Under the pieces are notes generated by a model. It had not been told where the DNA came from and did no database searches. It worked only from the letters and a program-made list of their open reading frames with translations. Of a stretch of DNA of 64,000 bases, positions 1 through 64,000 are shown one piece after another. Positions within the stretch are counted from its first letter, which is position 1; each line of letters starts with the position of its first letter. Source of the stretch: Flavobacterium lipolyticum (GTDB taxonomy: Bacteria; Bacteroidota; Bacteroidia; Flavobacteriales; Flavobacteriaceae); contig NZ_JAJJMN010000001.1 of the NCBI RefSeq assembly GCF_020905335.1, positions 3,038,001 through 3,102,000 on the forward strand. Reading direction: 5' to 3'. A program made the translations under genes and the position numbers.

Positions 1-173
1 TAATAATTCTTGGGCTTTGATAAAGAGTAGACATTGGTTATATTTAAGATAAATAATTTAGAAGTTGTTTGCTAAAATTATGAGCAGATTTGTTTTTGTA
101 CATACAGTCAAATTTACAGAAAATAAAGAGAGAAAACTTCTCGATTTTTAAAATGTTTAATGATTTTGCACAA
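1..173. other. Intergenic stretch without a recognisable gene
   Basis: No convincing reading frame or RNA is visible. The sequence is AT-rich and leads into the first copy of the ~210-bp island repeat. It may be the tail of a preceding cassette whose gene lies outside the window. Confidence 0.5.
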
Positions 174-381
174 TCCCACTCTCCAAAAAGTTCCTTATGA
201 GAAGCTGTACGAATGTCTCTGACTTCGCACCCGCAAAGTGATTAAGTTTTCTTGTAGAAGATGTAATTTGGAAATGACTATTAATACATAGAGAATTAAG
301 AAAAGTCGGGAGACTTATACGGTTTAAGGTTTATGAGAACTAAAGTTAAAAACGCAAAGTCAGGAGACTTTGCGTAGCTGG
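174..381 (+). repeat. Island repeat, copy 1 (~210 bp)
   Basis: First of four near-identical copies (others at 2322-2536, 5103-5328, 6682-6891). It opens with TCCCACT and contains the conserved strings CTCTGACTTCGCACC and GATTAAGTTTTCTTGTAGAAG. It ends with a perfect hairpin at 353-374 (arms CGCAAAGTC and GACTTTGCG, loop AGGA). In this copy the left end TCCCACT is complementary to AGTGGGA at 471-477, while other copies have TCCCGCT with AGCGGGA, so the ends covary. Confidence 0.85.
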
Positions 382-485
382 TAATTTGGTTAATTTAAAT
401 ATGATTTTGTATTTGGAAGATTTGGTAAATCCGAAGAATAGGCTTAATTTAGTCCCAAACTCGCTGTAGTAGTGGGACGTTAGGC
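382..485 (+). other. attC-like right arm with core CGTTAGGC
   Basis: This block shares a TTTGTATTTGG...GATTTGG...TTTAATTTAGTCCCAAAC...CGCTGTAGTA sequence with 1752-1840. It ends in CGTTAGGC at 478-485, which fits the integron R' core consensus GTTRRRY. The first gene of the island starts 22 bases later, as expected for a cassette. Assignment as a recombination site is inference; no integrase is present in the window. Confidence 0.4.
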
Positions 486-506
486 GACATTCACTTAAGA
501 AAGAAA

Positions 507-1115
507 TTGGACAATTCAAACAAAAAATTAATAACTCCAGAAGAAGTTGAAGTAAATCAAGTTTTCTTTGAGAAATGTGCTTTAGAGTATCGAGAACTTG
601 CTACCCAATTAATCTTTGAGTTAGAAGGGTTTTTAAAGATTGACATTTCAAATGAACTTCCCTATTTAGCTTTCGTCAAATATTGGCAGAAAAATGGACA
701 AGGTGGAAAAATGAATAACTGGAAATTCTTTTTTCATGGTTTTCACTGTAGCTTTGAGAATGTTGTTACAAATCAATATATTGAAGTTCCTATTGTCTTT
801 GGATTAGAATTTGGTGATCTAGACCCTTATTTCTTCACTCAATACATAAAATCGACTCCTGGATATTTTCCAATCCCACTAGTGATAAATGATAATTACA
901 AAGATGGTAAAACAATACTAGAGACAATGTTATCCATTGGTAAGTTTGAGAAAATTAATTCAAACTGGCCAAATCATTATGGAACTGTAGTAAAAAATAG
1001 ACCGGATAAAGTTGAAATAATCACATTTGAAAACCCATTAGAAAAGTCAAACGATAAAATAAAAGTTGAAAAAAAAGGAAAATTTGATCTCTGGAAACTT
1101 TTAAAATTAAAATAA
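507..1115 (+). CDS. DUF6896-like protein, possible immunity protein
   Basis: The protein has 202 residues, a TTG start and no signal peptide or membrane segment, so it is probably cytoplasmic. The middle (about residues 69-145) carries NWKFFFHGFHCSFEN, then EVPIVFGLEFGDLDPYFF. That pattern resembles the DUF6896 family, whose members often sit near polymorphic toxin or contact-dependent systems; this is recalled from the family, not measured. The C-terminus is lysine-rich. TTG was chosen because it follows the CGTTAGGC core by 22 bases and no in-frame ATG occurs until about residue 69, inside the conserved part. The gene lies alone between two attC-like sites, with no toxin partner nearby. Function is not established. 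Confidence 0.6.
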   Translation: MDNSNKKLITPEEVEVNQVFFEKCALEYRELATQLIFELEGFLKIDISNELPYLAFVKYWQKNGQGGKMNNWKFFFHGFHCSFENVVTNQYIEVPIVFGLEFGDLDPYFFTQYIKSTPGYFPIPLVINDNYKDGKTILETMLSIGKFEKINSNWPNHYGTVVKNRPDKVEIITFENPLEKSNDKIKVEKKGKFDLWKLLKLK

Positions 1116-1121
1116 AACATT

Positions 1122-1253
1122 GTATAACAGTGTTTTAGTGCCTTGTCTTGTTTTGTTTTTCTTGGAAAATACCTAGTTCATTCCTATTTTCGACTTTCGT
1201 ATAATATTTTTTACTAAATTGTCGCTATGGCATGAAGCCGCGGAACGTTATGC
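1122..1253 (+). other. attC-like site (GTATAAC ... CGTTATGC), 132 bp
   Basis: It starts 6 bases after the first gene's stop codon with GTATAACAG and ends with CGTTATGC at 1246-1253. The terminal seven bases are near inverse complements (GTATAAC against GCATAAC in reverse). The internal arms match poorly, so pairing is weaker than in the next site. The length equals that of the site at 1721-1852. Confidence 0.35.
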
Positions 1254-1720
1254 CTCAGTTAAAAAACCGAACTAAACCAAAACATTATAAATTAAGTTCA
1301 TTAAAAATATTGAAAGTACCTGCGTTAACTGACCACTAACGTAACAATTAATCAAAACCAGAGTAAGGCTTGTTGTTTTACTTTTGATTAATTGGTGAAT
1401 AACAAAGTGTTTATCGGAAACCGTAAAAGGTTGGTCGCTTACCGACAAAAAATAATCACATTTTATGTTGACAATTTTTGGAGTAAGCTTACTCCTGAGA
1501 GAAGTAAGGAAGTTTGTAAAGATTAAATTTGACATCACAATCAGATTTAAAAACTAACAAACCGAGCTGAAACTCTTAGGAGGAGTAAGCTCAATTTGAA
1601 CTTACACTAAAACTACTTTTAATATATTTCAAAGAACATTAAAAAATATTTTCTGCTTAATCAGTGTGGAAGCGAAACCGAAAATTGTAACCGAAAATAA
1701 TTGTAGCGAAATAACCGAAG
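1254..1720. other. Cassette-sized segment without a convincing gene
   Basis: This lies between two attC-like sites but has no credible plus-strand gene. The only longer frames are an 88-codon minus-strand frame at 1272-1538, with no recognisable family, and a start-less plus frame open from 1600 to a TAG at 1740-1742, which runs into the next site. It could be a decayed cassette, a non-coding cassette, or one carrying a reverse-strand promoter. Confidence 0.35.
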
Positions 1721-1852
1721 GCATAACAGCTACTACAGCGGATTAGGCTATAGGCTTTATGGAAAGTTGGTTTTGTATTTGGGATGATTTGGCAAATCCT
1801 AAAATAGGGTTTAATTTAGTCCCAAACCCGCTGTAGTACCAGAACGGTATGT
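1721..1852 (+). other. attC-like site with strong inverted arms, 132 bp
   Basis: The left end reads GCATAACAGCTACTACAGCGG. The right end contains CCCGCTGTAGTACCAG followed by CGGTATGT at 1845-1852. The arms CTACTACAGCGG and CCGCTGTAGTAC are nearly perfect inverse complements with an asymmetric spacer before the terminal box, the layout of an integron attC hairpin. The terminal box departs from the consensus by one base (GGTATG for GTTATG). The next gene starts 65 bases downstream. Confidence 0.45.
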
Positions 1853-1916
1853 GACAGTTAACCAAAAAACTGAGAATTCACAAAACTAACACAACCAAAA
1901 ACAATATAATTATTTT

Positions 1917-2321
1917 ATGAAAGCCAACTCAATATTTAAATTTAGTTTTATTATTTATCGTTTTATATTGATTGTAAGTATTCTACTTTTTATTATGGCA
2001 GAATTTTTAGTTGGAATGGGTGGTCATAATAGTGATCCAAATAATACAAATTATCTTTTTTATGTATTTGCAATAATCACTTCAATTCTTTTAACCGTTT
2101 ATAAGCAAACTGATATAACTAAATTTAGATTAAAAAAAACACTTCGCTATGGTAATATCTTTTTACTTATAGTGAGTATTGCCTATGTAATATATGAATT
2201 ATTCGAAATAATTGAAGAATACAGTTTTTTAACGGAAGAAACGATAACATTGTCATTGGTAATTTCATTTGCAACATTAAGTTTTATATTATTATATGGG
2301 CTATTTAAAGATAGAATTTAA
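1917..2321 (+). CDS. Small integral membrane protein, function unknown
   Basis: A 134-residue protein that appears to be almost entirely membrane-embedded. Hydrophobic segments lie at about residues 8-30, 47-62, 77-93 and 108-129, so four transmembrane helices are likely. Short polar loops include GGHNSDPNNTN and a lysine-rich KFRLKKTLR stretch. No family is recognised. Its stop codon lies inside ATTTAAC (2316-2322), which fits the attC R'' consensus RYYYAAC and directly abuts the second island repeat. A stop codon overlapping the site is common in integron cassettes. Codon use is AT-rich like the rest of the island. Confidence 0.65.
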   Translation: MKANSIFKFSFIIYRFILIVSILLFIMAEFLVGMGGHNSDPNNTNYLFYVFAIITSILLTVYKQTDITKFRLKKTLRYGNIFLLIVSIAYVIYELFEIIEEYSFLTEETITLSLVISFATLSFILLYGLFKDRI

Positions 2322-2536
2322 CCCCGCTCTCCGAAAAGTTCCTTATGAGAAGCTGTACGAATGTCTCTGACTTCGCACCCACAAAGTGATTAAGTTTTCT
2401 TGTAGAAGATGTAATTTGGAAATGACTATTAATACATAGAGAATTAAGAAAAGTCAGGAGACTTATGCTGGTTTAAAGTTTATTAGGACTAAAGGTTAAA
2501 AACGCAAAGTCAGGAGACTTTGCGTTAGTAGCGGGA
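2322..2536 (+). repeat. Island repeat, copy 2
   Basis: Begins CCCCGCTCTCCG directly after the stop codon of the membrane-protein gene and ends GCGTTAGTAGCGGGA. The CCCGCT and AGCGGG ends are complementary. The last 14 bases, GTTAGTAGCGGGAA at 2524-2537, are identical to the 3' edge of the initiator tRNA gene at 7646-7659. Confidence 0.85.
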
Positions 2537-2811
2537 AGCATTCAAATATCTAACCAGATTATCCAGGATTATTACAATATTTTAGCATGCACATCTTAAT
2601 TTTTTCTCTTTTTTTGTTTGTATAGCCAATCACACAAGTGCCAAAAAGCATCAATCAAATTAAAAGTCCTTTTGATGGTTTGTAGTGAAAAAAATATATA
2701 TTTGAAAATAAGTAATGTGTGAAATTTATCACACATATCTACTAAATGTGGATGAGTTTGTGTGGGTTTGTCATACATATATAAGTTACCACTAATTTTA
2801 AGGAAAAACTG
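2537..2811. other. Leader region of the Imm26-like gene, with palindrome
   Basis: No gene is supported. A palindrome ATGTGTG-N8-CACACAT lies at 2715-2736, about 75 bases upstream of the next start codon, and could be an operator or a weak hairpin. The rest is AT-rich. Confidence 0.4.
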
Positions 2812-3990
2812 ATGAAATTTGAATTAAACAATCACCAAAGGAAATATTTAGGTCTTGAAATTGTTCCTGATAATTGGGAAAAAGTAGAAATCACTAAAGA
2901 AATATTCGTCTATTTTGATGGCAATACAATCCGAAAAAAAATCAGTGTGGGTGATTATTCCTATCAAGAAATCAAATTAGAAGAAGAAACTGTAAATCGA
3001 ACAATATTATTACCTAAAACGAGCAGAGGAAAAGAGAAAAAATTAAACTTTTCTTCTCTAGAAGCTAGAAACGGAATTGGTATGTATTTTACTTTCAACA
3101 TTGCAGGAATTATTATAGGAAATCACTCAACAGAGAAAACATATTATTCTACAAGTTTTGAAAATATTAGATTTAAGAGTATTAAGGATTTGCCTCTTTG
3201 GTTAGACAATTATATATCAAATACAACCGAAAGTGATTTAAACGATTTACAAAAAATAGCAACCGAAGAAAGAAAACGAATAAATTTAAAAGAAGGTGAT
3301 TTTTTTATTTACAAAGTTGATAGGAGAAACTTCGGATTTGGTCGTTTAATTTGTGATATTAGAAAAATAAGAAAAAATCCAAATTTTAAAACAAATAAAA
3401 ATTATGGCTTCTCGAACTTGATGACACAACCTTTAGTTATTAAAATATATCATATCATTCAGAATTCGAAAGAAATAGATTTAACTTATTTGAAATTTTT
3501 GAAAAGTTTACCATCACAATATATTATGGACAATTTACTATATTATGGTGATTTTGAAATAATCGGAAACTTACCATTAGAAGATTGGGAAATAGATTTT
3601 CCAATTTCATATGCGAGAAGTATTTCTTATGGTGATTTTGATACTGTTTATTTACAGTATGGTAAAATATACAAAGAAACTAAAAGAGATAAATTTTATA
3701 AATACATTGAAATACCAAACCCAGATCCTAAAGGAGATTGGGATAAATGCTTAAAATTCAATCCATATAGAAATGAATCAATTCAATTTGGATTAGATTT
3801 TAATAAGTCAAGTTTACTACAAGCAATATCAGAAAATTCAAATCAATCATATTGGAATGAAGAATTTTATGGTCGTGATACTGATTTAAGAAATCCAATA
3901 AATAGGGAAATTAAAAAAGAAATATTTGATTTTTTTGAACTTGATTCAAATAAATTGTATTCAGAAAATCTACAAAAAAACGAGTGGTAA
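2812..3990 (+). CDS. Imm26-like (immunity 26) domain protein
   Basis: The protein has 392 residues, no signal peptide and no membrane helix. At about residues 158-190, NLKEGDFFIYKVD followed by FGFGRLI resembles the opening strands of the Imm26 immunity domain, whose usual form is GDxFxxPL..G.YGFGR. The N-terminal 150 residues and the C-terminal half (SYGDFDTVYLQYGKIYKE, then NPYRNESIQFGLDF) are not recognised. The family protects cells from polymorphic toxins; no toxin gene is adjacent, so this would be an orphan immunity gene. The stop codon overlaps an attC-like left end (GTGGTAACAGCTACAACGG). Confidence 0.6.
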   Translation: MKFELNNHQRKYLGLEIVPDNWEKVEITKEIFVYFDGNTIRKKISVGDYSYQEIKLEEETVNRTILLPKTSRGKEKKLNFSSLEARNGIGMYFTFNIAGIIIGNHSTEKTYYSTSFENIRFKSIKDLPLWLDNYISNTTESDLNDLQKIATEERKRINLKEGDFFIYKVDRRNFGFGRLICDIRKIRKNPNFKTNKNYGFSNLMTQPLVIKIYHIIQNSKEIDLTYLKFLKSLPSQYIMDNLLYYGDFEIIGNLPLEDWEIDFPISYARSISYGDFDTVYLQYGKIYKETKRDKFYKYIEIPNPDPKGDWDKCLKFNPYRNESIQFGLDFNKSSLLQAISENSNQSYWNEEFYGRDTDLRNPINREIKKEIFDFFELDSNKLYSENLQKNEW

Positions 3991-4074
3991 CAGCTACAAC
4001 GGAGAATTAAGAAAAGTCGGGAGACTTTAGGTAGTGGGGAGTAATCTTTTATATTATTTTCAAGGAAGTTATGC
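3984..4074 (+). repeat. Partial island repeat / attC-like remnant
   Basis: GTGGTAACAGCTACAACGG begins at the stop codon of the preceding gene. It is followed by the island-repeat fragment GAGAATTAAGAAAAGTCGGG and AGACTT, then GTTATGC at 4068-4074. This looks like a shortened version of the full sites elsewhere in the island. Confidence 0.5.
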
Positions 4075-4155
4075 ATGTAAGAATTGAAGGATAACATAAT
4101 TGCGTAAATTTGGGTATTAATAGCAAGGCTAAAAAAAAACAGGACTTTATAATTT

Positions 4156-5067
4156 ATGGATGAACCGATTAAAATTTTAGTTGAGAACTATTCACTAAGT
4201 GCTTATCAAGTTGCTTGGATCAGTATAATAGTTTCTATTCTTACCTTTTTTATAACTAATTGGTTTAAAAATTATTTTCAAAATAAACTTCTTCAGCGAA
4301 AATTAGAAATTGAACACAAATTCAATGAAGGTAAAAAAATAAAAGAAACTTTAGCTAAGTATAAAATTCATTTTATAAATGCTTGTGAAGATTTTAATCA
4401 TCGTTGTAAAAATTTGACCAAAAATCATCAAGAAAATTGGTTAAAAAGAGACAGAGACTATAACAACGAATATTATTATTATCATTCTTTTGTCTATAAA
4501 ACATTAGTGCTTTTCGCTTGGATCAAAAAGATTCAAAAAGAAATGATTTATTTAGATACAACAATAGCATCAAAAGAGGATTTAGAATTTGTAAAATTTC
4601 TAAATGTGTTTCCGGAAATTCTTTGTGATCTAGCTTTAATTGAAGGCGAAAAAGCTGATGGAAATAGAATGAAGGATCATTTCTTTAGAGTATATTTTGA
4701 ACAATGGTCTGATTGTGTAATTGAAAATGACAATCTAAAAACATATACTGTTTTTATTCAGGAGCTTCCAGAAAATCAACAAAATTTATCCATATTATTC
4801 AGATTTTTTGATGGTTTATCTCCTCTTGAAGATAGAAAGAGATGGGATAGATTGCATATGCTTCACTTAACAATAATTGTTTTTTTAAATAATTATGGCT
4901 ACGACTTTCAAAAAACAAGTAAGGAAAAAATGCGCGAGATAATTACTAAACCGAAAGTCTCTGCATATTTGAAAAATTATTTTATTTTTTTAGATAAATA
5001 CCTTTTATTAAAAAATAAAGAAGTTTTAAACCTTCAAAAAATAACGGAGGGATATATTTTAGAGTAG
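4156..5067 (+). CDS. Membrane-anchored protein of unknown function
   Basis: A 303-residue protein. One hydrophobic helix near the N-terminus (about residues 18-36, ending ITNWFKNYF) is followed by a charged, probably coiled-coil stretch at about 40-70. This suggests an N-terminal anchor with a large cytoplasmic helical domain. The remainder is rich in Lys, Glu, Asn, Tyr and Phe with no catalytic motif I can name. Similar one-helix-plus-soluble-domain layouts occur in phage-defence and immunity proteins, but that is only a topological analogy. It stands alone between island repeats. Confidence 0.55.
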   Translation: MDEPIKILVENYSLSAYQVAWISIIVSILTFFITNWFKNYFQNKLLQRKLEIEHKFNEGKKIKETLAKYKIHFINACEDFNHRCKNLTKNHQENWLKRDRDYNNEYYYYHSFVYKTLVLFAWIKKIQKEMIYLDTTIASKEDLEFVKFLNVFPEILCDLALIEGEKADGNRMKDHFFRVYFEQWSDCVIENDNLKTYTVFIQELPENQQNLSILFRFFDGLSPLEDRKRWDRLHMLHLTIIVFLNNYGYDFQKTSKEKMREIITKPKVSAYLKNYFIFLDKYLLLKNKEVLNLQKITEGYILE

Positions 5068-5102
5068 CCTAAAATATTCATACCGCCAACTTTAGTCAAT
5101 AT

Positions 5103-5328
5103 CCCGCTCTCCGAAAAGTTCCTTATGAGGAGCTGTGCGAATGTCTCTGACTTCGCACCTGTAAAGTGATTAAGTTTTCTTGTAGAAGATGTAATTTGGA
5201 AATAACCATTAATATAAAGAGAATTAAGAAAAGTCGGGAGACTTATACAGGTTTAAGGTTTATGAGAACTAAAGATTAAAAACGCAAAGTCAGGAGACTT
5301 TGCGTAGCGGGGTAGCGGGACGTTATGT
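5103..5328 (+). repeat. Island repeat, copy 3, ending in core CGTTATGT
   Basis: Starts TCCCGCTCTCCG and ends AGCGGGGTAGCGGGA followed by CGTTATGT (5321-5328). The ends TCCCGCT and AGCGGGA are exact inverse complements, covarying with the TCCCACT/AGTGGGA pair of copy 1. The internal hairpin with arms CGCAAAGTC and GACTTTGCG is intact. The next gene starts 34 bases after the core. Confidence 0.85.
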
Positions 5329-5361
5329 CCAATTATAAAAATAACAACATAATAACACATA

Positions 5362-6501
5362 ATGAAAATTAAGAACATTTTAGTAACACTCATTCTGACA
5401 ATTTTTAACTTGACAATTTTTGCTCAAGACAAACTAACTACAGAGCTAAAAACTTTATCTGACAATAAACAATTCGACAAAATTGTTGAGCAATACGCTT
5501 CTAAATCTAAAGACTACTCAGCAAAATCATTGTACTATATTGGACTAGCTTATTATATGAAAGAAGACGATAATAACTGTATTACGTTTATGAATTTCTC
5601 CATAGACAAAGATTCGAAAGATCCTGCGTCATTTTATATTAAGGCATCCACTTTAAATTATATGCAAAAATATGATGATGCTGTAAAAAGTTTTCAATCA
5701 GCAATTAATCTAAAATCGGATGATGCAGAGTTTTATAGCGGACTTGGAGATTCCTATTATAATTTAGAGAAAATAGACTTAGCACTAGAAGCATACAAAA
5801 AGGCGACGGAACAAAAGAATTGCCCCGATAGACCTTATTCGTTTATAGCTCAAATTTATTCTGACCAGAAAAATAACGATAGAGCTCTAGAGGCATTTTA
5901 TATAGCAAAATCAAAAATTGACAAAAAATCTAATTCATACATAAATGCATTATTTAATATTGGACTTCTTGAATCTCTAAAAGGTAACTATGAAAAAGCT
6001 GAACCCGCTTTTGTTGAACTTTTGCAATTAGATTCAGAAGACTATCACACTTATGCTAAACTTATTCAAATATATTACTATAGAAAAGAGTATGACAAAG
6101 CAAAACCATACAAAGACAAACTGTATGAAGCACACAAGAAAAAACAACTAAAAGACAATTTAAAAGATATGTTTTGTTTCGATCAATTCAAATGGAATGA
6201 CAAATTAATCCAAGCTTTCGAAAGATATGAAGAAGGTTCAAAAGACATATATAACAAACATTTGTTCTATGTTGTAAATCAAAACGATAAAGTTGAATAT
6301 AGAATTCAAACAGAATATTCTCCAATTTCAGTAGAGCAAGGTGGGGTAAAATATTTACTCTGCCGAACAAAAGGAGATACACATTCAACATTTAACATTG
6401 GTTTTAATGACAACTTAAAATATGATGATTTGAAGAAAAGTGTAATAGATATTCTTGAAGAAAAAGTTAAACCGACGGCAACTTCAAAACCTACTAAATA
6501 A
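5362..6501 (+). CDS. Exported TPR-repeat protein
   Basis: The protein has 379 residues. A signal peptide (KIKNILVTLILTIFNLTIFAQ) occupies about residues 1-22, so it is probably periplasmic. Tetratricopeptide-like helix pairs run from about residue 40 to 265, for example AKSLYYIGLAYYMKEDD, DAVKSFQSAINLKSDDAEFY and KAEPAFVELLQLDSEDYHTY. The last ~110 residues form a separate domain (VEYRIQTEYSPISVEQGGVKYL). TPR proteins scaffold protein interactions; the partner is unknown. The cassette-like position makes it accessory. It is followed by another attC-like left end at 6515. Confidence 0.7.
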   Translation: MKIKNILVTLILTIFNLTIFAQDKLTTELKTLSDNKQFDKIVEQYASKSKDYSAKSLYYIGLAYYMKEDDNNCITFMNFSIDKDSKDPASFYIKASTLNYMQKYDDAVKSFQSAINLKSDDAEFYSGLGDSYYNLEKIDLALEAYKKATEQKNCPDRPYSFIAQIYSDQKNNDRALEAFYIAKSKIDKKSNSYINALFNIGLLESLKGNYEKAEPAFVELLQLDSEDYHTYAKLIQIYYYRKEYDKAKPYKDKLYEAHKKKQLKDNLKDMFCFDQFKWNDKLIQAFERYEEGSKDIYNKHLFYVVNQNDKVEYRIQTEYSPISVEQGGVKYLLCRTKGDTHSTFNIGFNDNLKYDDLKKSVIDILEEKVKPTATSKPTK

Positions 6502-6514
6502 CGAGAATAACTGG

Positions 6515-6650
6515 GCATAACAGTTGCTACAACGGATTTTGGCAATAGGTTTAATGGAAAGATGGTTTTGCATTTGGGATGATTTGGTAAATGAAAAAAT
6601 AGATTGTTCAATCTCCCAGCTGGCTCGAGCGTCCCGTTCGTGAGCAAAAC
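6515..6650 (+). other. attC-like left arm, right arm missing
   Basis: GCATAACAGTTGCTACAACGG lies 14 bases after the preceding stop. It is followed by the GGTTTAATGGAAAG and TTTGGGATGATTTGG block shared with 1750-1790. The expected right arm and core are not present. Instead the sequence passes through an inverted repeat (GCTCGAGCG ... CGTGAGC, 6624-6646) into the copied terminator at 6651. The site therefore seems truncated. Confidence 0.4.
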
Positions 6651-6681
6651 AAAAAAGCTCCAGATTTCTCTGAAGCTTTGT
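6651..6681 (+). repeat. Copy of the tRNA-fMet downstream terminator
   Basis: This 31-base segment matches 7615-7645 with a single mismatch (AGCTCCAGA for AGCTTCAGA). The original lies directly beyond the 3' end of the initiator tRNA. The mismatch disturbs one pair of the hairpin arm. The duplicate is direct and about 960 bp apart, suggesting insertion or recombination beside the tRNA gene. Confidence 0.75.
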
Positions 6682-6891
6682 TCCCGCTCTCCGAAAAGTT
6701 CCTTATGAGGAGCTGTGCGAATGTCTCTGACTTCGCACCCGCAAAGTGATTAAGTTTTCTTGTAGAAGATGTAATTTGGAAACGACTACTAATATAAATA
6801 GAATTAAGAAAAGTCAGGAGATTTATACGGGTTTAAGGTTTATGAGAACTAAAAGTTAAAAACGTAAAGTCAGGAGACTTTGCGTAGCGGG
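6682..6891 (+). repeat. Island repeat, copy 4
   Basis: Begins TCCCGCTCTCCG and ends GCGTAGCGGG, with complementary ends. It fuses directly to the copied terminator, and its right end is not followed by a GTTATG-type core. The minus-strand XRE gene ends 26 bases beyond it. Confidence 0.85.
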
Positions 6892-6917
6892 TATTGTGAA
6901 TAAAATGTTATATGCTT

Positions 6918-7130
6918 TTAAAATTTAAATAATTCAATATAATCAATTTGTAATGCGTCACATACTTTTTCTAGAGTAGAAAGTGTCGCATTAGAATTTC
7001 CGTTTTCCAATCGGGACATATTGCTTTTCTCAAAATTGCATTTTGAGGCTAGTTCCTGTTGAGAAAAATTTTTCTGGATTCTGATTTCTTGAATTCGTTT
7101 TCCGACTTTTTGTTGTAATGAATGTTTCAA
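6918..7130 (-). CDS. Small XRE-family (HTH_3) transcriptional regulator
   Basis: A 70-residue protein consisting of one Cro/C1-type helix-turn-helix. VGKRIQEIRIQKNFSQQELASKC gives helices 1-2, and FEKSNMSRLENGNSNATLSTLEKVCDAL gives the recognition helix and the rest, ending IDYIELFKF. The first in-frame start is TTG at 7130; no ATG occurs before the HTH core. Its start is 3 bases from a perfect palindrome (7134-7155), and a second site with the same centre lies at 7184-7201, so autoregulation and control of the divergent gene are likely. Its size matches antitoxin-like or controller-type regulators. Confidence 0.85.
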   Translation of the reverse strand: MKHSLQQKVGKRIQEIRIQKNFSQQELASKCNFEKSNMSRLENGNSNATLSTLEKVCDALQIDYIELFKF

Positions 7131-7133
7131 AGT

Positions 7134-7155
7134 GAATTATCTTTTATGATAATTC
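7134..7155. promoter_or_regulatory. Operator 1 for the XRE regulator
   Basis: Perfect palindrome GAATTATC-N6-GATAATTC between the divergent XRE gene and the 107-aa gene. It shares the core TTATC-N6-GATAA with operator 2. Confidence 0.65.
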
Positions 7156-7166
7156 AAATTTTGTTA

Positions 7167-7174
7167 TATATTTG
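7167..7174 (+). promoter_or_regulatory. Putative -7 element TATATTTG
   Basis: Fits the Bacteroidota consensus TAnnTTTG and lies between the two operators, 55 bases upstream of the ATG at 7229. No clear TTG element is seen at the usual distance upstream, where operator 1 lies. Confidence 0.5.
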
Positions 7175-7183
7175 CGTAAACAG

Positions 7184-7201
7184 GTTATCTTATATGATAA
7201 C
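7184..7201. promoter_or_regulatory. Operator 2 for the XRE regulator
   Basis: Perfect palindrome GTTATC-N6-GATAAC, located 10 bases downstream of the -7 element and so near the expected transcription start. Binding here would block the rightward promoter. Confidence 0.65.
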
Positions 7202-7228
7202 TTTAAAAACTTAACAAAAAAATGTACG

Positions 7229-7552
7229 ATGAAAACAAATGAAAATAAAGATTTAGAGTATATCAAAAGATTAGCAGATGGTTATTTAAATACATTAAAA
7301 CCAATTAAAGACAAAACGGGGTATTATACCACTGAAATCAAAGTGCTGAATTACTCTGAATTAGGTTGTGTTATTGCAAACATGCTTAAATTATGCGTTT
7401 TAGCGTTGAATCAGGATGAGTGTAAAATTTCAGAAACGGTTAAACCATCGGCTATAGATGTGGGGATTATTTTAGAGGTAGCTTTGCAACTTTTTCCTAA
7501 TGATGAATTTGATTTGTTAAGCGAAATCAATGAAGTTCTTATTTCTAAATAA
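7229..7552 (+). CDS. Hypothetical 107-aa protein controlled with the XRE gene
   Basis: The ATG at 7229 is preferred over the upstream TTG at 7172, because the latter overlaps the promoter and operator 2. The soluble, acidic protein starts MKTNENKDLEYIKRLADGYL and ends DLLSEINEVLISK. It has a central hydrophobic helix (ELGCVIANMLKLCVLAL) and no recognised family. The divergent arrangement with an autoregulated XRE regulator suggests a two-gene module such as a controller with its effector, or an accessory of an integrated element. A toxin-antitoxin role is possible but unsupported by any motif. Confidence 0.6.
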   Translation: MKTNENKDLEYIKRLADGYLNTLKPIKDKTGYYTTEIKVLNYSELGCVIANMLKLCVLALNQDECKISETVKPSAIDVGIILEVALQLFPNDEFDLLSEINEVLISK

Positions 7553-7614
7553 GATTAAAAGTGCAAATGTGTAGTAAAAGTTGTGGAATGAAAAAGTTAG
7601 AAAGTGTGTAAAAT

Positions 7615-7645
7615 AAAAAAGCTTCAGATTTCTCTGAAGCTTTGT
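7615..7645 (-). terminator. Terminator of tRNA-fMet
   Basis: Inverted repeat AAAGCTTCAGA / TCTGAAGCTTT with a 4-base loop, followed on the minus strand by a T-run. It lies 5 bases beyond the tRNA 3' end. A near-identical copy is at 6651-6681. Confidence 0.85.
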
Positions 7646-7650
7646 GTTAG

Positions 7651-7723
7651 TAGCGGGAACAGGACTCGAACCTGTGACCTTCGGGTTATGAGCCCGACGA
7701 GCTGCCTACTGCTCTATCCCGCG
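7651..7723 (-). tRNA. Initiator tRNA-Met (CAT)
   Basis: A 73-base cloverleaf read on the minus strand. Acceptor strands are CGCGGGA and TCCCGCT with an unpaired C1 opposite T72. The D stem is GAGC/GCTC with A11:T24. The anticodon arm is TCGGG-CTCATAA-CCCGA, and the T arm is ACAGG-TTCGAGT-CCTGT. Unpaired position 1:72, three consecutive G:C pairs at the foot of the anticodon stem and A11:T24 are the three marks of a bacterial initiator tRNA. CCA is not encoded. Confidence 0.95.
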
Positions 7724-7735
7724 ATGTTTCGGGTG

Positions 7736-7765
7736 CAAAGATACGCCGTTTTTTGAGAAATCCAA
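7736..7765 (-). promoter_or_regulatory. Promoter of tRNA-fMet
   Basis: On the minus strand TTG (7765-7763) is followed after 19 bases by TATCTTTG (7743-7736), an excellent match to the Bacteroidota TTG-N19-TAnnTTTG pattern. It lies 12 bases upstream of the tRNA 5' end. Confidence 0.8.
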
Positions 7766-7812
7766 CGAAAAGATTAAAAAATGTTTTATTTTCTGTATTG
7801 AGTTGATATGAC

Positions 7813-7820
7813 TACCTTTG
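7813..7820 (+). promoter_or_regulatory. Putative -7 element of era (TACCTTTG)
   Basis: Matches TAnnTTTG and lies 52 bases before the era ATG. A TTG at the standard spacing is not evident. Confidence 0.55.
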
Positions 7821-7872
7821 CACCCGAGACCCTTGGGTCAAATGGTCCTCAGTACAATTAAATAATACACAA

Positions 7873-8754
7873 ATGTCACATAAAGCAGGTTTTGTAAACA
7901 TCATCGGGAATCCAAACGTTGGAAAATCAACATTGATGAACGCCTTTGTTGGAGAAAGATTATCGATCATTACTTCAAAAGCACAAACAACACGTCATAG
8001 AATCTTAGGAATCGTAAATGGCGAAGATTTTCAGTTGGTACTTTCAGATACGCCCGGAATTATAAAACCGGCTTATGAAATGCAGGAGTCGATGATGAAC
8101 TTTGTAAAATCGGCTTTTGAAGATGCAGATATTTTGATTTATATGGTCGAAATAGGAGAGCAGGATTTAAAAGACGAAGCTTTCTTTAATAAAATCATCT
8201 TTGCTAAAATTCCGGTTTTGTTATTGTTGAATAAAATCGACAATTCCAATCAGGAACAATTAGAAGAGCAGGTTGCTTTTTGGAAAGACAAAGTGCCAAA
8301 CGCTGAAATTTTCCCAATCTCGGCCTTACAGAATTTTAATGTACCGGAAGTTTTTAGCCGAATCATCGAATTGTTGCCGGAATCACCTGCCTATTATCCA
8401 AAAGATCAATTGACAGACAAACCGGAACGTTTTTTCGTGAACGAGACTATTCGTGAGAAAATCTTATTGAACTATAGCAAAGAGATTCCGTATGCGGTTG
8501 AAATCGTAACAGAAGAATTTTTTGAAGATGAAAAAATTATCCGTATCCGTTCGGTAATTATGGTAGAGCGCGATACACAAAAAGGAATTATTATCGGACA
8601 TAAAGGAGCTGCTTTGAAAAAAGTGGGAATGGATGCCAGAATAGATTTAGAGAAATTCTTCGGAAAACAAATTCATATCGAACTTTACGTGAAAGTGAAC
8701 AAAAACTGGAGAAGTAATGCCAATATGCTGAAACGATTCGGGTATAATCAGTAA
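7873..8754 (+). CDS. era: GTPase Era
   Basis: Era binds the 3' end of 16S rRNA and helps 30S subunit maturation, coupling it to growth. The 293 residues are full length. GTPase motifs are clear: G1 GNPNVGKST (12-20), G2 around TTRHR (39-43), G3 DTPG (59-62), G4 NKID (120-123) and G5 SAL (150-152). A C-terminal type II KH domain follows, with its GxxG loop GHKG at 242-245. The ATG start gives the usual short N-terminus. It is followed on the same strand by der after 222 bases that include an inverted repeat, so the two are probably separate transcripts. Confidence 0.98.
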   Translation: MSHKAGFVNIIGNPNVGKSTLMNAFVGERLSIITSKAQTTRHRILGIVNGEDFQLVLSDTPGIIKPAYEMQESMMNFVKSAFEDADILIYMVEIGEQDLKDEAFFNKIIFAKIPVLLLLNKIDNSNQEQLEEQVAFWKDKVPNAEIFPISALQNFNVPEVFSRIIELLPESPAYYPKDQLTDKPERFFVNETIREKILLNYSKEIPYAVEIVTEEFFEDEKIIRIRSVIMVERDTQKGIIIGHKGAALKKVGMDARIDLEKFFGKQIHIELYVKVNKNWRSNANMLKRFGYNQ

Positions 8755-8765
8755 AAAGAGTTTAC

Positions 8766-8815
8766 AGTCGCAGTTTACAGTCTTAGTCTGAAAACTGTGA
8801 CTGTAAACTGCGACT
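8766..8815. terminator. Inverted repeat between era and der
   Basis: Perfect 17-bp arms AGTCGCAGTTTACAGTC (8766-8782) and its inverse complement (8799-8815), followed by an A-rich stretch. It can fold as a strong hairpin and may end the era transcript, though no good T-run follows. The arm sequence is the same CAGTTTACAGTC motif that forms the tandem array at 57204-57357. Confidence 0.5.
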
Positions 8816-8871
8816 AAAAATATAAAAACTTAGGTACTTAGAAACTTAGCCTCTCAGCAACTTTTTTTAAC

Positions 8872-8879
8872 TACCTTTG
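8872..8879 (+). promoter_or_regulatory. Putative -7 element of der (TACCTTTG)
   Basis: Exact TAnnTTTG match 97 bases upstream of the der ATG. A low-complexity run of TCTAAAATCTAAAAT-type repeats lies between it and the gene. Confidence 0.5.
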
Positions 8880-8976
8880 CAAAAAATTAAAATAAAGCAT
8901 TTTGTATTTATAAGGGATAGAATTTTAGGAAACTAAAAATCTAAAATCTAAAGTCCAAAATCTAAAATTCAAAAAA

Positions 8977-10287
8977 ATGAATAATAACATTGTTGCGATA
9001 GTAGGAAGACCTAATGTGGGGAAATCAACCCTTTTTAATAGGCTGATACAAAGAAGAGAAGCTATTGTAGATTCAGTATCTGGGGTTACCCGTGATAGAA
9101 ACTATGGTAAAAGCGAGTGGAACGGAAAAGAGTTTTCTGTGATTGATACCGGTGGATACGTTCGCGGATCTGATGACGTATTTGAAGGTGAAATCCGTAA
9201 ACAGGTAGAGTTGGCTATCGACGAAGCCGATGTTATTATTTTTGTTGTGGATGTTGAAGAAGGTATTACCCCAATGGATGAAACGGTGGCTAAATTGTTG
9301 CGTAAAGTAACAAAACCGGTTTTATTGGCAGTAAACAAAGTAGACAACGCCATGCGTGAGAAAGACGCGATTGAGTTTTATAATCTTGGTTTAGGAGATT
9401 ATTACACATTCGCCAGTATTTCAGGAAGTGGAACTGGAGATTTGTTAGATGCTTTAATTGATGCATTTCCGGAGAAACCGGAAGTTGAGGTTAAAGAAGA
9501 TTTGCCTCGTTTTGCAGTTGTAGGACGTCCGAATGCCGGTAAATCAAGTTTTATCAACGCTTTGATCGGGCAGGATCGTTATATTGTAACCGATATTGCA
9601 GGAACGACCCGTGATGCAATTGATACAAAATTTGATCGTTTTGGTTTTGAATTTAACCTAGTTGATACTGCGGGAATCCGTCGTAAAGCTAAAGTGAAGG
9701 AAGATTTAGAGTTTTATTCTGTAATGCGTTCGGTTCGTGCCATCGAGCATGCAGATATCTGTATATTGGTTATCGATGCAACCCGCGGATTTGAAGGACA
9801 GGATCAGAGTATTTTCTGGCTGGCTGAGAAAAACCGTAAAGGAGTTGTAATCTTGGTAAACAAATGGGATTTGGTAGAAAAAGACACCATGTCGACACGT
9901 GATTATGAAGAGAAAATCAAAAAAGAGTTAATGCCTTTTACTGATGTGCCAATTTTATTCGTTTCGGCTTTAACCAAACAACGTTTGTTGAAAGCATTGG
10001 AAGCTACAGTTCAGGTTTTTGAAAATAGAAAACAAAGAATTGCTACTTCAAAATTCAACGAATACATGTTGAAAGTAATTGAAGCTTATCCGCCACCGGC
10101 AACAAAAGGAAAGTATGTGAAAATTAAATATTGTATGCAGTTGCCAACGCAAACACCTCAGTTTGTGTTTTTTGCTAACATGCCACAATACGTTAAAGAA
10201 CCTTACAAACGTTATCTGGAAAATAAAATTAGAGAAAATTGGGATTTCGCAGGAGTGCCAATCGATATTTATATCAGAGAAAAATAA
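8977..10287 (+). CDS. der: Ribosome-biogenesis GTPase Der (EngA)
   Basis: Der has two tandem GTPase domains and a C-terminal KH-like domain and is needed for 50S assembly. Domain 1 has G1 GRPNVGKST (10-18), G3 DTGG (57-60) and G4 NKVD (120-123). Domain 2 has G1 GRPNAGKSS (183-191), G3 DTAG (230-233) and G4 NKWD (295-298). The KH-like part runs from about 350 to the end at 436. The length and the double G-domain layout are standard. A rho-independent terminator follows immediately. Confidence 0.98.
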
Positions 10288-10291
10288 AAGT

Positions 10292-10320
10292 AAAAGTCCT
10301 CCTAAAAGAGGACTTTTTTT
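10292..10320 (+). terminator. Rho-independent terminator of der
   Basis: Arms AAAAGTCCTC and GAGGACTTTT with a 6-base loop and a run of seven T, five bases after the der stop codon. Confidence 0.9.
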
Positions 10321-10361
10321 ATGCCTTGTTGTTAGTTTGAACTTGTTTGGGGTAATTCATC

Positions 10362-10504
10362 TTAACACATAGGAACAGAGGTTCTATATGCATAAAAACA
10401 GGCGTTTCACTTCATTGAAATACACATAACTTCTTATATGAGAGAAATGTATTTCTTTTTTGTTCTCTTTTTAGATCTAAAAAAACTATGTTCCTATGTG
10501 TTAA
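10362..10504. repeat. 143-bp intergenic element with 16-bp inverted ends
   Basis: The ends TTAACACATAGGAACA (10362-10377) and TGTTCCTATGTGTTAA (10489-10504) are perfect inverse complements. The interior is AT-rich and non-coding. The size and perfect terminal repeats resemble a non-autonomous palindromic element. No flanking direct repeat was recognised. Confidence 0.6.
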
Positions 10505-10645
10505 AAATGTTTTTAAAATTACATTCAACGAGTTAATTCGAACTATTTTTGTTAGGCTTAGTGGTATACTATTTGACCGAATGTTTCGTTCACAATAAAC
10601 CTTTTAGCTCTTATGGAGTCTTACTGTCTCAAACGAACCATTTTC

Positions 10646-13396
10646 ATGACCAAATATTTATATTTCCTGATTACATTTCTTTTTTGTTATGCGGCCAGCG
10701 CGCAGAATGATATTGTTATTAAAGGAACCGTAGTAGATATCAATACGCAATTGCCGCTTGAGCTGGCAACGGTTTATTTTACCACGGTTAAAGATTCTAC
10801 CGTAATCGAATATGCGACAACTGATAAAAATGGAGCTTTTAGCATTACCACTAAAAAGTATGATAAACCTGTTTTTCTGAAGGTTAATTATATGGGATAT
10901 CAGCCTTATTTTGAAGAAGAAAAGAGTATTCAGGAGAGTAAGGATTTTGGGAAATTGTATTTGCTTGAAAACGTAAACGCCTTAAAAAATGTCGTGATAA
11001 AAAGCGAAGCACCGCCCATTACCATTAAAAAAGACACGCTAGAATTTAATGCGGCTTCCTATAAAGTCCGTCCGGACTCCAATGTAGAGACTTTATTGAA
11101 ACAATTACCGGGTTTTGATGTGGGAACCGACGGAAAAGTGACCGTAAACGGAAGGGAAGTCAATCAGGTCTTAGTTAACGGCAAAGTTTTTTTTGACAAA
11201 GACGGCGCGATTGCCTTAAAGAATCTGCCCGCGGAAATAATCAAAAAGGTTCAGGTGTCTGATTTTAAAACAAAAAAAGAAGAACTCTCCAGGCAGGAAT
11301 CGACTTCAGATTTTTCAAGCATCAACATTACGATCGACGAAAAGAAAAACAAAGGATACTTTGGGAAAATATTGGGTGGCTATGGTTCTGACGATCGCTA
11401 TGAAAGCAGCCTGATCCTGAATTTTTTTAATAACAAACAGAAAATAAGTCTTTTGGCCTCTTCCAATAATATTAATTCCACAAGTTTTGCAATGGACGAG
11501 GTTTTTGATACGATGGGAGGCGGACGAAACAGTAAGGGAAATACTAGTTCAGGTAGTGGTAAAGGAATCACACAGTCGAATTTAGTCGGGCTTAATTACT
11601 CCGATGATTGGTCGAAAAGCTGGTCGGGAATGGGAAGTTATAATTTCTCGAATTCCGTTAATACTAATGACAGCAAGTCAGATCAGGTGAGTTTTTTGCC
11701 CACCGGAAATATTGCCACTTCGGCCGATTCTAAAACCAGAAATGAAAATACCGGAAACAACGCAAATTTTGAACTGGAGTATAAAATTGATCCCACAACC
11801 CGATTGGTCATAACGCCAAAAGTCAATCAATCCCGTTCGAATAATAACTCGTCTTCATCAAGTTTTTCGGAAGATGAAAATGGAAATTCTTTAAATGAAA
11901 GCAGCGCCAAATCCTACTCGGAAAGTACCAATACGAGTTTGGGGAATACCATCAATTTTAATAAAGCTTTCAAGAAGGATTATCGTAATTTTAATCTTTC
12001 TTTTGACAGTAATAACACCAGTACAGATAGCGAGGCTCGAAATCTCTCTCAAACTATTTTTTATCAGGACAGCAAACCTAATGACGATAGAAATCAAAAA
12101 AGCCTAAACAACAACAAAAGTGATGTTTATTCTCTCGAACTTGAGTATACCGAGCCGGTGACAGATTCACTGAGGTTAAGATTCGGTTCAAATTTTGACT
12201 GGAATAAAGAGGTCAAAGAGGCAAAAACATTCGATTTTGACAATGCAACACAAACGTATTCGGATTTGAATGAATCTTTAACCAATTATACCACTTCAAA
12301 ACAAAATTCCTTCAGTCCGAAAGTTGGATTAACCTGGCAAAAGCGAAAATTTACGGTTAATTTAAGCAGTAGAACTGCCATTGTAGCGTTTGACAATCAT
12401 TCTTTATACCTGAACAATGCTACCGATTTGAACAAACGATATGCTTTGCCTTATGGCGATTTTCAGGTTCGATACAAATTTAGCCGTTCGAAAAATTTGT
12501 CATTCAAATACGATTATTCCAATGCGCTTCCTACGGCCGTTCAGTTGATGCCGGTTTTAAATTTAACGAATCCGTTGAATACGATTACCGGAAATCCTGA
12601 TTTGATTCCTATTGAGAAAAATAGTGCTAATATTAGCTTCAGGAACTATGATTTCCGTACGCGTTCCGGTTACAGTTTGTTTGTAAGGGGAGATTATTAT
12701 AACAACGATGTGGTTTCGACTTCAGTTTATGACGATAGTGGAAAGAGAACAACTACTTATGTCAATATTTCGGGAACTTACACGACCTCGATTGGTGGTA
12801 ACTGGAATCAGTCGGTAAAAAGAGATGCTCACCTTTTTAGATATGGTTTGGGATTAAATGCAAGTTATTCTTTTGATAAAGGATTTACCAATGCTGTATT
12901 GTACAATGCAAAATCAACAGCAATTACTCCAAAGCTTAATTTTACCTATGAATACGGTGAGTTGTTAATCATTTCACCATCTTATAGTTTATCTTATAAC
13001 GAAACCAAGTACGAGAATTCTTCAAGAGATGCCAGTTCAAATGTGGTACACAGAATCAATTTACAGACGACAAGTTATTGGCCAGAAAATCTGATTTTTG
13101 GAAATGATTTTGGTTACACTTATAATTCAAGCATTTCGGGTAATTTCAAAAAAGATTTTTATCTGTGGAATACCAGTTTGTCCTACGGTTTCTTGGATAA
13201 AAAAGTATATGCTAAAGTAAAAGTTTACGACGTTCTAAACCAAAATCAAAGCGCGACGACGTCGATTTCGGCAACATCAATCCGTGATGAAGAAAACACT
13301 GTTTTAAAGCGTTATATCATGTTCTCCGTAAGTTATAAAATAGGAAATTTTGCTGCTGAAAAAGGGAAAAAGAAGAGGCAAAGAGAAGAGTTTTGA
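10646..13396 (+). CDS. Outer-membrane beta-barrel protein with carboxypeptidase regulatory-like domain
   Basis: I start at ATG 10646 (916 residues) because it places a normal signal peptide (MTKYLYFLITFLFCYAASAQ) at the N-terminus; the frame is open 11 codons further upstream. After the signal come a CarboxypepD_reg-like beta-sandwich (about 23-105) and a plug-like region (about 120-240, DSNVETLLKQLPGFDV, QVLVNGKVFF, LPAEIIKKVQV). A long Ser/Asn-rich barrel follows to the C-terminus, which ends in a basic tail KGKKKRQREEF. No TonB box is obvious. The family (TonB-receptor-like, OMP_b-brl_3) is common in Bacteroidota; its substrate cannot be inferred. It appears monocistronic. Confidence 0.85.
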   Translation: MTKYLYFLITFLFCYAASAQNDIVIKGTVVDINTQLPLELATVYFTTVKDSTVIEYATTDKNGAFSITTKKYDKPVFLKVNYMGYQPYFEEEKSIQESKDFGKLYLLENVNALKNVVIKSEAPPITIKKDTLEFNAASYKVRPDSNVETLLKQLPGFDVGTDGKVTVNGREVNQVLVNGKVFFDKDGAIALKNLPAEIIKKVQVSDFKTKKEELSRQESTSDFSSINITIDEKKNKGYFGKILGGYGSDDRYESSLILNFFNNKQKISLLASSNNINSTSFAMDEVFDTMGGGRNSKGNTSSGSGKGITQSNLVGLNYSDDWSKSWSGMGSYNFSNSVNTNDSKSDQVSFLPTGNIATSADSKTRNENTGNNANFELEYKIDPTTRLVITPKVNQSRSNNNSSSSSFSEDENGNSLNESSAKSYSESTNTSLGNTINFNKAFKKDYRNFNLSFDSNNTSTDSEARNLSQTIFYQDSKPNDDRNQKSLNNNKSDVYSLELEYTEPVTDSLRLRFGSNFDWNKEVKEAKTFDFDNATQTYSDLNESLTNYTTSKQNSFSPKVGLTWQKRKFTVNLSSRTAIVAFDNHSLYLNNATDLNKRYALPYGDFQVRYKFSRSKNLSFKYDYSNALPTAVQLMPVLNLTNPLNTITGNPDLIPIEKNSANISFRNYDFRTRSGYSLFVRGDYYNNDVVSTSVYDDSGKRTTTYVNISGTYTTSIGGNWNQSVKRDAHLFRYGLGLNASYSFDKGFTNAVLYNAKSTAITPKLNFTYEYGELLIISPSYSLSYNETKYENSSRDASSNVVHRINLQTTSYWPENLIFGNDFGYTYNSSISGNFKKDFYLWNTSLSYGFLDKKVYAKVKVYDVLNQNQSATTSISATSIRDEENTVLKRYIMFSVSYKIGNFAAEKGKKKRQREEF

Positions 13397-13507
13397 TTTC
13401 CAGGCGGAACAAGACAATAATGGTTTTTATTTGAAAGACAGCTAGGATGCTGGATTTTTAGACATTAGATTTTTGGAATTTGGAGTTTGAAATTTTAGAA
13501 ATAAAAA

Positions 13508-13540
13508 AAACGAGGCAAGTTTTAAAAACCTGCCTCGTTT
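13508..13540. terminator. Bidirectional terminator between convergent genes
   Basis: Arms AAACGAGGCA and TGCCTCGTTT separated by an AT-rich loop, flanked by A-run and T-run. It sits between the convergent beta-barrel and TonB-receptor genes. Confidence 0.8.
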
Positions 13541-13563
13541 AGTGTATAAAATTAACTAACTGG

Positions 13564-16110
13564 TTATAATGAATATTTTAAAGTAATACCATAAGTTCTT
13601 TGATCACCAAGTACAGCGGCATATTGTCCGGAATTTCCACCGGCAGGCAGTAATTGCTCATAGTAATCTTTGTTTAATAAGTTACGACCCCAGAACTGAA
13701 CAGATAGTCCGTCTGACGCGCGGAATCCTAAACGAGCGTTAAAAATAGCATATCCCGGAACCACTAAGTATTTTGAAGCAGAAGGGCTTGATGAAAATTC
13801 AGAACGTGCATAAGAATCAACAGCTAAGAAGATTTTTCCTTTGTTTCCGAAGAATTTTGCATTATCAGAAAGCTCACCCCCTAGTGATCCTGCCCATTTT
13901 GAAGCACCCGGTAATTCTGTTCCTGAAACATCTTTAAAAGCTACGGGAGCTCCCGTTTCTTCTAACGGAAGTGGTGCATTGGTAAATTTAACATATTTTG
14001 CATCTGTATAAGTCGCGGCTGCATTCACAGTCAAGTGCTGGCTAAAAACAAAACTGGCATCAAGTTCAGCACCTCTTACGCGTACTTTATCAGCATTGGC
14101 AAGATAACCACGGTTTACACCAAGTTCGGCTGCCTGAACATTGGTTTGAAAGTCTTTGATTTCCGTATTAAAGAAAGTCAGATTAAAGATGGAATTTTTG
14201 AACGGAGAAGTTTTTACTCCAACTTCATAATGATTTACTTTTTCTGGTTTGATTACTGCAAGATCCAATAATGGTAGTCCTTTTGAATCTGTTGGAAGCC
14301 CTGCAACATTTACACCCACCGGTTTGTAACTTTTAGCGTAAGTAGCATAAGCGTTGATTTTATCAGATGCTTTATAAGATACTGTTATGTTTCCTGAGAA
14401 ATCGGTATTGTCAGTATTCGAAGCAAAAGACTGGTCCGAGTAAACCGATTTTTTAAGTGCCAGTAAAGCCGGATCAGTAGTTTGAAGACCACCGTAAGTC
14501 GTACGGCTGTAGTGAGCATCTTTTTTGTCAAAGTTATATCTCACACCCGGCAATACATGTAAACGCTCAGTAATTGCCCAGTCAACCTGACCAAAAACAG
14601 CAGCACTGGAAGCTCTGATTCTGGCATCTGTTTTAATTCCGTATCCTTCAAAAAGTCCCGGAGTTTTCCATAGCGGACTGGTACTGCTTTGTGAGAACCT
14701 CCATTGAGCATTACCGGATTCTTCTGTTCCGTTTGTTTGCGAAGTTTGATCAATAAAGAAGGCACCAACAACACCACTAAGTTTAGAAGTTAGTTGACCT
14801 GCGTAACGTACTTCTTGTGTAAATTGAGTCTGTCTGGTTGGGTTTTGAGACTTAGCCAAAACTTGTAATCCTGTAAAGTCTCTGTCATTTGATGGATCCC
14901 AGTTCCAAAAACGCCATGCGGTAGTGGAAGTAAGTGTTCCTGATCCAATTTTAGTATCAACGTTAAGAGAAATACCTCCCATGTCCTGTCCTGAACGCCA
15001 TGGGGTATCGTGATCGATTTTTCGGTCAAAAGCATTTTGGCTTGGAAGCTGATAATTTAAATCTTTAATGATGGCATTAAATTGTCTGTAACCAGCTCTT
15101 TGTGTAGGCGCAACACCGGCTACAACCTGCGCGTATCCATCCGGACGTTGCGTTGTGATATCGGCTGCCAGAATAATATTAGTATTTTCTGACGGAGTAA
15201 AAAGCAATTGCCCTCTAATTCCCTGATTGTTTAAACTGTTTGTAGGTCTTCCCGTAGCCACATTGTCGATCAAACCATCGCGTTGTGTACCTGAAAAGGA
15301 GATACGACCCGCTACTTTTTTACCCAATGCTCCGGTAACGGATGCTTTCGCCTGAAGAAAAGCATAATTTCCGTAACTCACTTCAAAATCAGCACCAGTA
15401 GTAAAACTTGGTTTGCGAGTGGTAATATTAAAAGCACCAGAGGTAGTATTTTTACCAAACAAAGATCCTTGTGGTCCGCGTAATACTTCAATTTGTTCTA
15501 CGTCGATAAAATCAAGAGTAGTGGCTGCCGGACGGGCATAATAAACCCCATCTACATAAAAACCAACACCTGGATCAATACCATCGTTAGTAAGTCCGAA
15601 AGGAGAACCAAGGCTACGAATATTGATTCCTGTATTTCTCGGATTTGAAGAATATAATTGTACAGAAGGAACGAGTTCTTTAATTCGGTTCACATTAAAA
15701 GCTCCGGTTTGTTCTGCCTGTTTACCGGTAATTACCGATACAGCGATTGGCACGTCCTGAACTTTTTCGATTCTGCGTCGAGAAGAAACCACTACTTCAA
15801 TAAGTTCGTTTTCTTCTTTGATGGTTATTTGCAGGGGAGTTATAGGTAAATCGGTAAGTTCGATCTCAGTGGTTTTATAACCTACATATTGAACTAATAA
15901 GGTTAACGGAAGTTTTCCTCTGCTGTCGATACTGAATTTTCCGTTTTGGTCGGAAGTAGTATTTGAGGTTGTCCCTTTTATAACAATGTTTGCCGCTTCT
16001 AAAGGGATGTTTTCGCTTGTTTTAACAACACCTTCAATGTTTTGTGCAAAGGATATGGAGAAAGTTAAAAAAGATAAGATTGTAAGTATATTTTTTGTCG
16101 AATTTTTCAT
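13564..16110 (-). CDS. TonB-dependent receptor
   Basis: The protein has 848 residues. A signal peptide (about 1-22, ending SFAQ) is followed by a CarboxypepD_reg-like domain (about 23-100, GVVKTSENIPLEAANIVIKG). The plug (about 117-232) contains VPIAVSVITGKQAEQ, FYVDGVYYARPAA and VLRGPQGSLFGKNTTSGAFNI, and a 22-strand barrel ends ...RTYGITLKYSL. It imports a ligand across the outer membrane using TonB energy. The plug style (VLRGPQGTLFGRNT-like) is that of iron-complex receptors, but no substrate can be assigned. An Rrf2 regulator gene lies 251 bases upstream on the same strand, which suggests control by Fe-S, iron or sulfur status. Confidence 0.93.
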   Translation of the reverse strand: MKNSTKNILTILSFLTFSISFAQNIEGVVKTSENIPLEAANIVIKGTTSNTTSDQNGKFSIDSRGKLPLTLLVQYVGYKTTEIELTDLPITPLQITIKEENELIEVVVSSRRRIEKVQDVPIAVSVITGKQAEQTGAFNVNRIKELVPSVQLYSSNPRNTGINIRSLGSPFGLTNDGIDPGVGFYVDGVYYARPAATTLDFIDVEQIEVLRGPQGSLFGKNTTSGAFNITTRKPSFTTGADFEVSYGNYAFLQAKASVTGALGKKVAGRISFSGTQRDGLIDNVATGRPTNSLNNQGIRGQLLFTPSENTNIILAADITTQRPDGYAQVVAGVAPTQRAGYRQFNAIIKDLNYQLPSQNAFDRKIDHDTPWRSGQDMGGISLNVDTKIGSGTLTSTTAWRFWNWDPSNDRDFTGLQVLAKSQNPTRQTQFTQEVRYAGQLTSKLSGVVGAFFIDQTSQTNGTEESGNAQWRFSQSSTSPLWKTPGLFEGYGIKTDARIRASSAAVFGQVDWAITERLHVLPGVRYNFDKKDAHYSRTTYGGLQTTDPALLALKKSVYSDQSFASNTDNTDFSGNITVSYKASDKINAYATYAKSYKPVGVNVAGLPTDSKGLPLLDLAVIKPEKVNHYEVGVKTSPFKNSIFNLTFFNTEIKDFQTNVQAAELGVNRGYLANADKVRVRGAELDASFVFSQHLTVNAAATYTDAKYVKFTNAPLPLEETGAPVAFKDVSGTELPGASKWAGSLGGELSDNAKFFGNKGKIFLAVDSYARSEFSSSPSASKYLVVPGYAIFNARLGFRASDGLSVQFWGRNLLNKDYYEQLLPAGGNSGQYAAVLGDQRTYGITLKYSL

Positions 16111-16310
16111 TTTTACATTAAGTATATGTGATTAGTAGAATTTAAAATAAATTTTTTTTACCAACACATACACATTGTAGAAGAATAGTTGTTCACAGTT
16201 GTGAATGGAATAATATAATTTCTTTGCAAAAGATTTTTCGATACATCGATTGGTTGTGAATGTACTCTCATAGTTAAAACTTTAGTAAATGATTTGTTAA
16301 TTATTTTTTG

Positions 16311-16340
16311 CAAATATATATATAAATTCTATCGATTTAC
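16311..16340 (-). promoter_or_regulatory. Promoter and possible Rrf2 site upstream of the TonB receptor
   Basis: On the minus strand TATATTTG (16318-16311) matches the -7 consensus. Just upstream is the imperfect palindrome CTATCGATTTACTAG (16329-16343 on the plus strand), overlapping the place of the -33 element. This could be the binding site of the adjacent Rrf2 regulator. Only the -7 match is direct; the operator is inferred. Confidence 0.4.
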
Positions 16341-16361
16341 TAGGAATTAAAAAATATTTTT

Positions 16362-16775
16362 TTATTTCTTGATGAGAGAGGCGATTGTGATGCCTTGCAT
16401 GGCCTTAAGAGTCTCGTCCCGAATGATCATTAAACCATGTCTTAAGCTGCACTCTTCCTCGGTTTTACAATCTGAACATGGTTCGTAAAAGTTTAAGGAA
16501 GCACAAGGCAATAAGGCAATTGCGCCATCAAATAAACGGTGAATTTCTGCCAGAGTGATGTCATTTTTGGAGCGTATCAGATAATATCCGCCAAATTTTC
16601 CCTGCTTACTGCTTACCAAACGCCCTCGTTTCAGGTCTAATAAAATCTGCTCCAGGAACTTTTTAGGAATATTGGCTCCATCAGCGATTTCAATAGTTCT
16701 TGAAATGTGATTTTCTTCTTGTTCTGCTAAATAAAGTAAGGCCTTAAGGGCGTATTTTGCTTTATGTGATAACAT
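16362..16775 (-). CDS. Rrf2-family transcriptional regulator with Fe-S-type cysteines
   Basis: The protein has 137 residues. The N-terminal winged helix (MLSHKAKYALKALLYLAEQ, then GANIPKKFLEQILLDLKRGRLVSSKQGKFGGYYL) is typical of the family. Cysteines at 91, 100, 103 and 109, followed by His113, lie where IscR-type members hold a [2Fe-2S] cluster. It may therefore sense Fe-S or iron/sulfur supply rather than act like cysteine-synthase-dependent CymR. The gene precedes the TonB receptor on the same strand. Its own 5' region is a 250-bp heptanucleotide array, which is unusual. Confidence 0.9.
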   Translation of the reverse strand: MLSHKAKYALKALLYLAEQEENHISRTIEIADGANIPKKFLEQILLDLKRGRLVSSKQGKFGGYYLIRSKNDITLAEIHRLFDGAIALLPCASLNFYEPCSDCKTEEECSLRHGLMIIRDETLKAMQGITIASLIKK

Positions 16776-16863
16776 CTTTTGTTTTAATTATGAATTATAA
16801 ATTGTGAGTTGTGGGTTGTGGGTAGTTAAACTTAAATTTTATTTTAAAATTTAAGTTTAAGGG

Positions 16864-17113
16864 GAAACCTGAAACCTGAAACCTGAAACCTGAAACCTGA
16901 AACCTGAAACCTGAAACCTGAAACCTGAAACCTGAAACCTGAAACCTGAAACCTGAAACCTGAAACCTGAAACCTGAAACCTGAAACCTGAAACCTGAAA
17001 CCTGAAACCTGAAACCTGAAACCTGAAACCTGAAACCTGAAACCTGAAACCTGAAACCTGAAACCTGAAACCTGAAACCTGAAACCTGAAACCTGAAACC
17101 TGAAACCTGAAAC
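16864..17113. repeat. Perfect heptanucleotide tandem array, ~36 copies
   Basis: The unit GAAACCT (GGTTTCA on the minus strand) is repeated without a visible error for 250 bases, about 35.7 copies. It starts 89 bases upstream of the Rrf2 start and ends 4 bases short of the stop codon of the TPM-domain gene. On the minus strand the same array reads through an open frame as repeated FQVSGFR, which I regard as a by-product. Perfect identity implies recent expansion by slippage. Confidence 0.97.
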
Positions 17114-17116
17114 TGT

Positions 17117-17944
17117 TTACCAGCCTCCGCTAGAACCTCCTCCAGAGAAGCCTCCTCCGCCAAAACCTCCGCCAAAGCCACCTCCGCCTCCGGATGATCC
17201 TCCGCCGAAGCCTCCAAATCCGCCTCCGCCACTTCTTCCAAGATTGCTTAGAATGATGACATCGAGCAGGCTAGGACCACCACCTCCGCTATTATTGCCT
17301 GAATTACCTCCGCCGCCTCTTTTATTTCGGGACAGTAAAATTAATACAATTACGACAATTATAATAAAAGGCAGGATTGGAAAATCTTTTTCTTTGGTTT
17401 GTTTGCGCTCGCCTTTGAATTTTCCTTTAAAAACATCAATGATAGCATCTGTTCCTTTGTCAAGTCCGTTGTAAAAACTTCCGGCTTTGAATTCCGGAAT
17501 AATTATATTTCGGATGATTGTTCCGCCAATTCCGGCAGTCAATCGGTCTTCGAGACCATAACCGGGATTTATGGCAATTTTTTTCTCCTTTTTTGCCAGC
17601 AGGATAATAACACCATTGTCGTCTTTTGCAGTTCCTCCAATTCCCCAGGTTTGTCCCCATTTGGTTGCTAACTGACTTACATCTTCGCCTTTTAAACTTT
17701 CTATCGTAATCACTACAATTTGGGTAGTAGTCGAGTCAGAATAACGAATTAGTTTTTGTTCCAGCTGCGATTTTTCAGATGCATTTAAGATGTTGGCATA
17801 ATCGTAAACCGAAGTTTGTAAACTTGGTTTTTCAGGTATTGTAAATTGTGCAAAAATACTGTTGCAGGTAACAAGCGCGATAAACAAAAGAGTAAACTGA
17901 AAAATTCTGTTGGAATTTGAGATTTTGTATTTGGAAATTTTCAT
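17117..17944 (-). CDS. TPM-domain membrane protein (YgcG family) with Gly-rich tail
   Basis: The protein has 275 residues. A signal peptide or anchor (about 12-32) is followed by a TPM domain (about 38-165, SVYDYANILNASEKSQLEQKL, IVVITIESLKGEDVSQLATKWGQTWGIG, GVIILLAKKEKKIAINPGYGLED). A transmembrane helix (FIIIVVIVLILLS, about 193-205) and a glycine-rich tail follow. TPM domains are linked to photosystem repair in plants and have phosphatase-like folds; the bacterial role is unclear. It is the last gene of the LemA-TPM-TPM run, and its start is 3 bases from the preceding stop. The C-terminal Gly-rich coding DNA directly abuts the heptamer array. Confidence 0.9.
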   Translation of the reverse strand: MKISKYKISNSNRIFQFTLLFIALVTCNSIFAQFTIPEKPSLQTSVYDYANILNASEKSQLEQKLIRYSDSTTTQIVVITIESLKGEDVSQLATKWGQTWGIGGTAKDDNGVIILLAKKEKKIAINPGYGLEDRLTAGIGGTIIRNIIIPEFKAGSFYNGLDKGTDAIIDVFKGKFKGERKQTKEKDFPILPFIIIVVIVLILLSRNKRGGGGNSGNNSGGGGPSLLDVIILSNLGRSGGGGFGGFGGGSSGGGGGFGGGFGGGGFSGGGSSGGW

Positions 17945-17947
17945 TAT

Positions 17948-18385
17948 TTATCCTTTTGATATTTCGTTTGATAATTCATTGCTGTCTCCTTCAGACCACG
18001 GAAAGTATTTTTTCAATTGTTCACCGGCATTCAAAATACCGTCGACAATACCTTGTTTAAAATTTCCGGATTTAAATTGTTGAATTAGGGCATCTTTGGT
18101 ACAGTCCCAAAAATCAGGAGTAACCACATCATTTATACCTTTGTCTCCGCAAATTGCAAAAGTTTTATCAGCAACGGCAAAGTAAAACAAAACCCCATTT
18201 TGAAGCTGGGTTTCGTGCATTTTTAATTCGTAAAAAACTTCTAAAGCCCTTTCAAAAGGGACTTTAGAAGTGCTTTGTTCTATATGTACTCTAATTTCGC
18301 CAGAAGTATTTTTCTCGGCCACACGAATTGCTTCTACAATTTCCAGCTCTTCTTCTTTGGATAAAAAATCTTCTACTTTTGACAT
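17948..18385 (-). CDS. TPM-domain protein
   Basis: The protein has 145 residues. The TPM domain covers nearly the whole chain: FLSKEEELEIVEAIRVAEKNTSGEIRVHIEQ, LKMHETQLQNGVLFYFAVADKTFAICGDKGIND, then a C-terminal LKKYFP segment. There is no signal peptide, so it is probably cytoplasmic or membrane-associated through its partners. It sits between LemA and the second TPM protein, with 3 bases to the latter, and is almost certainly cotranscribed. The LemA-TPM pairing is widely conserved in Bacteroidota, which supports a shared envelope function. Confidence 0.9.
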   Translation of the reverse strand: MSKVEDFLSKEEELEIVEAIRVAEKNTSGEIRVHIEQSTSKVPFERALEVFYELKMHETQLQNGVLFYFAVADKTFAICGDKGINDVVTPDFWDCTKDALIQQFKSGNFKQGIVDGILNAGEQLKKYFPWSEGDSNELSNEISKG

Positions 18386-18441
18386 TGAAATAATTTTAGA
18401 GTTTAGATTGTTGATTTTAGATTATGATCTAAAAAACTGTT

Positions 18442-19029
18442 TTAGAATTTTACTTCAACTGGTTTGTCTGCACCTTCAACTGCATTAAAGTATGCTTTTT
18501 CTTTAAATCCAAACATACCTGCAAATAAACTATTTGGGAATGTTTTGATGTGGTTGTTGTAGGGTTTTACCGCTTCGTTGAAACGTGTTCTTGCCGTTAA
18601 AATCTGATTTTCAGTACTAGCCAGTTCGTCTTGTAATTTCAAGAAGTTTTCGTTTGCTTTTAATGTTGGATATTGCTCAACAGAAACCAATAATCTTGAT
18701 AAAGAAGAAGATACGCCGCTTTGAGCTTTGTTGAATTCAGCAAGTTGTTCCGGTGTAATATTAGTAGGATCTACAGTGACACTTGTTGCTTTTGCACGAG
18801 CTTCGATAACAGCTGTTAAAGTTGATTTTTCGAAATCGGCAGCACCTTTTACAGTGTTTACTAAATTTCCAATAAGGTCATTACGTCTTTGGTAAGCTGT
18901 TTGAACATCTCCCCAGGATTGCTCTACAGTTTGGTTTAATGTTACCGCAGTATTGTTAATCCCTTTAACCCAGCTGTAAATTCCAATAAGTACAACTGCT
19001 CCAATAATCCAAGGCAAAAATCTTTTCAT
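18442..19029 (-). CDS. LemA family protein
   Basis: The protein has 195 residues. One N-terminal membrane segment (FLPWIIGAVVLIGIYSWV, about 3-20) is followed by a long helical bundle. Family hallmarks include QRRNDLIGNLVNTVKGAADFEK, LLVSVEQYPTLKANENFLKLQDELASTENQILTAR and FNEAVKPYNNHIKTFP. LemA proteins are inner-membrane proteins with a periplasmic helical domain; their molecular activity is unsettled. It heads the LemA-TPM-TPM unit and follows a MerR gene at 41 bases, so all may belong to one transcript starting at the M23 peptidase gene. Confidence 0.95.
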   Translation of the reverse strand: MKRFLPWIIGAVVLIGIYSWVKGINNTAVTLNQTVEQSWGDVQTAYQRRNDLIGNLVNTVKGAADFEKSTLTAVIEARAKATSVTVDPTNITPEQLAEFNKAQSGVSSSLSRLLVSVEQYPTLKANENFLKLQDELASTENQILTARTRFNEAVKPYNNHIKTFPNSLFAGMFGFKEKAYFNAVEGADKPVEVKF

Positions 19030-19069
19030 GTGTATTTAATTTAAGTTTATTTCTGATTTAATTAATAGG

Positions 19070-19402
19070 TTATAATTCGTTCTTAATATCGATTAATTGT
19101 GTTTTGATGGTCTCTAATTTACGTATTATTTCGAATTTATCTAATGTTTTCTTTTGTCCTTCTTTCAAATGTGTTTTGGCACCTTCAAGCGTAAAACCTC
19201 TTTCTTTAACCAAATGATAGATCAATTGTAAGTTGGTGATATCTTCGGGCGTAAACATTCGGTTGCCTTTGGCATTCTTTTTTGGTTTCAAAATGTCAAA
19301 TTCGCTGTCCCAAAATCGAATCAATGATGCATTGACATTAAAAGCTTTGGCTACTTCGCCAATGCTGTAATATCGTTTATCTTTTGAAAGCTCAATATGC
19401 AT
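19070..19402 (-). CDS. MerR-family transcriptional regulator
   Basis: The protein has 110 residues. The MerR winged helix occupies about 8-78: YYSIGEVAKAFNVNASLIRFWDSEFDILKPKKNAKGNRMFTPEDI, then LIYHLVKERGFTLEGAKTHL. A short coiled tail (about 85-110) would dimerise. No metal-binding cysteines are present, so a metal-sensing role is unlikely. In Flavobacteriia a MerR gene of this type often follows an M23 peptidase gene, as here (48 bases). The target is not known. Confidence 0.92.
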   Translation of the reverse strand: MHIELSKDKRYYSIGEVAKAFNVNASLIRFWDSEFDILKPKKNAKGNRMFTPEDITNLQLIYHLVKERGFTLEGAKTHLKEGQKKTLDKFEIIRKLETIKTQLIDIKNEL

Positions 19403-19450
19403 GTTTCTTAATTTTCTATATTTATTCCAAAAATACTACTTTTTGCAGTA

Positions 19451-20428
19451 TTAATCTAATGACTGATTTTCCTGGTTAGCCATTTGTGAAATGGCCACAT
19501 ATTCGACTGCCGAAATATTGCCGTAATAGAAGTTCAGCGGATTTACGACTTTGCCGTCTTTGTGTACTTCATAGTGACAGTGCGGTCCTTCAGATCTTCC
19601 TGTGCTTCCCACATAACCAATAACATCACCTCGTTTTACACGTTGTCCGGGTCTGCAATTGTATTTGCTTAAATGCGCATACAAACTTTCGTAGCCAAAA
19701 CCATGCCTGATGACCACATGATTCCCAAATCCTGATGCCGAATTATCGGCCCGCTCGATAACACCATCTCCTGTAGCATAAACGGGAGTGCCTGTTTTGG
19801 CGGTGAAATCCATTCCGTTATGCATTTTTCGTACTTTCGTGAACGGGTCGGTTCTATATCCAAAACCTGAAACCATACGGATTAGATTCTCATTTCGTAC
19901 AGGTTGAATGGCCGGAATTGCCAGCAATAAATTACCTTTTGTACTGGCTAATTTTAAAATTTCATCTAACGATCGAGACTGAATCGCTAATTCTTTAGAG
20001 AGACGATCTATTCGTTTTGTGGTGTTTAAAACCAGTTGAGAATTGTTGTAACCTTCTAAATCTTTATATTTTCGGGAATCTCTAAAACCTGCTTTTCGAA
20101 TAGAATCCGGAATTTCAGCTTTGTTAAAATAGACTCTGTAAATGTTGTTGTCTCTATTCTCCAATGTCTCGGCTACAGCATCGATTTCATCCATTTTTCT
20201 GTTTAGAATGGCGTATTGTAATTTTAGATTTTCAATTTCTCGTGCCTGTAAACGATCTTTTGGCGTTTCAAAATAGGGAGTATTGATTAAAAGTATAAAA
20301 ACTAAAAAGCCAAATAATGCCGAAGCCAATAAAAACAGTAATGCATAGCCAATTTTAGCCCTTTTTCGGGTCTTTATTTTTGTATAAGCCAGATTTTCTG
20401 AGTCGTAATAATATTTTACTTTCGCCAT
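19451..20428 (-). CDS. M23 family peptidoglycan endopeptidase, membrane anchored
   Basis: The protein has 325 residues. It has a basic cytoplasmic N-terminus, one transmembrane helix (about 27-49), a coiled-coil (about 57-160) and a C-terminal LytM/M23 domain. Zinc ligands are visible: H203 and D207 (HNGMD), with H283 and H285 (HCH); H252 lies in the active-site motif YAHLS. With all ligands intact it should be an active DD- or LD-endopeptidase cutting peptidoglycan cross-links in the periplasm. It is divergent from alaS and first gene of the minus-strand run that continues with MerR and LemA. Confidence 0.93.
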   Translation of the reverse strand: MAKVKYYYDSENLAYTKIKTRKRAKIGYALLFLLASALFGFLVFILLINTPYFETPKDRLQAREIENLKLQYAILNRKMDEIDAVAETLENRDNNIYRVYFNKAEIPDSIRKAGFRDSRKYKDLEGYNNSQLVLNTTKRIDRLSKELAIQSRSLDEILKLASTKGNLLLAIPAIQPVRNENLIRMVSGFGYRTDPFTKVRKMHNGMDFTAKTGTPVYATGDGVIERADNSASGFGNHVVIRHGFGYESLYAHLSKYNCRPGQRVKRGDVIGYVGSTGRSEGPHCHYEVHKDGKVVNPLNFYYGNISAVEYVAISQMANQENQSLD

Positions 20429-20693
20429 ATTTTAAAATACCCTATTTTTGCAGCTTGTAAAATAAGTTAGTCGAACAAATTTAATAAATGTTTCATGATG
20501 TTCGAAGCTTTTTTCAGGAATAAAACAATTTAGATAATGTGTCAATTTGATAATTAGATAATGCCCTAAATGCGAAATTTATTGTTTTGAACTTTAATTT
20601 TTGTATTAAAAAGACGTAAGTATCACATTTTCAGATTAACATGTTTCTAATTAACTATCGCATTTTCAAATTGACACATTTTCTAATTTTAAT
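20429..20693. other. Divergent intergenic region with AT-rich inverted motif
   Basis: It contains AATGTGTCAATTTGATAATTAG (20537-20558) and, in inverted form, CATTTTCAAATTGACACATTTTC (20660-20682). A related string occurs at 53034-53058, so this is a dispersed intergenic motif. A TATTTTTG at 20443-20450 points toward alaS but is far from its start. No gene is seen. Confidence 0.45.
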
Positions 20694-23324
20694 ATGAAAT
20701 CACAAGACGTACGTAAACAATTTTTAGATTTTTTTGAGAGTAAAGGACACACTATTGTTCCTTCGGCTCCTATTGTACTTAAAGACGACCCAACCTTAAT
20801 GTTCAACAACTCGGGAATGGCCCAGTTTAAAGAATACTTTTTAGGAAACGGAACGCCAAAAAGTCCAAGAATTGCCGATACACAAAAATGTCTTCGTGTT
20901 TCAGGAAAGCATAACGATTTAGAGGAAGTGGGTATTGATACCTATCACCACACGATGTTTGAAATGCTGGGGAATTGGTCTTTTGGAGATTATTTCAAAA
21001 AAGAGGCTATCAACTGGGCTTGGGAATTGTTGACAGAAGTGTACAAAATTCCAAAAGAGAATCTTTATGTTTCGGTTTTCGAAGGAAGTAAAGAAGATAA
21101 TGTTCCGTTTGATCAGGAGGCTTGGGATATCTGGAAAGAATTAATCGATGAAGATCGCATTATTCTGGGAAATAAAAAAGACAACTTCTGGGAAATGGGA
21201 GATCAGGGGCCATGTGGACCTTGTTCTGAAATTCACGTTGATTTGCGTACTCCGGAAGAAAAAGCAGCCGTTTCAGGAAAAAGTTTAGTAAACAACGATC
21301 ATCCTCAGGTAGTTGAAATCTGGAATAATGTATTCATGGAATTCAATCGTAAAGCAGATGGTTCGTTAGAAAAACTTCCTGCGCAACACGTTGATACCGG
21401 AATGGGATTTGAACGTTTGTGTATGGCATTACAAGGAAAAACATCCAATTATGATACCGATGTTTTCATGCCTTTGATTAGAGAAATTGAAACTATTACC
21501 GGGGCAAATTATACCGTTAAAGCATCAAATGAAGCAGAGGAAAAAGTAAATATTGCAATTCGTGTTATTGCAGATCACGTTCGTGCAGTAGCCTTTGCTA
21601 TCGCTGATGGACAATTGCCGTCAAATACCGGTGCAGGATATGTAATTCGTCGTATTTTGCGTCGTGCTATTCGTTACGGATTTACGTTCCTGAATATAAA
21701 AGAAGCTTTCATCTACAAGTTAGTAGAAACTTTAAGCGAACAAATGGGAGATTCTTTCCCGGAAATCAGAACTCAAAAAGCACTTTGCTCGAATGTGATT
21801 CGCGAGGAGGAAAATTCTTTCTTGCGTACTCTTGATCAGGGATTGGTACTTTTAGATGCTGTGATTCTGAACAATTCAGGAGATACTATCGATGGTAAAA
21901 AAGCTTTTGAATTGTATGATACTTACGGTTTTCCAATCGATTTAACAGCTTTGATTCTTTCTGAAAAAGGATTAAAATTAGATGAAAAAGGATTTCAGGA
22001 GCAACTGCAATTGCAAAAAGAACGTTCCCGTGCCGCTTCAAAAGTCACTGCAGGAGACTGGAATGTTCTGGTAGAAGATGATATTCAGGAGTTTGTAGGT
22101 TACGACAGATTATCGCATCAGGTAAAAATCACGAAGTACCGTAGAGTGGATAGTGTAAAAGATGGCGAAATTTATCAATTGGTTTTCAATGCGACTCCAT
22201 TTTATGGTGAAAGCGGAGGGCAAACCGGAGATAAAGGATATCTGGAAGCTCAAAACGGTGATATCGTTTATATTATTGATACTAAAAAAGAGAACAATCA
22301 AACAATCCACCTGGCAAAATCGTTACCTGAAAATCTAACAGGAACATTTAACGCGGTTGTGGATGCGCTTCAGAGAGCAAAAACATCATCAAATCACTCG
22401 GCTACGCATTTATTGCACCAGGGATTGCGTAAAATATTAGGAACGCACATTGAGCAAAAAGGATCTATGGTTCGAAATGCTTCTTTGCGTTTTGACTTCT
22501 CTCACTTCTCAAAAGTATCCGATGAGGAATTAAAAGAAGTAGAAAATTTTGTGAATGCAAGAATCCGTGAAAGTTTGCCTTTGATCGAAAAAAGAGCCAT
22601 TCCAAAAGATCAGGCTTTGGAAGAAGGAGCAATTGCTTTGTTTGGAGAGAAGTATGGTGACTTGGTTCGTATGATTAAATTTGGTGATTCTGTCGAATTA
22701 TGTGGAGGAACTCACGTGGCAAATACGGCTGATATCTGGCATTTCAAAATTATTTCAGAAGGAGCTGTAGCGGCAGGAATCAGAAGGATCGAAGCAATCA
22801 CGAGTGAAGCTGCAAAAGATTATTTTGAGTCTCAGTTGCTTTCTTATGAAGAAATTAGAGAGACCTTGAAAAATGCTCAGGATCCTGTGAAAGCGATTCA
22901 GTCTTTACAGGAAGAAAATATTCAGTTGAAAAAACAATTGGAAATCTTGTTGAAAGATAAAGCCAAAAACATGAAAGGGGATCTGGCTAAAGAATTGCAG
23001 GAAATCAATGGCGTTCAGTTTTTAGCAAAACAAGTAGATTTAAATCCGGAAGGAGCAAAAGATTTGGCTTATGAATTGGGTAATTCGTATAACAATTTGT
23101 TTGTAGTTTTCGCCACTGCACAGGAAGGAAAGCCAATGTTGACTTGCTACATTTCTAAAGAAATTGTAGCAGAGAAAAACCTAAACGCAGGACAGGTAGT
23201 TCGTGAATTAGGAAAATACATCCAGGGAGGAGGAGGAGGACAGCCTTTCTTCGCCACTGCAGGAGGTAAAAATGTTGATGGAATTGCAGAAGCTTTGACG
23301 AAAGCGATTGATTTCGTGAAGTAA
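20694..23324 (+). CDS. alaS: Alanine--tRNA ligase
   Basis: AlaRS charges tRNA-Ala and edits mischarged Ser and Gly. The 876 residues are the normal bacterial length. The class II catalytic core comes first ([37 protein letters not shown], then GTGFERL-like [11 protein letters not shown]). The editing domain has the zinc-binding HxxxH (H568, H572) and CGGTH (C670-H674). The C-Ala domain contains [14 protein letters not shown] near the end, the usual DHHA1 glycine-rich motif. All hallmark residues are intact. A terminator follows 25 bases later. Confidence 0.98.
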
Positions 23325-23349
23325 TTTTTTTAGTCTCGCAAAGACACAG

Positions 23350-23388
23350 AGTCGCAAAGTTTTTTTAAGCTTTGCGGCTTTTTTTTAA
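23350..23388 (+). terminator. Rho-independent terminator of alaS
   Basis: Arms AGTCGCAAAG and CTTTGCGGCT with one mismatched pair, followed by a run of eight T. Confidence 0.85.
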
Positions 23389-23435
23389 CGGAACAATTCT
23401 GTTTGTAGGTTTTTTTCTTTGATTTTGTAAAAAAA

Positions 23436-23711
23436 ATGACAGAGAATGAAATTTCAGCTATCGTAGTCGATGTTTGTTATAGAATACATGTAAAACTTGG
23501 ACCAGGATTATTTGAATCTGTTTATGAGGCAATTTTGTATCATGAATTAACGAAGAGGGGTTTACATGTAGGAAGGCAAAAAGCAGAGAGGCTATTTTAG
23601 AATCGAATTATATAGTAAGATCTAAAGTGGATCTAGTGTTGAAGAGAAAGTAATTGGAAAAATCAAATTATTTAGTAGCATTCAAGAGGTTAAACGCCAT
23701 AATATAAATTA
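23436..23711 (+). pseudogene. Decayed GxxExxY-family gene
   Basis: From ATG 23436 the frame reads MTENEISAIVVDVCYRIHVK, then LGPGLFESVYEAILYHELTKRG, the N-terminal signature of GxxExxY proteins (G-P-G-L-x-E-S-x-Y). A TAG at 23598 stops it after 54 codons. Downstream, other frames still show RSKVDLVLKRK and VIGKIKLFSSIQEVK, corresponding to the family's later strands (DLVL..K.VIVEIKS). At least one stop and two frameshifts are needed, so the gene is dead. Intact relatives are ~125 aa and of unknown function. Confidence 0.8.
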
Positions 23712-23754
23712 AAGTTAAAAAAGTAAAAAAAATAAGAGCGATATAAATTTTTAC

Positions 23755-23762
23755 TAGTTTTG
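23755..23762 (+). promoter_or_regulatory. Putative -7 element TAGTTTTG
   Basis: TAnnTTTG match 30 bases upstream of the leucine-rich-repeat gene's ATG. Confidence 0.5.
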
Positions 23763-23791
23763 TAGTATTAACAAGTAAAATAGTATAAAAT

Positions 23792-24508
23792 ATGAAAAAG
23801 GAATTAAAAAATGATGATGATTGGGTAGTAGAGGATTGGAAGGATGGATGCAGGTTAGTTCGCTATACGGGCGATATTGAAGAGGGTAGTCTCGTTATTC
23901 CTGCATTAATTGGTGATAAGAAAGTCTATATACTTGGTACCGGCGAGAATATATTTGGTCCTGATGTAGAGTCAGCAGGTCTTCTCACGTTGGTAGATAT
24001 ATCTCAAAGTGTCTATCTTCAGGAAGTGGGACCTAAAGCCTTTGGTGGTAGTTGTGATAACTTAGTTCAGGTTTTCTTCCCTACAAGTTTAGTTTATATT
24101 GGTTCGAACGCATTTGATGACTGTGTGGCATTACAAAGCATAGTTATTCCGGAGGGTGTGACTTCTGTCATGAATAATACATTTGAATTATGTACTTCAC
24201 TAAAAGAGATAAGTATTCCGAATAGCGTTACTTCTATTGGAGATTCGGCATTTTTTGGCAATTACTCCTTACCAAATATAACTATTCCACAAAGTGTTAC
24301 TTTTATAGATGCTAATGTATTTTATAAATGTTTGGCATTAAAATCCATACTCATTCCCAATAGTGTTAGCTCTATTGGCGATTCTGCATTTCTATACAGT
24401 GGATTAACGGAGATTTATTTGCCAAAAAAGTTTATTACAGCAGCTGAAGAGAAAAGGATTGGAATTCCAGATGGTGCCAACGTAAAAGAAACTCCTCCGT
24501 CACCATAA
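23792..24508 (+). CDS. BspA-type leucine-rich-repeat (LRR_5) protein
   Basis: The protein has 238 residues. It has an N-terminal ~45-residue segment (DDDWVVEDWKDGCRLVRYTGD), then BspA-like repeats of about 23 residues: GPKAFGGSCDNLVQVFFPTSLVYI, NTFELCTSLKEISIPNSVTSI, SAFFGNYSLPNITIPQSVTFI, NVFYKCLALKSILIPNSVSSI. Such repeats form a solenoid that binds proteins. There is no signal peptide, lipobox or type IX sorting domain, so unlike most BspA proteins it should be cytoplasmic, or it reaches the surface by an unknown route. It stands alone; the role is unknown. Confidence 0.85.
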   Translation: MKKELKNDDDWVVEDWKDGCRLVRYTGDIEEGSLVIPALIGDKKVYILGTGENIFGPDVESAGLLTLVDISQSVYLQEVGPKAFGGSCDNLVQVFFPTSLVYIGSNAFDDCVALQSIVIPEGVTSVMNNTFELCTSLKEISIPNSVTSIGDSAFFGNYSLPNITIPQSVTFIDANVFYKCLALKSILIPNSVSSIGDSAFLYSGLTEIYLPKKFITAAEEKRIGIPDGANVKETPPSP

Positions 24509-24538
24509 GAAGTGAAATAGTATTAAAAGGTTGAGCAG

Positions 24539-24578
24539 ACCCGACAGGTTTTTCGATCTGTTGGGGTTTGTTTTTTGT
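24539..24578 (+). terminator. Hairpin of the GACAGG palindrome family
   Basis: Arms ACCCGACAG and CTGTTGGGGT with a T-rich loop and following T-run. Related palindromes occur at 45552-45585 and 63922-63953, and a degenerate one at 63246. Confidence 0.65.
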
Positions 24579-24688
24579 CACAGATTAAAAGATTATAATG
24601 TGTTTTTTTTCCATTAATATGTCTTTTTTGACAAATAGTACGTTTAAAAAACTCAGAACCTTAGCAGCTTAGTATCTTAGCCCCTTAA

Positions 24689-26434
24689 TTATTTTCGTTC
24701 TCCAATCTGCTGGCGCCACATTGCGTAGTAAAGTCCTTTCTCAAAAATTAAATCTTCGTGTTTTCCCTGCTCGATGATTTTTCCTTGCTCCAGTACAAAT
24801 ATTTTGTCGGCGTGCATTACGGTTGATAAACGGTGCGCAATCAGAACCGTGATCCTGTTTTTATCGGATATATTACGAATAGTGGTATTGATTTCTTCTT
24901 CGGTAATAGAATCTAAGGCAGAAGTGGCTTCGTCAAAAATCAATAAATTCGGATTTCTTAAAATAGCACGGGCAATCGACAAACGTTGTTTTTCACCACC
25001 GGATACTTTAATTCCGCCTTCACCAATTGTGGTGTTTAAACCGTCTTCGGCACGATGCAGCAGTTTTTCACAGCTCGCTCTTTTCAAGGCATCGTACAAG
25101 TCTTCATCGGTAGCACTGGGTCTTACGAACAATAAATTCTCGCGAATTGTTCCTGAGAATAACTGTGCGTCCTGGGTAACGAATCCTAATTGTTTTCTTA
25201 GATCCAGTAAGTCAATTTCTGCAGAGTCGATGTCGTTGTAGAATACCTGACCTTCGGCTGGGGTGTACAATCCAACCAGTAATTTGACCAAAGTTGTTTT
25301 TCCTGATCCTGACGGACCCACAAATGCAACGGTCTGTCCCTGTTTAATTTCGAAATTGATATTTTCAACCGCTTTAAATTTAGCGGTTTTGTGCTGAAAA
25401 CTTACATTGGAAAAGAGTAAAGACTGAATCGCTCCAACGTGCTTTGGGTTTTTTGGACGATATTCTTTCGGAGCGCTCAATAAGGTCTTAAAATTCTCCA
25501 TCGAAACCTTAGTTTCATTTAAAGCAATAATGAAATTTCCAAGTTCCTGAAGCGGACCGAAAATGAAAAAAGTAAAGAAAACCATCGTTAGCAAATCACC
25601 CACAATAATCTTTCCTCCAAATAAGAAATAATACAAAGTAAAAACCACACAAGTTCTCAAAAAGTGTACGGTTGTGCCTTGGATAAAACTCAAACTTCTG
25701 ATGAAACGGATTTTTTGAAGCTCCAGCTGTAGAATTTTAAACGTATTTAGGTTCAGACGTTTTTCTTCCTGATACGTCAATCCAAGACTTTTTACAAGTT
25801 CAATGTTTCTTAAACTTTCGGTGGTGGAACCGGCTAAAGCATTGGTTTGATTTACGATTTTTTTAGAGACAATTTTGATCTTTTTGCCCAGATACGAACT
25901 AACCAGAGCAATGATTGGCGCCGTGATCAAAAAGATAATTGAAATACGGTAATCGATTCGGGCAACATAAACAATCACAAATACAAAACCAATCACAGTC
26001 TGAAAGATTAAAGAAATTGATAGAGTGATTAATTTTTCGGAATCAGAACGTACTTTGGTAAGTTTGCTTAACGTTTCACCGCTTCGTTGGTCTTCAAATT
26101 CGGCAAACGGCAGGTCCAGTGATTTTTTAATTCCGTCTGTGTACATCTGCGCTCCGGTACGCTGAATAACAACATTGGTAAAATAATCCTGAAAGTTTTT
26201 GGTAATTCTCGATACCATAGCTGCACCAAGCGAAAGCCCTAACCAAAATGCTAATGATTTGATAAAACCTACGGCATTTCCGTCGTATTTATGTAAACCA
26301 ACACCGCAATCCTGCATTAATTTACCGGTAATAATAGAGTCTGATAAACTGAAACAAATGTTGATCGTAGCCATAATCAAAGCAAAAAACAGTAACATTT
26401 TATGTTTGATTATATAAGAATACAGTAATTTCAT
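24689..26434 (-). CDS. ABC exporter, fused permease and ATPase (MsbA/MdlB-like)
   Basis: The start at 26434 (MKLLYSYIIKHKMLLFFALI, 581 residues) is preferred; the frame is open 56 codons further upstream but that part is low-complexity. Residues 1-310 form six transmembrane helices of a type I exporter. The nucleotide-binding domain has Walker A GPSGSGKTT, signature VSGGEKQRL, Walker B LLIFDEATSALD and the H-loop IAHRLST. It should act as a homodimer exporting a lipid, peptide or drug; the substrate cannot be told. It appears monocistronic, divergent from the lipoprotein gene. Confidence 0.93.
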   Translation of the reverse strand: MKLLYSYIIKHKMLLFFALIMATINICFSLSDSIITGKLMQDCGVGLHKYDGNAVGFIKSLAFWLGLSLGAAMVSRITKNFQDYFTNVVIQRTGAQMYTDGIKKSLDLPFAEFEDQRSGETLSKLTKVRSDSEKLITLSISLIFQTVIGFVFVIVYVARIDYRISIIFLITAPIIALVSSYLGKKIKIVSKKIVNQTNALAGSTTESLRNIELVKSLGLTYQEEKRLNLNTFKILQLELQKIRFIRSLSFIQGTTVHFLRTCVVFTLYYFLFGGKIIVGDLLTMVFFTFFIFGPLQELGNFIIALNETKVSMENFKTLLSAPKEYRPKNPKHVGAIQSLLFSNVSFQHKTAKFKAVENINFEIKQGQTVAFVGPSGSGKTTLVKLLVGLYTPAEGQVFYNDIDSAEIDLLDLRKQLGFVTQDAQLFSGTIRENLLFVRPSATDEDLYDALKRASCEKLLHRAEDGLNTTIGEGGIKVSGGEKQRLSIARAILRNPNLLIFDEATSALDSITEEEINTTIRNISDKNRITVLIAHRLSTVMHADKIFVLEQGKIIEQGKHEDLIFEKGLYYAMWRQQIGERK

Positions 26435-26775
26435 AAGTGAATTTGAATTTATGGAAGATGTAAAAGTAGTGAATTGTTTAACACTGTTAAATGGATTTTT
26501 GTTATTAAAACTGTAATTTTTTTTACAGTTGAAATTGCCGGTGTTTTTTTTAGATGTAAAGCATTTTAATTTCTGCAAAACATCTTTTTTATTGGACAAC
26601 AAAATGAAACTTTAAGAAAAAAGCCAAGTATTTATATCGCATTTTAGTTTTTGATTAAATTTTATCAGTAATGAATTTAATAGATCTTGCTATTTGTTAG
26701 TGTGTTGGCGGCTATTTTGGGTTATAGTGCGCTTTTAAATGTGGAATCCCGTAAGGTTTTAGTTTTGGGTTATAT
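26435..26775. other. Divergent intergenic region, duplicated at 27717-27886
   Basis: No gene is seen. The half nearest the lipoprotein gene (26621-26784) recurs in degraded form at 27717-27886, including the identical 20 bases GTGGAATCCCGTAAGGTTTT at 26741-26760 and 27843-27862. It therefore probably carries the lipoprotein promoter and a conserved leader. Confidence 0.55.
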
Positions 26776-26783
26776 TAAGTTTG
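26776..26783 (+). promoter_or_regulatory. Putative -7 element TAAGTTTG
   Basis: TAnnTTTG match 28 bases before the lipoprotein ATG at 26811. The duplicated copy has TATGTTTG at the corresponding place. Confidence 0.5.
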
Positions 26784-26810
26784 CGGCAAAATAAATTTAA
26801 CCAAATCAAA

Positions 26811-27566
26811 ATGAAAAAAATTTTATGCCTTTTTAGTGCTTTGGCTCTAGTAGTTTCTTCTTGTTCAAGTGATGATGCTGTTGATGCATCAGCTTCATTA
26901 AAACCATCAAAAATTGCTTTTTCTTACTCTGATCCTAAAGAGAATTACGCTACAGATATGAAATATGAGGGAAGCAAACTAGTAAGCGAAACAGATAGTG
27001 ACGGTAGTATTCTTAAGTATTCTTATGTAGGTGATTTAATTTCAAAAATAGAAGAATTCAAATCAGATAATGTACTTGTAACGACTACTGAATATAGCTA
27101 TTCTGCAGGAAAGGTGGCTTCTGTAACGGTGAAAGATGCAGGTGCAACTAAGTATTATAAAACAAAATACACTCAAAATGGAGACGGTACTGTTTCTTTT
27201 GAAGGGTTTTATGTAAACGCCACAACAGGAGCTGAAGAAGAAGGTGGAAAGGTTGGAAAGTATACTTTTAAAGATGGTAACTTAGTTAAATCTGAAAGTT
27301 CTTTTTATGGTAAGGCAAATGCTACCTACACTTACGAGTATGATTCAAAAAAGACCCCTAATGCTAATGTTCCAGGGCTTAAACTTTTACTAGATGCAGA
27401 AGAAGGTACTTCTGTTAACAATGTTGTTAAAATAACAGGGACTTCAGCTACTTCATCTTATGTAAGTACTTTCTCTTATGTTTACAATAACAATAATTTT
27501 CCAACGGAGAAAAAGCATTTTAGTGAAAATGGAAAGTTAACTGAGACAGCTCAGTTTACATACTAA
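26811..27566 (+). CDS. Lipoprotein of unknown function
   Basis: The start at 26811 gives a classic lipoprotein signal (KKILCLFSALALVVSSC, cysteine at 18) followed by SSDD. The mature 230-residue protein is rich in beta-type repeats: YEGSKLVSETDSDGSILKYSY, VGDLISKIEEFKSDN, TEYSYSAGKVASVTV, and at the end VYNNNNFPTEKKHF. These look like the degenerate YD-type/hairpin repeats common in Flavobacterium surface lipoproteins. It is probably outer-membrane anchored. A decayed paralogue lies downstream (27887-28088). A good terminator follows. Confidence 0.8.
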   Translation: MKKILCLFSALALVVSSCSSDDAVDASASLKPSKIAFSYSDPKENYATDMKYEGSKLVSETDSDGSILKYSYVGDLISKIEEFKSDNVLVTTTEYSYSAGKVASVTVKDAGATKYYKTKYTQNGDGTVSFEGFYVNATTGAEEEGGKVGKYTFKDGNLVKSESSFYGKANATYTYEYDSKKTPNANVPGLKLLLDAEEGTSVNNVVKITGTSATSSYVSTFSYVYNNNNFPTEKKHFSENGKLTETAQFTY

Positions 27567-27584
27567 AAACAAATTGCAATTTAT

Positions 27585-27618
27585 AAAAAAACCAAATACT
27601 CTTGTATTTGGTTTTTTT
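27585..27618 (+). terminator. Rho-independent terminator of the lipoprotein gene
   Basis: Arms AAACCAAATAC and GTATTTGGTTT with a TCTT loop and T-run, about 20 bases after the stop codon. Confidence 0.9.
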
Positions 27619-27658
27619 ATTGCCTAAAAATTGGTAAAACCCGTATTCAAATTAAACG

Positions 27659-27682
27659 TCATGCAATTCAGAACCCGGATTT
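27659..27682 (+). pseudogene. Duplicated 5' fragment of the GSCFA gene
   Basis: TCATGCAATTCAGAACCC at 27659-27676 is identical to 28184-28201, which includes the start codon of the intact GSCFA gene, and the next bases are also similar (GGATTTC against AGATTCC). It encodes MQFRTRIS before resemblance is lost. It marks the left junction of a tandem duplication. Confidence 0.7.
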
Positions 27683-27886
27683 CATTTTTTAATCCGCGAG
27701 CAATAAGCAAATACAAGAAAATAGCTAGGTATTTATACGGTTTTTTGTTTTTTAGCTACTTTTTTTCTAAAATGTTTATTAGTGTATGTTGTTCATTATT
27801 AGTGCTTTAGATTTGTTTTGAGTTGGGTTGCGCGTTTTCGATGTGGAATCCCGTAAGGTTTTGATTATGAGGTGTATTATGTTTGT

Positions 27887-28088
27887 AATGCTAAAGATAT
27901 TTTAGGATTTAATAAAATTTCTTTTGTGGATGAAGAAGGAACCGGAATTTTTCACAATGAAATTTCAGATACTTCAGGAAAGACTGTATGGTCTGCCTAA
28001 TAGTTATACCTATAATGCAGCCGGATATCCTGAAAAAAGCGTTGATAACATTGAAGGATTAAAATATACATCTGAGTATTTCTATTAA
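27887..28088 (+). pseudogene. Remnant of a second lipoprotein copy
   Basis: The sequence follows a copy of the lipoprotein promoter region but has no signal peptide. One frame reads DILGFNKISFVDEEGTG and stops; another reads GLPNSYTYNAAGYPEKSVD and ends EYFY before a stop. The latter corresponds to the C-terminus of the intact lipoprotein (VYNNNNFPTEKKHF ... AQFTY). At least one internal deletion and one frameshift are needed. Confidence 0.65.
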
Positions 28089-28185
28089 TAGAAAGTTTAA
28101 AATTTGGGGGCGAAAAGTCGGGGGCATTTTTGTTTCTGGCTTTTTTGTTTGTGAAAAATAACCGAAATTTACACAAAACAACTTC

Positions 28186-29142
28186 ATGCAATTCAGAACC
28201 CAGATTCCAATTTCAAAAAGCAGCAATCCAATCGATTATCATTCGAAGATCATTTCTATGGGATCTTGTTTTGCGGAAAACATGGCAGAGAAATTTGATT
28301 ATTTTAAGTTTCAGAACGAAACCAATCCATTTGGAATTATCTTCAATCCTGTTTCTATTGAGAAAGTGATTCAGAGAGTGGTTAAACAGGAGTTTTTTAC
28401 GGAGAAAGATGTTTTTTTTCATAACGAACGCTGGCATTGTTTTGAAGTTCATTCAGATTTGAGTCATTCCGATCGACAGGAGTTGTTGCAAACACTTAAC
28501 GAAGCAATTGCCGAAACAAACAAACAAATCAAAGAGGGGACTCATATCATTGTAACCTATGGAACCTCATGGATTTACAGAAATATTGAAAGTAACGAAG
28601 TAGTTGCTAATTGTCATAAAGTACCTCAAAAACAATTCACGAAAGAATTATTGACTGTTGATGTAATTCAGAAAAGTATTCAAAATACAATCCGTTTAAT
28701 TCATGGTTTAAATGCCAATATAAATTTCATTTTTACCATTTCACCGGTGCGCCATATCAAAGACGGTTTTGTAGAAAATCAATTGAGTAAATCGCATTTG
28801 TTTTCGGGGTTTCACCAGAATCTGCAATCTAAAATCAACAATCAGCAATTAGGATATTTTCCTTCTTACGAAATTATGATGGACGAGCTTCGTGATTATC
28901 GCTTTTATGCTGAAGATATGCTGCATCCGAATGCTGTAGCAATTGACTATATCTGGCAGCGATTCAGTGAAAATTACATTGCAGAGAATAGCATTTCGAC
29001 CTTGCAGGAAGTAGGAGAAATTCAAAAGAGTCTGCACCATCGAAGCTTTAATCCGGAATCTGAACAGCATCAGAAATTTTTAGTCAAGCTTCGTCAAAAA
29101 ATAAATAAGGTAGAAGAAAAATGGCCACATATTAAGTTCTAA
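28186..29142 (+). CDS. GSCFA-domain protein
   Basis: The protein has 318 residues, named for the motif seen here as SMGSCFAENMAEKF (about 24-37), followed by NPFGIIFNPVSIEKVIQR. Other conserved parts are ITYGTSW-like VTYGTSWIYRN, VANCHKVPQ, FTISPVRHIKDGF and the C-terminal DMLHPNAVAIDYIW. The Ser-Gly-His layout (GSCFA, then D-x-x-HP) resembles SGNH-type hydrolases, so an esterase or acyltransferase activity is plausible but not shown. There is no signal peptide, so it should be cytoplasmic. It probably has its own promoter. Confidence 0.92.
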   Translation: MQFRTQIPISKSSNPIDYHSKIISMGSCFAENMAEKFDYFKFQNETNPFGIIFNPVSIEKVIQRVVKQEFFTEKDVFFHNERWHCFEVHSDLSHSDRQELLQTLNEAIAETNKQIKEGTHIIVTYGTSWIYRNIESNEVVANCHKVPQKQFTKELLTVDVIQKSIQNTIRLIHGLNANINFIFTISPVRHIKDGFVENQLSKSHLFSGFHQNLQSKINNQQLGYFPSYEIMMDELRDYRFYAEDMLHPNAVAIDYIWQRFSENYIAENSISTLQEVGEIQKSLHHRSFNPESEQHQKFLVKLRQKINKVEEKWPHIKF

Positions 29143-29404
29143 AACTTCATGGACTTTTAAGATGTTTTGATATTCAGAACATCGTAAATCTTTGCTGCAA
29201 TTTAAAATATCAATTTCAACAGAGCAGAATTCTTTACGTTTCCGCCCGGTAACCACAATACCAAACGTAAGAAAATAATTATTTGTGGCTAAATTTTAGA
29301 ATAATTACAGGTAATTATGTAAATTGTTAGAGTTTAAATTTTACAAATTTGTCTTTGCAGATTTGTCCAAAGCAAACTTTAATCTAAATGTGTTTTATTG
29401 ACGT

Positions 29405-32400
29405 ATGAATAAGAAAACCATTCATTTTCTAAAAAAAACACTTCGTGTACTGCTTTGGTGCATGGCTTCTGTAATTACACTTTTATTGCTTCTTATTGTA
29501 TTAATTCAGGTTCCTTCCGTCCAGAATTTTGTAAAAGATAAGGCCATTACTTATCTGCATAAAAAGATAAAAACCAAAGTTTCGTTAGATCATATTTCGA
29601 TAAAATTTCCAAAAGACATTGTTTTGGAAGGATTTTACTTTGAAGATCAAAAAAAAGATACCCTGTTAAGCGGGAAACGTTTGGAGTTGGATGTTGATTT
29701 GTTCAAATTGATCAACAGTGAATTGGAGATTAATTCGGTTTCACTGCAAAATACCACAGCCCGTATTTCAAGGGATAAAAAAGGAGCTTTTAATTTTGAT
29801 TATATTAGTAAAGCATTTGAGTCTAAAGAACCAAAGGTTGAAGATCCGAACAGCAAACCTTTTAAAATCTCGGTTGTAAAAATAAATCTGGATAACGTCA
29901 GGTTTGATTTTAAAGATGATTTTTCTAAAAGCGACACTCGTGTAAAACTCACGCATTTTGATACCAAATTTAAGGAATTCGATTTAGATAAAATGAATTT
30001 CAACATCCCGGATATCAATCTAAGCGGGTTAAAGGTAGTTTTGAATCAGGATGTGATCGAAAAGATCGCTGAAGGATCAGTGCAAACGATAGATACCGTC
30101 TCGAAAAGAGCAGATTTCAATTTGAAGTTAGGAAACATCAGATTAGCAAAAATTGATATTGTTTACGACAACAAAGATTCCAAATTAGATTCCGGAATAA
30201 AACTGGATCAGTTGAATGTAGCCGTAAACAAAATTGATTTGAACCGTCAGTTATTGGATTTCAAAGCTTTCGAACTTAAAAATTTAAAAGGGAATCTACG
30301 TTTGGGGGCAAAAGACAAACAGCTTCAAACTCCCGATTTAGATGCTACTGCCATAAAACAGGCAGGATGGAAAGTAAAGTTGAATGTTATAGACATCCAA
30401 AATATAGCGTTCAAATTTGATGATATGCAATCGAAACCAATTTCGAAAGGAGTTGATTACAGTCATATGGATCTGAGTAAGGTTAATTTTAAAGCAGAAA
30501 AATTGTATTATGGGAACGATACAATTTCAGGAAATATAAAAACACTGACCTTAAACGATAAAAGCGGCTTGAAGCTTGAGGCTTTAAAAACCAATTTCTT
30601 TTACGGACCAAAGAACGCGTACCTGAGCAATTTGTATTTGAAAACACCCCAAACGCTTTTTCAGCACACTATAAAAGTGGGTTATCCTTCGATCGCTTCC
30701 GTTTCCAAAGATTTGGGCAATCTTACTTTAGAGGCCAATTTAAATCAGACCAAAATTGGCTTTAGAGATATCCTGCTTTTTGCTCCCGATTTACAGCAAT
30801 CCAATCCGTTTAAGAGTAATCCAAATGCCGTTTTGAAGGTCAATGCACGTTTGAGTGGGAAGATAAAAGATCTGAATATGGCCCAGTTCGAAATGAGCGG
30901 AATCGGAGCTACAAAAGTTGTTGTTTCAGGAAAGATAAAAGGGATGCCTGATGCACAAAAAGCGGATTACGATTTAGACATCAGAAAACTATCAAGCACG
31001 TCAAAAGACATTTATTCGTTTGTGCCTGCGGGAACTGTTCCAAAGAATATTCAATTGCCTTCACAGTTGAATTTACAAGGTAAGTTTAAAGGTTCTGTTG
31101 CCAATTTTAAAACCAAGCTGGCTTTCAACAGTAGTTTCGGAAACGCAAAAGTAGATGCTTTGTTCGATCAGCGCGTGAAGAAAAAAGAAAAGTACGATGC
31201 GACCGTTTATTTACTTGATTTTGATTTAGGTAAATTGATTAAAAACGATTCAATAGGAAGAATTACACTTAAAGCAAAAGTAAAAGGTAAAGGTTTGGAC
31301 CCGAAAACAGCACAGGCAGAATTTGACGGCTTGGTTCAGAAGGCTGTTTTTAATCAATACACCTATAAAGATTTGGCTTTAAAAGGCAATATCGAGAAAG
31401 GATCTTTTGTTCTAAACTCTGGAATGAAAGACCCCAACCTGCATTTCGATTTAACGGCCAGTGGAAATACCGAAGAGAAATATCCCTCCATTCAGTTAAA
31501 ATTAAACCTGGATATTGCCGATTTAGAAAAATTAAATCTGCATGCCGGTCCAATGAAACTGCGTGGAAATGTTGACGCCGATATTGCCAACAGTAATCCT
31601 GATTTTTTGAATGGAATAGTATTTCTTTCCAACATTCAGATTGCCCAGACAGCAGAACCTATCGTTCTCGATTCAATCAGACTGATTGCCTTTGCCGATC
31701 AAAATCGAAACAATATCAAAGTTTCTTCTCAGTTTTTAAATGCGGAGGTTGATGGGAAATACAAACTGACAACTTTAACGGCAGCATTAAAAAAATCACT
31801 GTCAAAGTACATCGATTTAAAAAGTCCAAAAGTAAAAGGAGAAACGGATGAGCAACGATTGGCTTTTACGGTGAAGATTGATAATGATCCCGTGTTGCTG
31901 AAACTGCTTCCTGAATTGACGGGGTTGGAACCTGTTACTTTATCAGGAAAGTACAATAACGTGTCAGATTCTTTGGAAATAAAAGGAAGTATTCCGAGAA
32001 TTGTATATGCCGCTAACACCATTGCCGACGGGAAAATCAATATCGAAGCCAAAGAAAATGGTTTAACATACAATGCTTCTTTTGGAACAATTGAGAGCGG
32101 TACTTTAAAAATTCCATTTACAAGCTTATCCGGAAAAATTGAAAATAATGTTTTGGATTATGCACTTGAAGTAAAAGATGCTAAAGAGAAACAACAGTAT
32201 TTTATTGCGGGAGACTTAAAGCACGACGGTTCAAAAAGCAGTTTCAGAATTGATGCTCAAAATTTTATTCTGAATTATGATAAATGGAATATGGATCCTG
32301 AAAATGTGGTGGAGTTTGGAGCCAAAAGATTGTATGTCAATAAATTTAATTTAGAAAATTCGGGTAATGAATTAAGAGTTCAATCATTAGGAGATCAGGA

Positions 32401-34495
32401 TAATGCACCACTACAGGTCGATTTTGTAAATTTCAAAATAGAGACGATTATGAACATCGTCAAAAAAGATCAATTGTTAATGCAGGGTCTGATTAATGGA
32501 CATGCACTGGTTGAAAATGTAATGACAAAACCCAGCTTTACTTCAGACATAAAAGTAGATCAATTTGCATTCAAAGGAGAACCTGTTGGAGATATTACAG
32601 TGAAAGTAGACAATAAAACCAATAATTTGCTGGCAGCCAATATTACTCTTAGCGGAGAAGGAAATGAGGTGAATCTGACTGGAAATTATAAAATCGACGA
32701 TGGAAATCTGGATTTTAATCTGGATCTGAACAAATTAAATATCAAAAGTATTCAAGGGTTCAGCATGGGCAATCTGACTGAGGGAACTGGATTTTTAGCA
32801 GGGAATTTCAAAATTACCGGAAATGCTGCCGCGCCAAAAGTAAACGGAGCACTGGAATTTAAAGAGACAGGTTTCAGAGTAACAAAATTTAATTCCTACT
32901 ACAAAACAGCTGACGAAAAAATAACACTTCAGGATGATGTTATCACTTTTGATACCTTTACTTTTCATGATGAAAACGACAATGAACTGATTGTAAGCGG
33001 AACCATTAAAGCAACAGATTATACCAAATTTGACTTTGGCTTAACTGTAGTGGCGGATAATTTCAGAGCGATACATTCGCAAGAAAAAGACAATGATTTG
33101 TTTTATGGAGATTTGGTGTTAGACAGCAAGCTGAACATCAAAGGAACGCTCGAAAATCCTGTAGTTGGCGGCAATATTAAAATAAATAAAGAAACCAAGT
33201 TTACAGTTGTGATGCCGCAATCCGATCCTTCTATCGCCGATCGGGAAGGGATAGTTGAATTTGTAGACGAAGACAATCAATATCTGAAACAGACTGTTGC
33301 TATGGAGCAAAAACTCAATCAGTCACGGTTAGTTGGTATGGACGTCAGTGTGGCTATTGCCATCGACAAAGAGGCAGAACTTACCCTGGTAATCGATAAA
33401 GGAAACGGTGATTATTTGAACTTAAAAGGAGAAGCCGAACTTACCGGTGGAATCGATCCGTCCGGTAAAACAACTTTAACTGGTAAATATGAGTTTTCAG
33501 GTGGGGCGTATGAAATGAATTTCAACATGATCCGACGAAAATTTGATATTCAGAAAGGGAGTTATATCATTTGGAACGGTGAACCTACCATGGCCAATCT
33601 GAATATTACGGCGATTTATAAAGTAAACACCGCACCAATAGACTTATTGGGCAACCAATTGCCAACGGATAACCCTACGGAGCGAAACACCTATAAGCAG
33701 AAAATTCCGTTTCAGACCTTGTTGAAAATGAACGGGGAGCTTTTAAAACCGGAAATCACTTTTGATATTGTACTTCCGGAGGGTAATAATGATGTTTCTG
33801 CAAATGTGGTATCACTTACCAAAGCAAAACTTCAGCAGTTAAGACAAGAACCAGCGGAATTGAACAAACAGGTTTTTGCTCTTTTACTCTTGAACCGGTT
33901 TATTGGCGAAAACCCATTTTCGAGCGAAAGCGGGGGAACCAGTGCAGAATCTCTCGCACGACAAAGTGTGAGTAAAATTTTGTCACAGCAGTTAAATGAT
34001 CTTGCCGGAGAATTAATTACGGGAGTTCAGTTAGAATTTGATCTCGAGTCAACAGACGATTATACATCCGGTAGCAGAGAAAACAGAACCGACCTGAACG
34101 TCGGGGTTTCCAAAAAGTTGTTAAACGATCGATTAAAAGTTACCGTAGGGAGCAGTTTTGCCGTTGAAGGTCAGGAACGTGCCAACGAGCAAAGTGCCAA
34201 TATTGCGGGAGATGTGGCATTGGATTATCAATTAACCAAAGACGGCCGTTATATGGTTCGGGCTTATCGAAAAAATGAATATCAGGTGGCGGTCGAAGGT
34301 CAGGTAGTTGAAACCGGTGTTGCTTTTATCATCACAATGAGTTACAATAAATTCCGCGAACTTTTTCATCGTAGTGCAGCAGAAAAAGAAATGATTAGAG
34401 AAGAAAAATTGCGCAACGAAAAAAAGAAACTGAAAGAGAAAGAGGAGAAGCAAAAAAAGGAAAATCAAATAGAAGGGAATGAGCAAAAAACATAA
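29405..34495 (+). CDS. tamB: Translocation and assembly module protein TamB
   Basis: The protein has 1696 residues. It has one N-terminal transmembrane helix (about 17-38, VLLWCMASVITLLLLLIVLIQ) and then a very long repetitive beta-strand region with an AsmA-like beginning (LHKKIKTKVSLDHISIKFPKDIVLEGF). The C-terminal DUF490 domain (about 1270-1620) contains FSGGAYEMNFNMIRRKFDIQKGSYIIWNGEP and FALLLLNRFIGENPF. TamB-like proteins form a hydrophobic groove across the periplasm, for lipid transport and outer-membrane protein assembly. A charged Lys/Glu tail ends the chain. The gene overlaps the next by 17 bases if the upstream ATG is used, so the two are cotranscribed. Confidence 0.95.
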   Translation: MNKKTIHFLKKTLRVLLWCMASVITLLLLLIVLIQVPSVQNFVKDKAITYLHKKIKTKVSLDHISIKFPKDIVLEGFYFEDQKKDTLLSGKRLELDVDLFKLINSELEINSVSLQNTTARISRDKKGAFNFDYISKAFESKEPKVEDPNSKPFKISVVKINLDNVRFDFKDDFSKSDTRVKLTHFDTKFKEFDLDKMNFNIPDINLSGLKVVLNQDVIEKIAEGSVQTIDTVSKRADFNLKLGNIRLAKIDIVYDNKDSKLDSGIKLDQLNVAVNKIDLNRQLLDFKAFELKNLKGNLRLGAKDKQLQTPDLDATAIKQAGWKVKLNVIDIQNIAFKFDDMQSKPISKGVDYSHMDLSKVNFKAEKLYYGNDTISGNIKTLTLNDKSGLKLEALKTNFFYGPKNAYLSNLYLKTPQTLFQHTIKVGYPSIASVSKDLGNLTLEANLNQTKIGFRDILLFAPDLQQSNPFKSNPNAVLKVNARLSGKIKDLNMAQFEMSGIGATKVVVSGKIKGMPDAQKADYDLDIRKLSSTSKDIYSFVPAGTVPKNIQLPSQLNLQGKFKGSVANFKTKLAFNSSFGNAKVDALFDQRVKKKEKYDATVYLLDFDLGKLIKNDSIGRITLKAKVKGKGLDPKTAQAEFDGLVQKAVFNQYTYKDLALKGNIEKGSFVLNSGMKDPNLHFDLTASGNTEEKYPSIQLKLNLDIADLEKLNLHAGPMKLRGNVDADIANSNPDFLNGIVFLSNIQIAQTAEPIVLDSIRLIAFADQNRNNIKVSSQFLNAEVDGKYKLTTLTAALKKSLSKYIDLKSPKVKGETDEQRLAFTVKIDNDPVLLKLLPELTGLEPVTLSGKYNNVSDSLEIKGSIPRIVYAANTIADGKINIEAKENGLTYNASFGTIESGTLKIPFTSLSGKIENNVLDYALEVKDAKEKQQYFIAGDLKHDGSKSSFRIDAQNFILNYDKWNMDPENVVEFGAKRLYVNKFNLENSGNELRVQSLGDQDNAPLQVDFVNFKIETIMNIVKKDQLLMQGLINGHALVENVMTKPSFTSDIKVDQFAFKGEPVGDITVKVDNKTNNLLAANITLSGEGNEVNLTGNYKIDDGNLDFNLDLNKLNIKSIQGFSMGNLTEGTGFLAGNFKITGNAAAPKVNGALEFKETGFRVTKFNSYYKTADEKITLQDDVITFDTFTFHDENDNELIVSGTIKATDYTKFDFGLTVVADNFRAIHSQEKDNDLFYGDLVLDSKLNIKGTLENPVVGGNIKINKETKFTVVMPQSDPSIADREGIVEFVDEDNQYLKQTVAMEQKLNQSRLVGMDVSVAIAIDKEAELTLVIDKGNGDYLNLKGEAELTGGIDPSGKTTLTGKYEFSGGAYEMNFNMIRRKFDIQKGSYIIWNGEPTMANLNITAIYKVNTAPIDLLGNQLPTDNPTERNTYKQKIPFQTLLKMNGELLKPEITFDIVLPEGNNDVSANVVSLTKAKLQQLRQEPAELNKQVFALLLLNRFIGENPFSSESGGTSAESLARQSVSKILSQQLNDLAGELITGVQLEFDLESTDDYTSGSRENRTDLNVGVSKKLLNDRLKVTVGSSFAVEGQERANEQSANIAGDVALDYQLTKDGRYMVRAYRKNEYQVAVEGQVVETGVAFIITMSYNKFRELFHRSAAEKEMIREEKLRNEKKKLKEKEEKQKKENQIEGNEQKT

Positions 34496-36797
34496 CAATG
34501 TAAGAATGAAATATGTCAGGTATTTTGTTGTGCTGTCCTTATTTTTTGTTTTTGGATGCAGTAACACAAAATATTTGCCGGAGGGAGATTTATTGTACAC
34601 AGGAGGTTCGGTAACGGTAAAAGATTCAGTTCTTAAAAAGAAAGAACGAAAAGCACTGGAAAATGAACTGAATGATTTACTGCGCCCTAAACCCAACAAA
34701 CAATTCCTGGGATTACGTCCTAAGTTATGGTTTTATAATATCGCCGGAGAGCCTAAAAAACAAAAAGGAATCCGATATTGGCTGCGTACTAAAGTAGGAG
34801 AGCCTCCCGTGCTTTTTTGTAAAGTTGATTTAGAGTATAATGCATCCGTCCTTCGCAATTTTACCGAAAACAGAGGGTATTTTAAAACCCGAGTCAGTGC
34901 CGATTCTACTGTTAGCAACAAAAGAGCTACAGCAGAATATACAGTAGTACCTAAAAAGCAATACATTATTAAAAGCGTAATTTTTCCTGACGATTCCTTG
35001 GCGATGTCCAGAATAATAGGAAGATCAAGCCGAAGAAGTCTCTTAAAGGTTGGGCAGCCGTATGATTTGGATGTTATTAAAGCAGAGCGCGAACGTATAG
35101 ACGCCAGATTGAAGGAGAAAGGGTATTATTATTTTAACCCCGACTATCTTTTGGCAAAGGTAGACAGCAGCAAAGGCGATCATGAAGTGAAAATTAGATT
35201 GGTAATTAAAGCGGATACGCCTCCAAAAGCGCTTACAGCCTATAAAATCAATAAAATTGTAGTCTACCCGAATTTTACCATTTCAAAAGACAGTGTAAAG
35301 TACCAGTCAAAAGATATTATTCAATATAAAGACTTCACCATTATTGATACAGCTGACAGTTTTAAGCCAAGAGTTTTTGATCGCGCCATCCACTTCAAAA
35401 AGGGAGATTTCTACAACCGTAAAGACCACAATCTGACCCTAAATCGTTTTGTAAATTTGGGAACGTTTAGTTTTGTGAAAAATGAATTTAAGCCTTCGGA
35501 TAGTTTACCCAATGCGTTGGATTCGTATTATTATCTGACGCTTTTACCGAAGAAATTTATTCGTGTAGAAGTTTTAGGAAAAACAAACTCGGCCAGTTAT
35601 ACCGGTAGTGAGATTAATATCAACTGGAACAACAGAAACCTATTTCGAGGGGCAGAATTATTTACGGTTTCCATTTTTGGTGGTGCCGATTTTCAGCTTT
35701 CAGGAGCCAATAACGGGAAAAATATTTATAAGCTGGGAACAGAAACCAGTTTGACCTGGCCAAGATTTATCGTTCCGTTTTTTCATATTGAAGGTTCCAG
35801 CGAATATGTGCCGCGAACCAAAGCAACAGTGCGATATGAATATCAAAACAGAACACAATTGTATGCTTTAAACTCTTTTAAAACCTCTTTTGGATACCAG
35901 TGGAAAGAGAATATTCGAAAAGAAAATCAACTGAATGTAATTGATGTGACCTATGTGAGTCCCAATCACGTGACGGCTGAATATTTAGCAGATATTCAAG
36001 AAGACCCGTCATTAGAAAAGATAATTGAAAAACAATTGATTTTTGGACCAACTTATACGTATACCTACACCAATACGATGCAGAAGCGTAGAAAAAATAC
36101 GTTTTACTTTAGTGGTGATTTAGATTTGGCAGGAAACGTTACAGGTCTGGTAACAGGAGCAAATGTTAAAGATGGGAATCAGAAAAATATTTTTGATGTT
36201 CCTTTTAGTCAATATGTAAAAATGAGAGGTGATCTCAGACATTATTTAAAGCTGGGTAAAGAAAGTGAATTGGCCAGCAGGATTATTTTGGGAATAGGAC
36301 TTCCGTACGGAAATTCAAGGGCATTGCCAACGGCTAAACAATTTGTGGTAGGAGGAACCAATAGTATTCGGGCTTTCAGAGCCAGATCACTCGGACCGGG
36401 AAGTTATCTCAATACACAAACGACTAATAATTTTCTTCCGGATCAGTCAGGCGATTTGAAATTGGAGTTTAGTACCGAATACAGGGCCAAACTTTTTAGT
36501 ATTGTCCGCGGAGCGGTATTTGTAGATGCCGGAAACGTTTGGCTTTTAAATGCCGATCCCAATAAGTCCGGTGGAGAAATTACCAAAGATTTTATGAAAG
36601 ATATTGCCGTAGGAGCCGGAGCCGGTTTGCGTTTTGATTTGTCTTTTTTAGTTTTAAGAACCGATTTGGCATTTCCGTTGAGAAAACCCTATTTACCGCA
36701 AGGTCAGAGATGGGTAATTGATGATATTAATTTTGGAAGTGGTCCCTGGAGAAAAGAGAATTTGATTTTAAACATCGCCATTGGGTACCCGTTCTGA
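34479..36797 (+). CDS. BamA/TamA-family outer-membrane lipoprotein (TamL-like)
   Basis: The protein has 772 residues from ATG 34479, or 763 from ATG 34506. The latter places the signal (KYVRYFVVLSLFFVFGC) properly and is the likelier start. The lipobox cysteine followed by SNTKYLPEGDLLY is typical of the Bacteroidota lipoprotein form called TamL, unlike proteobacterial TamA. POTRA-like domains span about 35-340; the Omp85 barrel fills the rest, with the VGGTNSIRAFRARSLGPG loop motif and the end LILNIAIGYPF. With TamB it should form an envelope-spanning assembly or transport machine. Confidence 0.93.
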   Translation: MSKKHNNVRMKYVRYFVVLSLFFVFGCSNTKYLPEGDLLYTGGSVTVKDSVLKKKERKALENELNDLLRPKPNKQFLGLRPKLWFYNIAGEPKKQKGIRYWLRTKVGEPPVLFCKVDLEYNASVLRNFTENRGYFKTRVSADSTVSNKRATAEYTVVPKKQYIIKSVIFPDDSLAMSRIIGRSSRRSLLKVGQPYDLDVIKAERERIDARLKEKGYYYFNPDYLLAKVDSSKGDHEVKIRLVIKADTPPKALTAYKINKIVVYPNFTISKDSVKYQSKDIIQYKDFTIIDTADSFKPRVFDRAIHFKKGDFYNRKDHNLTLNRFVNLGTFSFVKNEFKPSDSLPNALDSYYYLTLLPKKFIRVEVLGKTNSASYTGSEININWNNRNLFRGAELFTVSIFGGADFQLSGANNGKNIYKLGTETSLTWPRFIVPFFHIEGSSEYVPRTKATVRYEYQNRTQLYALNSFKTSFGYQWKENIRKENQLNVIDVTYVSPNHVTAEYLADIQEDPSLEKIIEKQLIFGPTYTYTYTNTMQKRRKNTFYFSGDLDLAGNVTGLVTGANVKDGNQKNIFDVPFSQYVKMRGDLRHYLKLGKESELASRIILGIGLPYGNSRALPTAKQFVVGGTNSIRAFRARSLGPGSYLNTQTTNNFLPDQSGDLKLEFSTEYRAKLFSIVRGAVFVDAGNVWLLNADPNKSGGEITKDFMKDIAVGAGAGLRFDLSFLVLRTDLAFPLRKPYLPQGQRWVIDDINFGSGPWRKENLILNIAIGYPF

Positions 36798-36828
36798 TTT
36801 TATGTTTTTAGAACAGACAGAATAAAAT

Positions 36829-36875
36829 AACCGCAGGAATAGAAAGCTTACTTTAAACTTTTATTCCTGCGGTTT
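36829..36875. terminator. Bidirectional terminator
   Basis: Arms AACCGCAGGAATA and TATTCCTGCGGTTT around a 20-base AT-rich loop, between the convergent tamL-like and OmpA-family genes. Confidence 0.85.
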
Positions 36876-36888
36876 ATGAGAGTTGTTT

Positions 36889-38826
36889 CTACAATCCGGA
36901 AATAATAAATTCGCTTCTTCTGTTCATTTGATGCTCTTCTTCCGTGCAATTTTCATTATCAGAACAATGGTTTACAAGTTGTGTTTCACCATAACCTTTG
37001 CCGGTTAATCTGTTTTTATTAACCCCATGTTTAATAAGCCAGTCGATAGTAGATTTAGCTCTTCTATCAGACAACAGCTGATTGTATTTATGCGTCTGAC
37101 GGCTGTCTGTATGAGAACGAATATCTAATTTCATTTTAGGATACAAGTTCAGTACATCCAGGATTTTTTCCAGATCTAAAGCAGCTTCTTTACCAATATT
37201 GGATTTGTCTAAATCAAAGTATATCATTTTGATACCGAAAACTTTGCCTAAATTATCTCCAATGGTTACCTGGTAGCGGGATTTTTCAAGTGGAATCGGT
37301 AAATAAGCTTTTGAACGATCTTTTGATACCAGTATTTTTTGTTCCCAGGTGGTGTAGTTTTCTTTTTTGGCCCTGATATAATAGGGAGTTTCAGGATCCA
37401 AAACGAAACTATACTTTCCTTTCTCATCGGAGAAGGTGGAATCTTTTACATTCATGTCCTGATCATACAAGGTGATTTTGGCATTTGGTAAAATTTCATT
37501 ACTGTCCAGATCAGTCACAACTCCATATAATTGGTAGTCAGTATTTATTTTTTTTGTCTCTAAAAATTTATAAATATCATCTGATCCTTGTCCGCCTTTT
37601 CTGTTCGATGAAAAAAAGCCTTTTCGGGATTTGATGTCAATAATATAAGCAAAATCATCATTAGGAGAATTGACATCTGCTCCTAAATTTTGAATATTAC
37701 TAACTCCGGCGTCGTTTATTTTTCCAACAAAAATATCAAGACCGCCAAGTCCCGGATGCCCGTCTGAAGCAAAATAAATTTCATTTTCATCGGTTACGAA
37801 AGGAAATGTTTCTTTTCCTTCGGTGTTGATTCCGGGGCCTAAATTTTGAGGAGAGCTGTATCCTCCATTACTCAGGATTTTGACCTTGTAAATATCAGAT
37901 TGTCCTATTGTTCCGGGCATATCTGAAGCAAAATATAAAGTCTTTTCGTCCGGACTGAGAGTAGGATGTGCCGTACTGTATTCATTACTATTAAAAGGTA
38001 ATTCTACGATATTGTCCCACTCCTTCTTTTGATTAAGAGTGGCTTTGTATATTTTTATAAAGGTGGTTTTTTGTTTGTTTTTTCCTTTTTTACCATCAAT
38101 ATAATTATTGCGAGTAAAGTAAATAGTTGTTCCGTCTTTTGTAAAAGTGGGAGTGGATTCGTGAAACTTACTATTGATTTTTGATTTTATTTTTTTTGGT
38201 GCGCTTGGATTGAAATTTTCATCGAGCACAGCTTCATAAAGGCTGGTGAAACTTTCACCCGTCCACTTATGTCTTTGTTGTCCCAGTCCTCCTGTATCTC
38301 TTGCAGTGGTGAAAACAATTTTATTTTTGAAAAATGTTGTTCCGTAATCCGAATATTTACTGTTTATTCCTGAATCTTCAATCGTATAGCGTCCGGAATT
38401 TGCTTTAATCAAATCCAGATAGTTTTCATTTTTTTTGTATAGTTTCCCTCTTGTATCATTCTTTGAATGCTGAGAGAATAAATCAAGCATTTGATTGGCT
38501 TTCCCTGTGCGATTTGTCGATTTTAACGATTGTGCATATCGGTAATAATATTCGGGCTCCACATCGTTAGTCATGGCAAATAACTCGTCATACCATTTTG
38601 CAGCTTTGTCAAATTCAGCATTAAAGTAAAAAGAATTGCCCAGTTTTTTGAACATATCTGCAGACTTGTAGCCCTTTGAAGCTACTCTTTCATAGGTTTC
38701 AATCGCATTAATATAAGCGTAGTTGGCATATTGTTTGTCTGCTGTAGCTATTTTATTCTTTTGAGAATAAGTATGAAATGAAAAAAAACTTAGTATTAAT
38801 AAATAAAAGGGTATATAATTCTTCAT
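36889..38826 (-). CDS. OmpA-family protein with TPR and PD40 repeats (type IX secretion-linked)
   Basis: The protein has 645 residues. In order: signal peptide (1-21), TPR-like helices (about 25-130), WD40-like PD40 beta-propeller (about 190-425, with STAHPTLSPDEKTLYFASDM and NEIYFASDGHPGLGGLDIF), a carboxypeptidase-regulatory-like beta domain (about 430-510), and a C-terminal OmpA peptidoglycan-binding domain (about 525-645, IYFDLDKSNI, then LDIRSHTDSR). This is the architecture of PorE-like proteins tied to type IX secretion. It ends an operon with PorP/SprF and a CHU_C adhesin (11 bases from the PorP stop), so it probably anchors that system to the cell wall. Confidence 0.92.
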   Translation of the reverse strand: MKNYIPFYLLILSFFSFHTYSQKNKIATADKQYANYAYINAIETYERVASKGYKSADMFKKLGNSFYFNAEFDKAAKWYDELFAMTNDVEPEYYYRYAQSLKSTNRTGKANQMLDLFSQHSKNDTRGKLYKKNENYLDLIKANSGRYTIEDSGINSKYSDYGTTFFKNKIVFTTARDTGGLGQQRHKWTGESFTSLYEAVLDENFNPSAPKKIKSKINSKFHESTPTFTKDGTTIYFTRNNYIDGKKGKNKQKTTFIKIYKATLNQKKEWDNIVELPFNSNEYSTAHPTLSPDEKTLYFASDMPGTIGQSDIYKVKILSNGGYSSPQNLGPGINTEGKETFPFVTDENEIYFASDGHPGLGGLDIFVGKINDAGVSNIQNLGADVNSPNDDFAYIIDIKSRKGFFSSNRKGGQGSDDIYKFLETKKINTDYQLYGVVTDLDSNEILPNAKITLYDQDMNVKDSTFSDEKGKYSFVLDPETPYYIRAKKENYTTWEQKILVSKDRSKAYLPIPLEKSRYQVTIGDNLGKVFGIKMIYFDLDKSNIGKEAALDLEKILDVLNLYPKMKLDIRSHTDSRQTHKYNQLLSDRRAKSTIDWLIKHGVNKNRLTGKGYGETQLVNHCSDNENCTEEEHQMNRRSEFIISGL

Positions 38827-38837
38827 AGTAAATAATT

Positions 38838-39761
38838 TTAAAAGAAACGAGGGGTTGTCATTCTGCTTTGTTTTCGGATAAACTCAAAACGCAGGAATAT
38901 TTCATGCGAACCATTACTGTAATTGTTTAGTTTTGAAGATTCAAGATCATAACCGTAACCGATGTACATACCATCTGTAAGCTGAAAACCGGCCATGGTA
39001 CTGAAAGCGGCGTCCCAGCGGTAGGCAATTCCAACCATAAATTTATCGTTGAACATAAAATTACCTGAGACATCCACCTGCAGCGGCGCACCTTGTGTTA
39101 TTTTTGTGAGCACTGCGGGTTTGAATTTTATATTGTTGTAAGCACTCAAATTGAATACATATCCTCCCATTAAGTAGTAGTTAATTTTGTTTTTGAATAT
39201 GGCTACTTCATTATTGTCATAATAATTGGTCACTATAAAATCCGGTACCGATAAACCGATGTAAGCTTTGTCAGAATGCCAATAGACCCCGGCTCCTATA
39301 TTTGGAGATATGACATTATTTAAATTTTGTAAATGTGGATCGTCCAAATCTGCGGGATTTAGCCTATTAGTGTCCAGATTAAAAAGACTAACAGTTCCTT
39401 TAAGTCCGAATGAAAGTTTAAAATTATCTGAAGTCTGAACCGTATAGGAAAAGTCAGTCGATAAAGAGCTTTTATCAGAAGCACCAATTTTGTCATTTAC
39501 AAGAGAAACACCGATACCTAAATTACTGTCGTTTATAGGGGTGTTAATTGAAAAAGCGCTGGTTTTTGGTGCTCCTTCAAGGCCTACCCACTGTGCGCGA
39601 TACAATCCAAAAACACTCAGCGTACCTCTCGATCCGGCATAGGCAGGATTAATATTTATGGTATTGTACATGTATTGTGTGTATTGAGCATTTTGCTGAG
39701 CCGCTATATTTATTACATTGAAAAGCAATAAGAACTTTAAAAAAAATAAATTCTTTTTCAT
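38838..39761 (-). CDS. PorP/SprF-family outer-membrane protein
   Basis: The protein has 307 residues. A signal peptide ends near AAQQ (about 22). The family signature follows (QYTQYMYNTININPAYAGSRGTLSVFGLYRAQWVGLEGAP), and a beta-barrel ends MYIGYGYDLESSKLNNYSNGSHEIFLRFEF. PorP/SprF-like proteins act with type B sorting-domain cargo and hold it at the cell surface during gliding or adhesion. The gene lies directly downstream of a CHU_C-bearing adhesin gene and upstream of the OmpA-PD40 gene, as in SprB-SprF clusters. It is complete. Confidence 0.95.
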   Translation of the reverse strand: MKKNLFFLKFLLLFNVINIAAQQNAQYTQYMYNTININPAYAGSRGTLSVFGLYRAQWVGLEGAPKTSAFSINTPINDSNLGIGVSLVNDKIGASDKSSLSTDFSYTVQTSDNFKLSFGLKGTVSLFNLDTNRLNPADLDDPHLQNLNNVISPNIGAGVYWHSDKAYIGLSVPDFIVTNYYDNNEVAIFKNKINYYLMGGYVFNLSAYNNIKFKPAVLTKITQGAPLQVDVSGNFMFNDKFMVGIAYRWDAAFSTMAGFQLTDGMYIGYGYDLESSKLNNYSNGSHEIFLRFEFIRKQSRMTTPRFF

Positions 39762-39822
39762 TTGTATAGTTATTTTTTTAGTGAAACTTCTGTGCGAAAA
39801 GATTGTGAAATTCTCTGTGTTT

Positions 39823-42800
39823 TTATCTCAAAGTAAGATGTAAGTATCCGCTTTTTTCGGTCATAAGTGCACCGTTTCCATAGGAAAGCACATAAAAATA
39901 GGTTCCTGATGGTAATCCAGCATTTTGGTTTACCGTTGCTCTTCCTTCAGAAATTCCACGAAAAAAATTATTGTTTGCACCATAATTAGTAGTTTCAAAC
40001 ACTTTGACTCCCCAGGAATTATATATGGTTACCGAATTATTTGGAAATCGTTCGAGACCTCTAATCTCAAAGTAATCATTTTTGCCGTCTCCATTTGGAG
40101 AAACCATATTGAAAACAATTACCTCCGGATTTGTAATGCCCGCCTGCGCTTTATTATTATGCGGATTGTAATCTTCCGGAGTTGAATTTTCCAGAAAAGC
40201 AATGTTCAGATAATCCCCTGTTGCTTTTACTTTTGCTGTTAGGGTCAATGTTGCTGTTTGTTTGGCTAATAGTTCTGGTAAATTCCATATTCCGTTTGTT
40301 ATATTATAATCTCCTGAAGAAGTTTTGGATGAGGTATACGTATATCCTGATGGAAGTATATCTCTAATTTGAACATTGTTGAAATTATTTCCTCCCAGAT
40401 TTTCAGCAGATATGGTAAACACGACCTGTTGACCGATGTTTGCTATTGGATTATTTATTGTTTTTCTTAACTCAATATCTGCATCTTCATTAGGCTTCAA
40501 ACAGGACCCTACTTCTATAGAAAAATTAATACTCACAAGAGGATTGCATTTAGCTTCATCAATATAATTGACTTCGATAGCACCTTTTCCGGCATTATTC
40601 CACAAAACTGTTACAAAATCATCTGATTGCTGACCTCCATTTACGATAGTGCCTTCATTTGAAACGAGCCAATTGTAAGAGGACATTCCGGCCACAGTAG
40701 TGTAGGTTACTTTTTCTGAAATACAGGCCGACGTAAGCCAATCAGGATCTTTATTAGGAAGATCTTTTTTAACAATTACGGTAACGGCTAAACGGTTTGT
40801 ACTCTCACATGCACCTGACTTTGCCGTTCCGTAATACGTTTTACCATCGATTAGTAATGCTGTGGATGGAATTATACTTCCTCCTGTTAGTGCATCGTAC
40901 CAGATAATTCCGGTTCCGGCGGCTGTTAAATCTGCAACTGTAGCCTTTGCGGTTGCACAGAATTGTTGTGTAGCAGTACCTGTTGGTGTTTTTGGATCAC
41001 CGATGCTAACGGTTACAGCTAAACGGTTTGTACTCTTACATGTACCCGTTTTTGCCGTTCCGTAATACGTTTTACCATCGATTAGTAATGCTGTGGATGG
41101 AATTATATTTCCTCCTGTTAGTGCATCGTACCAGATAATTCCGGTTCCGGAGGCTGTTAAATCTGCTACTGTAGCCTTTGCGGTTGCACAGAATTGTTGT
41201 GTAGCAGCACCCGTTGGCGTTGTGGGATCACCGATGCTAACGGTTACAGCTAAACGGTTTGTACTCTCACATGTACCCGTTTTTGCCGCTGCGTAATACG
41301 TTTTACCATCGATTAGTAATGCTGTGGATGGAATTACACTTCCTCCTGCTAGTGCATCGTACCAGATAACACCGGTTCCGGAGACTGCTAAGTCTGCTAC
41401 TGTAGCATTTGTTGCTGCACAGAATTGTTGTGTAGCAGCACCCGTTGGTGCTTTTGGATCACCGATATTAACGGTTACAGCTAAACGATTTGTACTCTCA
41501 CATGTACCTGTCTGTGCGGCGGCGTAATACGTTTTATCATCAATTAATAGGGTTGAGGACGGAATTATATTTCCTCCTGTTGAGGCATCGTACCAGATAA
41601 TACCGGTTTCTACGGTAATTAAATCTGCTACAGTGGCTTTAGCAGTGGCACAAAATTGTTGTGTAGAATTTCCTGTTGGAGTTGACAGACCTCCAAGTCT
41701 AATGTTGATGGATTCGGTGAAATAACACCCCCCTAAAGAATTAATTTCTACTTTGTAGGTTCCAATTTGTGCTGCTGTTACATTATTGATATTTAATTCC
41801 GGGGAAATAACTTCGGTTCCATCTGGTAATGTCCATTTTATAGAATTTACGGGGCCAATCTGTACTACAGATAGTTTGATGTTTCCTCCTATACAAACAG
41901 CTCGGTCTCCACCATTTATTAATTGTGAAAATGAACTTCTTAAAATCAGAGGCTGTAAGACTTCATAACAGGCTGTTTTTGCTTTTACAATATAATTTCC
42001 TGCTGTCAGTGCTTTAAATACAGGACTTGATTGTCCTGTTGTTGGGAAATCGGAATCCGTTTCTTTTTTTATAAAGTAAGTAATGCTTTCTGAAACATTG
42101 TTTACTTTGGCATGAAGATCCCCTGTTGTATCTCCTGAACAGACAATTCCGCCGGATTCAGATAAGTCAAACGCAGGGAAATTAGGTTGCACATCTACAA
42201 AAGCAGTTTGAGTGTTCTCAATTAATTCGCTTTGCAAGAGAGGTCTTCCACTTATAAATTTTCGGGCGATCCCTATTTCATATTTTCCTGCTATATCCTG
42301 AAAAAAAGAAAAATTACTGATTCCCTCTTTTAAAGAATTAGAACCCAGAATGGCATTAAAAGTTCCCATACCTGCAGGTCCGCTTACAATCCCGGGGAAA
42401 ATTTGGTTATTCCCATAAAAATTAGCCAATGTACTGTTTATTGCACCTGTACCGACAGCTGATACTTTTAGGGTTATATTTTTGTTATAACGGTCACATC
42501 TTGAGGCGTCCGGATTAAAACTAACGTTGGTGATTTCAATTTTTGTAAAATAACTGTCTAGAACCACTTGAAATTCCTCATCAAAACAAGCCGAATCTTT
42601 TATTCTTATGGTGTAAGTTCCCGGAAGTAACTCATTTCCTAATCCGAAAATAGGTTCTTTATAGGTTACTGCCAATGGTGACGGACCGTTTACAAGACTT
42701 ACGGTAACTTTACCTTGTAAGCCTACATAACCGGGAGTGGCCATAGGAGGATACACCGCCAGTGCACATTTACCAAAAAACATAGCACTTGGTCCTGTGA

Positions 42801-44172
42801 AAAATTGTATTTTACCTTTGATGTCTTTATCGGGAGCAAAATAATTGGGATCAATAAAAACATTTTTAGGATCAGTAATAGCAGGTTTTTTAGAAGAAGT
42901 GTTTGAAGTATTGTTCGTAAAAGAGTAAGTTGCTATCGCGATTCCTGTATTATCCGTTACTTTTATAGTGTAGCTTTTACCAATATTTAGTTTACAAATT
43001 TCCAAACTGTTTATGCTTGTAATAGTATAAGTATTTTTGATACCTGTACCGTTGTCTGTTACTTCTACGGTATAAGGCAGACAGCCCCCCTGATCTTTAG
43101 GTACGTTTTTTAGCCGAACTTGTCCTGTGTCATTGCAATTGGTATTCAAAGGGTCATCTTCGATACTGAATTCAAAATCAATAAAGGGTTTAACAATCCC
43201 TATAGTTGATGCTCCATAATCTAGTTCAACAGTTTTTGTTATGTTACAATATGTTGCGCTCAAGCGGACAATACCCCATTTGGAGCGATCTGAAGGCATT
43301 GAATATTTTTTCTTTACATCAGTAAGAGTCAGATTGTCATAAACGTCCCAGCCTGATCCGTTCTGAATCTCTAATTTGTAAATAAAATCCGGAACTCCAT
43401 AAAGAGGAGGGAGAGCATTAAAATAAGCGCCACCATTACTTACGGCTAATAGTCCGTTTGGAAGGGTAGCACTGCTAATACCGGAACAGACATCATTTGG
43501 AGTGTTATAAATGAGATCAACAGCATTAATGGTTCCTTTATCAAGGTTAAAATTCTTAAGAACTTCATTTGGCGGAAGATTCAATACGGTTACAGGTGAA
43601 ATTAAAGTACCGCAATTATCTGTAGCCGAAACTTTATATTTGCCACTTGGCATACCATTAAGTCTGACAATACCGGTTGCTGTTTGTACACTTCTTACAA
43701 CGGTACCATCTGAAGCATTTAGCAAGTTAACAGTATAGGGAGGGTTTCCTTTTTCTGCGTTAATAGCAATATCACCCAGGGGATCAGGATCTGATGCACA
43801 GTAAGTATAATTTTTTGCGGTAAAAAGTCCAATAGTTGGAGAAATAGAAGAATAGGTACTGCCTACCTTTATGGTAGTTGCAGCCTTTATAAAAGTATTG
43901 TTTTCGTAATACCCATAGAAATAATCTCCCGGCTCTAAGTGCGTAATCAAAGAAGCTGAAGATGCAATAATAGTTGCCGGATCAAAAGGAGATTTTGCAA
44001 CAGCATATATTATAGGTTCAGAAACATTTTTAACTGTGATCTTAATTGTGCCATCTGCTCTACCATCGCCGGTACAGGAAGCATCTGTGGCAACAGCAGA
44101 AATTTCTGTCTGGGCAATTGCAGCTAAAGGCAGTATATAGAATAGCGCGACGAGTAATTTTGAAAATTTCAT
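39823..44172 (-). CDS. Large surface adhesin with type IX type B sorting domain
   Basis: The protein has 1449 residues. After a signal peptide (1-20) come several SprB-like and immunoglobulin-like beta domains (about 25-820). Four tandem 77-residue repeats follow (about 827-1131), each containing ATQQFCA..ATVADL..GTGIIWYDA and ending STNRLAVTV. A DUF11 domain (about 1215-1330, PIANIGQQVVFTISAENLGG) leads to the C-terminal CHU_C domain (1354-1449, NMVSPNGDGKNDYFEI, ending GYLHLTLR). CHU_C is the type B signal for the type IX system. It should be exported and displayed by the downstream PorP/SprF protein, serving in adhesion or gliding. Confidence 0.93.
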   Translation of the reverse strand: MKFSKLLVALFYILPLAAIAQTEISAVATDASCTGDGRADGTIKITVKNVSEPIIYAVAKSPFDPATIIASSASLITHLEPGDYFYGYYENNTFIKAATTIKVGSTYSSISPTIGLFTAKNYTYCASDPDPLGDIAINAEKGNPPYTVNLLNASDGTVVRSVQTATGIVRLNGMPSGKYKVSATDNCGTLISPVTVLNLPPNEVLKNFNLDKGTINAVDLIYNTPNDVCSGISSATLPNGLLAVSNGGAYFNALPPLYGVPDFIYKLEIQNGSGWDVYDNLTLTDVKKKYSMPSDRSKWGIVRLSATYCNITKTVELDYGASTIGIVKPFIDFEFSIEDDPLNTNCNDTGQVRLKNVPKDQGGCLPYTVEVTDNGTGIKNTYTITSINSLEICKLNIGKSYTIKVTDNTGIAIATYSFTNNTSNTSSKKPAITDPKNVFIDPNYFAPDKDIKGKIQFFTGPSAMFFGKCALAVYPPMATPGYVGLQGKVTVSLVNGPSPLAVTYKEPIFGLGNELLPGTYTIRIKDSACFDEEFQVVLDSYFTKIEITNVSFNPDASRCDRYNKNITLKVSAVGTGAINSTLANFYGNNQIFPGIVSGPAGMGTFNAILGSNSLKEGISNFSFFQDIAGKYEIGIARKFISGRPLLQSELIENTQTAFVDVQPNFPAFDLSESGGIVCSGDTTGDLHAKVNNVSESITYFIKKETDSDFPTTGQSSPVFKALTAGNYIVKAKTACYEVLQPLILRSSFSQLINGGDRAVCIGGNIKLSVVQIGPVNSIKWTLPDGTEVISPELNINNVTAAQIGTYKVEINSLGGCYFTESINIRLGGLSTPTGNSTQQFCATAKATVADLITVETGIIWYDASTGGNIIPSSTLLIDDKTYYAAAQTGTCESTNRLAVTVNIGDPKAPTGAATQQFCAATNATVADLAVSGTGVIWYDALAGGSVIPSTALLIDGKTYYAAAKTGTCESTNRLAVTVSIGDPTTPTGAATQQFCATAKATVADLTASGTGIIWYDALTGGNIIPSTALLIDGKTYYGTAKTGTCKSTNRLAVTVSIGDPKTPTGTATQQFCATAKATVADLTAAGTGIIWYDALTGGSIIPSTALLIDGKTYYGTAKSGACESTNRLAVTVIVKKDLPNKDPDWLTSACISEKVTYTTVAGMSSYNWLVSNEGTIVNGGQQSDDFVTVLWNNAGKGAIEVNYIDEAKCNPLVSINFSIEVGSCLKPNEDADIELRKTINNPIANIGQQVVFTISAENLGGNNFNNVQIRDILPSGYTYTSSKTSSGDYNITNGIWNLPELLAKQTATLTLTAKVKATGDYLNIAFLENSTPEDYNPHNNKAQAGITNPEVIVFNMVSPNGDGKNDYFEIRGLERFPNNSVTIYNSWGVKVFETTNYGANNNFFRGISEGRATVNQNAGLPSGTYFYVLSYGNGALMTEKSGYLHLTLR
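40780..41695 (-). repeat. Four 231-bp tandem repeats inside the adhesin gene
   Basis: The coding repeats have a period of exactly 231 bases (77 codons) and high DNA identity between the inner copies; for example the segments beginning near 40862, 41093 and 41324 are nearly the same. The frame is kept. The outermost copy (near 41640) is the most diverged. Such an array can change copy number by recombination. Confidence 0.95.
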
Positions 44173-44218
44173 AAGGAGTCCGTTAAATTGTGTTTTTGGA
44201 TTGTGGTTATAGTTAAGT

Positions 44219-44326
44219 TTAGAAAGAGGACAATTCAGAAGAAAGCACTAAAATTTCGTTTAACTCAATAATGAAATATTTAGTGCCTTCAAGGCTGAAT
44301 TGATAGGCGTCATCTTCTATCTTCAT
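44219..44326 (-). CDS. Possible 35-aa leader ORF of the adhesin operon
   Basis: ATG at 44326, 13 bases downstream of a good -7 element, opens a 35-codon frame starting MKIEDDAYQFSLEG and ending VLSSELSSF. It stops 46 bases before the adhesin start codon. The peptide is acidic and not hydrophobic. It could be a translated leader, a small protein, or chance. It has no similarity that I recognise. Confidence 0.35.
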   Translation of the reverse strand: MKIEDDAYQFSLEGTKYFIIELNEILVLSSELSSF

Positions 44327-44338
44327 CTTAACTTAATG

Positions 44339-44346
44339 CAAAGGTA
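44339..44346 (-). promoter_or_regulatory. Promoter -7 element of the adhesin operon (TACCTTTG)
   Basis: On the minus strand TACCTTTG matches TAnnTTTG, with a TTTG 16 bases upstream. It lies 166 bases before the adhesin start. The plus-strand part of this gap (44350-44780) shows no gene. Confidence 0.65.
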
Positions 44347-44780
44347 TTTAGGACAATTGAGACAAATAATTCAGTTTTAATAATCGGATTATCAATGATA
44401 TAATTGGTTGTTTTGAGTAACACTTGATCGGCTAAATGTTCCCGTGTTTTAGATTTTGGGAGGGATAAAAACTTATATATAAGTTAAAGATTACAAAATT
44501 TTTGATCTACAGCTGGTCACGGTGAAGTTTTGGGTTTTTAAAGTTTGTATGAAACCAAAAAAACATTTTCTGATATAAATTCATGCCTAAAATTCTTTGA
44601 GGAAGATAGAAGCCGTATGCAAAACAAAAGCTGTAAAGAGTTCTAAAACCTACATCAAAAAAAGATTTACTTTTCAGAAATTAGTTTTTAGAAATGTTGC
44701 ATTAATAAATACATCAGAAGAAAAAAACCTTACCCAAATAGAGGGCTTTTGTGAAAAAAAGAAGTAATTTGGTTTAATAA

Positions 44781-45419
44781 ATGGATAGAATGCAAAATCT
44801 AGTAAAGAGAATAATAGTTTTAGCTGTAGCTGTACTTGTCATAGTGCTAGCTTTCAAATATTGTGAATTCAAAAAAGATGACGATTCAACTATTGATTAT
44901 AATACCAATCTCATTCAGCAGCAAATCTTAAATGTTGGAAAACTGGTCGTTACCGAAGGTCATTTTTCGGAAGTTATTACTTATAAAAACCAGCAGAAGT
45001 ATTTAATGGACATGGTTTCTTTTGAGAAAAAAGCACTTGTAGTGGTAAACGCAAATGTTACTGTAGCTTACGATTTGCACAAAGTGAAATATGATATCGA
45101 TGAAAAGAACAAGACGATTACCATTTTAAATATTCCAAAAGAAGAAATCACCATCAACCCTGACATACAGTTTTATGATGTTGAACAAAGTAAACTGAAT
45201 CCATTTACGGGTGACGATTACAACAAGATCAACAAATCGGTAAAAGCAAATCTGGCCAAAAAAATAGAGAAATCTACCTTAAAAACAAATGCTCAAAACC
45301 GATTGATCAGTGAATTGTCAAAGATTTTAATTCTTACCAATTCAATGGGTTGGAAACTGCAATACAACGGAAAAACAATCCAGTCTGAAAAAGAGTTTAG
45401 CGAAGATCTGAAGCTTTAG
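44781..45419 (+). CDS. DUF4230-domain protein, membrane anchored
   Basis: The protein has 212 residues. One N-terminal hydrophobic helix (about 9-27, RIIVLAVAVLVIVLAFKY) anchors a DUF4230 domain (about 50-200): GKLVVTEGHFSEVITYKNQQK, KKALVVVNANVTVAYDLHKVKYDID, KKTITILNIPKEEITINPDIQFYDVEQS. The family is widespread in Bacteroidota and has no established function. It should sit at the inner membrane facing the periplasm. It seems to be a single-gene transcript; no clear promoter element is seen in the 600-base upstream gap. Confidence 0.88.
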   Translation: MDRMQNLVKRIIVLAVAVLVIVLAFKYCEFKKDDDSTIDYNTNLIQQQILNVGKLVVTEGHFSEVITYKNQQKYLMDMVSFEKKALVVVNANVTVAYDLHKVKYDIDEKNKTITILNIPKEEITINPDIQFYDVEQSKLNPFTGDDYNKINKSVKANLAKKIEKSTLKTNAQNRLISELSKILILTNSMGWKLQYNGKTIQSEKEFSEDLKL

Positions 45420-45466
45420 TTTTTTGAGGTACTAAGAGGCTAAGGTTCTGAGGTTTTTTCAATATT

Positions 45467-45530
45467 GTCATTTCGGGCGGAAGGAGAAATCTTCGTAAGA
45501 AGCTTTACAAAGATTGGATTTCTCCCTTCG
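45467..45530. repeat. Intergenic inverted-repeat element
   Basis: GGAGAAATC near 45484 and its inverse complement within GATTTCTCC near 45518 flank TTCGTAAGAAGCTTTACAAA. I recall this GTCATTTCGGGCGGA...GAGAAATC form as a frequent dispersed element in Flavobacterium intergenic DNA; no second copy is in the window. Confidence 0.5.
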
Positions 45531-45551
45531 CTCTAAATATTATAAAAGCAC

Positions 45552-45585
45552 AAAATCCGACAGGTTCTAAAAACCTGTCGGATTT
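45552..45585. terminator. Terminator of the GACAGG palindrome family
   Basis: Arms AAATCCGACAGGTT and AACCTGTCGGATTT with a short loop, between convergent genes. Confidence 0.8.
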
Positions 45586-45645
45586 ATATAATTGTTTTAA
45601 AAACTTAGCACCTTAGTACCTCAGAACCTTAGTACCTCAAAAAAC

Positions 45646-47403
45646 TTAAACCGCTTCTTTATCAAAAATCAAATCCAATCCACCGGCAATTAAATGCGCC
45701 ACTTCAGGGCGTTTAACCTTCAATTGATCTAAATGAACCAATACTTCCTGTAAAAGTTGGTCTTTATTTGAATTCTTTAAAAGCTCGGCGATTTCAACCG
45801 ATAGTAGCCAATCATTAGGATGGTTTTCTTTCAGTTTGTGAAATACAGTGTTTAACTCAGTTGTAGCACTTTTATTTTCTCTGGTCAAGCGAACGGTTTG
45901 ATAAAGGATTTCCAGATCATCACGTTCGGCAGTATGTTGTGCTTTTATAGTAGTTGTTTTGGGTACGGTATTGATCAGGTCAAAACTATTCACATCAGCT
46001 GGGCCGGAGAAAGCCGAAACGACTTTTTTACCAATTGCCATATCGTAATTCCCCCATTCAGGTTCAAACAAAATGGTTTCGCCATGAGTTACAGTACAAT
46101 TTCTGAAACTAATTAAAATGATTTCGCCGTGTAAATTTCTTGAACCGGTAATGATTTCACCTTCTACAATAATATCACCTTCAAATTCTAATCTAACAGT
46201 TTCATTTTCTACGATAGAATAAGCCTGTAAATCTTTTGGACTCATGTCTTCGATTGCTAAATTGAAGCCTTTTAATTTTCCAATTGGACTTCCAAATCCA
46301 TGTGGATGTGTTAGTGTTCCATGACCAACCAATTCTTTTTCACGGTAGGATAAAGCCGTTTTTCCGGTAGTCTGAATGTAGATAGGTTTTCCTTCGTCTT
46401 CCAAAACATTGGTAAAAACACCTGAAATCTGTAAACCGGTACTCAACTCAATTGTTCCTAAAGCATTGGAGTGAATTAGTTTTTGTATGCCTGATAAACC
46501 TCCGGTTCTTAAAGCCATTTTATTGGCAAATTCTTCTAAAACCAAACTCAAATAGGAGAAATTTGGTGTTACAAAAAGTTGTGGCTGTAATTGTGTAATA
46601 TCAAAGTTTTGATTGGCTGCAGAGATATTATAAGGGATTTTTTTTACGTTATCCGTCATGCACCAAGCACTCTCCCCAATAGAGGATAGTAAACCCGCAC
46701 CATATATTTTCGGATTTTCAACGGTTCCGATTAAACCATATTCTACCGTCCACCAATGCAGGTTTCGAATTTGTGCCATTTCAGACAATTCGCCCATATT
46801 GTTTTGTAAATCGGCAACTGCTTTCTCCGCTTCGTCTATTTTTTCCTGAGGCGTATCTTCCGCTTCTTTCAAAATAGAAAGCAGGCGAATCGCTTCATAC
46901 ATCTGGTAATCTTTATGAGAGGAGATGGCTTTACAGCCAATTTCTCCAAAACGTCTTAAGTATTCTGCATATTCCGGATTAGCAATAATAGGAGCGTGTC
47001 CCGCACCTTCATGAATAATATCCGGTGCCGGAGTATATTCGATATGTTCCAGTTGGCGAATATCTGAAGCAATAACCAAAACGTTATAAGCCTGAAATTC
47101 CATAAAAGCGTTTGGTGGAATAAATCCGTCCACCGCTACAGCTGCCCAACCAATTTCAGTCAGAATTCGATTCATACCGTACATACTTGGAATAGAGTCA
47201 ATTTCGATTCCAGTTTTCTTCAAACCATCCAGATAAGAATGATGCGCAACTCTTGAAAGATAATCTACATTTTTACGCATTACATAGCGCCAAACCGCTT
47301 GATTAATTGGTGTATAATCACCATAATCCTGAGGTTTAATAAATTGCTTTAAATGTTTAGGCAATCGCTCTAATAACGGGTTTGTTTCAATATTGGCATT
47401 CAT
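45646..47403 (-). CDS. Aromatic amino acid hydroxylase (phenylalanine 4-monooxygenase type)
   Basis: The protein has 585 residues, longer than the usual ~270-residue bacterial PhhA but typical of the Bacteroidota form with a C-terminal extension (about 330-585). The catalytic domain carries the non-haem iron ligands H131 and H136 (IIHEGAGHAP) and E221 (WWTVEYGLIG). Aromatic residues for pterin binding are present. It converts phenylalanine to tyrosine with tetrahydrobiopterin and O2. The gene is isolated; no pterin-recycling gene is adjacent. All iron ligands are intact. Confidence 0.93.
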   Translation of the reverse strand: MNANIETNPLLERLPKHLKQFIKPQDYGDYTPINQAVWRYVMRKNVDYLSRVAHHSYLDGLKKTGIEIDSIPSMYGMNRILTEIGWAAVAVDGFIPPNAFMEFQAYNVLVIASDIRQLEHIEYTPAPDIIHEGAGHAPIIANPEYAEYLRRFGEIGCKAISSHKDYQMYEAIRLLSILKEAEDTPQEKIDEAEKAVADLQNNMGELSEMAQIRNLHWWTVEYGLIGTVENPKIYGAGLLSSIGESAWCMTDNVKKIPYNISAANQNFDITQLQPQLFVTPNFSYLSLVLEEFANKMALRTGGLSGIQKLIHSNALGTIELSTGLQISGVFTNVLEDEGKPIYIQTTGKTALSYREKELVGHGTLTHPHGFGSPIGKLKGFNLAIEDMSPKDLQAYSIVENETVRLEFEGDIIVEGEIITGSRNLHGEIILISFRNCTVTHGETILFEPEWGNYDMAIGKKVVSAFSGPADVNSFDLINTVPKTTTIKAQHTAERDDLEILYQTVRLTRENKSATTELNTVFHKLKENHPNDWLLSVEIAELLKNSNKDQLLQEVLVHLDQLKVKRPEVAHLIAGGLDLIFDKEAV

Positions 47404-47544
47404 TTCGAAAACGTTGTAGATTAGAATGTAAAATTACGGATTTACAGTGCTAATTTTTGCTATTTATATCAATTTTTTTATCCGAAATGTTTTTTAATTG
47501 CATTTTTCGTGACTTTTCCCCAATAAGAAAAGGAAGTTTATCTC

Positions 47545-47985
47545 TTAGCAATCATTGTTTTCGTAATTAACTTTCTCCAGTTTTTTTTCATACGATTCAA
47601 TGTCTTTTTTAGTCATACTGGCTTCTTTTAGTACCACTTTTAATTGTTTTTTAGTGTCAGGACTTATCCATAAGCCACTAAAATTGGTGCCTTCTTTGGT
47701 TAAAATCATCATGCCTGAGAATCCATGCTCTACAAGCGCGAACTGATTTTCGTTTTTTGTGTTTTGCGTAATATTCAGCTGAATCCAACCTCCTGATTTG
47801 TCATAACGATAGATTGAAGTGTACATGAGGTCGGCTGTACAGGGATTTTCTTCCGCTTTTATATAAAAAGTGACATTTATTTTTCCGTCAATTGTACCTT
47901 TGTATAAAGTGTTTTTTGAGGATTGTGCTTTAGTAAAATTTAAAAATAAAAGAGAGAATAAAAAAGGAAGTAATATTTTTTTCAT
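47545..47985 (-). CDS. Exported protein of unknown function
   Basis: The start at 47985 (146 residues) gives a regular signal peptide, KKILLPFLFSLLFLNFTKAQ. The mature part is ~125 residues: SSKNTLYKGTIDGKINVTFYIKAEENPC, then RYDKSGGWIQLNITQNTKNEN, and GTNFSGLWISPDTKKQLKVVL. The layout (short strands, 'GTIDGKI...FY' and 'SGLWISPDTKK') resembles small periplasmic lipocalin-like proteins of Bacteroidota, but I do not recognise a family. The mature protein has two cysteines, Cys53 and the last residue. No partner gene is adjacent. Confidence 0.7.
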   Translation of the reverse strand: MKKILLPFLFSLLFLNFTKAQSSKNTLYKGTIDGKINVTFYIKAEENPCTADLMYTSIYRYDKSGGWIQLNITQNTKNENQFALVEHGFSGMMILTKEGTNFSGLWISPDTKKQLKVVLKEASMTKKDIESYEKKLEKVNYENNDC

Positions 47986-48092
47986 GTGTAAATGCAATAG
48001 CAGGTGAGTTAGGGGAATTTTACTTGGGTTTAAAAGTACGTTATATTTTAGTTAAGGCAAACCGTAAAATCAGTCAATTATCAATTAAAAAA

Positions 48093-48479
48093 TTAATGAT
48101 TTTCGGGATTTCTGAAATAGTCAATTTTATAATTGAACATATAAGCCATGTTAGCTGCTCGCATTTTTGCTTCTTCGGTAATAGTTCCCGAAAATAGCCC
48201 GTCGATAGAAGTGTTAAAAAGCAGTACCCAGCGATCGAAATGGGTTTTGTCTACCGGTAATTGTTTGTGTGGAGGAAAAGGACTTCCTGAATAGGCACGC
48301 ACATCAAATAAAATGGTTTGCCAGAAACCGTACATTTTTTCTAAATGCTCCGACCAGCGATCCTGGAGTTTCTCGTTGAAAATCGGTCCCAGTAAATCGT
48401 CTTTTCTCACTTTACCATAAAAGGTGTCTACCATTAATTTTATATCTTCTATGTTTGAAATATCTTTAAGAGTTGCCAT
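48093..48479 (-). CDS. Group III truncated haemoglobin
   Basis: The protein has 128 residues, the normal length. Family motifs include FYGKVRKDDLLGPIF, WSEHLEKMYGFWQTILF, YSGSPFPPHKQLP and HFDRWVLLFNTSIDGLF. H71 in PPHKQLP is the probable proximal (F8) haem ligand, with F20-Y21 in the B helix and W-rich HFDRW after it. These proteins bind O2 and NO and are often linked to nitrosative stress or microaerobic respiration. A -7 element (TACTTTTG, 48509-48502 on the minus strand) lies just upstream of the ATG. It seems monocistronic. Confidence 0.93.
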   Translation of the reverse strand: MATLKDISNIEDIKLMVDTFYGKVRKDDLLGPIFNEKLQDRWSEHLEKMYGFWQTILFDVRAYSGSPFPPHKQLPVDKTHFDRWVLLFNTSIDGLFSGTITEEAKMRAANMAYMFNYKIDYFRNPENH

Positions 48480-48621
48480 GTTTTCTACTATAAATGAAAG
48501 ACAAAAGTACGATTAACTAATTTGTGATCGCTGATATTTATCATTTCAGATTGTTTGTAAGTTCGATGGAAAAGGTTTTTATTGTAAAAATAAACAGTTT
48601 TAAATCGAACCCTTTTTTATT

Positions 48622-49866
48622 TTACCCGATCAGTTGTGTAAATAGATCCTGACGGTCATTTAAATATTGAAACTCAAATCCGTTTTTGGTCATGTTCATT
48701 TTAATCGCCAGTATGTCTTTTTTGTTCTTTAGTTCTAAACCTACGACTACTGAGCCTACCTCACGGCTGTTTTTCTTGGCAAATTGGAAATAAGTGATAT
48801 CATCATCAGGACCTAAGATGTTGTTTACAAATTCTTTTAAAGCACCCGGACGCTGTGGAAACTGAATCATAAAATAATGCATCAGACCTTCGTATAATAA
48901 AGAGCGCTCTTTTATTTCGGCAGTTCTTTCAATGTCATTGTTGCTACCGCTCACCACACAAACTACTTTTTTACCTTTTATTTTATCTTTGTAAAAATCC
49001 AAAGCGGCAATGGTTAATGCTCCTGCAGGTTCTACGACCATGGCTTCTTCGTTATACAAACGCAGAATCGTAGTACAAACTTTTCCTTCCGGTACCAGAA
49101 TAATATCGTCTAAATTAGTACGACAGATTTCGAAAGTTTTGTCGCCTACTTGTTTTACGGCAGCGCCATCCACAAATTTGTCAATTGTTTTTAAAGCTGT
49201 GTTTTTATTGACATCGATAGAGTTTTTCATTGAAGGGGCTCCTTTGGGTTCTACTCCAATGATTTTTGTATTTGGGCTTAGTTGCTTAAAAACTTCAGAC
49301 AAACCGGAAGCCAGTCCGCCACCGCCAATGGGAACAAAAACATAATCGATAGGTTCTTTATAACTGTCCAGAATTTCTAATCCTACAGTTCCCTGACCGG
49401 CAATAACTTTTTCATCGTCAAAAGGATGGATGAAGGTTTTTTGATTTTCGGTTGCATCTGCTGTAGCTGAAGCATAGGCATCGTCGAAAGTGTCTCCGGT
49501 AAGTATAATTTCAACAAATGATTTTCCGAACAATTGTACCTGTTTGACTTTTTGTTTTGGAGTGGTTTTGGGCATGTAGATTTTACCTTTTATTTGCAAA
49601 AGATGACAGGAGTAAGCTACGCCCTGTGCATGATTTCCTGCACTGGCACATATAATTCCGCTTGCTTTTTCGGTTTCGGTTAACGAAGAAATCTTGTTGT
49701 AAGCTCCTCTGATTTTATACGATCGCACAATTTGTAAATCTTCTCTTTTTAATAAAATAGTAGATTTAAACTCGTCCGAAAGATTTAAATTTTGGGTGAG
49801 TGGAGTAGCGGCAACCACATTTTCAAGTTGCTTTTGAGCAGCAAGTACTTCGTTAAATAAATTCAT
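48622..49866 (-). CDS. ilvA: Threonine ammonia-lyase (threonine deaminase) IlvA
   Basis: The start at 49866 (MNLFNEVLAAQKQLENVV, 414 residues) is preferred to the upstream frame start. The fold type II PLP domain includes the Schiff-base lysine in RSYKIRGAYNKI, the ASAGNHAQGVAYSC substrate loop and the PLP-phosphate loop VPIGGGGLASG. A single C-terminal ACT-like regulatory domain starts near YFMIQFPQRPGALKEF. It makes 2-oxobutanoate from threonine, the first committed step to isoleucine, and is probably feedback-inhibited by isoleucine. An isoleucine-coded attenuator precedes it (49976-50127). No other ilv gene is in the window. Confidence 0.96.
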   Translation of the reverse strand: MNLFNEVLAAQKQLENVVAATPLTQNLNLSDEFKSTILLKREDLQIVRSYKIRGAYNKISSLTETEKASGIICASAGNHAQGVAYSCHLLQIKGKIYMPKTTPKQKVKQVQLFGKSFVEIILTGDTFDDAYASATADATENQKTFIHPFDDEKVIAGQGTVGLEILDSYKEPIDYVFVPIGGGGLASGLSEVFKQLSPNTKIIGVEPKGAPSMKNSIDVNKNTALKTIDKFVDGAAVKQVGDKTFEICRTNLDDIILVPEGKVCTTILRLYNEEAMVVEPAGALTIAALDFYKDKIKGKKVVCVVSGSNNDIERTAEIKERSLLYEGLMHYFMIQFPQRPGALKEFVNNILGPDDDITYFQFAKKNSREVGSVVVGLELKNKKDILAIKMNMTKNGFEFQYLNDRQDLFTQLIG

Positions 49867-49975
49867 AAAGATTAAATTGTTTTTTGCCACAGATTAAAGG
49901 ATTTAAAAAGATTTTTAATCTGTGAAAATCTTTGAAATCTAAAGCAAAATGTTTTGTACTATATTTTTTTTAAAT

Positions 49976-50041
49976 AAAAAAACCTCCCGTTTTGGGAGGT
50001 TTTATAAATTGTATTTTGTTTACTTATTTATACATTACCTC
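49976..50041 (-). promoter_or_regulatory. ilvA attenuator: terminator and competing antiterminator
   Basis: Read on the minus strand, ACCTCCC (50000-49994) and GGGAGGT (49988-49982) form a stem followed by a run of six or more T: an intrinsic terminator. Upstream, GAGGT (50041-50037) can pair with ACCTC (50000-49996), and ATAAAT (50031-50026) with ATTTAT (50009-50004). Together they form an alternative structure that uses the terminator's 5' arm, so the two folds exclude each other. The first antiterminator strand starts 4 bases after the leader stop codon. Confidence 0.85.
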
Positions 50042-50045
50042 GCCA

Positions 50046-50102
50046 TTATTGCTGAATTGCAATAATAGTAATAGCGATAATAATGTTATTTAAGTTTTTC
50101 AT
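50046..50102 (-). CDS. Isoleucine-rich leader peptide of ilvA
   Basis: ATG at 50102 opens an 18-codon peptide MKNLNNIIIAITIIAIQQ ending TAA at 50048-50046. Seven of 18 codons are isoleucine (ATT, ATT, ATC, ATT, ATT, ATT, ATT), clustered from codon 7 to 16, with Leu only once and no Val. This matches the end product of the pathway that the downstream enzyme begins. Stalling at Ile codons would leave the antiterminator strand free; completion would cover it. The reading frame is too short for ordinary gene finders. Confidence 0.88.
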   Translation of the reverse strand: MKNLNNIIIAITIIAIQQ

Positions 50103-50119
50103 TTCAGATAATTGAATCG

Positions 50120-50151
50120 CAAATGTATTAATTATTTTGAGAAGATTTCAA
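50120..50151 (-). promoter_or_regulatory. Promoter of the ilvA leader
   Basis: On the minus strand TTG (50151-50149), 21-base spacer, TACATTTG (50127-50120). The leader ATG is 17 bases farther downstream. Confidence 0.75.
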
Positions 50152-50197
50152 TAACTTTTTTTAGTTTTTGTAAAAAACTGAAAACAGAGACTGAAAA

Positions 50198-50737
50198 CTA
50201 CTTTTTAACCGGAGGGTATTGTGCCATAATTTTAGATACAAACTCGGCAACCTTTTCGTCTTTTTTAGCAACGTTTTTGGTTAGCGTTCCAACACCTTCT
50301 CCTTGCCAGATCATTTCTTTTTTCTTAGCATCAATCAAATCAATGAATAAAGTTCCTTCAGTAGAAGTAGAAACGGTAGTTTGGTTTCCTCCGTACATCA
50401 TGTAAGGATTCCATCCCCAACCCCAACCGTAACCCCAGCCAGCACTAAATTGATTTACATTGACTTGTTCTCTTGCTTTAGTAAAAATATTAACTAATAA
50501 ATCAGGGTTTTCGCTTTTGGTAAAACCTTTGGCCTGCATTTGATCATCGATGGCACGTAAAATACGTCTTTTATCCAAATCAGATATTTCAACCTTGTCA
50601 ATTCCGGGCTTGAAGAAAGCATACGTTTTGTAAGAGGCAAAATTTACGTTTTTGTCGTAATCAGAGTAAACGCTGACTGTGCTGCATGATGCTAGTATTA
50701 AAAGCAAAAAAACGGGTACTAATTTGAATGTTTTCAT
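50198..50737 (-). CDS. DUF4136-domain lipoprotein
   Basis: The protein has 179 residues. The lipoprotein signal (KTFKLVPVFLLLILASC, cysteine 18) is followed by a DUF4136 domain: VYSDYDKNVNFASYKTYAFF, KRRILRAIDDQMQAKGFTKSENPDLLVNIF, then a Gly/Trp/Tyr-rich insert (GWGYGWGWGWNPYMMYGG) and STEGTLFIDLIDAKKKEMIWQGEG. The family is common among Bacteroidota outer-membrane lipoproteins, with no known activity. The aromatic-glycine insert is typical. It seems to be a single-gene unit downstream of the hutU gene on the same strand (182-base gap with a repeat). Confidence 0.93.
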   Translation of the reverse strand: MKTFKLVPVFLLLILASCSTVSVYSDYDKNVNFASYKTYAFFKPGIDKVEISDLDKRRILRAIDDQMQAKGFTKSENPDLLVNIFTKAREQVNVNQFSAGWGYGWGWGWNPYMMYGGNQTTVSTSTEGTLFIDLIDAKKKEMIWQGEGVGTLTKNVAKKDEKVAEFVSKIMAQYPPVKK

Positions 50738-50768
50738 ATGTTAAAAATTTAATGTTCTCTTTGATCTG

Positions 50769-50867
50769 CCTGACTGAGCGTCGCCCGTCAAACTGAGCGC
50801 CGCTCGGTCAGACTAAGCGTAGTCCGTCGGACTGAACGCAGTCCGTCAGACTGAGCGCAGTCGAAGT
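50769..50867. repeat. Tandem CTGAGCGCAGTC palindrome cluster
   Basis: Five imperfect units of about 20 bases of the form CAGACTGAGCGCAGTCCGT. Each is partly self-complementary (GACTGAGCGCAGTC). They stand between hutU and the DUF4136 gene. The local GC content is clearly higher than in the flanks. Confidence 0.75.
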
Positions 50868-50919
50868 CCCCCCTTTTTTTTCGTCAGCTTTTCAACTCCG
50901 CTGCGCTTGACATTACGAT

Positions 50920-52896
50920 CTAAAATAGATTTTCATCTACCCTATTAGGTAAAGTCACTTTTAATAAAGGCTGAACTTCCATTGCTCTTTTGATAGCAAA
51001 AATAGCCTCGTCATTTCTGGCCCAGCTTCTTCTTGAAATTCCGTTGTTAACATCCCAAAAAAGCATTGAGGCTAAACGTTTTGAAGCCTCTTTAGATCCA
51101 TCAAGAACCATACCAAAGCCACCGTTTATAACCTCTCCCCAGCCAACTCCACCGCCATTATGTATAGAAACCCAGGTTGCTCCTCTAAAGCTGTCTCCAA
51201 TCACGTTTTGGATGGCCATATCGGCTGTAAAGCGTGATCCGTCGTAGATGTTAGAGGTTTCTCTGTACGGAGAATCTGTTCCCGAAACATCATGATGATC
51301 GCGTCCTAAAACAACCGTTCCAATTTCACCTTTGGCAATAGCCTGATTGAAAGCCTCGGCAATTTTAATTCGGCCTTCGGCATCGGCATATAAAATTCTG
51401 GCTTGCGAACCCACAACCAGTTTGTTCTCCTGTGCGCCTTTGATCCATTTGATATTGTCCTGCATTTGCTGCTGGATTTCATTTGGAGCTGTTTGGGCCA
51501 TTTCTTCTAAAACCTGACTGGCGATAGCATCTGTTTTCTGTAAATCTTCCGGTTTTCCTGAAGTACAAACCCATCTAAACGGACCAAAACCGTAATCAAA
51601 ACACATAGGTCCCATGATGTCCTGAACATAACTTGGGTATCTAAAATCAATATTATTTTCAGCCATAACATCAGCACCTGCGCGTGAAGCTTCTAATAAA
51701 AAGGCATTTCCGTAATCAAAAAAGTAAGTCCCTTTTGCAGTGTGTTGGTTAATCGCTTTCGCCTGACGACGTAATGATTCCTGTACTTTTTCTTTGAACA
51801 ATTCAGGATTATTAGCCATCATTTCGTTAGCTTCTTCAAAAGAAATTCCAACTGGATAGTAACCTCCTGCCCAAGGATTGTGAAGAGAAGTCTGGTCCGA
51901 ACCCAAATCAATTTTGATGTTTTCTTTGTCGAAACATTCCCAAACGTCTACTACATTTCCTAAGTAAGCAATGGATACCACTTCTTTATTAGCTTTTGCT
52001 GTAAGGACTCTTTTTACCAGTTCATCTGTCGAAGTTACGATTTCATTTATCCAGCCCTGCTCGTGACGAATCTTGGTGATTTTTGGATTTACTTCTGCAC
52101 AAACCGTGATACAGCCGGCAATATTTCCGGCTTTTGGCTGTGCGCCCGACATTCCGCCAAGTCCTGAAGTTACAAAAAGATTTCCTTCCGGATTTTGTTT
52201 GATTTTTCTAAAACCGTTCAAAACCGTAATCGTTGTTCCGTGTACAATTCCTTGTGGCCCTATGTACATATAACTTCCTGCGGTCATTTGTCCGTATTGC
52301 GAAACACCTAAGGCATTCATTTTCTCCCAATCATCCGGTTTCGAATAATTTGGGATCACCATTCCGTTTGTTACGACAACTCTTGGAGCTTCTGCATGCG
52401 ATGGGAACAATCCCATTGGGTGACCTGAATACATGGTCAAAGTTTGTTCGTCTGTCATTTCAGACAGGTATTGCATCGTTAGTAAATATTGTGCCCAGTT
52501 TTGAAAAACAGCTCCATTTCCGCCATAAGTAATCAGTTCATGTGGATGTTGTGCTACAGCGTAATCCAAATTGTTCTGAATCATGTGCATGATGGCTTTT
52601 GCCTGCAATGATTTCCCAGGATATTCGTCAATTGGTCGGGCATACATTCTGTACTCCGGGCGAAAACGGTACATGTAAATACGTCCGTAAGTTTCTAATT
52701 CTTCTGAAAACTCCTGAATTAATTCTGCATGGTGCTTGGCATCAAAATAACGCAGGGCATTTTTTAAAGCCAGCTTTTTTTCTTCTGCTGATAGGATTTC
52801 TTTTCGCTTTGGCGCATGGTTAATCGCTAAATCGTATGTTGCCTTTGGAGGTAATAGGGTAGGTATTCCTTGTTGTATTTGTTCTTTGAAAGTCAT
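50920..52896 (-). CDS. hutU: Urocanate hydratase
   Basis: The enzyme converts urocanate to 4-imidazolone-5-propanoate in histidine degradation, with tightly bound NAD+. The 658 residues match the longer Bacteroidota form. Recognisable parts are PHELITYGGNGAVFQNWAQY, YSGHPMGLFPSHAEAPRVVVTNGM, MTAGSYMYIGPQGIVHGTT, VTSGLGGMSGAQPKA, DQTSLHNPWAGGYYPVG and the C-terminal GRDHHDVSGTDSPYRET and IHNGGGVGWGEVINGGFG. No other hut gene is adjacent. Confidence 0.97.
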   Translation of the reverse strand: MTFKEQIQQGIPTLLPPKATYDLAINHAPKRKEILSAEEKKLALKNALRYFDAKHHAELIQEFSEELETYGRIYMYRFRPEYRMYARPIDEYPGKSLQAKAIMHMIQNNLDYAVAQHPHELITYGGNGAVFQNWAQYLLTMQYLSEMTDEQTLTMYSGHPMGLFPSHAEAPRVVVTNGMVIPNYSKPDDWEKMNALGVSQYGQMTAGSYMYIGPQGIVHGTTITVLNGFRKIKQNPEGNLFVTSGLGGMSGAQPKAGNIAGCITVCAEVNPKITKIRHEQGWINEIVTSTDELVKRVLTAKANKEVVSIAYLGNVVDVWECFDKENIKIDLGSDQTSLHNPWAGGYYPVGISFEEANEMMANNPELFKEKVQESLRRQAKAINQHTAKGTYFFDYGNAFLLEASRAGADVMAENNIDFRYPSYVQDIMGPMCFDYGFGPFRWVCTSGKPEDLQKTDAIASQVLEEMAQTAPNEIQQQMQDNIKWIKGAQENKLVVGSQARILYADAEGRIKIAEAFNQAIAKGEIGTVVLGRDHHDVSGTDSPYRETSNIYDGSRFTADMAIQNVIGDSFRGATWVSIHNGGGVGWGEVINGGFGMVLDGSKEASKRLASMLFWDVNNGISRRSWARNDEAIFAIKRAMEVQPLLKVTLPNRVDENLF

Positions 52897-53321
52897 TTTT
52901 TTAGGTACTAAGTTGCTAAGATTCTAAGCTGCTAAGGTTTTGATCTAAGCAGGCAATAATCTGCGATTTATTAAATTAGGCTATAAACTCCATCGGAGCG
53001 ACATGGCAATTAAAGAAATAAAATAATTATCTCATTTTCAAATTGTCACATTTTCTAATTAAAAAATAACTAAGGATAACGGATATCCGACCTGTGATAG
53101 GATTTGTGGATAGTAATCCTAAATTTTCGAAACAGAATATCCATTTATAGATTTTTAGATTGTTAGACTTGCTTAGATTGTTAGATTTCTTTAAAGTGAA
53201 TCTAAGTCTTGTAATTTTTACAATTGTTATTTATTTTATTGGCTTCTTGTCATTCTTAGATGAAGATGATTAGGATAATCTAAGTAGTCTAAAAATCTAA
53301 CGATCTAAGAAGTCTAAAGAA
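52897..53321. other. Intergenic region with inverted repeats
   Basis: CTTAGATTGTTAGATTTC near 53172 and its near-complete inverse complement at 53292-53309 define a palindromic element. The string CATTTTCAAATTGTCACATTTTC near 53034 resembles the motif upstream of alaS. CTAAG-type low-complexity repeats near 52912-52942 also occur elsewhere in the window. No gene is seen. Confidence 0.5.
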
Positions 53322-53498
53322 TTATTTTCTTATTTCTCCTGTTCGTTTGTCAAACCCATATGGACAATGACGACAGCCGCTTTTACAGCAATAACCACGT
53401 TTTAGATGGTGTTTTTCAGTAAAGCATTTATAACCTTCGGGGGTATAGTAAAAATCTTCCCCTTCGATTAATTTATTTTCATTACTTTGCTCCTTCAT
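53322..53498 (-). CDS. DUF5522-family small cysteine-rich protein
   Basis: A 58-residue protein, missed by length-limited gene finding. ATG at 53498, stop TAA at 53324-53322. It reads MKEQSNENKLIEGEDFYYTP, then EGYKCFTEKHHLKRGYCCKSGCRHCPYGFDKRTG. The C-C-x3-C-x2-C motif with nearby histidines suggests a bound metal (Zn or Fe). The sequence matches the pattern of DUF5522 proteins, small and widespread but of unknown function. It faces a divergent pair of genes. Confidence 0.85.
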   Translation of the reverse strand: MKEQSNENKLIEGEDFYYTPEGYKCFTEKHHLKRGYCCKSGCRHCPYGFDKRTGEIRK

Positions 53499-53611
53499 AA
53501 ATCTGCATTGCGTTCGTGTTCCTCATTTTTTTAAATCAAAAATAATTAATAGATTGTGATTTTAATGAAATCGGACAAATTTCATCTACAAATTTATAAA
53601 TTTTACGGCTA

Positions 53612-53953
53612 ATGTTTCTGATTGTTGCTAAATATTTAATTCCAAAAGGGTATCGGGGAATGGCTGTGTTTCCGTTTGTGATTTTAAAATATGATGCAGA
53701 TAAAGAAAATGCTGTTTTCGTCAATCATGAAAAAATTCACCTGAGACAGCAATTGGAATTATTGGTTGTTCCGTTTTATATTTTTTATGTTTTAGAATAT
53801 GCAATTCGGCTGATACAATATAAAAACAAAGAGCTGGCCTATCGGAATATAAGTTTTGAAAGAGAAGCTTACGCCAATGAAACTCATCTTAATTATTTGA
53901 AAAGCCGATCTTTTTTTGGTTTTTTGAATTACTTAACTTTAAAACATCATTAG
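53612..53953 (+). CDS. Small HExxH-containing protein, possible metallopeptidase
   Basis: A 113-residue protein. NHEKIHLRQQLELL (about 43-56) contains HEKIH, a zincin HExxH motif, and FEREAYANETHL follows about 44 residues later with an acidic third-ligand candidate. A hydrophobic helix (LLVVPFYIFYVLEYAIRLI, about 55-73) lies between. This layout resembles the core of M56/M48-type membrane metallopeptidases reduced to one helix. I do not recognise a named family. The stop is 3 bases before the ACC-deaminase-like gene, so the two are cotranscribed. Confidence 0.75.
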   Translation: MFLIVAKYLIPKGYRGMAVFPFVILKYDADKENAVFVNHEKIHLRQQLELLVVPFYIFYVLEYAIRLIQYKNKELAYRNISFEREAYANETHLNYLKSRSFFGFLNYLTLKHH

Positions 53954-53956
53954 ATT

Positions 53957-54853
53957 TTGAATCAGGAAATCCAAATCGCTTTTCCAAAGGGCATTACGCT
54001 GACTATAAAACGGGAAGATTTAATTCATCCCTTTGTTTCCGGGAATAAATTCAGGAAACTGAAATACAATTTGCTTCAGGCGAAAGCTGAAAATAAAAAG
54101 ACTCTGCTGACTTTTGGCGGTGCTTTTTCCAATCATATTGCAGCGGTTGCTTATGCCGGAAAAGAGCAGGGTTTTAGAACAATTGGCGTGATTAGAGGTG
54201 ACGAGCTTTTTGATAAAATAGAAGAGAATCCAACGCTAAAATTTGCTCAGGAAAACGGAATGCAGTTTGAATTTGTGACGCGGGAGGAGTATCGGCTTAA
54301 AAATGAAAATGCCTTCATCGAAAAGTTAAAAGATAAGTTTGGCGATTTCTATTTAGTGCCTGAGGGCGGAACCAATGAATGGGCAGTAAAAGGCTGTGAA
54401 GAGATTTTGACCGAAGAAGATGCCATTTTTGATTTCGTTTGTTGTGCGGTAGGAACAGGCGGCACGATAGCGGGATTGATTAATAGTGCGCTACCGCATC
54501 AGAAAATTTTAGGATTTCCGGCATTAAAAGGTGACTTTTTAACCGATGAAATTCGTATTTTTGCAAAGAAAGATAACTGGGATTTAATTTCTGACTATCA
54601 TTTTGGAGGTTATGGGAAGGTAAATTTGGAATTAATTGAATTTATCAATACTTTTTTTGAAGAAACTAAAGTGCCTTTGGATCCAATTTATACGGGAAAG
54701 ATGTTTTTTGGCGTTATAGACTTAATACATAAAAACTATTTTCCTGAACATTCAAGAATATTATTGATCCATACCGGCGGATTGCAGGGAATTGCGGGGA
54801 TGAATATTAAATTGAAGCAGAAAAAATTACCAATACTTAAAAGCAATGGTTAA
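53957..54853 (+). CDS. 1-Aminocyclopropane-1-carboxylate deaminase / D-cysteine desulfhydrase family
   Basis: The protein has 298 residues, TTG start (no ATG near). It is a fold type II PLP enzyme: HPFVSGNKFRKLKYNLLQAK contains the PLP lysine (K31), GGAFSNHIAAVAYAGKEQGF follows, and CAVGTGGTIAGLI is the phosphate loop. The family opens ACC to 2-oxobutanoate or releases H2S from D-cysteine; most Bacteroidota members are probably D-cysteine desulfhydrases. The distinction cannot be made by eye. It overlaps the next gene by 8 bases and follows the HExxH gene by 3. Confidence 0.9.
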   Translation: MNQEIQIAFPKGITLTIKREDLIHPFVSGNKFRKLKYNLLQAKAENKKTLLTFGGAFSNHIAAVAYAGKEQGFRTIGVIRGDELFDKIEENPTLKFAQENGMQFEFVTREEYRLKNENAFIEKLKDKFGDFYLVPEGGTNEWAVKGCEEILTEEDAIFDFVCCAVGTGGTIAGLINSALPHQKILGFPALKGDFLTDEIRIFAKKDNWDLISDYHFGGYGKVNLELIEFINTFFEETKVPLDPIYTGKMFFGVIDLIHKNYFPEHSRILLIHTGGLQGIAGMNIKLKQKKLPILKSNG

Positions 54854-55742
54854 AAAAATATTAGCACTTTTAATGCTGGCAACTGTAGTAGGCTGCTCTT
54901 CAAGTAAACCTACTATCGCGACGACCAAAAAAGCGGCGGCAGTCCAGAGGCCCAGAGTGGCGACAACCAAAAAGCCAACTTATACCAAACCAATTGGCAA
55001 AAAATACCCTTCTACAAACAATACAACTGAGGTTATTCAGTCTACTTCAAAAACAGTTGTAACCAGCGATTTAATCAATAATTATATTTTACAGTACAAA
55101 GATATTGCAATAGGCAATATGCAGAAGTACGGTATTCCTGCAAGTATCATTCTGGCACAGGGAATCTTAGAATCCGGTGCCGGAAAAGGAGATTTAGCCC
55201 TGGAAGCCAACAATCATTTTGGAATTAAATGTCACAAAGACTGGCTGGGAGAAAGTGTGCGTCATGATGATGATTCAGCTCAGGAATGTTTCCGAAAATA
55301 TACAGAAGCTGCAGAATCGTATAGAGATCATGCTTTATTTTTGGTTGGGAAAAATAGATATGCGACTCTGTTTACTTATGAAAAAGACGATTATAAATCT
55401 TGGGCAAAAGGATTAAGAGCTGCAGGTTATGCTACAGATCCCAACTATCCGGATAAATTAATTAGCTATATCGAACGATACAATTTGCATCAATACGATT
55501 GTCAGGTTACCGGAAAAAGCTATAAACCTTTTGAAAAATCAACTCCGGTAAGAAGTTCTTCTGTTTCTTCTACCGCTCCTTTCTCTTCTAATTCAAATGA
55601 TCCAAATCTGTATGAAGTGCAGAAAGGAGATACCTTGTATTCGATTTCAAAAAAATTCAATGTATTGGTTGATGATTTAAAACAAAAAAATAATCTTTCG
55701 GATAACGCGATTTCGATCGGACAGAAGTTGAGAGTGAAGTAG
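54846..55742 (+). CDS. Glucosaminidase-LysM lipoprotein (peptidoglycan hydrolase)
   Basis: The protein has 298 residues. The lipoprotein signal (VKKILALLMLATVVGC, cysteine 17) is followed by a Lys/Thr-rich linker. A GH73-type glucosaminidase domain (about 78-220) reads GIPASIILAQGILESGAGKGDLALEANNHFGIKC, with E103 of QGILESG the expected catalytic acid. The C-terminal LysM domain (about 253-297, YEVQKGDTLYSISKKFNV) binds peptidoglycan. It cleaves GlcNAc-MurNAc linkages, probably in cell separation or remodelling. The 8-base overlap with the PLP enzyme gene indicates translational coupling. Confidence 0.93.
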   Translation: MVKKILALLMLATVVGCSSSKPTIATTKKAAAVQRPRVATTKKPTYTKPIGKKYPSTNNTTEVIQSTSKTVVTSDLINNYILQYKDIAIGNMQKYGIPASIILAQGILESGAGKGDLALEANNHFGIKCHKDWLGESVRHDDDSAQECFRKYTEAAESYRDHALFLVGKNRYATLFTYEKDDYKSWAKGLRAAGYATDPNYPDKLISYIERYNLHQYDCQVTGKSYKPFEKSTPVRSSSVSSTAPFSSNSNDPNLYEVQKGDTLYSISKKFNVLVDDLKQKNNLSDNAISIGQKLRVK

Positions 55743-55830
55743 TATTCAGTCTCAGTAACAGTTTTCAGTTTTGGGTCGAATTCGTTAAAATCTAAAATCT
55801 AAATTCAGAAATCTAAAATTTAAAATCATA

Positions 55831-57117
55831 ATGATTTATAAAAGAAGTAGTCAGCTTTTTGCTGAAGCAGAAAAAGTAATTCCGGGAGGAGTAAATTCAC
55901 CGGTAAGAGCATTTAAAGCGGTTGGTGGAACTCCAATTTTTGTAAAAAGTGCCAAAGGTGCTTATTTGTATGACGAAGACGGAAATAAATTAATCGATTA
56001 TATCAATTCATGGGGGCCAATGGTCTTAGGGCATGCTTATCAGCCAGTTGTGGATGCGGTAATCGAAAAAGCAAAACTGGGAACTTCATTTGGTATGCCA
56101 ACGGAATTAGAAACGGAGATTGCTGCTTTAGCGGTTTCTATGGTTCCGAATATTGATAAAATAAGATTTGTAAATTCAGGCACAGAGGCTTGTATGAGTG
56201 CCATTCGTCTGGCTCGAGGATTTACTAAAAGAGATAAAATCGTAAAATTTGCAGGCTGTTACCACGGACATTCTGATTCCTTTTTGATTCAGGCCGGAAG
56301 TGGTGCCGTGACATTTGGATCACCAAACAGTCCCGGAGTTACGGAAGGAACGGCAAAAGATACTTTATTGGCAAAATACAACGATTTAGAGAATGTAAAA
56401 ACTTTAATCGAAGCTAATAAAGGCGAAATCGCTGCCATTATTATCGAAGCGGTTGCCGGAAATATGGGATGTATCCCGCCTCAAAAAGGTTTTCTGGAAG
56501 GCTTAAGAGAATTGTGTACCGCAAACGGAATTTTACTGATTTTTGATGAGGTAATGACAGGCTTCCGTCTGGCTCGTGGTGGAGTTCAGGAATTGTACAA
56601 CATCAATGCCGATATTGTGACTTTCGGAAAAGTAATTGGTGGAGGTTTACCTGTAGGGGCATTTGCAGCCCGTGAAGAAATTATGAACTATCTGGCACCG
56701 CTTGGTCCGGTATATCAGGCAGGAACATTATCCGGTAATCCGCTGGCAATGGCTGCAGGTTTGGCAATGTTACAGGCACTAAATAATGATCCGGCAATCT
56801 TTACTCGTTTAGAAGAAAAAACAGCATATTTAGAAGCTGGAATCGACAGGGTATTGAAAGCGAATAATGTTGTTTTTACCATCAATAGAGTAGGGTCGAT
56901 GATTTCTGTTCACTTTGATGCAAATCCGGTTGTTGATTTTCAAACTGCTGCGAAAGGCGATAATGAAACGTTTAAGAAATTCTTCCACGGCTTGTTACAA
57001 GAAGGTGTTTATATTGCCCCATCGGCTTATGAAACCTGGTTTATTACCGATGCACTAACTTATGAAGACCTGGATTTTACAATCAATGCAATCGATAAAG
57101 TTTCGAAGACTTTTTAA
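55831..57117 (+). CDS. hemL: Glutamate-1-semialdehyde 2,1-aminomutase
   Basis: The enzyme makes 5-aminolevulinate for haem in the C5 pathway. The 428 residues are full length. Motifs include [57 protein letters not shown] and [15 protein letters not shown] with the PLP lysine at 267. All catalytic residues expected for a GSA aminomutase are present. A terminator and a 15-bp repeat array follow. No other hem gene is in the window. Confidence 0.97.
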
Positions 57118-57149
57118 ATCTTAGAAATTAAAGTATATATTTTTTTTTC

Positions 57150-57192
57150 AATTGAAGGCTCAGTTTTTTTAGTAAAGCTGGGTCTTTTTTTC
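57150..57192 (+). terminator. Rho-independent terminator of hemL
   Basis: Arms GGCTCAG and CTGGGTC (two wobble pairs) with an AT-rich loop and a following run of T. Confidence 0.75.
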
Positions 57193-57203
57193 ATTGTAGT
57201 TTT

Positions 57204-57357
57204 CAGTTACAGTTTACAGTTTACAGTTTACAGTAGCAGTTTACAGTCGCAGTTTACAGTCACAGTTTACAGTCACAGTTTACAGTCACAGTTTACAGTC
57301 ACAGTTTACAGTCGCAGTTTACAGTCACAGTTTACAGTCGCAGTTTGCATTTTACAG
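57204..57357. repeat. Tandem array of CAGTTTACAGTCACA, ~10 copies
   Basis: The 15-base unit CAGTTTACAGTCACA (or TCGCA variant) repeats about ten times, with shorter 9-base forms at the left edge. The same motif makes the inverted repeat at 8766-8815. The array lies between hemL and the metalloprotease gene, upstream of the latter's promoter. Confidence 0.9.
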
Positions 57358-57467
57358 AATATATTTCACAATATTCGGTCTCGTTTTACAACTTAAATTC
57401 TAAAATCAGTAAGTAGTTAATGAAAAGTTAATAAATGGGTTTTCCGTCGTATATTCAGGATAAAAAT

Positions 57468-57475
57468 TATTTTTG
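57468..57475 (+). promoter_or_regulatory. Putative -7 element TATTTTTG
   Basis: TAnnTTTG match 31 bases upstream of the metalloprotease gene's ATG. Confidence 0.5.
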
Positions 57476-57505
57476 TTTATTAAATAACCATTAAACCTGC
57501 AGTAA

Positions 57506-59980
57506 ATGAAGAAATTTCTCATTTTAACTACAATAGCGGCATTTGTGCTATTTCCCACTTCTCAATTTGCACAATCAAATAAGAAAAAATCTAAAAAAGA
57601 CGAATCGGCAGCTGCCTCGCCGGAGAAAAAACCGGAGTCAGCAATTAAAGACTATAGTAAAGTAATCACCAAAGACGCTATCTCAGATGACGGACTTTTT
57701 AAAGTGCACAAAGTCGATAAAAAATACTATTTCGAGATTCCGAATAAATACCTGAACAAAGACATGCTTTTAGTAAGCCGATTGTCAAAACTGCCTTCTA
57801 ATTTGGGTGGCGGTTATGTGAATGCAGGATCGGAAACTAATGAGCAATTAATTGTTTGGCAGCGTTTTCAGGATAAAATTCTGATCAAATCAAAATCATA
57901 CAATGCGGTAGCCAATGATAGTTTACCGATTAGTATTTCGGTAAAATCAAATAACTATGAACCTACTTTATTTGCATTTGATATTGTAGCTTTTAGTAAA
58001 GATTCGGCCAACACTGTTGTGGATGTTACCAAATTTTACAGTACTGATGTTAAGGCTATCAGCGGAATATCGGCAGAAATGCGTGAAATGTATAAAGTAA
58101 AAGGGCTTGATGATTCGAGAAGTTTTATTAATACCATCAAGAGTTTTCCGATGAATATCGAGGTCATTCAGGATATGACCTATAATGCTTCAAAGCCATC
58201 GATGCTGGAAGATACAGAATCGATTAGTATTCAGATGAACCAGTCGATGATTTTATTGCCTGAAGTGCCAATGAAGCCTAGGCTAGCAGATCCAAGAGTT
58301 GGTTGGTTTACCGTAAGTCAGTACGATTATGGAAGTAATGAATTAAAATCAGATCTTAAAACCTACATTCGTCGTTGGAGATTGGAACCAAAAGATCCGG
58401 AAGCCTATGCAAGAGGAGAACTAGTTGAACCGGTAAAACCTATCGTTTACTATTTGGATCCTGCGACTCCTGAAAAATTGCGCAAGTATATCAAACAAGG
58501 AATAGAAGAATGGCAGAAGCCTTTTGAAACAGCAGGATTTAAGAATGCAATTATCGCAAAAGATGCTCCGACAAAAGAAGAAGATCCTGATTTTAGTCCG
58601 GAAGATGTTCGATATTCTGTTGTTCGTTATGTTGCAAGTACCACGCGGAATGCAGTTGGTCCGAGTGTTTCAGATCCAAGAAGCGGTGAAATAATCGAAA
58701 GCGATGTGATTTGGTACCACAATCATTTACGTTCCTACAGAAACCGATATTTACTAGAAACCGGAGCAGCAAACCCATCAGCCAGAACTTTACAAACCGG
58801 CGACGAAGAAATGGGAGAGATGATGCGTATGGTAATCGCTCACGAAGTGGGTCATGCTTTAGGTTTTCCGCATAATATGGGCGCAAGCTGTGCCTATGAC
58901 GTAGAAAGTTACCGAAATGGTGATTTTACCCAGCAAAACGGAATTTCTGCCAGTATAATGGACTATGCGAGATACAATTATATCGCGCAGCCGGGAGATA
59001 AAAATATTCGTTTTATTCGTAAAATGGGGGCTTACGATCACTATGCTTTAAACTGGGGGTACAGAGTGATTCCAAATGCAAAATCTCCTCAGGACGAAAA
59101 AGCAACTCTGGACAAATGGATTTTGGACAAAGCCGGAAATCCTTTGTATAAATTTGGAAAACAAAGTAGTGCTTTTGACCCTACTTCGCAAACCGAAGAT
59201 ATTGGAAATAATTCAATGAAAGCGAGTACTTATGGACTTAAAAATCTGGAATATGTTGCTGCGCATTTAAATGAATGGACCAGTAACGTGACCAATAATT
59301 ATGAAGATCTGGACGAATTGTATAAAGAAATGTTAGACGTTTGGAGCCGATATGTAGGTCATGTGGTGACGAATGTTGGCGGAGTTTATGAAAATACTAA
59401 AAATCCAAATCAGGCAGGAAGTGTTTATGAGGTAGTACCGAAAGCGAAACAAATTGAGGCAATGAACTGGCTTCAGACCAATGCTTTTGCATCACCAACA
59501 TGGATCGTAAATGTAACAACTTTAAAGAATACGGATTTTGCAGGTTATGCAGAGAAATTCAGAAGCTTACAGGTGAGACAGCTAAATAGTTTGCTTAGTA
59601 TTGGACGTATCGGCAGATTGGTTGATAATGAAATTCTTGGAGCAGACACTTACAAAGCACTGGATTTATTAAGAGATACACGAAAAGGAATCTGGAAAGA
59701 GGCCGCAACACCAGGAAATGTTACGATTTATAGAAGAAACCTGCAACGCGGCTATATGGATCGAATGGGAGCCTTAATGACAGAAGAAATAAAGCCATCT
59801 GACAGATCAACGGTGTATTATAATGTGGGACAATCTGATGTCAGAGCCCTGGTTCGAGGAGAATTGAATGCATTAAGAAGTATACTTTTGGCAGCAAAAG
59901 CAAGACCTGTAAATGCAGAAACCAAATACCATTACGAGGATTGTATTAAGAGAATTGACTTAATTCTTAATCCGAAATAA
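57506..59980 (+). CDS. Secreted zinc-dependent metalloprotease (DUF5117/DUF5118 family)
   Basis: The protein has 824 residues. The signal peptide (about 1-22, TSQFAQ) is followed by a Lys-rich stretch, DUF5118-like and DUF5117-like domains (about 45-330), then the protease domain. The motif HEVGHALGFPH has zinc ligands H446, H450 and H456 with E447, the HExxHxxGxxH of metzincins; the Met-turn candidate SIMDYARY is near 490. C-terminal helices end in ILNPK. There is no type IX sorting domain, so it is probably periplasmic or anchored by other means. A terminator follows. Confidence 0.93.
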   Translation: MKKFLILTTIAAFVLFPTSQFAQSNKKKSKKDESAAASPEKKPESAIKDYSKVITKDAISDDGLFKVHKVDKKYYFEIPNKYLNKDMLLVSRLSKLPSNLGGGYVNAGSETNEQLIVWQRFQDKILIKSKSYNAVANDSLPISISVKSNNYEPTLFAFDIVAFSKDSANTVVDVTKFYSTDVKAISGISAEMREMYKVKGLDDSRSFINTIKSFPMNIEVIQDMTYNASKPSMLEDTESISIQMNQSMILLPEVPMKPRLADPRVGWFTVSQYDYGSNELKSDLKTYIRRWRLEPKDPEAYARGELVEPVKPIVYYLDPATPEKLRKYIKQGIEEWQKPFETAGFKNAIIAKDAPTKEEDPDFSPEDVRYSVVRYVASTTRNAVGPSVSDPRSGEIIESDVIWYHNHLRSYRNRYLLETGAANPSARTLQTGDEEMGEMMRMVIAHEVGHALGFPHNMGASCAYDVESYRNGDFTQQNGISASIMDYARYNYIAQPGDKNIRFIRKMGAYDHYALNWGYRVIPNAKSPQDEKATLDKWILDKAGNPLYKFGKQSSAFDPTSQTEDIGNNSMKASTYGLKNLEYVAAHLNEWTSNVTNNYEDLDELYKEMLDVWSRYVGHVVTNVGGVYENTKNPNQAGSVYEVVPKAKQIEAMNWLQTNAFASPTWIVNVTTLKNTDFAGYAEKFRSLQVRQLNSLLSIGRIGRLVDNEILGADTYKALDLLRDTRKGIWKEAATPGNVTIYRRNLQRGYMDRMGALMTEEIKPSDRSTVYYNVGQSDVRALVRGELNALRSILLAAKARPVNAETKYHYEDCIKRIDLILNPK

Positions 59981-59988
59981 GAACTTAT

Positions 59989-60018
59989 AAAAAAAGAGGC
60001 TTTTAAGCCTCTTTTTTT
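59989..60018. terminator. Bidirectional terminator
   Basis: Arms AAAAGAGGC and GCCTCTTTT with a 6-base loop and flanking A- and T-runs, between the convergent metalloprotease gene and the 145-residue gene. Confidence 0.9.
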
Positions 60019-60028
60019 ATGAATGATA

Positions 60029-60466
60029 CTAGTTATTTCCTTTTTTGTATTCTCTCGCTTTCTCTTTTGCTTTTTCTTTTTTTTCGTCCTGTAAAGCGGT
60101 CCATTTTTTGTATTGGTCGTCATTCAGTATCGATTTCATTTTGGCATCGTTAGCTGTTTTTTCATCCATTATTTGTTTTTTAAAAGCAGCCTTTTCTTCT
60201 GTTGTTGGCTTTGTACCACTGTCTTTTCTGTTTTTACGGTCTTCTCTAAATTTTTCAGCGTTAGCACTTCTGTCAGCCAGAAGCTGTTTTATCTGAGTTT
60301 GTTGATTGGCGTCTAAATTTAGTTCAGAAGTAAGTTTCTTTAACTGTCTGTCATTGCGTTGTTCCGGAGTTAGTCGCTCTCTTTGTGGTTGAACAGACTG
60401 ATCCGCTTCTTGTGCAAAACTCGCTATTCCAACGAATAAGAAAGCTGCAATAATTAATTTTTTCAT
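60029..60466 (-). CDS. Exported Spy/CpxP-like or DUF4890-like charged helical protein
   Basis: The protein has 145 residues. The signal peptide (KKLIIAAFLFVGIASFAQ) is followed by a highly charged helical domain: ERLTPEQRNDRQLKKLTSELNLDANQQTQIKQLLADRS and MKSILNDDQYKKWTALQDEKKEKAKEKAREYKK. The LTPEQ and LNLDANQQ..I motifs are those of periplasmic Spy-type chaperone relatives found in Bacteroidota. Its exact family is uncertain. It seems to be a single-gene unit. Confidence 0.8.
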   Translation of the reverse strand: MKKLIIAAFLFVGIASFAQEADQSVQPQRERLTPEQRNDRQLKKLTSELNLDANQQTQIKQLLADRSANAEKFREDRKNRKDSGTKPTTEEKAAFKKQIMDEKTANDAKMKSILNDDQYKKWTALQDEKKEKAKEKAREYKKGNN

Positions 60467-60655
60467 GAGGTACGTTTTTTAATTGTTTATAGCATTTAGA
60501 CTTTAGCGGATGAAAGAGGTTTAACGAGATTGTCGTAATTATAGTTTATTTAACAAAACTAGCCGTGAAAAAGGTTTACGGCTTGGTCTTTAGTGTTTTA
60601 ATAATGGTTTTGTCAGTCTATGTTTTTTATCATGTTTTTATAAGAAAAGGTTAAT

Positions 60656-60663
60656 TAAATTTG
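60656..60663 (+). promoter_or_regulatory. Putative -7 element TAAATTTG
   Basis: TAnnTTTG match 45 bases upstream of the DUF4274 gene's ATG. Confidence 0.5.
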
Positions 60664-60707
60664 TTTTCATAATAGAAAGAAGAGACACTTATCATCAGAA
60701 TCAAAAA

Positions 60708-61631
60708 ATGGAAGAATTATTTAGCAAAAAAAATAAAAACCGGGTTTTAAAAGCAGTAAACGGAGAGATGTCCTATCAGAAGTTAACTGCAGCAGAATTA
60801 CATCAGTTTGTTCAAAACTGGAATTATGATGATGGAATCGAACCTTTTGAGTGGATTGTCAAACAAAAAACACTTGATAAGGGAACAGTTCTTTGTTTGT
60901 ATTGGCTGCTGCAGCCTGATTATTTTTGCAGGTTTAAAAGTGAGGATGAGGCAAGAGAAGATTTGTATTTCGAGCAATATAAATTGTTGAAAGAAATTGA
61001 GGAAAGATATGTTAACGGTTTTTATCAGGACGAGAATTTTTCCTTTGATCCCAAAGAAAGTTTTGTGGATGAAAATTCCAATCTCGAAGGTATTCCGTCT
61101 GAAATGTTGACTAAGACAAAAGGAATAGCTTTCGAACGACAGGATATTGAATTTGCTTTTTTAAGAAATCCGAACGAAAAAGAGCTGAAAACGATCGCCA
61201 GCCGTATAGCAGATGCTATAAAGATTATTCAGCTTTCAAATCCGGACTTTGTTTATGACGATACAGATAGGGCAGTAAACGCCATTGTTGAAAGTGTCGA
61301 ATATTGGAAAAACAATGAACCAGGGAAGGTCAAAATTAAAAATTTGTCTTATTTATGGATGGATTGTATGCATAAAAAGCACAATTGGGAGTGGATTGTC
61401 TGGGATTGGGAAACCGGAAATAATCTGGGGGTTACCAATAGTACAAAAGAGTTGACCTGTTTGGCAGATACGATTATCAATCATACCATAGATGGATTTC
61501 AACCTGCTTCGATCATTTCTGATTTGTACAAAGAGATGAAGGGAGTAAATAATTTTTATGATCTAAAGAGAGATCCTTACAGCGGAATCGGATTATTGTT
61601 TAGCACCGATCATTTGAAGTTTAGAGGATAA
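60708..61631 (+). CDS. DUF4274-domain protein
   Basis: The protein has 307 residues and no signal peptide. The N-terminal part (about 26-100: LHQFVQNWNYDDGIEPFEWIVKQ, then KGTVLCLYWLLQPDYF) matches the DUF4274 pattern. A middle region (about 100-200) and a C-terminal region (about 205-300, YLWMDCMHKKHNWEWIVWDWETG) are not recognised. DUF4274 proteins often appear near immunity or polymorphic-toxin loci, but the link is not proven. The next gene of unknown function follows at 78 bases. Confidence 0.75.
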   Translation: MEELFSKKNKNRVLKAVNGEMSYQKLTAAELHQFVQNWNYDDGIEPFEWIVKQKTLDKGTVLCLYWLLQPDYFCRFKSEDEAREDLYFEQYKLLKEIEERYVNGFYQDENFSFDPKESFVDENSNLEGIPSEMLTKTKGIAFERQDIEFAFLRNPNEKELKTIASRIADAIKIIQLSNPDFVYDDTDRAVNAIVESVEYWKNNEPGKVKIKNLSYLWMDCMHKKHNWEWIVWDWETGNNLGVTNSTKELTCLADTIINHTIDGFQPASIISDLYKEMKGVNNFYDLKRDPYSGIGLLFSTDHLKFRG

Positions 61632-61709
61632 CAAGCAGGAAGGATTTTTTTGCTAAAAAAGAGAGACGAAGAGATCGTTTGGTTTTTCAAAGGGTAACAT
61701 TTTACACGT

Positions 61710-62126
61710 ATGGGATTAAGAAAAATTACAGTTGAAGAGAATGTTTATTGGTACAAAAGCGTTACTAAGTATGCGCTTGATACAGAAGCGGCAACATTTG
61801 AAATAACGATATTCCTGGAAGGTCATAAACAAACTCCATTGAAAATCAGTTTTGTTACATGGGAAGATTTGTATGCTGGAAACCCTTTAAATACTGGAGT
61901 AGTGTTAACCAGAGTATCTGATAAAGAAACCGAAAGCGTCAATTTAAACCGGCCAAAATATATCAGAGAATGCATTTTATACGGATTGAAAAAGGCATGG
62001 AATGGTGGCAATAAAGTTGCAGTGATGGATGGTTTGGAGATCCTTAAAAGTTTAGGTTATGATGTTTCCTGTCTTTGCCCAAAAGACGGATTGGTTGTTG
62101 CACATGGAAAAGAATATTTAAAGTAA
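61710..62126 (+). CDS. Hypothetical protein, possibly shortened by an in-frame stop
   Basis: The protein has 138 residues: YWYKSVTKYALDTEAATFEI at the N-terminus, then FVTWEDLYAGNPLNTGVVLT and KYIRECILYGLKKAWNGGNK. It is soluble and not recognised. The frame ends in TAA at 62124-62126 but continues in the same frame for 26 codons (VDFSGSEVTSEELFNLVEQEV...) to a TAG at 62205-62207, and that extension looks protein-like. The gene might have been longer, or the tail may be a remnant. It sits between the DUF4274 gene and a hydroxyacid dehydrogenase. Confidence 0.65.
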   Translation: MGLRKITVEENVYWYKSVTKYALDTEAATFEITIFLEGHKQTPLKISFVTWEDLYAGNPLNTGVVLTRVSDKETESVNLNRPKYIRECILYGLKKAWNGGNKVAVMDGLEILKSLGYDVSCLCPKDGLVVAHGKEYLK

Positions 62127-62215
62127 GTTGATTTTTCAGGATCAGAAGTTACTTCAGAAGAATTGTTTAATTTAGTAGAACAGGAAGTTAAAAATCTCAA
62201 AAAATAGTAATCAAG

Positions 62216-63241
62216 ATGAGTTTAAAGGATACAGTAAATACAAATAAAATAGCTTTTTTTTCAACACAGCCTTACGATAAAACCTTCTTTAATAAATACA
62301 ATGATTCGTTTGGTTTTGAATTGGATTTCTTTGAAACACAATTGAATCCTCAAACGGCTGCATTGATTGAAAAAGCGTTGATTGTTTGTGTTTTTGTGAA
62401 TGATATTGTCAATGAAGCAGTATTGAAACAATTGGCTGAAAAAGGAGTGAAGATTATTGCCTTGCGTTGTGCGGGGTTCAATAATGTTGATTTGGATGCT
62501 GCTAAAAAGTACAATTTAAAAGTTTGCCGCGTTCCGGCTTATTCGCCTCAGGCTGTTGCGGAGCATGCAATGGCAATGATTTTAACGTTGAACAGAAAAA
62601 CACATAAAGCTTACAATAGAGTTAGGGAACAAAATTTTTCACTAAATGGTTTATTAGGATTCGATTTGTTTGGGAAGACTGTCGGAATCATTGGAACAGG
62701 GAATATTGGAAAAGCTTTTGCAAAGATTGCGATAGGATTTGGCTGTAAAGTTCTGGCGTATGATATCGTGACAAGCGCAGAAATGGAAAAAGACGGCGTT
62801 CGGTTTGTTTCGTTGGAAGAAATCTTTACGTCCAGTGATATAATCTCCTTACACTGTCCTTTAAACGATCAGACGAAACATATTGTTAACAAGGAGTCTA
62901 TTATTTTAATGAAAGACAGCGTGATGATCATCAATACCAGCCGTGGGGCTTTGATTGAAACAGCGGCTGTTATTGAAGGTTTGAAAGAAGGTAAAATAGG
63001 CTATTTAGGAATTGATGTTTACGAACAGGAGGAGAAATTGTTCTTTAGGGATCTTTCGGCTGATATTATTCAGGACGATGCGATTCAGCGTTTAATGAGT
63101 TTTCCAAATGTATTGGTGACGGCCCATCAGGCCTTTTTTACGAATGAGGCTTTAACGCAGATCGCCTTGGTGACCTTTAACAATATAAAGTCTTTATTGG
63201 CAGAGAATGATATTGAAAATAAAACTGCCTTGTTAGTTTAA
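62216..63241 (+). CDS. D-2-hydroxyacid dehydrogenase (D-lactate dehydrogenase-like)
   Basis: The protein has 341 residues. The Rossmann fold has GTGNIG (160-165) within TVGIIGTGNIGKAFAKIA. Catalytic residues visible are R243 (NTSRGALI), a Glu in GIDVYEQEE (probably E272) and H304 (TAHQAFFT). The N-terminal region (CAGFNNVDLDAAKKYNLKVCRVPAYSPQAVAEHA) is characteristic of fermentative D-LDH (LdhA). It interconverts pyruvate and D-lactate with NADH. All catalytic residues are intact. It probably uses its own promoter. Confidence 0.93.
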   Translation: MSLKDTVNTNKIAFFSTQPYDKTFFNKYNDSFGFELDFFETQLNPQTAALIEKALIVCVFVNDIVNEAVLKQLAEKGVKIIALRCAGFNNVDLDAAKKYNLKVCRVPAYSPQAVAEHAMAMILTLNRKTHKAYNRVREQNFSLNGLLGFDLFGKTVGIIGTGNIGKAFAKIAIGFGCKVLAYDIVTSAEMEKDGVRFVSLEEIFTSSDIISLHCPLNDQTKHIVNKESIILMKDSVMIINTSRGALIETAAVIEGLKEGKIGYLGIDVYEQEEKLFFRDLSADIIQDDAIQRLMSFPNVLVTAHQAFFTNEALTQIALVTFNNIKSLLAENDIENKTALLV

Positions 63242-63312
63242 ATTAACAGACCCGACAGGTTTTTAGAACCTTTCGCGTTTAGAAGTGTAATTGTAAAAAA
63301 AAAAGAGAAAAT

Positions 63313-63915
63313 ATGAAAAGAAAAATTTTAATGGCATTTGTAATTTTAGGAATGATTTCGTGTCAGAATAAAGAAAAAACAGAAAAAGAAAATGTTGTGG
63401 AGGCCATTGCAACTGACACCATAACAAAAACAGCAACCGGAACAGCAGCTGTGAGTGAGACTCCTGTAAAAGACGATAAAACGGTAGAGTTAATCAGAAA
63501 GCAGCTTCTGGTATTGCTGAAGAAAGATTTGCCAGCACTGACAAAAGAGGATAGGTTTTTTTATTATGATGCATTTGATTTAAATAATGATCAGAAAGAG
63601 GAGTATTTTGTAGGCTTCTCTAATTCCTATTTTTGTGGAAGTGGTGGCTGCTCAGGATACATTTTAAATAATGACGGAAGTCTGATTAATTCTTTTACGG
63701 TAACTGATTTTCCAATTTATGTAACCACTTCAGTATCTGAAAAATTCTATAATCTAATAGCAGTAAGTGGAGGGAAATTTCATCTTCTAAAACTGAAAAA
63801 CGGAAAATATCCGTCAAATCCATCTGTTCAGGAAGTTGTCAAAGAGGATGCTTCAAGAGAAAGTGCAAAGGTTTTGGATATCGATGGGAAGAAGTTGGAG
63901 AAGTACTCGTTTTAA
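63313..63915 (+). CDS. Lipoprotein of unknown function
   Basis: The protein has 200 residues. The lipoprotein signal (KRKILMAFVILGMISC, cysteine 17) is followed by a Lys/Glu/Thr-rich linker. The mature domain (about 60-200) contains YDAFDLNNDQKEEYFVGFSN, a DxNxD-like segment suggestive of an EF-hand or VCBS-type calcium site, and the cysteine motif YFCGSGGCSGYIL. Such small lipoproteins are frequent in Flavobacterium, and no function is assigned. It lies near the right end of the window and is followed by a terminator. Confidence 0.8.
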   Translation: MKRKILMAFVILGMISCQNKEKTEKENVVEAIATDTITKTATGTAAVSETPVKDDKTVELIRKQLLVLLKKDLPALTKEDRFFYYDAFDLNNDQKEEYFVGFSNSYFCGSGGCSGYILNNDGSLINSFTVTDFPIYVTTSVSEKFYNLIAVSGGKFHLLKLKNGKYPSNPSVQEVVKEDASRESAKVLDIDGKKLEKYSF

Positions 63916-63921
63916 AAAGTG

Positions 63922-63953
63922 AACGCGACAGGTTTTTAAAGCCTGTCGCGTTT
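63922..63953 (+). terminator. Terminator of the GACAGG palindrome family
   Basis: Arms AACGCGACAGG and CCTGTCGCGTT with a T/A-rich loop, 6 bases after the lipoprotein stop codon. A degenerate relative at 63246-63281 precedes the same gene. Confidence 0.8.
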
Positions 63954-64000
63954 GAAATATTAATCGAATTTTATAAGATTACCTTCTGAAAATTCTGAGT

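Follow-up and report, generated by a model that had tools for sequence, protein, structure and literature searches.

Organization of the ilvA leader region

In the 64,000-nucleotide stretch of Flavobacterium lipolyticum DNA analysed here (the window), the threonine deaminase gene ilvA is separated from an upstream DUF4136 gene by a compact module comprising a promoter box, a short leader ORF, an antiterminator and an intrinsic terminator (Table 1). A first-pass annotation had described this module as an isoleucine attenuator, and each element claimed there (leader, antiterminator strands, terminator and T-run) is present at the coordinates of Table 1; the 18-residue leader with seven Ile codons is recovered as MKNLNNIIIAITIIAIQQ followed by a stop, and the GAGGT strand does begin 4 bases past that stop. 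The proposed antiterminator, GAGGT/ACCTC, exists but was drawn too short: a TGG/CCA pairing belongs to it as well, giving TGG[C]GAGGT with ACCTCCCA. The earlier description lacked a hairpin at the end of the leader, ATTATTGC/GCAATAAT, which was found by folding. Taken as a whole, the window leader folds far more stably than its shuffles (z -7.1), none of 200 being equally stable.

Table 1. Features of the probable ilvA attenuator module and its flanks (window coordinates)
Feature	Position	Strand	Remarks
ilvA attenuator module, overall	50127-49976	minus	promoter box, leader ORF, antiterminator, intrinsic terminator, then ilvA
DUF4136 gene upstream of module	50198-50737	minus	its end lies 46 bases before the TTG
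TTG, weak candidate -33 element	50151-50149	minus	21 bases before TACATTTG; not conserved
-7 promoter element TACATTTG (TAnnTTTG type)	50127-50120	minus	TAnnTTTG within 45 nt of leader ATG in 79/79
Leader peptide ORF MKNLNNIIIAITIIAIQQ, then stop	50102-50046	minus	18 codons, 7 Ile; ATG 50102, TAA 50048-50046
Predicted long protector helix, TCGCTATTA / TAATGGCGA	50077-50069 / 50048-50040	minus	from folding of window RNA
1:2 hairpin ATTATTGC-AATTCA-GCAATAAT, candidate pause hairpin	50066-50045	minus	spans last Ile codons and stop
Antiterminator strand 2, TGG[C]GAGGT	50045-50037	minus	GAGGT part 50041-50037
Inner antiterminator strand ATAAAT	50031-50026	minus	seen in sequence
ATTTAT, inner antiterminator partner of ATAAAT	50009-50004	minus	seen in sequence
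Strand 3 AACCTCCCA, common to antiterminator and terminator	50001-49993	minus	ACCTCCC part 50000-49994
Terminator strand 4 GGGAGGTT and T-run	49988-49976	minus	GGGAGGT 49988-49982; hairpin -12.8 kcal/mol
ilvA, threonine deaminase	49866-48622	minus	Pfam: PALP domain and Thr_dehydrat_C regulatory domain

Elsewhere in the window, a heptamer array (GAAACCT x 35.7, 100% matches) occupies positions 16864-17113 inside the minus-strand ORF 16795-17241 and is a candidate for length variation.

Conservation of the module

Throughout, "genus" denotes Flavobacterium and "family" Flavobacteriaceae, as inferred from the names at the ilvA loci. The first-pass annotation had named a lack of leader conservation among relatives as grounds for refutation; when this comparison was run on the best 80 of 142 ilvA loci from a scan of named genomes, the leader, its Ile codons and the terminator were found at 78 of the 80. 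F. johnsoniae (L037) carries the module. One exception (L001) is a contig that starts 121 bases before the ilvA match; at the other (L020, F. araucananum) ilvA has no leader and stands behind a serine-dehydratase-like gene, with neither ACCTCCC nor GGGAGGT on either strand of 13 kb, a natural case of ilvA without such an attenuator nearby. The antiterminator strands are kept in the alignment of ilvA leaders, and a covariance model of the module (R1) finds matches in 124/249 genus genomes.

The promoter originally proposed, TTG-N21-TACATTTG, survives in its -7 half only. TAnnTTTG is present in 79/79 sequences, but a comparable TTG, 16-26 bases upstream of it, occurs in just 21/79, so that the -33 part is without support from conservation and is ruled out as a conserved component. 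According to PMC6847099 the -33 motif is much less evident in F. johnsoniae promoters, with which a conserved -7 box lacking a conserved -33 TTG is in line. Transcription would start upstream of the leader, just after TACATTTG, leaving a very short predicted 5' end; no Shine-Dalgarno sequence is evident at the ilvA leader. The ATG is preceded by A at -1 and at -2 (77/79 each) and at -3 (57/79), adenine at -3 being described as favouring initiation (PMC6847099).

The distance from terminator to ilvA is highly variable, from about 20 to 555 nt, and often holds palindromic repeats. Imperfect palindromes (GCCACGAATT..AATTCGTGGC or GCCACAGATT..AATCTGTGGC) occur there in many relatives and, in the window, at 49867-49960. 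Seven loci (L017, L026, L032, L051, L064, L075 and L080) have a gap of only ~20-30 nt, and the palindromic element thus looks as if inserted at one place; a strict pattern, too strict to judge by, finds no copies of it in the window genome.

Coding behaviour and codon content of the leader

In the 79-row alignment A1 each gap within the leader ORF is a multiple of three, and the distance from its stop to strand 3 varies by single bases through every value from 41 to 46. Among 73 distinct ilvA leaders the ORF has 18 codons in 28 cases, 19 in 44 and 20 in one; it ends in TAA (60), TGA (8) or TAG (5), and substitutions are rarest at first codon positions. Gaps in threes, interchangeable stops and the codon-position pattern are what a translated ORF is expected to leave in an alignment.

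The enrichment in Ile is hard to ascribe to chance: with Ile as frequent as in 15 window genes, at least seven Ile in 17 codons would arise with a probability of about 8e-5. Counted from the conserved ATG, each leader has 6-9 Ile codons (78 loci among the best 80 of 142). Across the 73 genus leaders Ile accounts for 558 of 1287 codons and Val for 6, and Pfam identifies the gene as a threonine deaminase, which bears out the earlier proposal that the regulatory codons correspond to the pathway end product. Because ilvA serves isoleucine synthesis only, a leader specialized on Ile fits its product. The choice of Ile codon is also skewed: ATT 444, ATC 110 and ATA 4 of 558, with ATA making up 121 of 779 Ile codons in the 15 window genes. 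ATA is read by a different tRNA, and the ilvA leaders thus nearly avoid the Ile codon of another tRNA; we attach no p-value to this avoidance because the leader sequences are related. It is not general, as leaders upstream of ilvD elsewhere in the family (see below) use ATA for 20/168 Ile codons.

Competing folds and ribosome position

The claim that the two folds are mutually exclusive is supported by pairing energies, shuffles, strand swaps and a simulation of the window RNA. Antiterminator pairing in ilvA leaders averages -11.0 kcal/mol, compared with -4.8 for shuffles. Covariation within the genus is scant, with one compensatory cell in 1168; the genus varies too little for such a test, and family-wide leaders and strand swaps were used in its place. 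In both the ilvA and the family ilvD sets, strands 2 and 3 of the same leader pair better than shuffles and swaps. The family ilvD terminators fall into two types, CCTTCC (17/27) and CCTGTATC (9/27), each with its own matching strand 2; own pairs reach -10.8 and -11.2 kcal/mol, respectively, and drop to -7.6 and -4.7 with the strand 3 of the other type, the best evidence that two folds compete. The ilvA strand 2 likewise scores -11.0 with its own partner and -8.3 and -7.0 with strand 3 of the CCTTCC and CCTGTATC types. Gains are slight among leaders of ilvN-like genes (n=10; own -7.8, cross-swapped -6.9), and genus ilvD leaders (n=8) pair better than shuffles without gaining over swaps (own -7.9, cross-swapped -8.2).

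We modelled the ribosome as hiding the RNA from 18 nt before to 12 nt after the first base of the A-site codon. For a window transcript extended just through strand 3, the antiterminator is predicted to form with a probability of 0.97-0.99 wherever the A site falls between codons 3 and 17, and of 0.00 once it reaches codon 18 or the stop. Codon 16 is the last to specify Ile. The expected switch is predicted for 72/73 distinct ilvA leaders, and masking is also predicted to switch 15/27 family ilvD, 7/10 ilvN-like and 7/8 genus ilvD leaders. The two window hairpins are close in energy (terminator -12.8, antiterminator -12.0 kcal/mol), and once strand 4 is present the terminator prevails at equilibrium (P at least 0.99) in all six ribosome positions modelled; the decision must therefore be kinetic, made during transcription.

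Folding of the window RNA in the absence of a ribosome traps strand 2 in an extended helix with the first part of the leader (P 0.72), and the antiterminator is nearly absent (0.01). Strand 3 is free under these conditions in 6/73 ilvA, 5/27 family ilvD, 1/10 ilvN-like and 6/8 genus ilvD leaders. With 6/73, we reject a protector helix common to ilvA leaders at large, and the folding leaves one as a possibility for the clade of the window; default termination without translation by means of such a helix is not part of every known attenuator.

The leader-end hairpin is better kept, 99.3% of its cells being paired in the 73 distinct sequences. One change is compensatory (T-A to C-G in L027), and the others are one-sided and mostly preserve pairing. 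The stretch tested exceeds its shuffles in stability (z below -2) in 72/73 ilvA, 12/27 family ilvD, 1/10 ilvN-like and 0/8 genus ilvD leaders. A T-G step lies 11 nt past the end of the hairpin, a spacing that recalls the hairpin pauses of enterobacterial leaders.

Leaders upstream of ilvD and ilvN-like genes

Of 106 genomes outside the genus that list both genes, 103 have ilvA on the strand of ilvD and 2.5-9 kb downstream of it, and in the three exceptions (G043, G079, G221) the two are on different contigs. At L144, genes resembling ilvE, ilvD, ilvB, ilvN, ilvC and ilvA (named by resemblance) stand in a row. The model R1 matches at E 0.1 or better in 63/249 family genomes, and 18 of the 61 outside the genus have it 5.7-7.4 kb upstream of ilvA, a position that precedes the ilv operon. 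Many other matches outside the genus are probably due to chance, among L111-L140 several including L133, L134, L136 and L138; L121, L129 and L139 could not be judged as leaders, and L226, L227 and L230 (of 20 R1 regions) are not leaders.

A sequence-blind detector, which looks for a short ORF rich in I, L and V plus a terminator in the DNA before ilvD, proposes candidates at 28/68 family loci, which were the best-scoring ilvD matches and no random draw, and none at the other 40/68; it finds 3/68 on the opposite strand and 0/340 in shuffles. In a set of 31 ilvD loci, candidates number 14/31, or 11/31 at an unrounded cut of 3.4, a level at which the opposite strand (0/31), downstream DNA (0/31) and shuffles (0/155) yield nothing and 6/168 window tiles are positive, representing three ORFs, one of them the ilvA leader. 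L315 (90 bases only) was left out before counting, as was L345, a doubtful leader whose removal left 27 family ilvD leaders.

Codon content follows the position of the leader. The family ilvD leaders have 168 Ile and 68 Val in 550 codons, and the eight genus ilvD leaders 52 and 35 in 189. In the window genome, ilvD is on another contig with a leader of its own, MQISIIITISVIIVNVIITYARGMV. Ten Flavobacterium genomes (L211-L216, L218, L220, L221, L224) carry an Ile-rich leader (77 Ile, 3 Val in 175 codons in total) and a terminator upstream of an ilvN-like ACT-domain gene. By its sequence this gene is a paralogue of the acetolactate synthase small subunit (the L211 protein scores 75 bits against TIGR00119, cut-off 56.9), and in 3/10 (L216, L218, L220) it directly precedes an ilvA-like gene behind one leader; in the window genome the only match to the ilvN-like protein is the ilvN of the ilv operon. 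The genus ilvD and ilvN-like sets were mostly picked from R1 matches and are thus biased to similarity; L222, an ilvA leader, was placed in neither. One reading of the codon and position pattern is that the ilvA leader derives from an operon leader.

Leaders upstream of other operons

Leaders of the same design also precede other amino acid operons of the window genome: a His leader, MISNQLHHHHFHYCSQAMC, with a terminator before hisG (G000:C2 ~731961; L305 position 1962) and a Trp leader, MKTIMNNTWWWKNLRETS, with a terminator before trpE (G000:C1; L309 position 1278). Judged from sequence, the ilvA leader is one of several and no lone case. Beyond the family, eight of 35 stretches before ilvD (L265-L299), counted without a shuffle or opposite-strand control, hold plausible leaders (L265, L272, L277, L281, L284, L285, L290, L291), with the terminator more than 1 kb from ilvD and other genes between in L265, L277 and L281; a further 30 such loci (L231-L260), likewise without these controls, gave one poor candidate and nothing else. 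No thr operon leader was found near homoserine dehydrogenase matches, in stretches that may miss the start of fused-enzyme genes.

At L308, position 2651-2817 (G000:C1 near 2426650), a leader that closes with RICVCVC and a stop, followed by a terminator, is possibly Cys-sensing; by resemblance, the genes behind it include homoserine-acetyltransferase-like and aspartokinase/homoserine dehydrogenase-like ones. L127 (G031:C21:71058-71186, minus strand) has a leader that by eye is rich in Phe and Tyr codons (MINLIRWNTFFYFYFYFRDRNGSVM) and a terminator, and may be of the Phe type.

Leaders in which Asn codons predominate (7-10 Asn of 14-15, as in MKNNNNNNNFNNPNF) are present at 19/30 GatA-like loci (L352-L381), with none on the opposite strand (0/30) and none within 1500 nt at the other 11/30. 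They lie mostly ~290-320 nt before gatA and have a strand 2, GGAAGGTT or similar, and a terminator such as GCCTTCC..GGAAGGC. In the five loci inspected, a gene of 88-89 codons, itself with an Asn run, lies between leader and gatA; its product matches GatC in Pfam at 21.5 bits, below the cut-off of 23, and the GatA-like proteins score ~430 bits against the TIGR00132 cut-off of 481. The arrangement resembles an attenuator by which a transamidation operon would sense Asn-tRNA; a literature search found no report of an Asn leader before gatC-gatA.

A model for attenuation and its alternatives

The components and how they are conserved, the way the leader behaves as coding sequence, the mutually exclusive pairing and the geometry, all established by sequence and comparison, very probably amount to a ribosome-mediated (leader-peptide) transcription attenuator through which the availability of charged tRNA-Ile governs ilvA expression. 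The first-pass annotation had proposed just such control; it is supported by conservation at 78/80 loci (the best 80 of 142) and by the switch modelled in the window and in 72/73 leaders. We posit that transcription begins just after TACATTTG and that a ribosome, loading on a short 5' end rich in A, starts to translate the 18 codons of the leader, and that the leader-end hairpin may hold the polymerase until the ribosome arrives. When Ile-tRNA is scarce, the ribosome would stall on one of the seven Ile codons, leaving strand 2 (TGGCGAGGT) free to capture the emerging strand 3 (ACCTCCCA) and allowing read-through into ilvA. When Ile-tRNA is ample, the ribosome would reach the last codon or the stop and cover strand 2, strand 3 would pair with strand 4, and transcription would end at the T-run. 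In this scheme we infer the pause, the coupling in vivo and the isoleucine response, and for Bacteroidota we assume transcription-translation coupling.

The hairpin might instead be the ordinary terminator of the DUF4136 gene, and the small ORF an accident. Between the end of that gene and the TTG are 46 bases, and there are several relatives (e.g., L003, L004) in which the last codons of the upstream gene, judged by eye, reach the promoter box, so that the hairpin could also terminate its transcript. As an account of the whole module this is extremely unlikely, for it leaves unexplained the promoter box between gene and terminator in 79/79, the indels in threes, the Ile codons and strand 2, along with the leaders that match their operons elsewhere (Ile/Val, His and Trp). 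Sequence does not distinguish codon reading of charged tRNA-Ile from arrest by a nascent leader peptide that responds to free isoleucine or some other small molecule, and an Ile-rich peptide core is kept across the genus. We consider peptide sensing decidedly improbable: the peptide is short, the residues past its last Ile vary freely (QQ, EQ, KQ, TQ, GQ, LQ, QH, QR), and the leaders of ilvN-like genes, ilvD, hisG and trpE have, by eye, no evident common motif beyond the amino acids of their pathways.

A terminator/antiterminator pair alone would suit a T-box, a riboswitch or an RNA-binding-protein antiterminator just as well, and to a device of this kind we give next to no credence. The masking geometry fits a ribosome, and at the Rfam gathering score the whole window contains one tRNA and no riboswitch, T-box or leader family; no T-box match appears up to E 5 in 49870-50200. 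The sub-threshold matches in this interval are led by Phe_leader, which reaches 32 of 55 bits and, on the opposite strand, 31.3; Trp_leader (21.1 of 41 bits) and Thr_leader (20.2 of 55), also below gathering, are probably there by chance.

Relation to known attenuators

Leader-peptide attenuators control the enterobacterial ilvGMEDA, trp, his, thr and phe operons. The ilvA module shares with them a promoter, a short leader enriched in end-product codons, an antiterminator overlapping the terminator and ribosome position as the sensor. It differs in belonging to another sequence family (below gathering of Phe_leader RF01859, Trp_leader RF00513 and Thr_leader RF00506), in serving one gene with Ile codons only, in its very short predicted 5' end with no evident Shine-Dalgarno sequence, and in a strand 2 that begins at the leader stop or just after. 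The ilvD-operon leaders of other family genera have the same leader, strand 2 near the stop and terminator, and in 12/27 the leader-end hairpin, but they contain Ile and Val codons, precede an ilvD...ilvA operon and have different terminator sequences.

In print, attenuation in flavobacteria is already proposed in general terms: PMC9723704 describes strong clues for leader-peptide attenuation upstream of amino acid operons of F. psychrophilum, before pheA and hisG among others, and names these elements as lacking Rfam matches. The likeness to the ilvA module extends to the genus and to leader peptides before amino acid biosynthesis operons; ilvA is unnamed in the attenuation section of that paper, and "ilva" and "isoleucine" occur 0 times in its main text, supplement aside. 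Staphylococcus aureus offers leader-peptide control of branched-chain genes outside the enterobacteria (PMC5794164), though in another phylum, with a Leu-rich attenuator peptide and beside CodY. Bacteroides sORFs are described as reminiscent of leader peptides (PMC7366714), and a 2010 comparative attenuation study by Lopatovskaya and others, cited in PMC4833913, may include related cases. In the open-licence literature searched, we found no paper on an ilvA isoleucine leader in Bacteroidota. The design is known; what is new is the ilvA member, its codon specialization and the breadth across a group in which attenuation is hardly studied.

Implications

We lean toward the view that attenuation is standard for amino acid synthesis in Flavobacterium and many non-Bacteroidales Bacteroidota, with leaders that became specialized when ilvA separated, reading Ile and Val before ilvD and Ile before ilvA and ilvN-like genes, and with a similar, mostly Asn leader before gatC-gatA elsewhere in the family. 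The codon patterns suggest that a regulator switched specificity by codon swaps after its gene had left an operon. A covariance model of the ilvA module is now at hand, and whether transcription and translation are coupled in this phylum becomes a matter for a reporter experiment in the tractable lab species F. johnsoniae. If attenuation is indeed standard there, tight coupling of transcription to translation would exist in a phylum whose initiation does without Shine-Dalgarno sequences.
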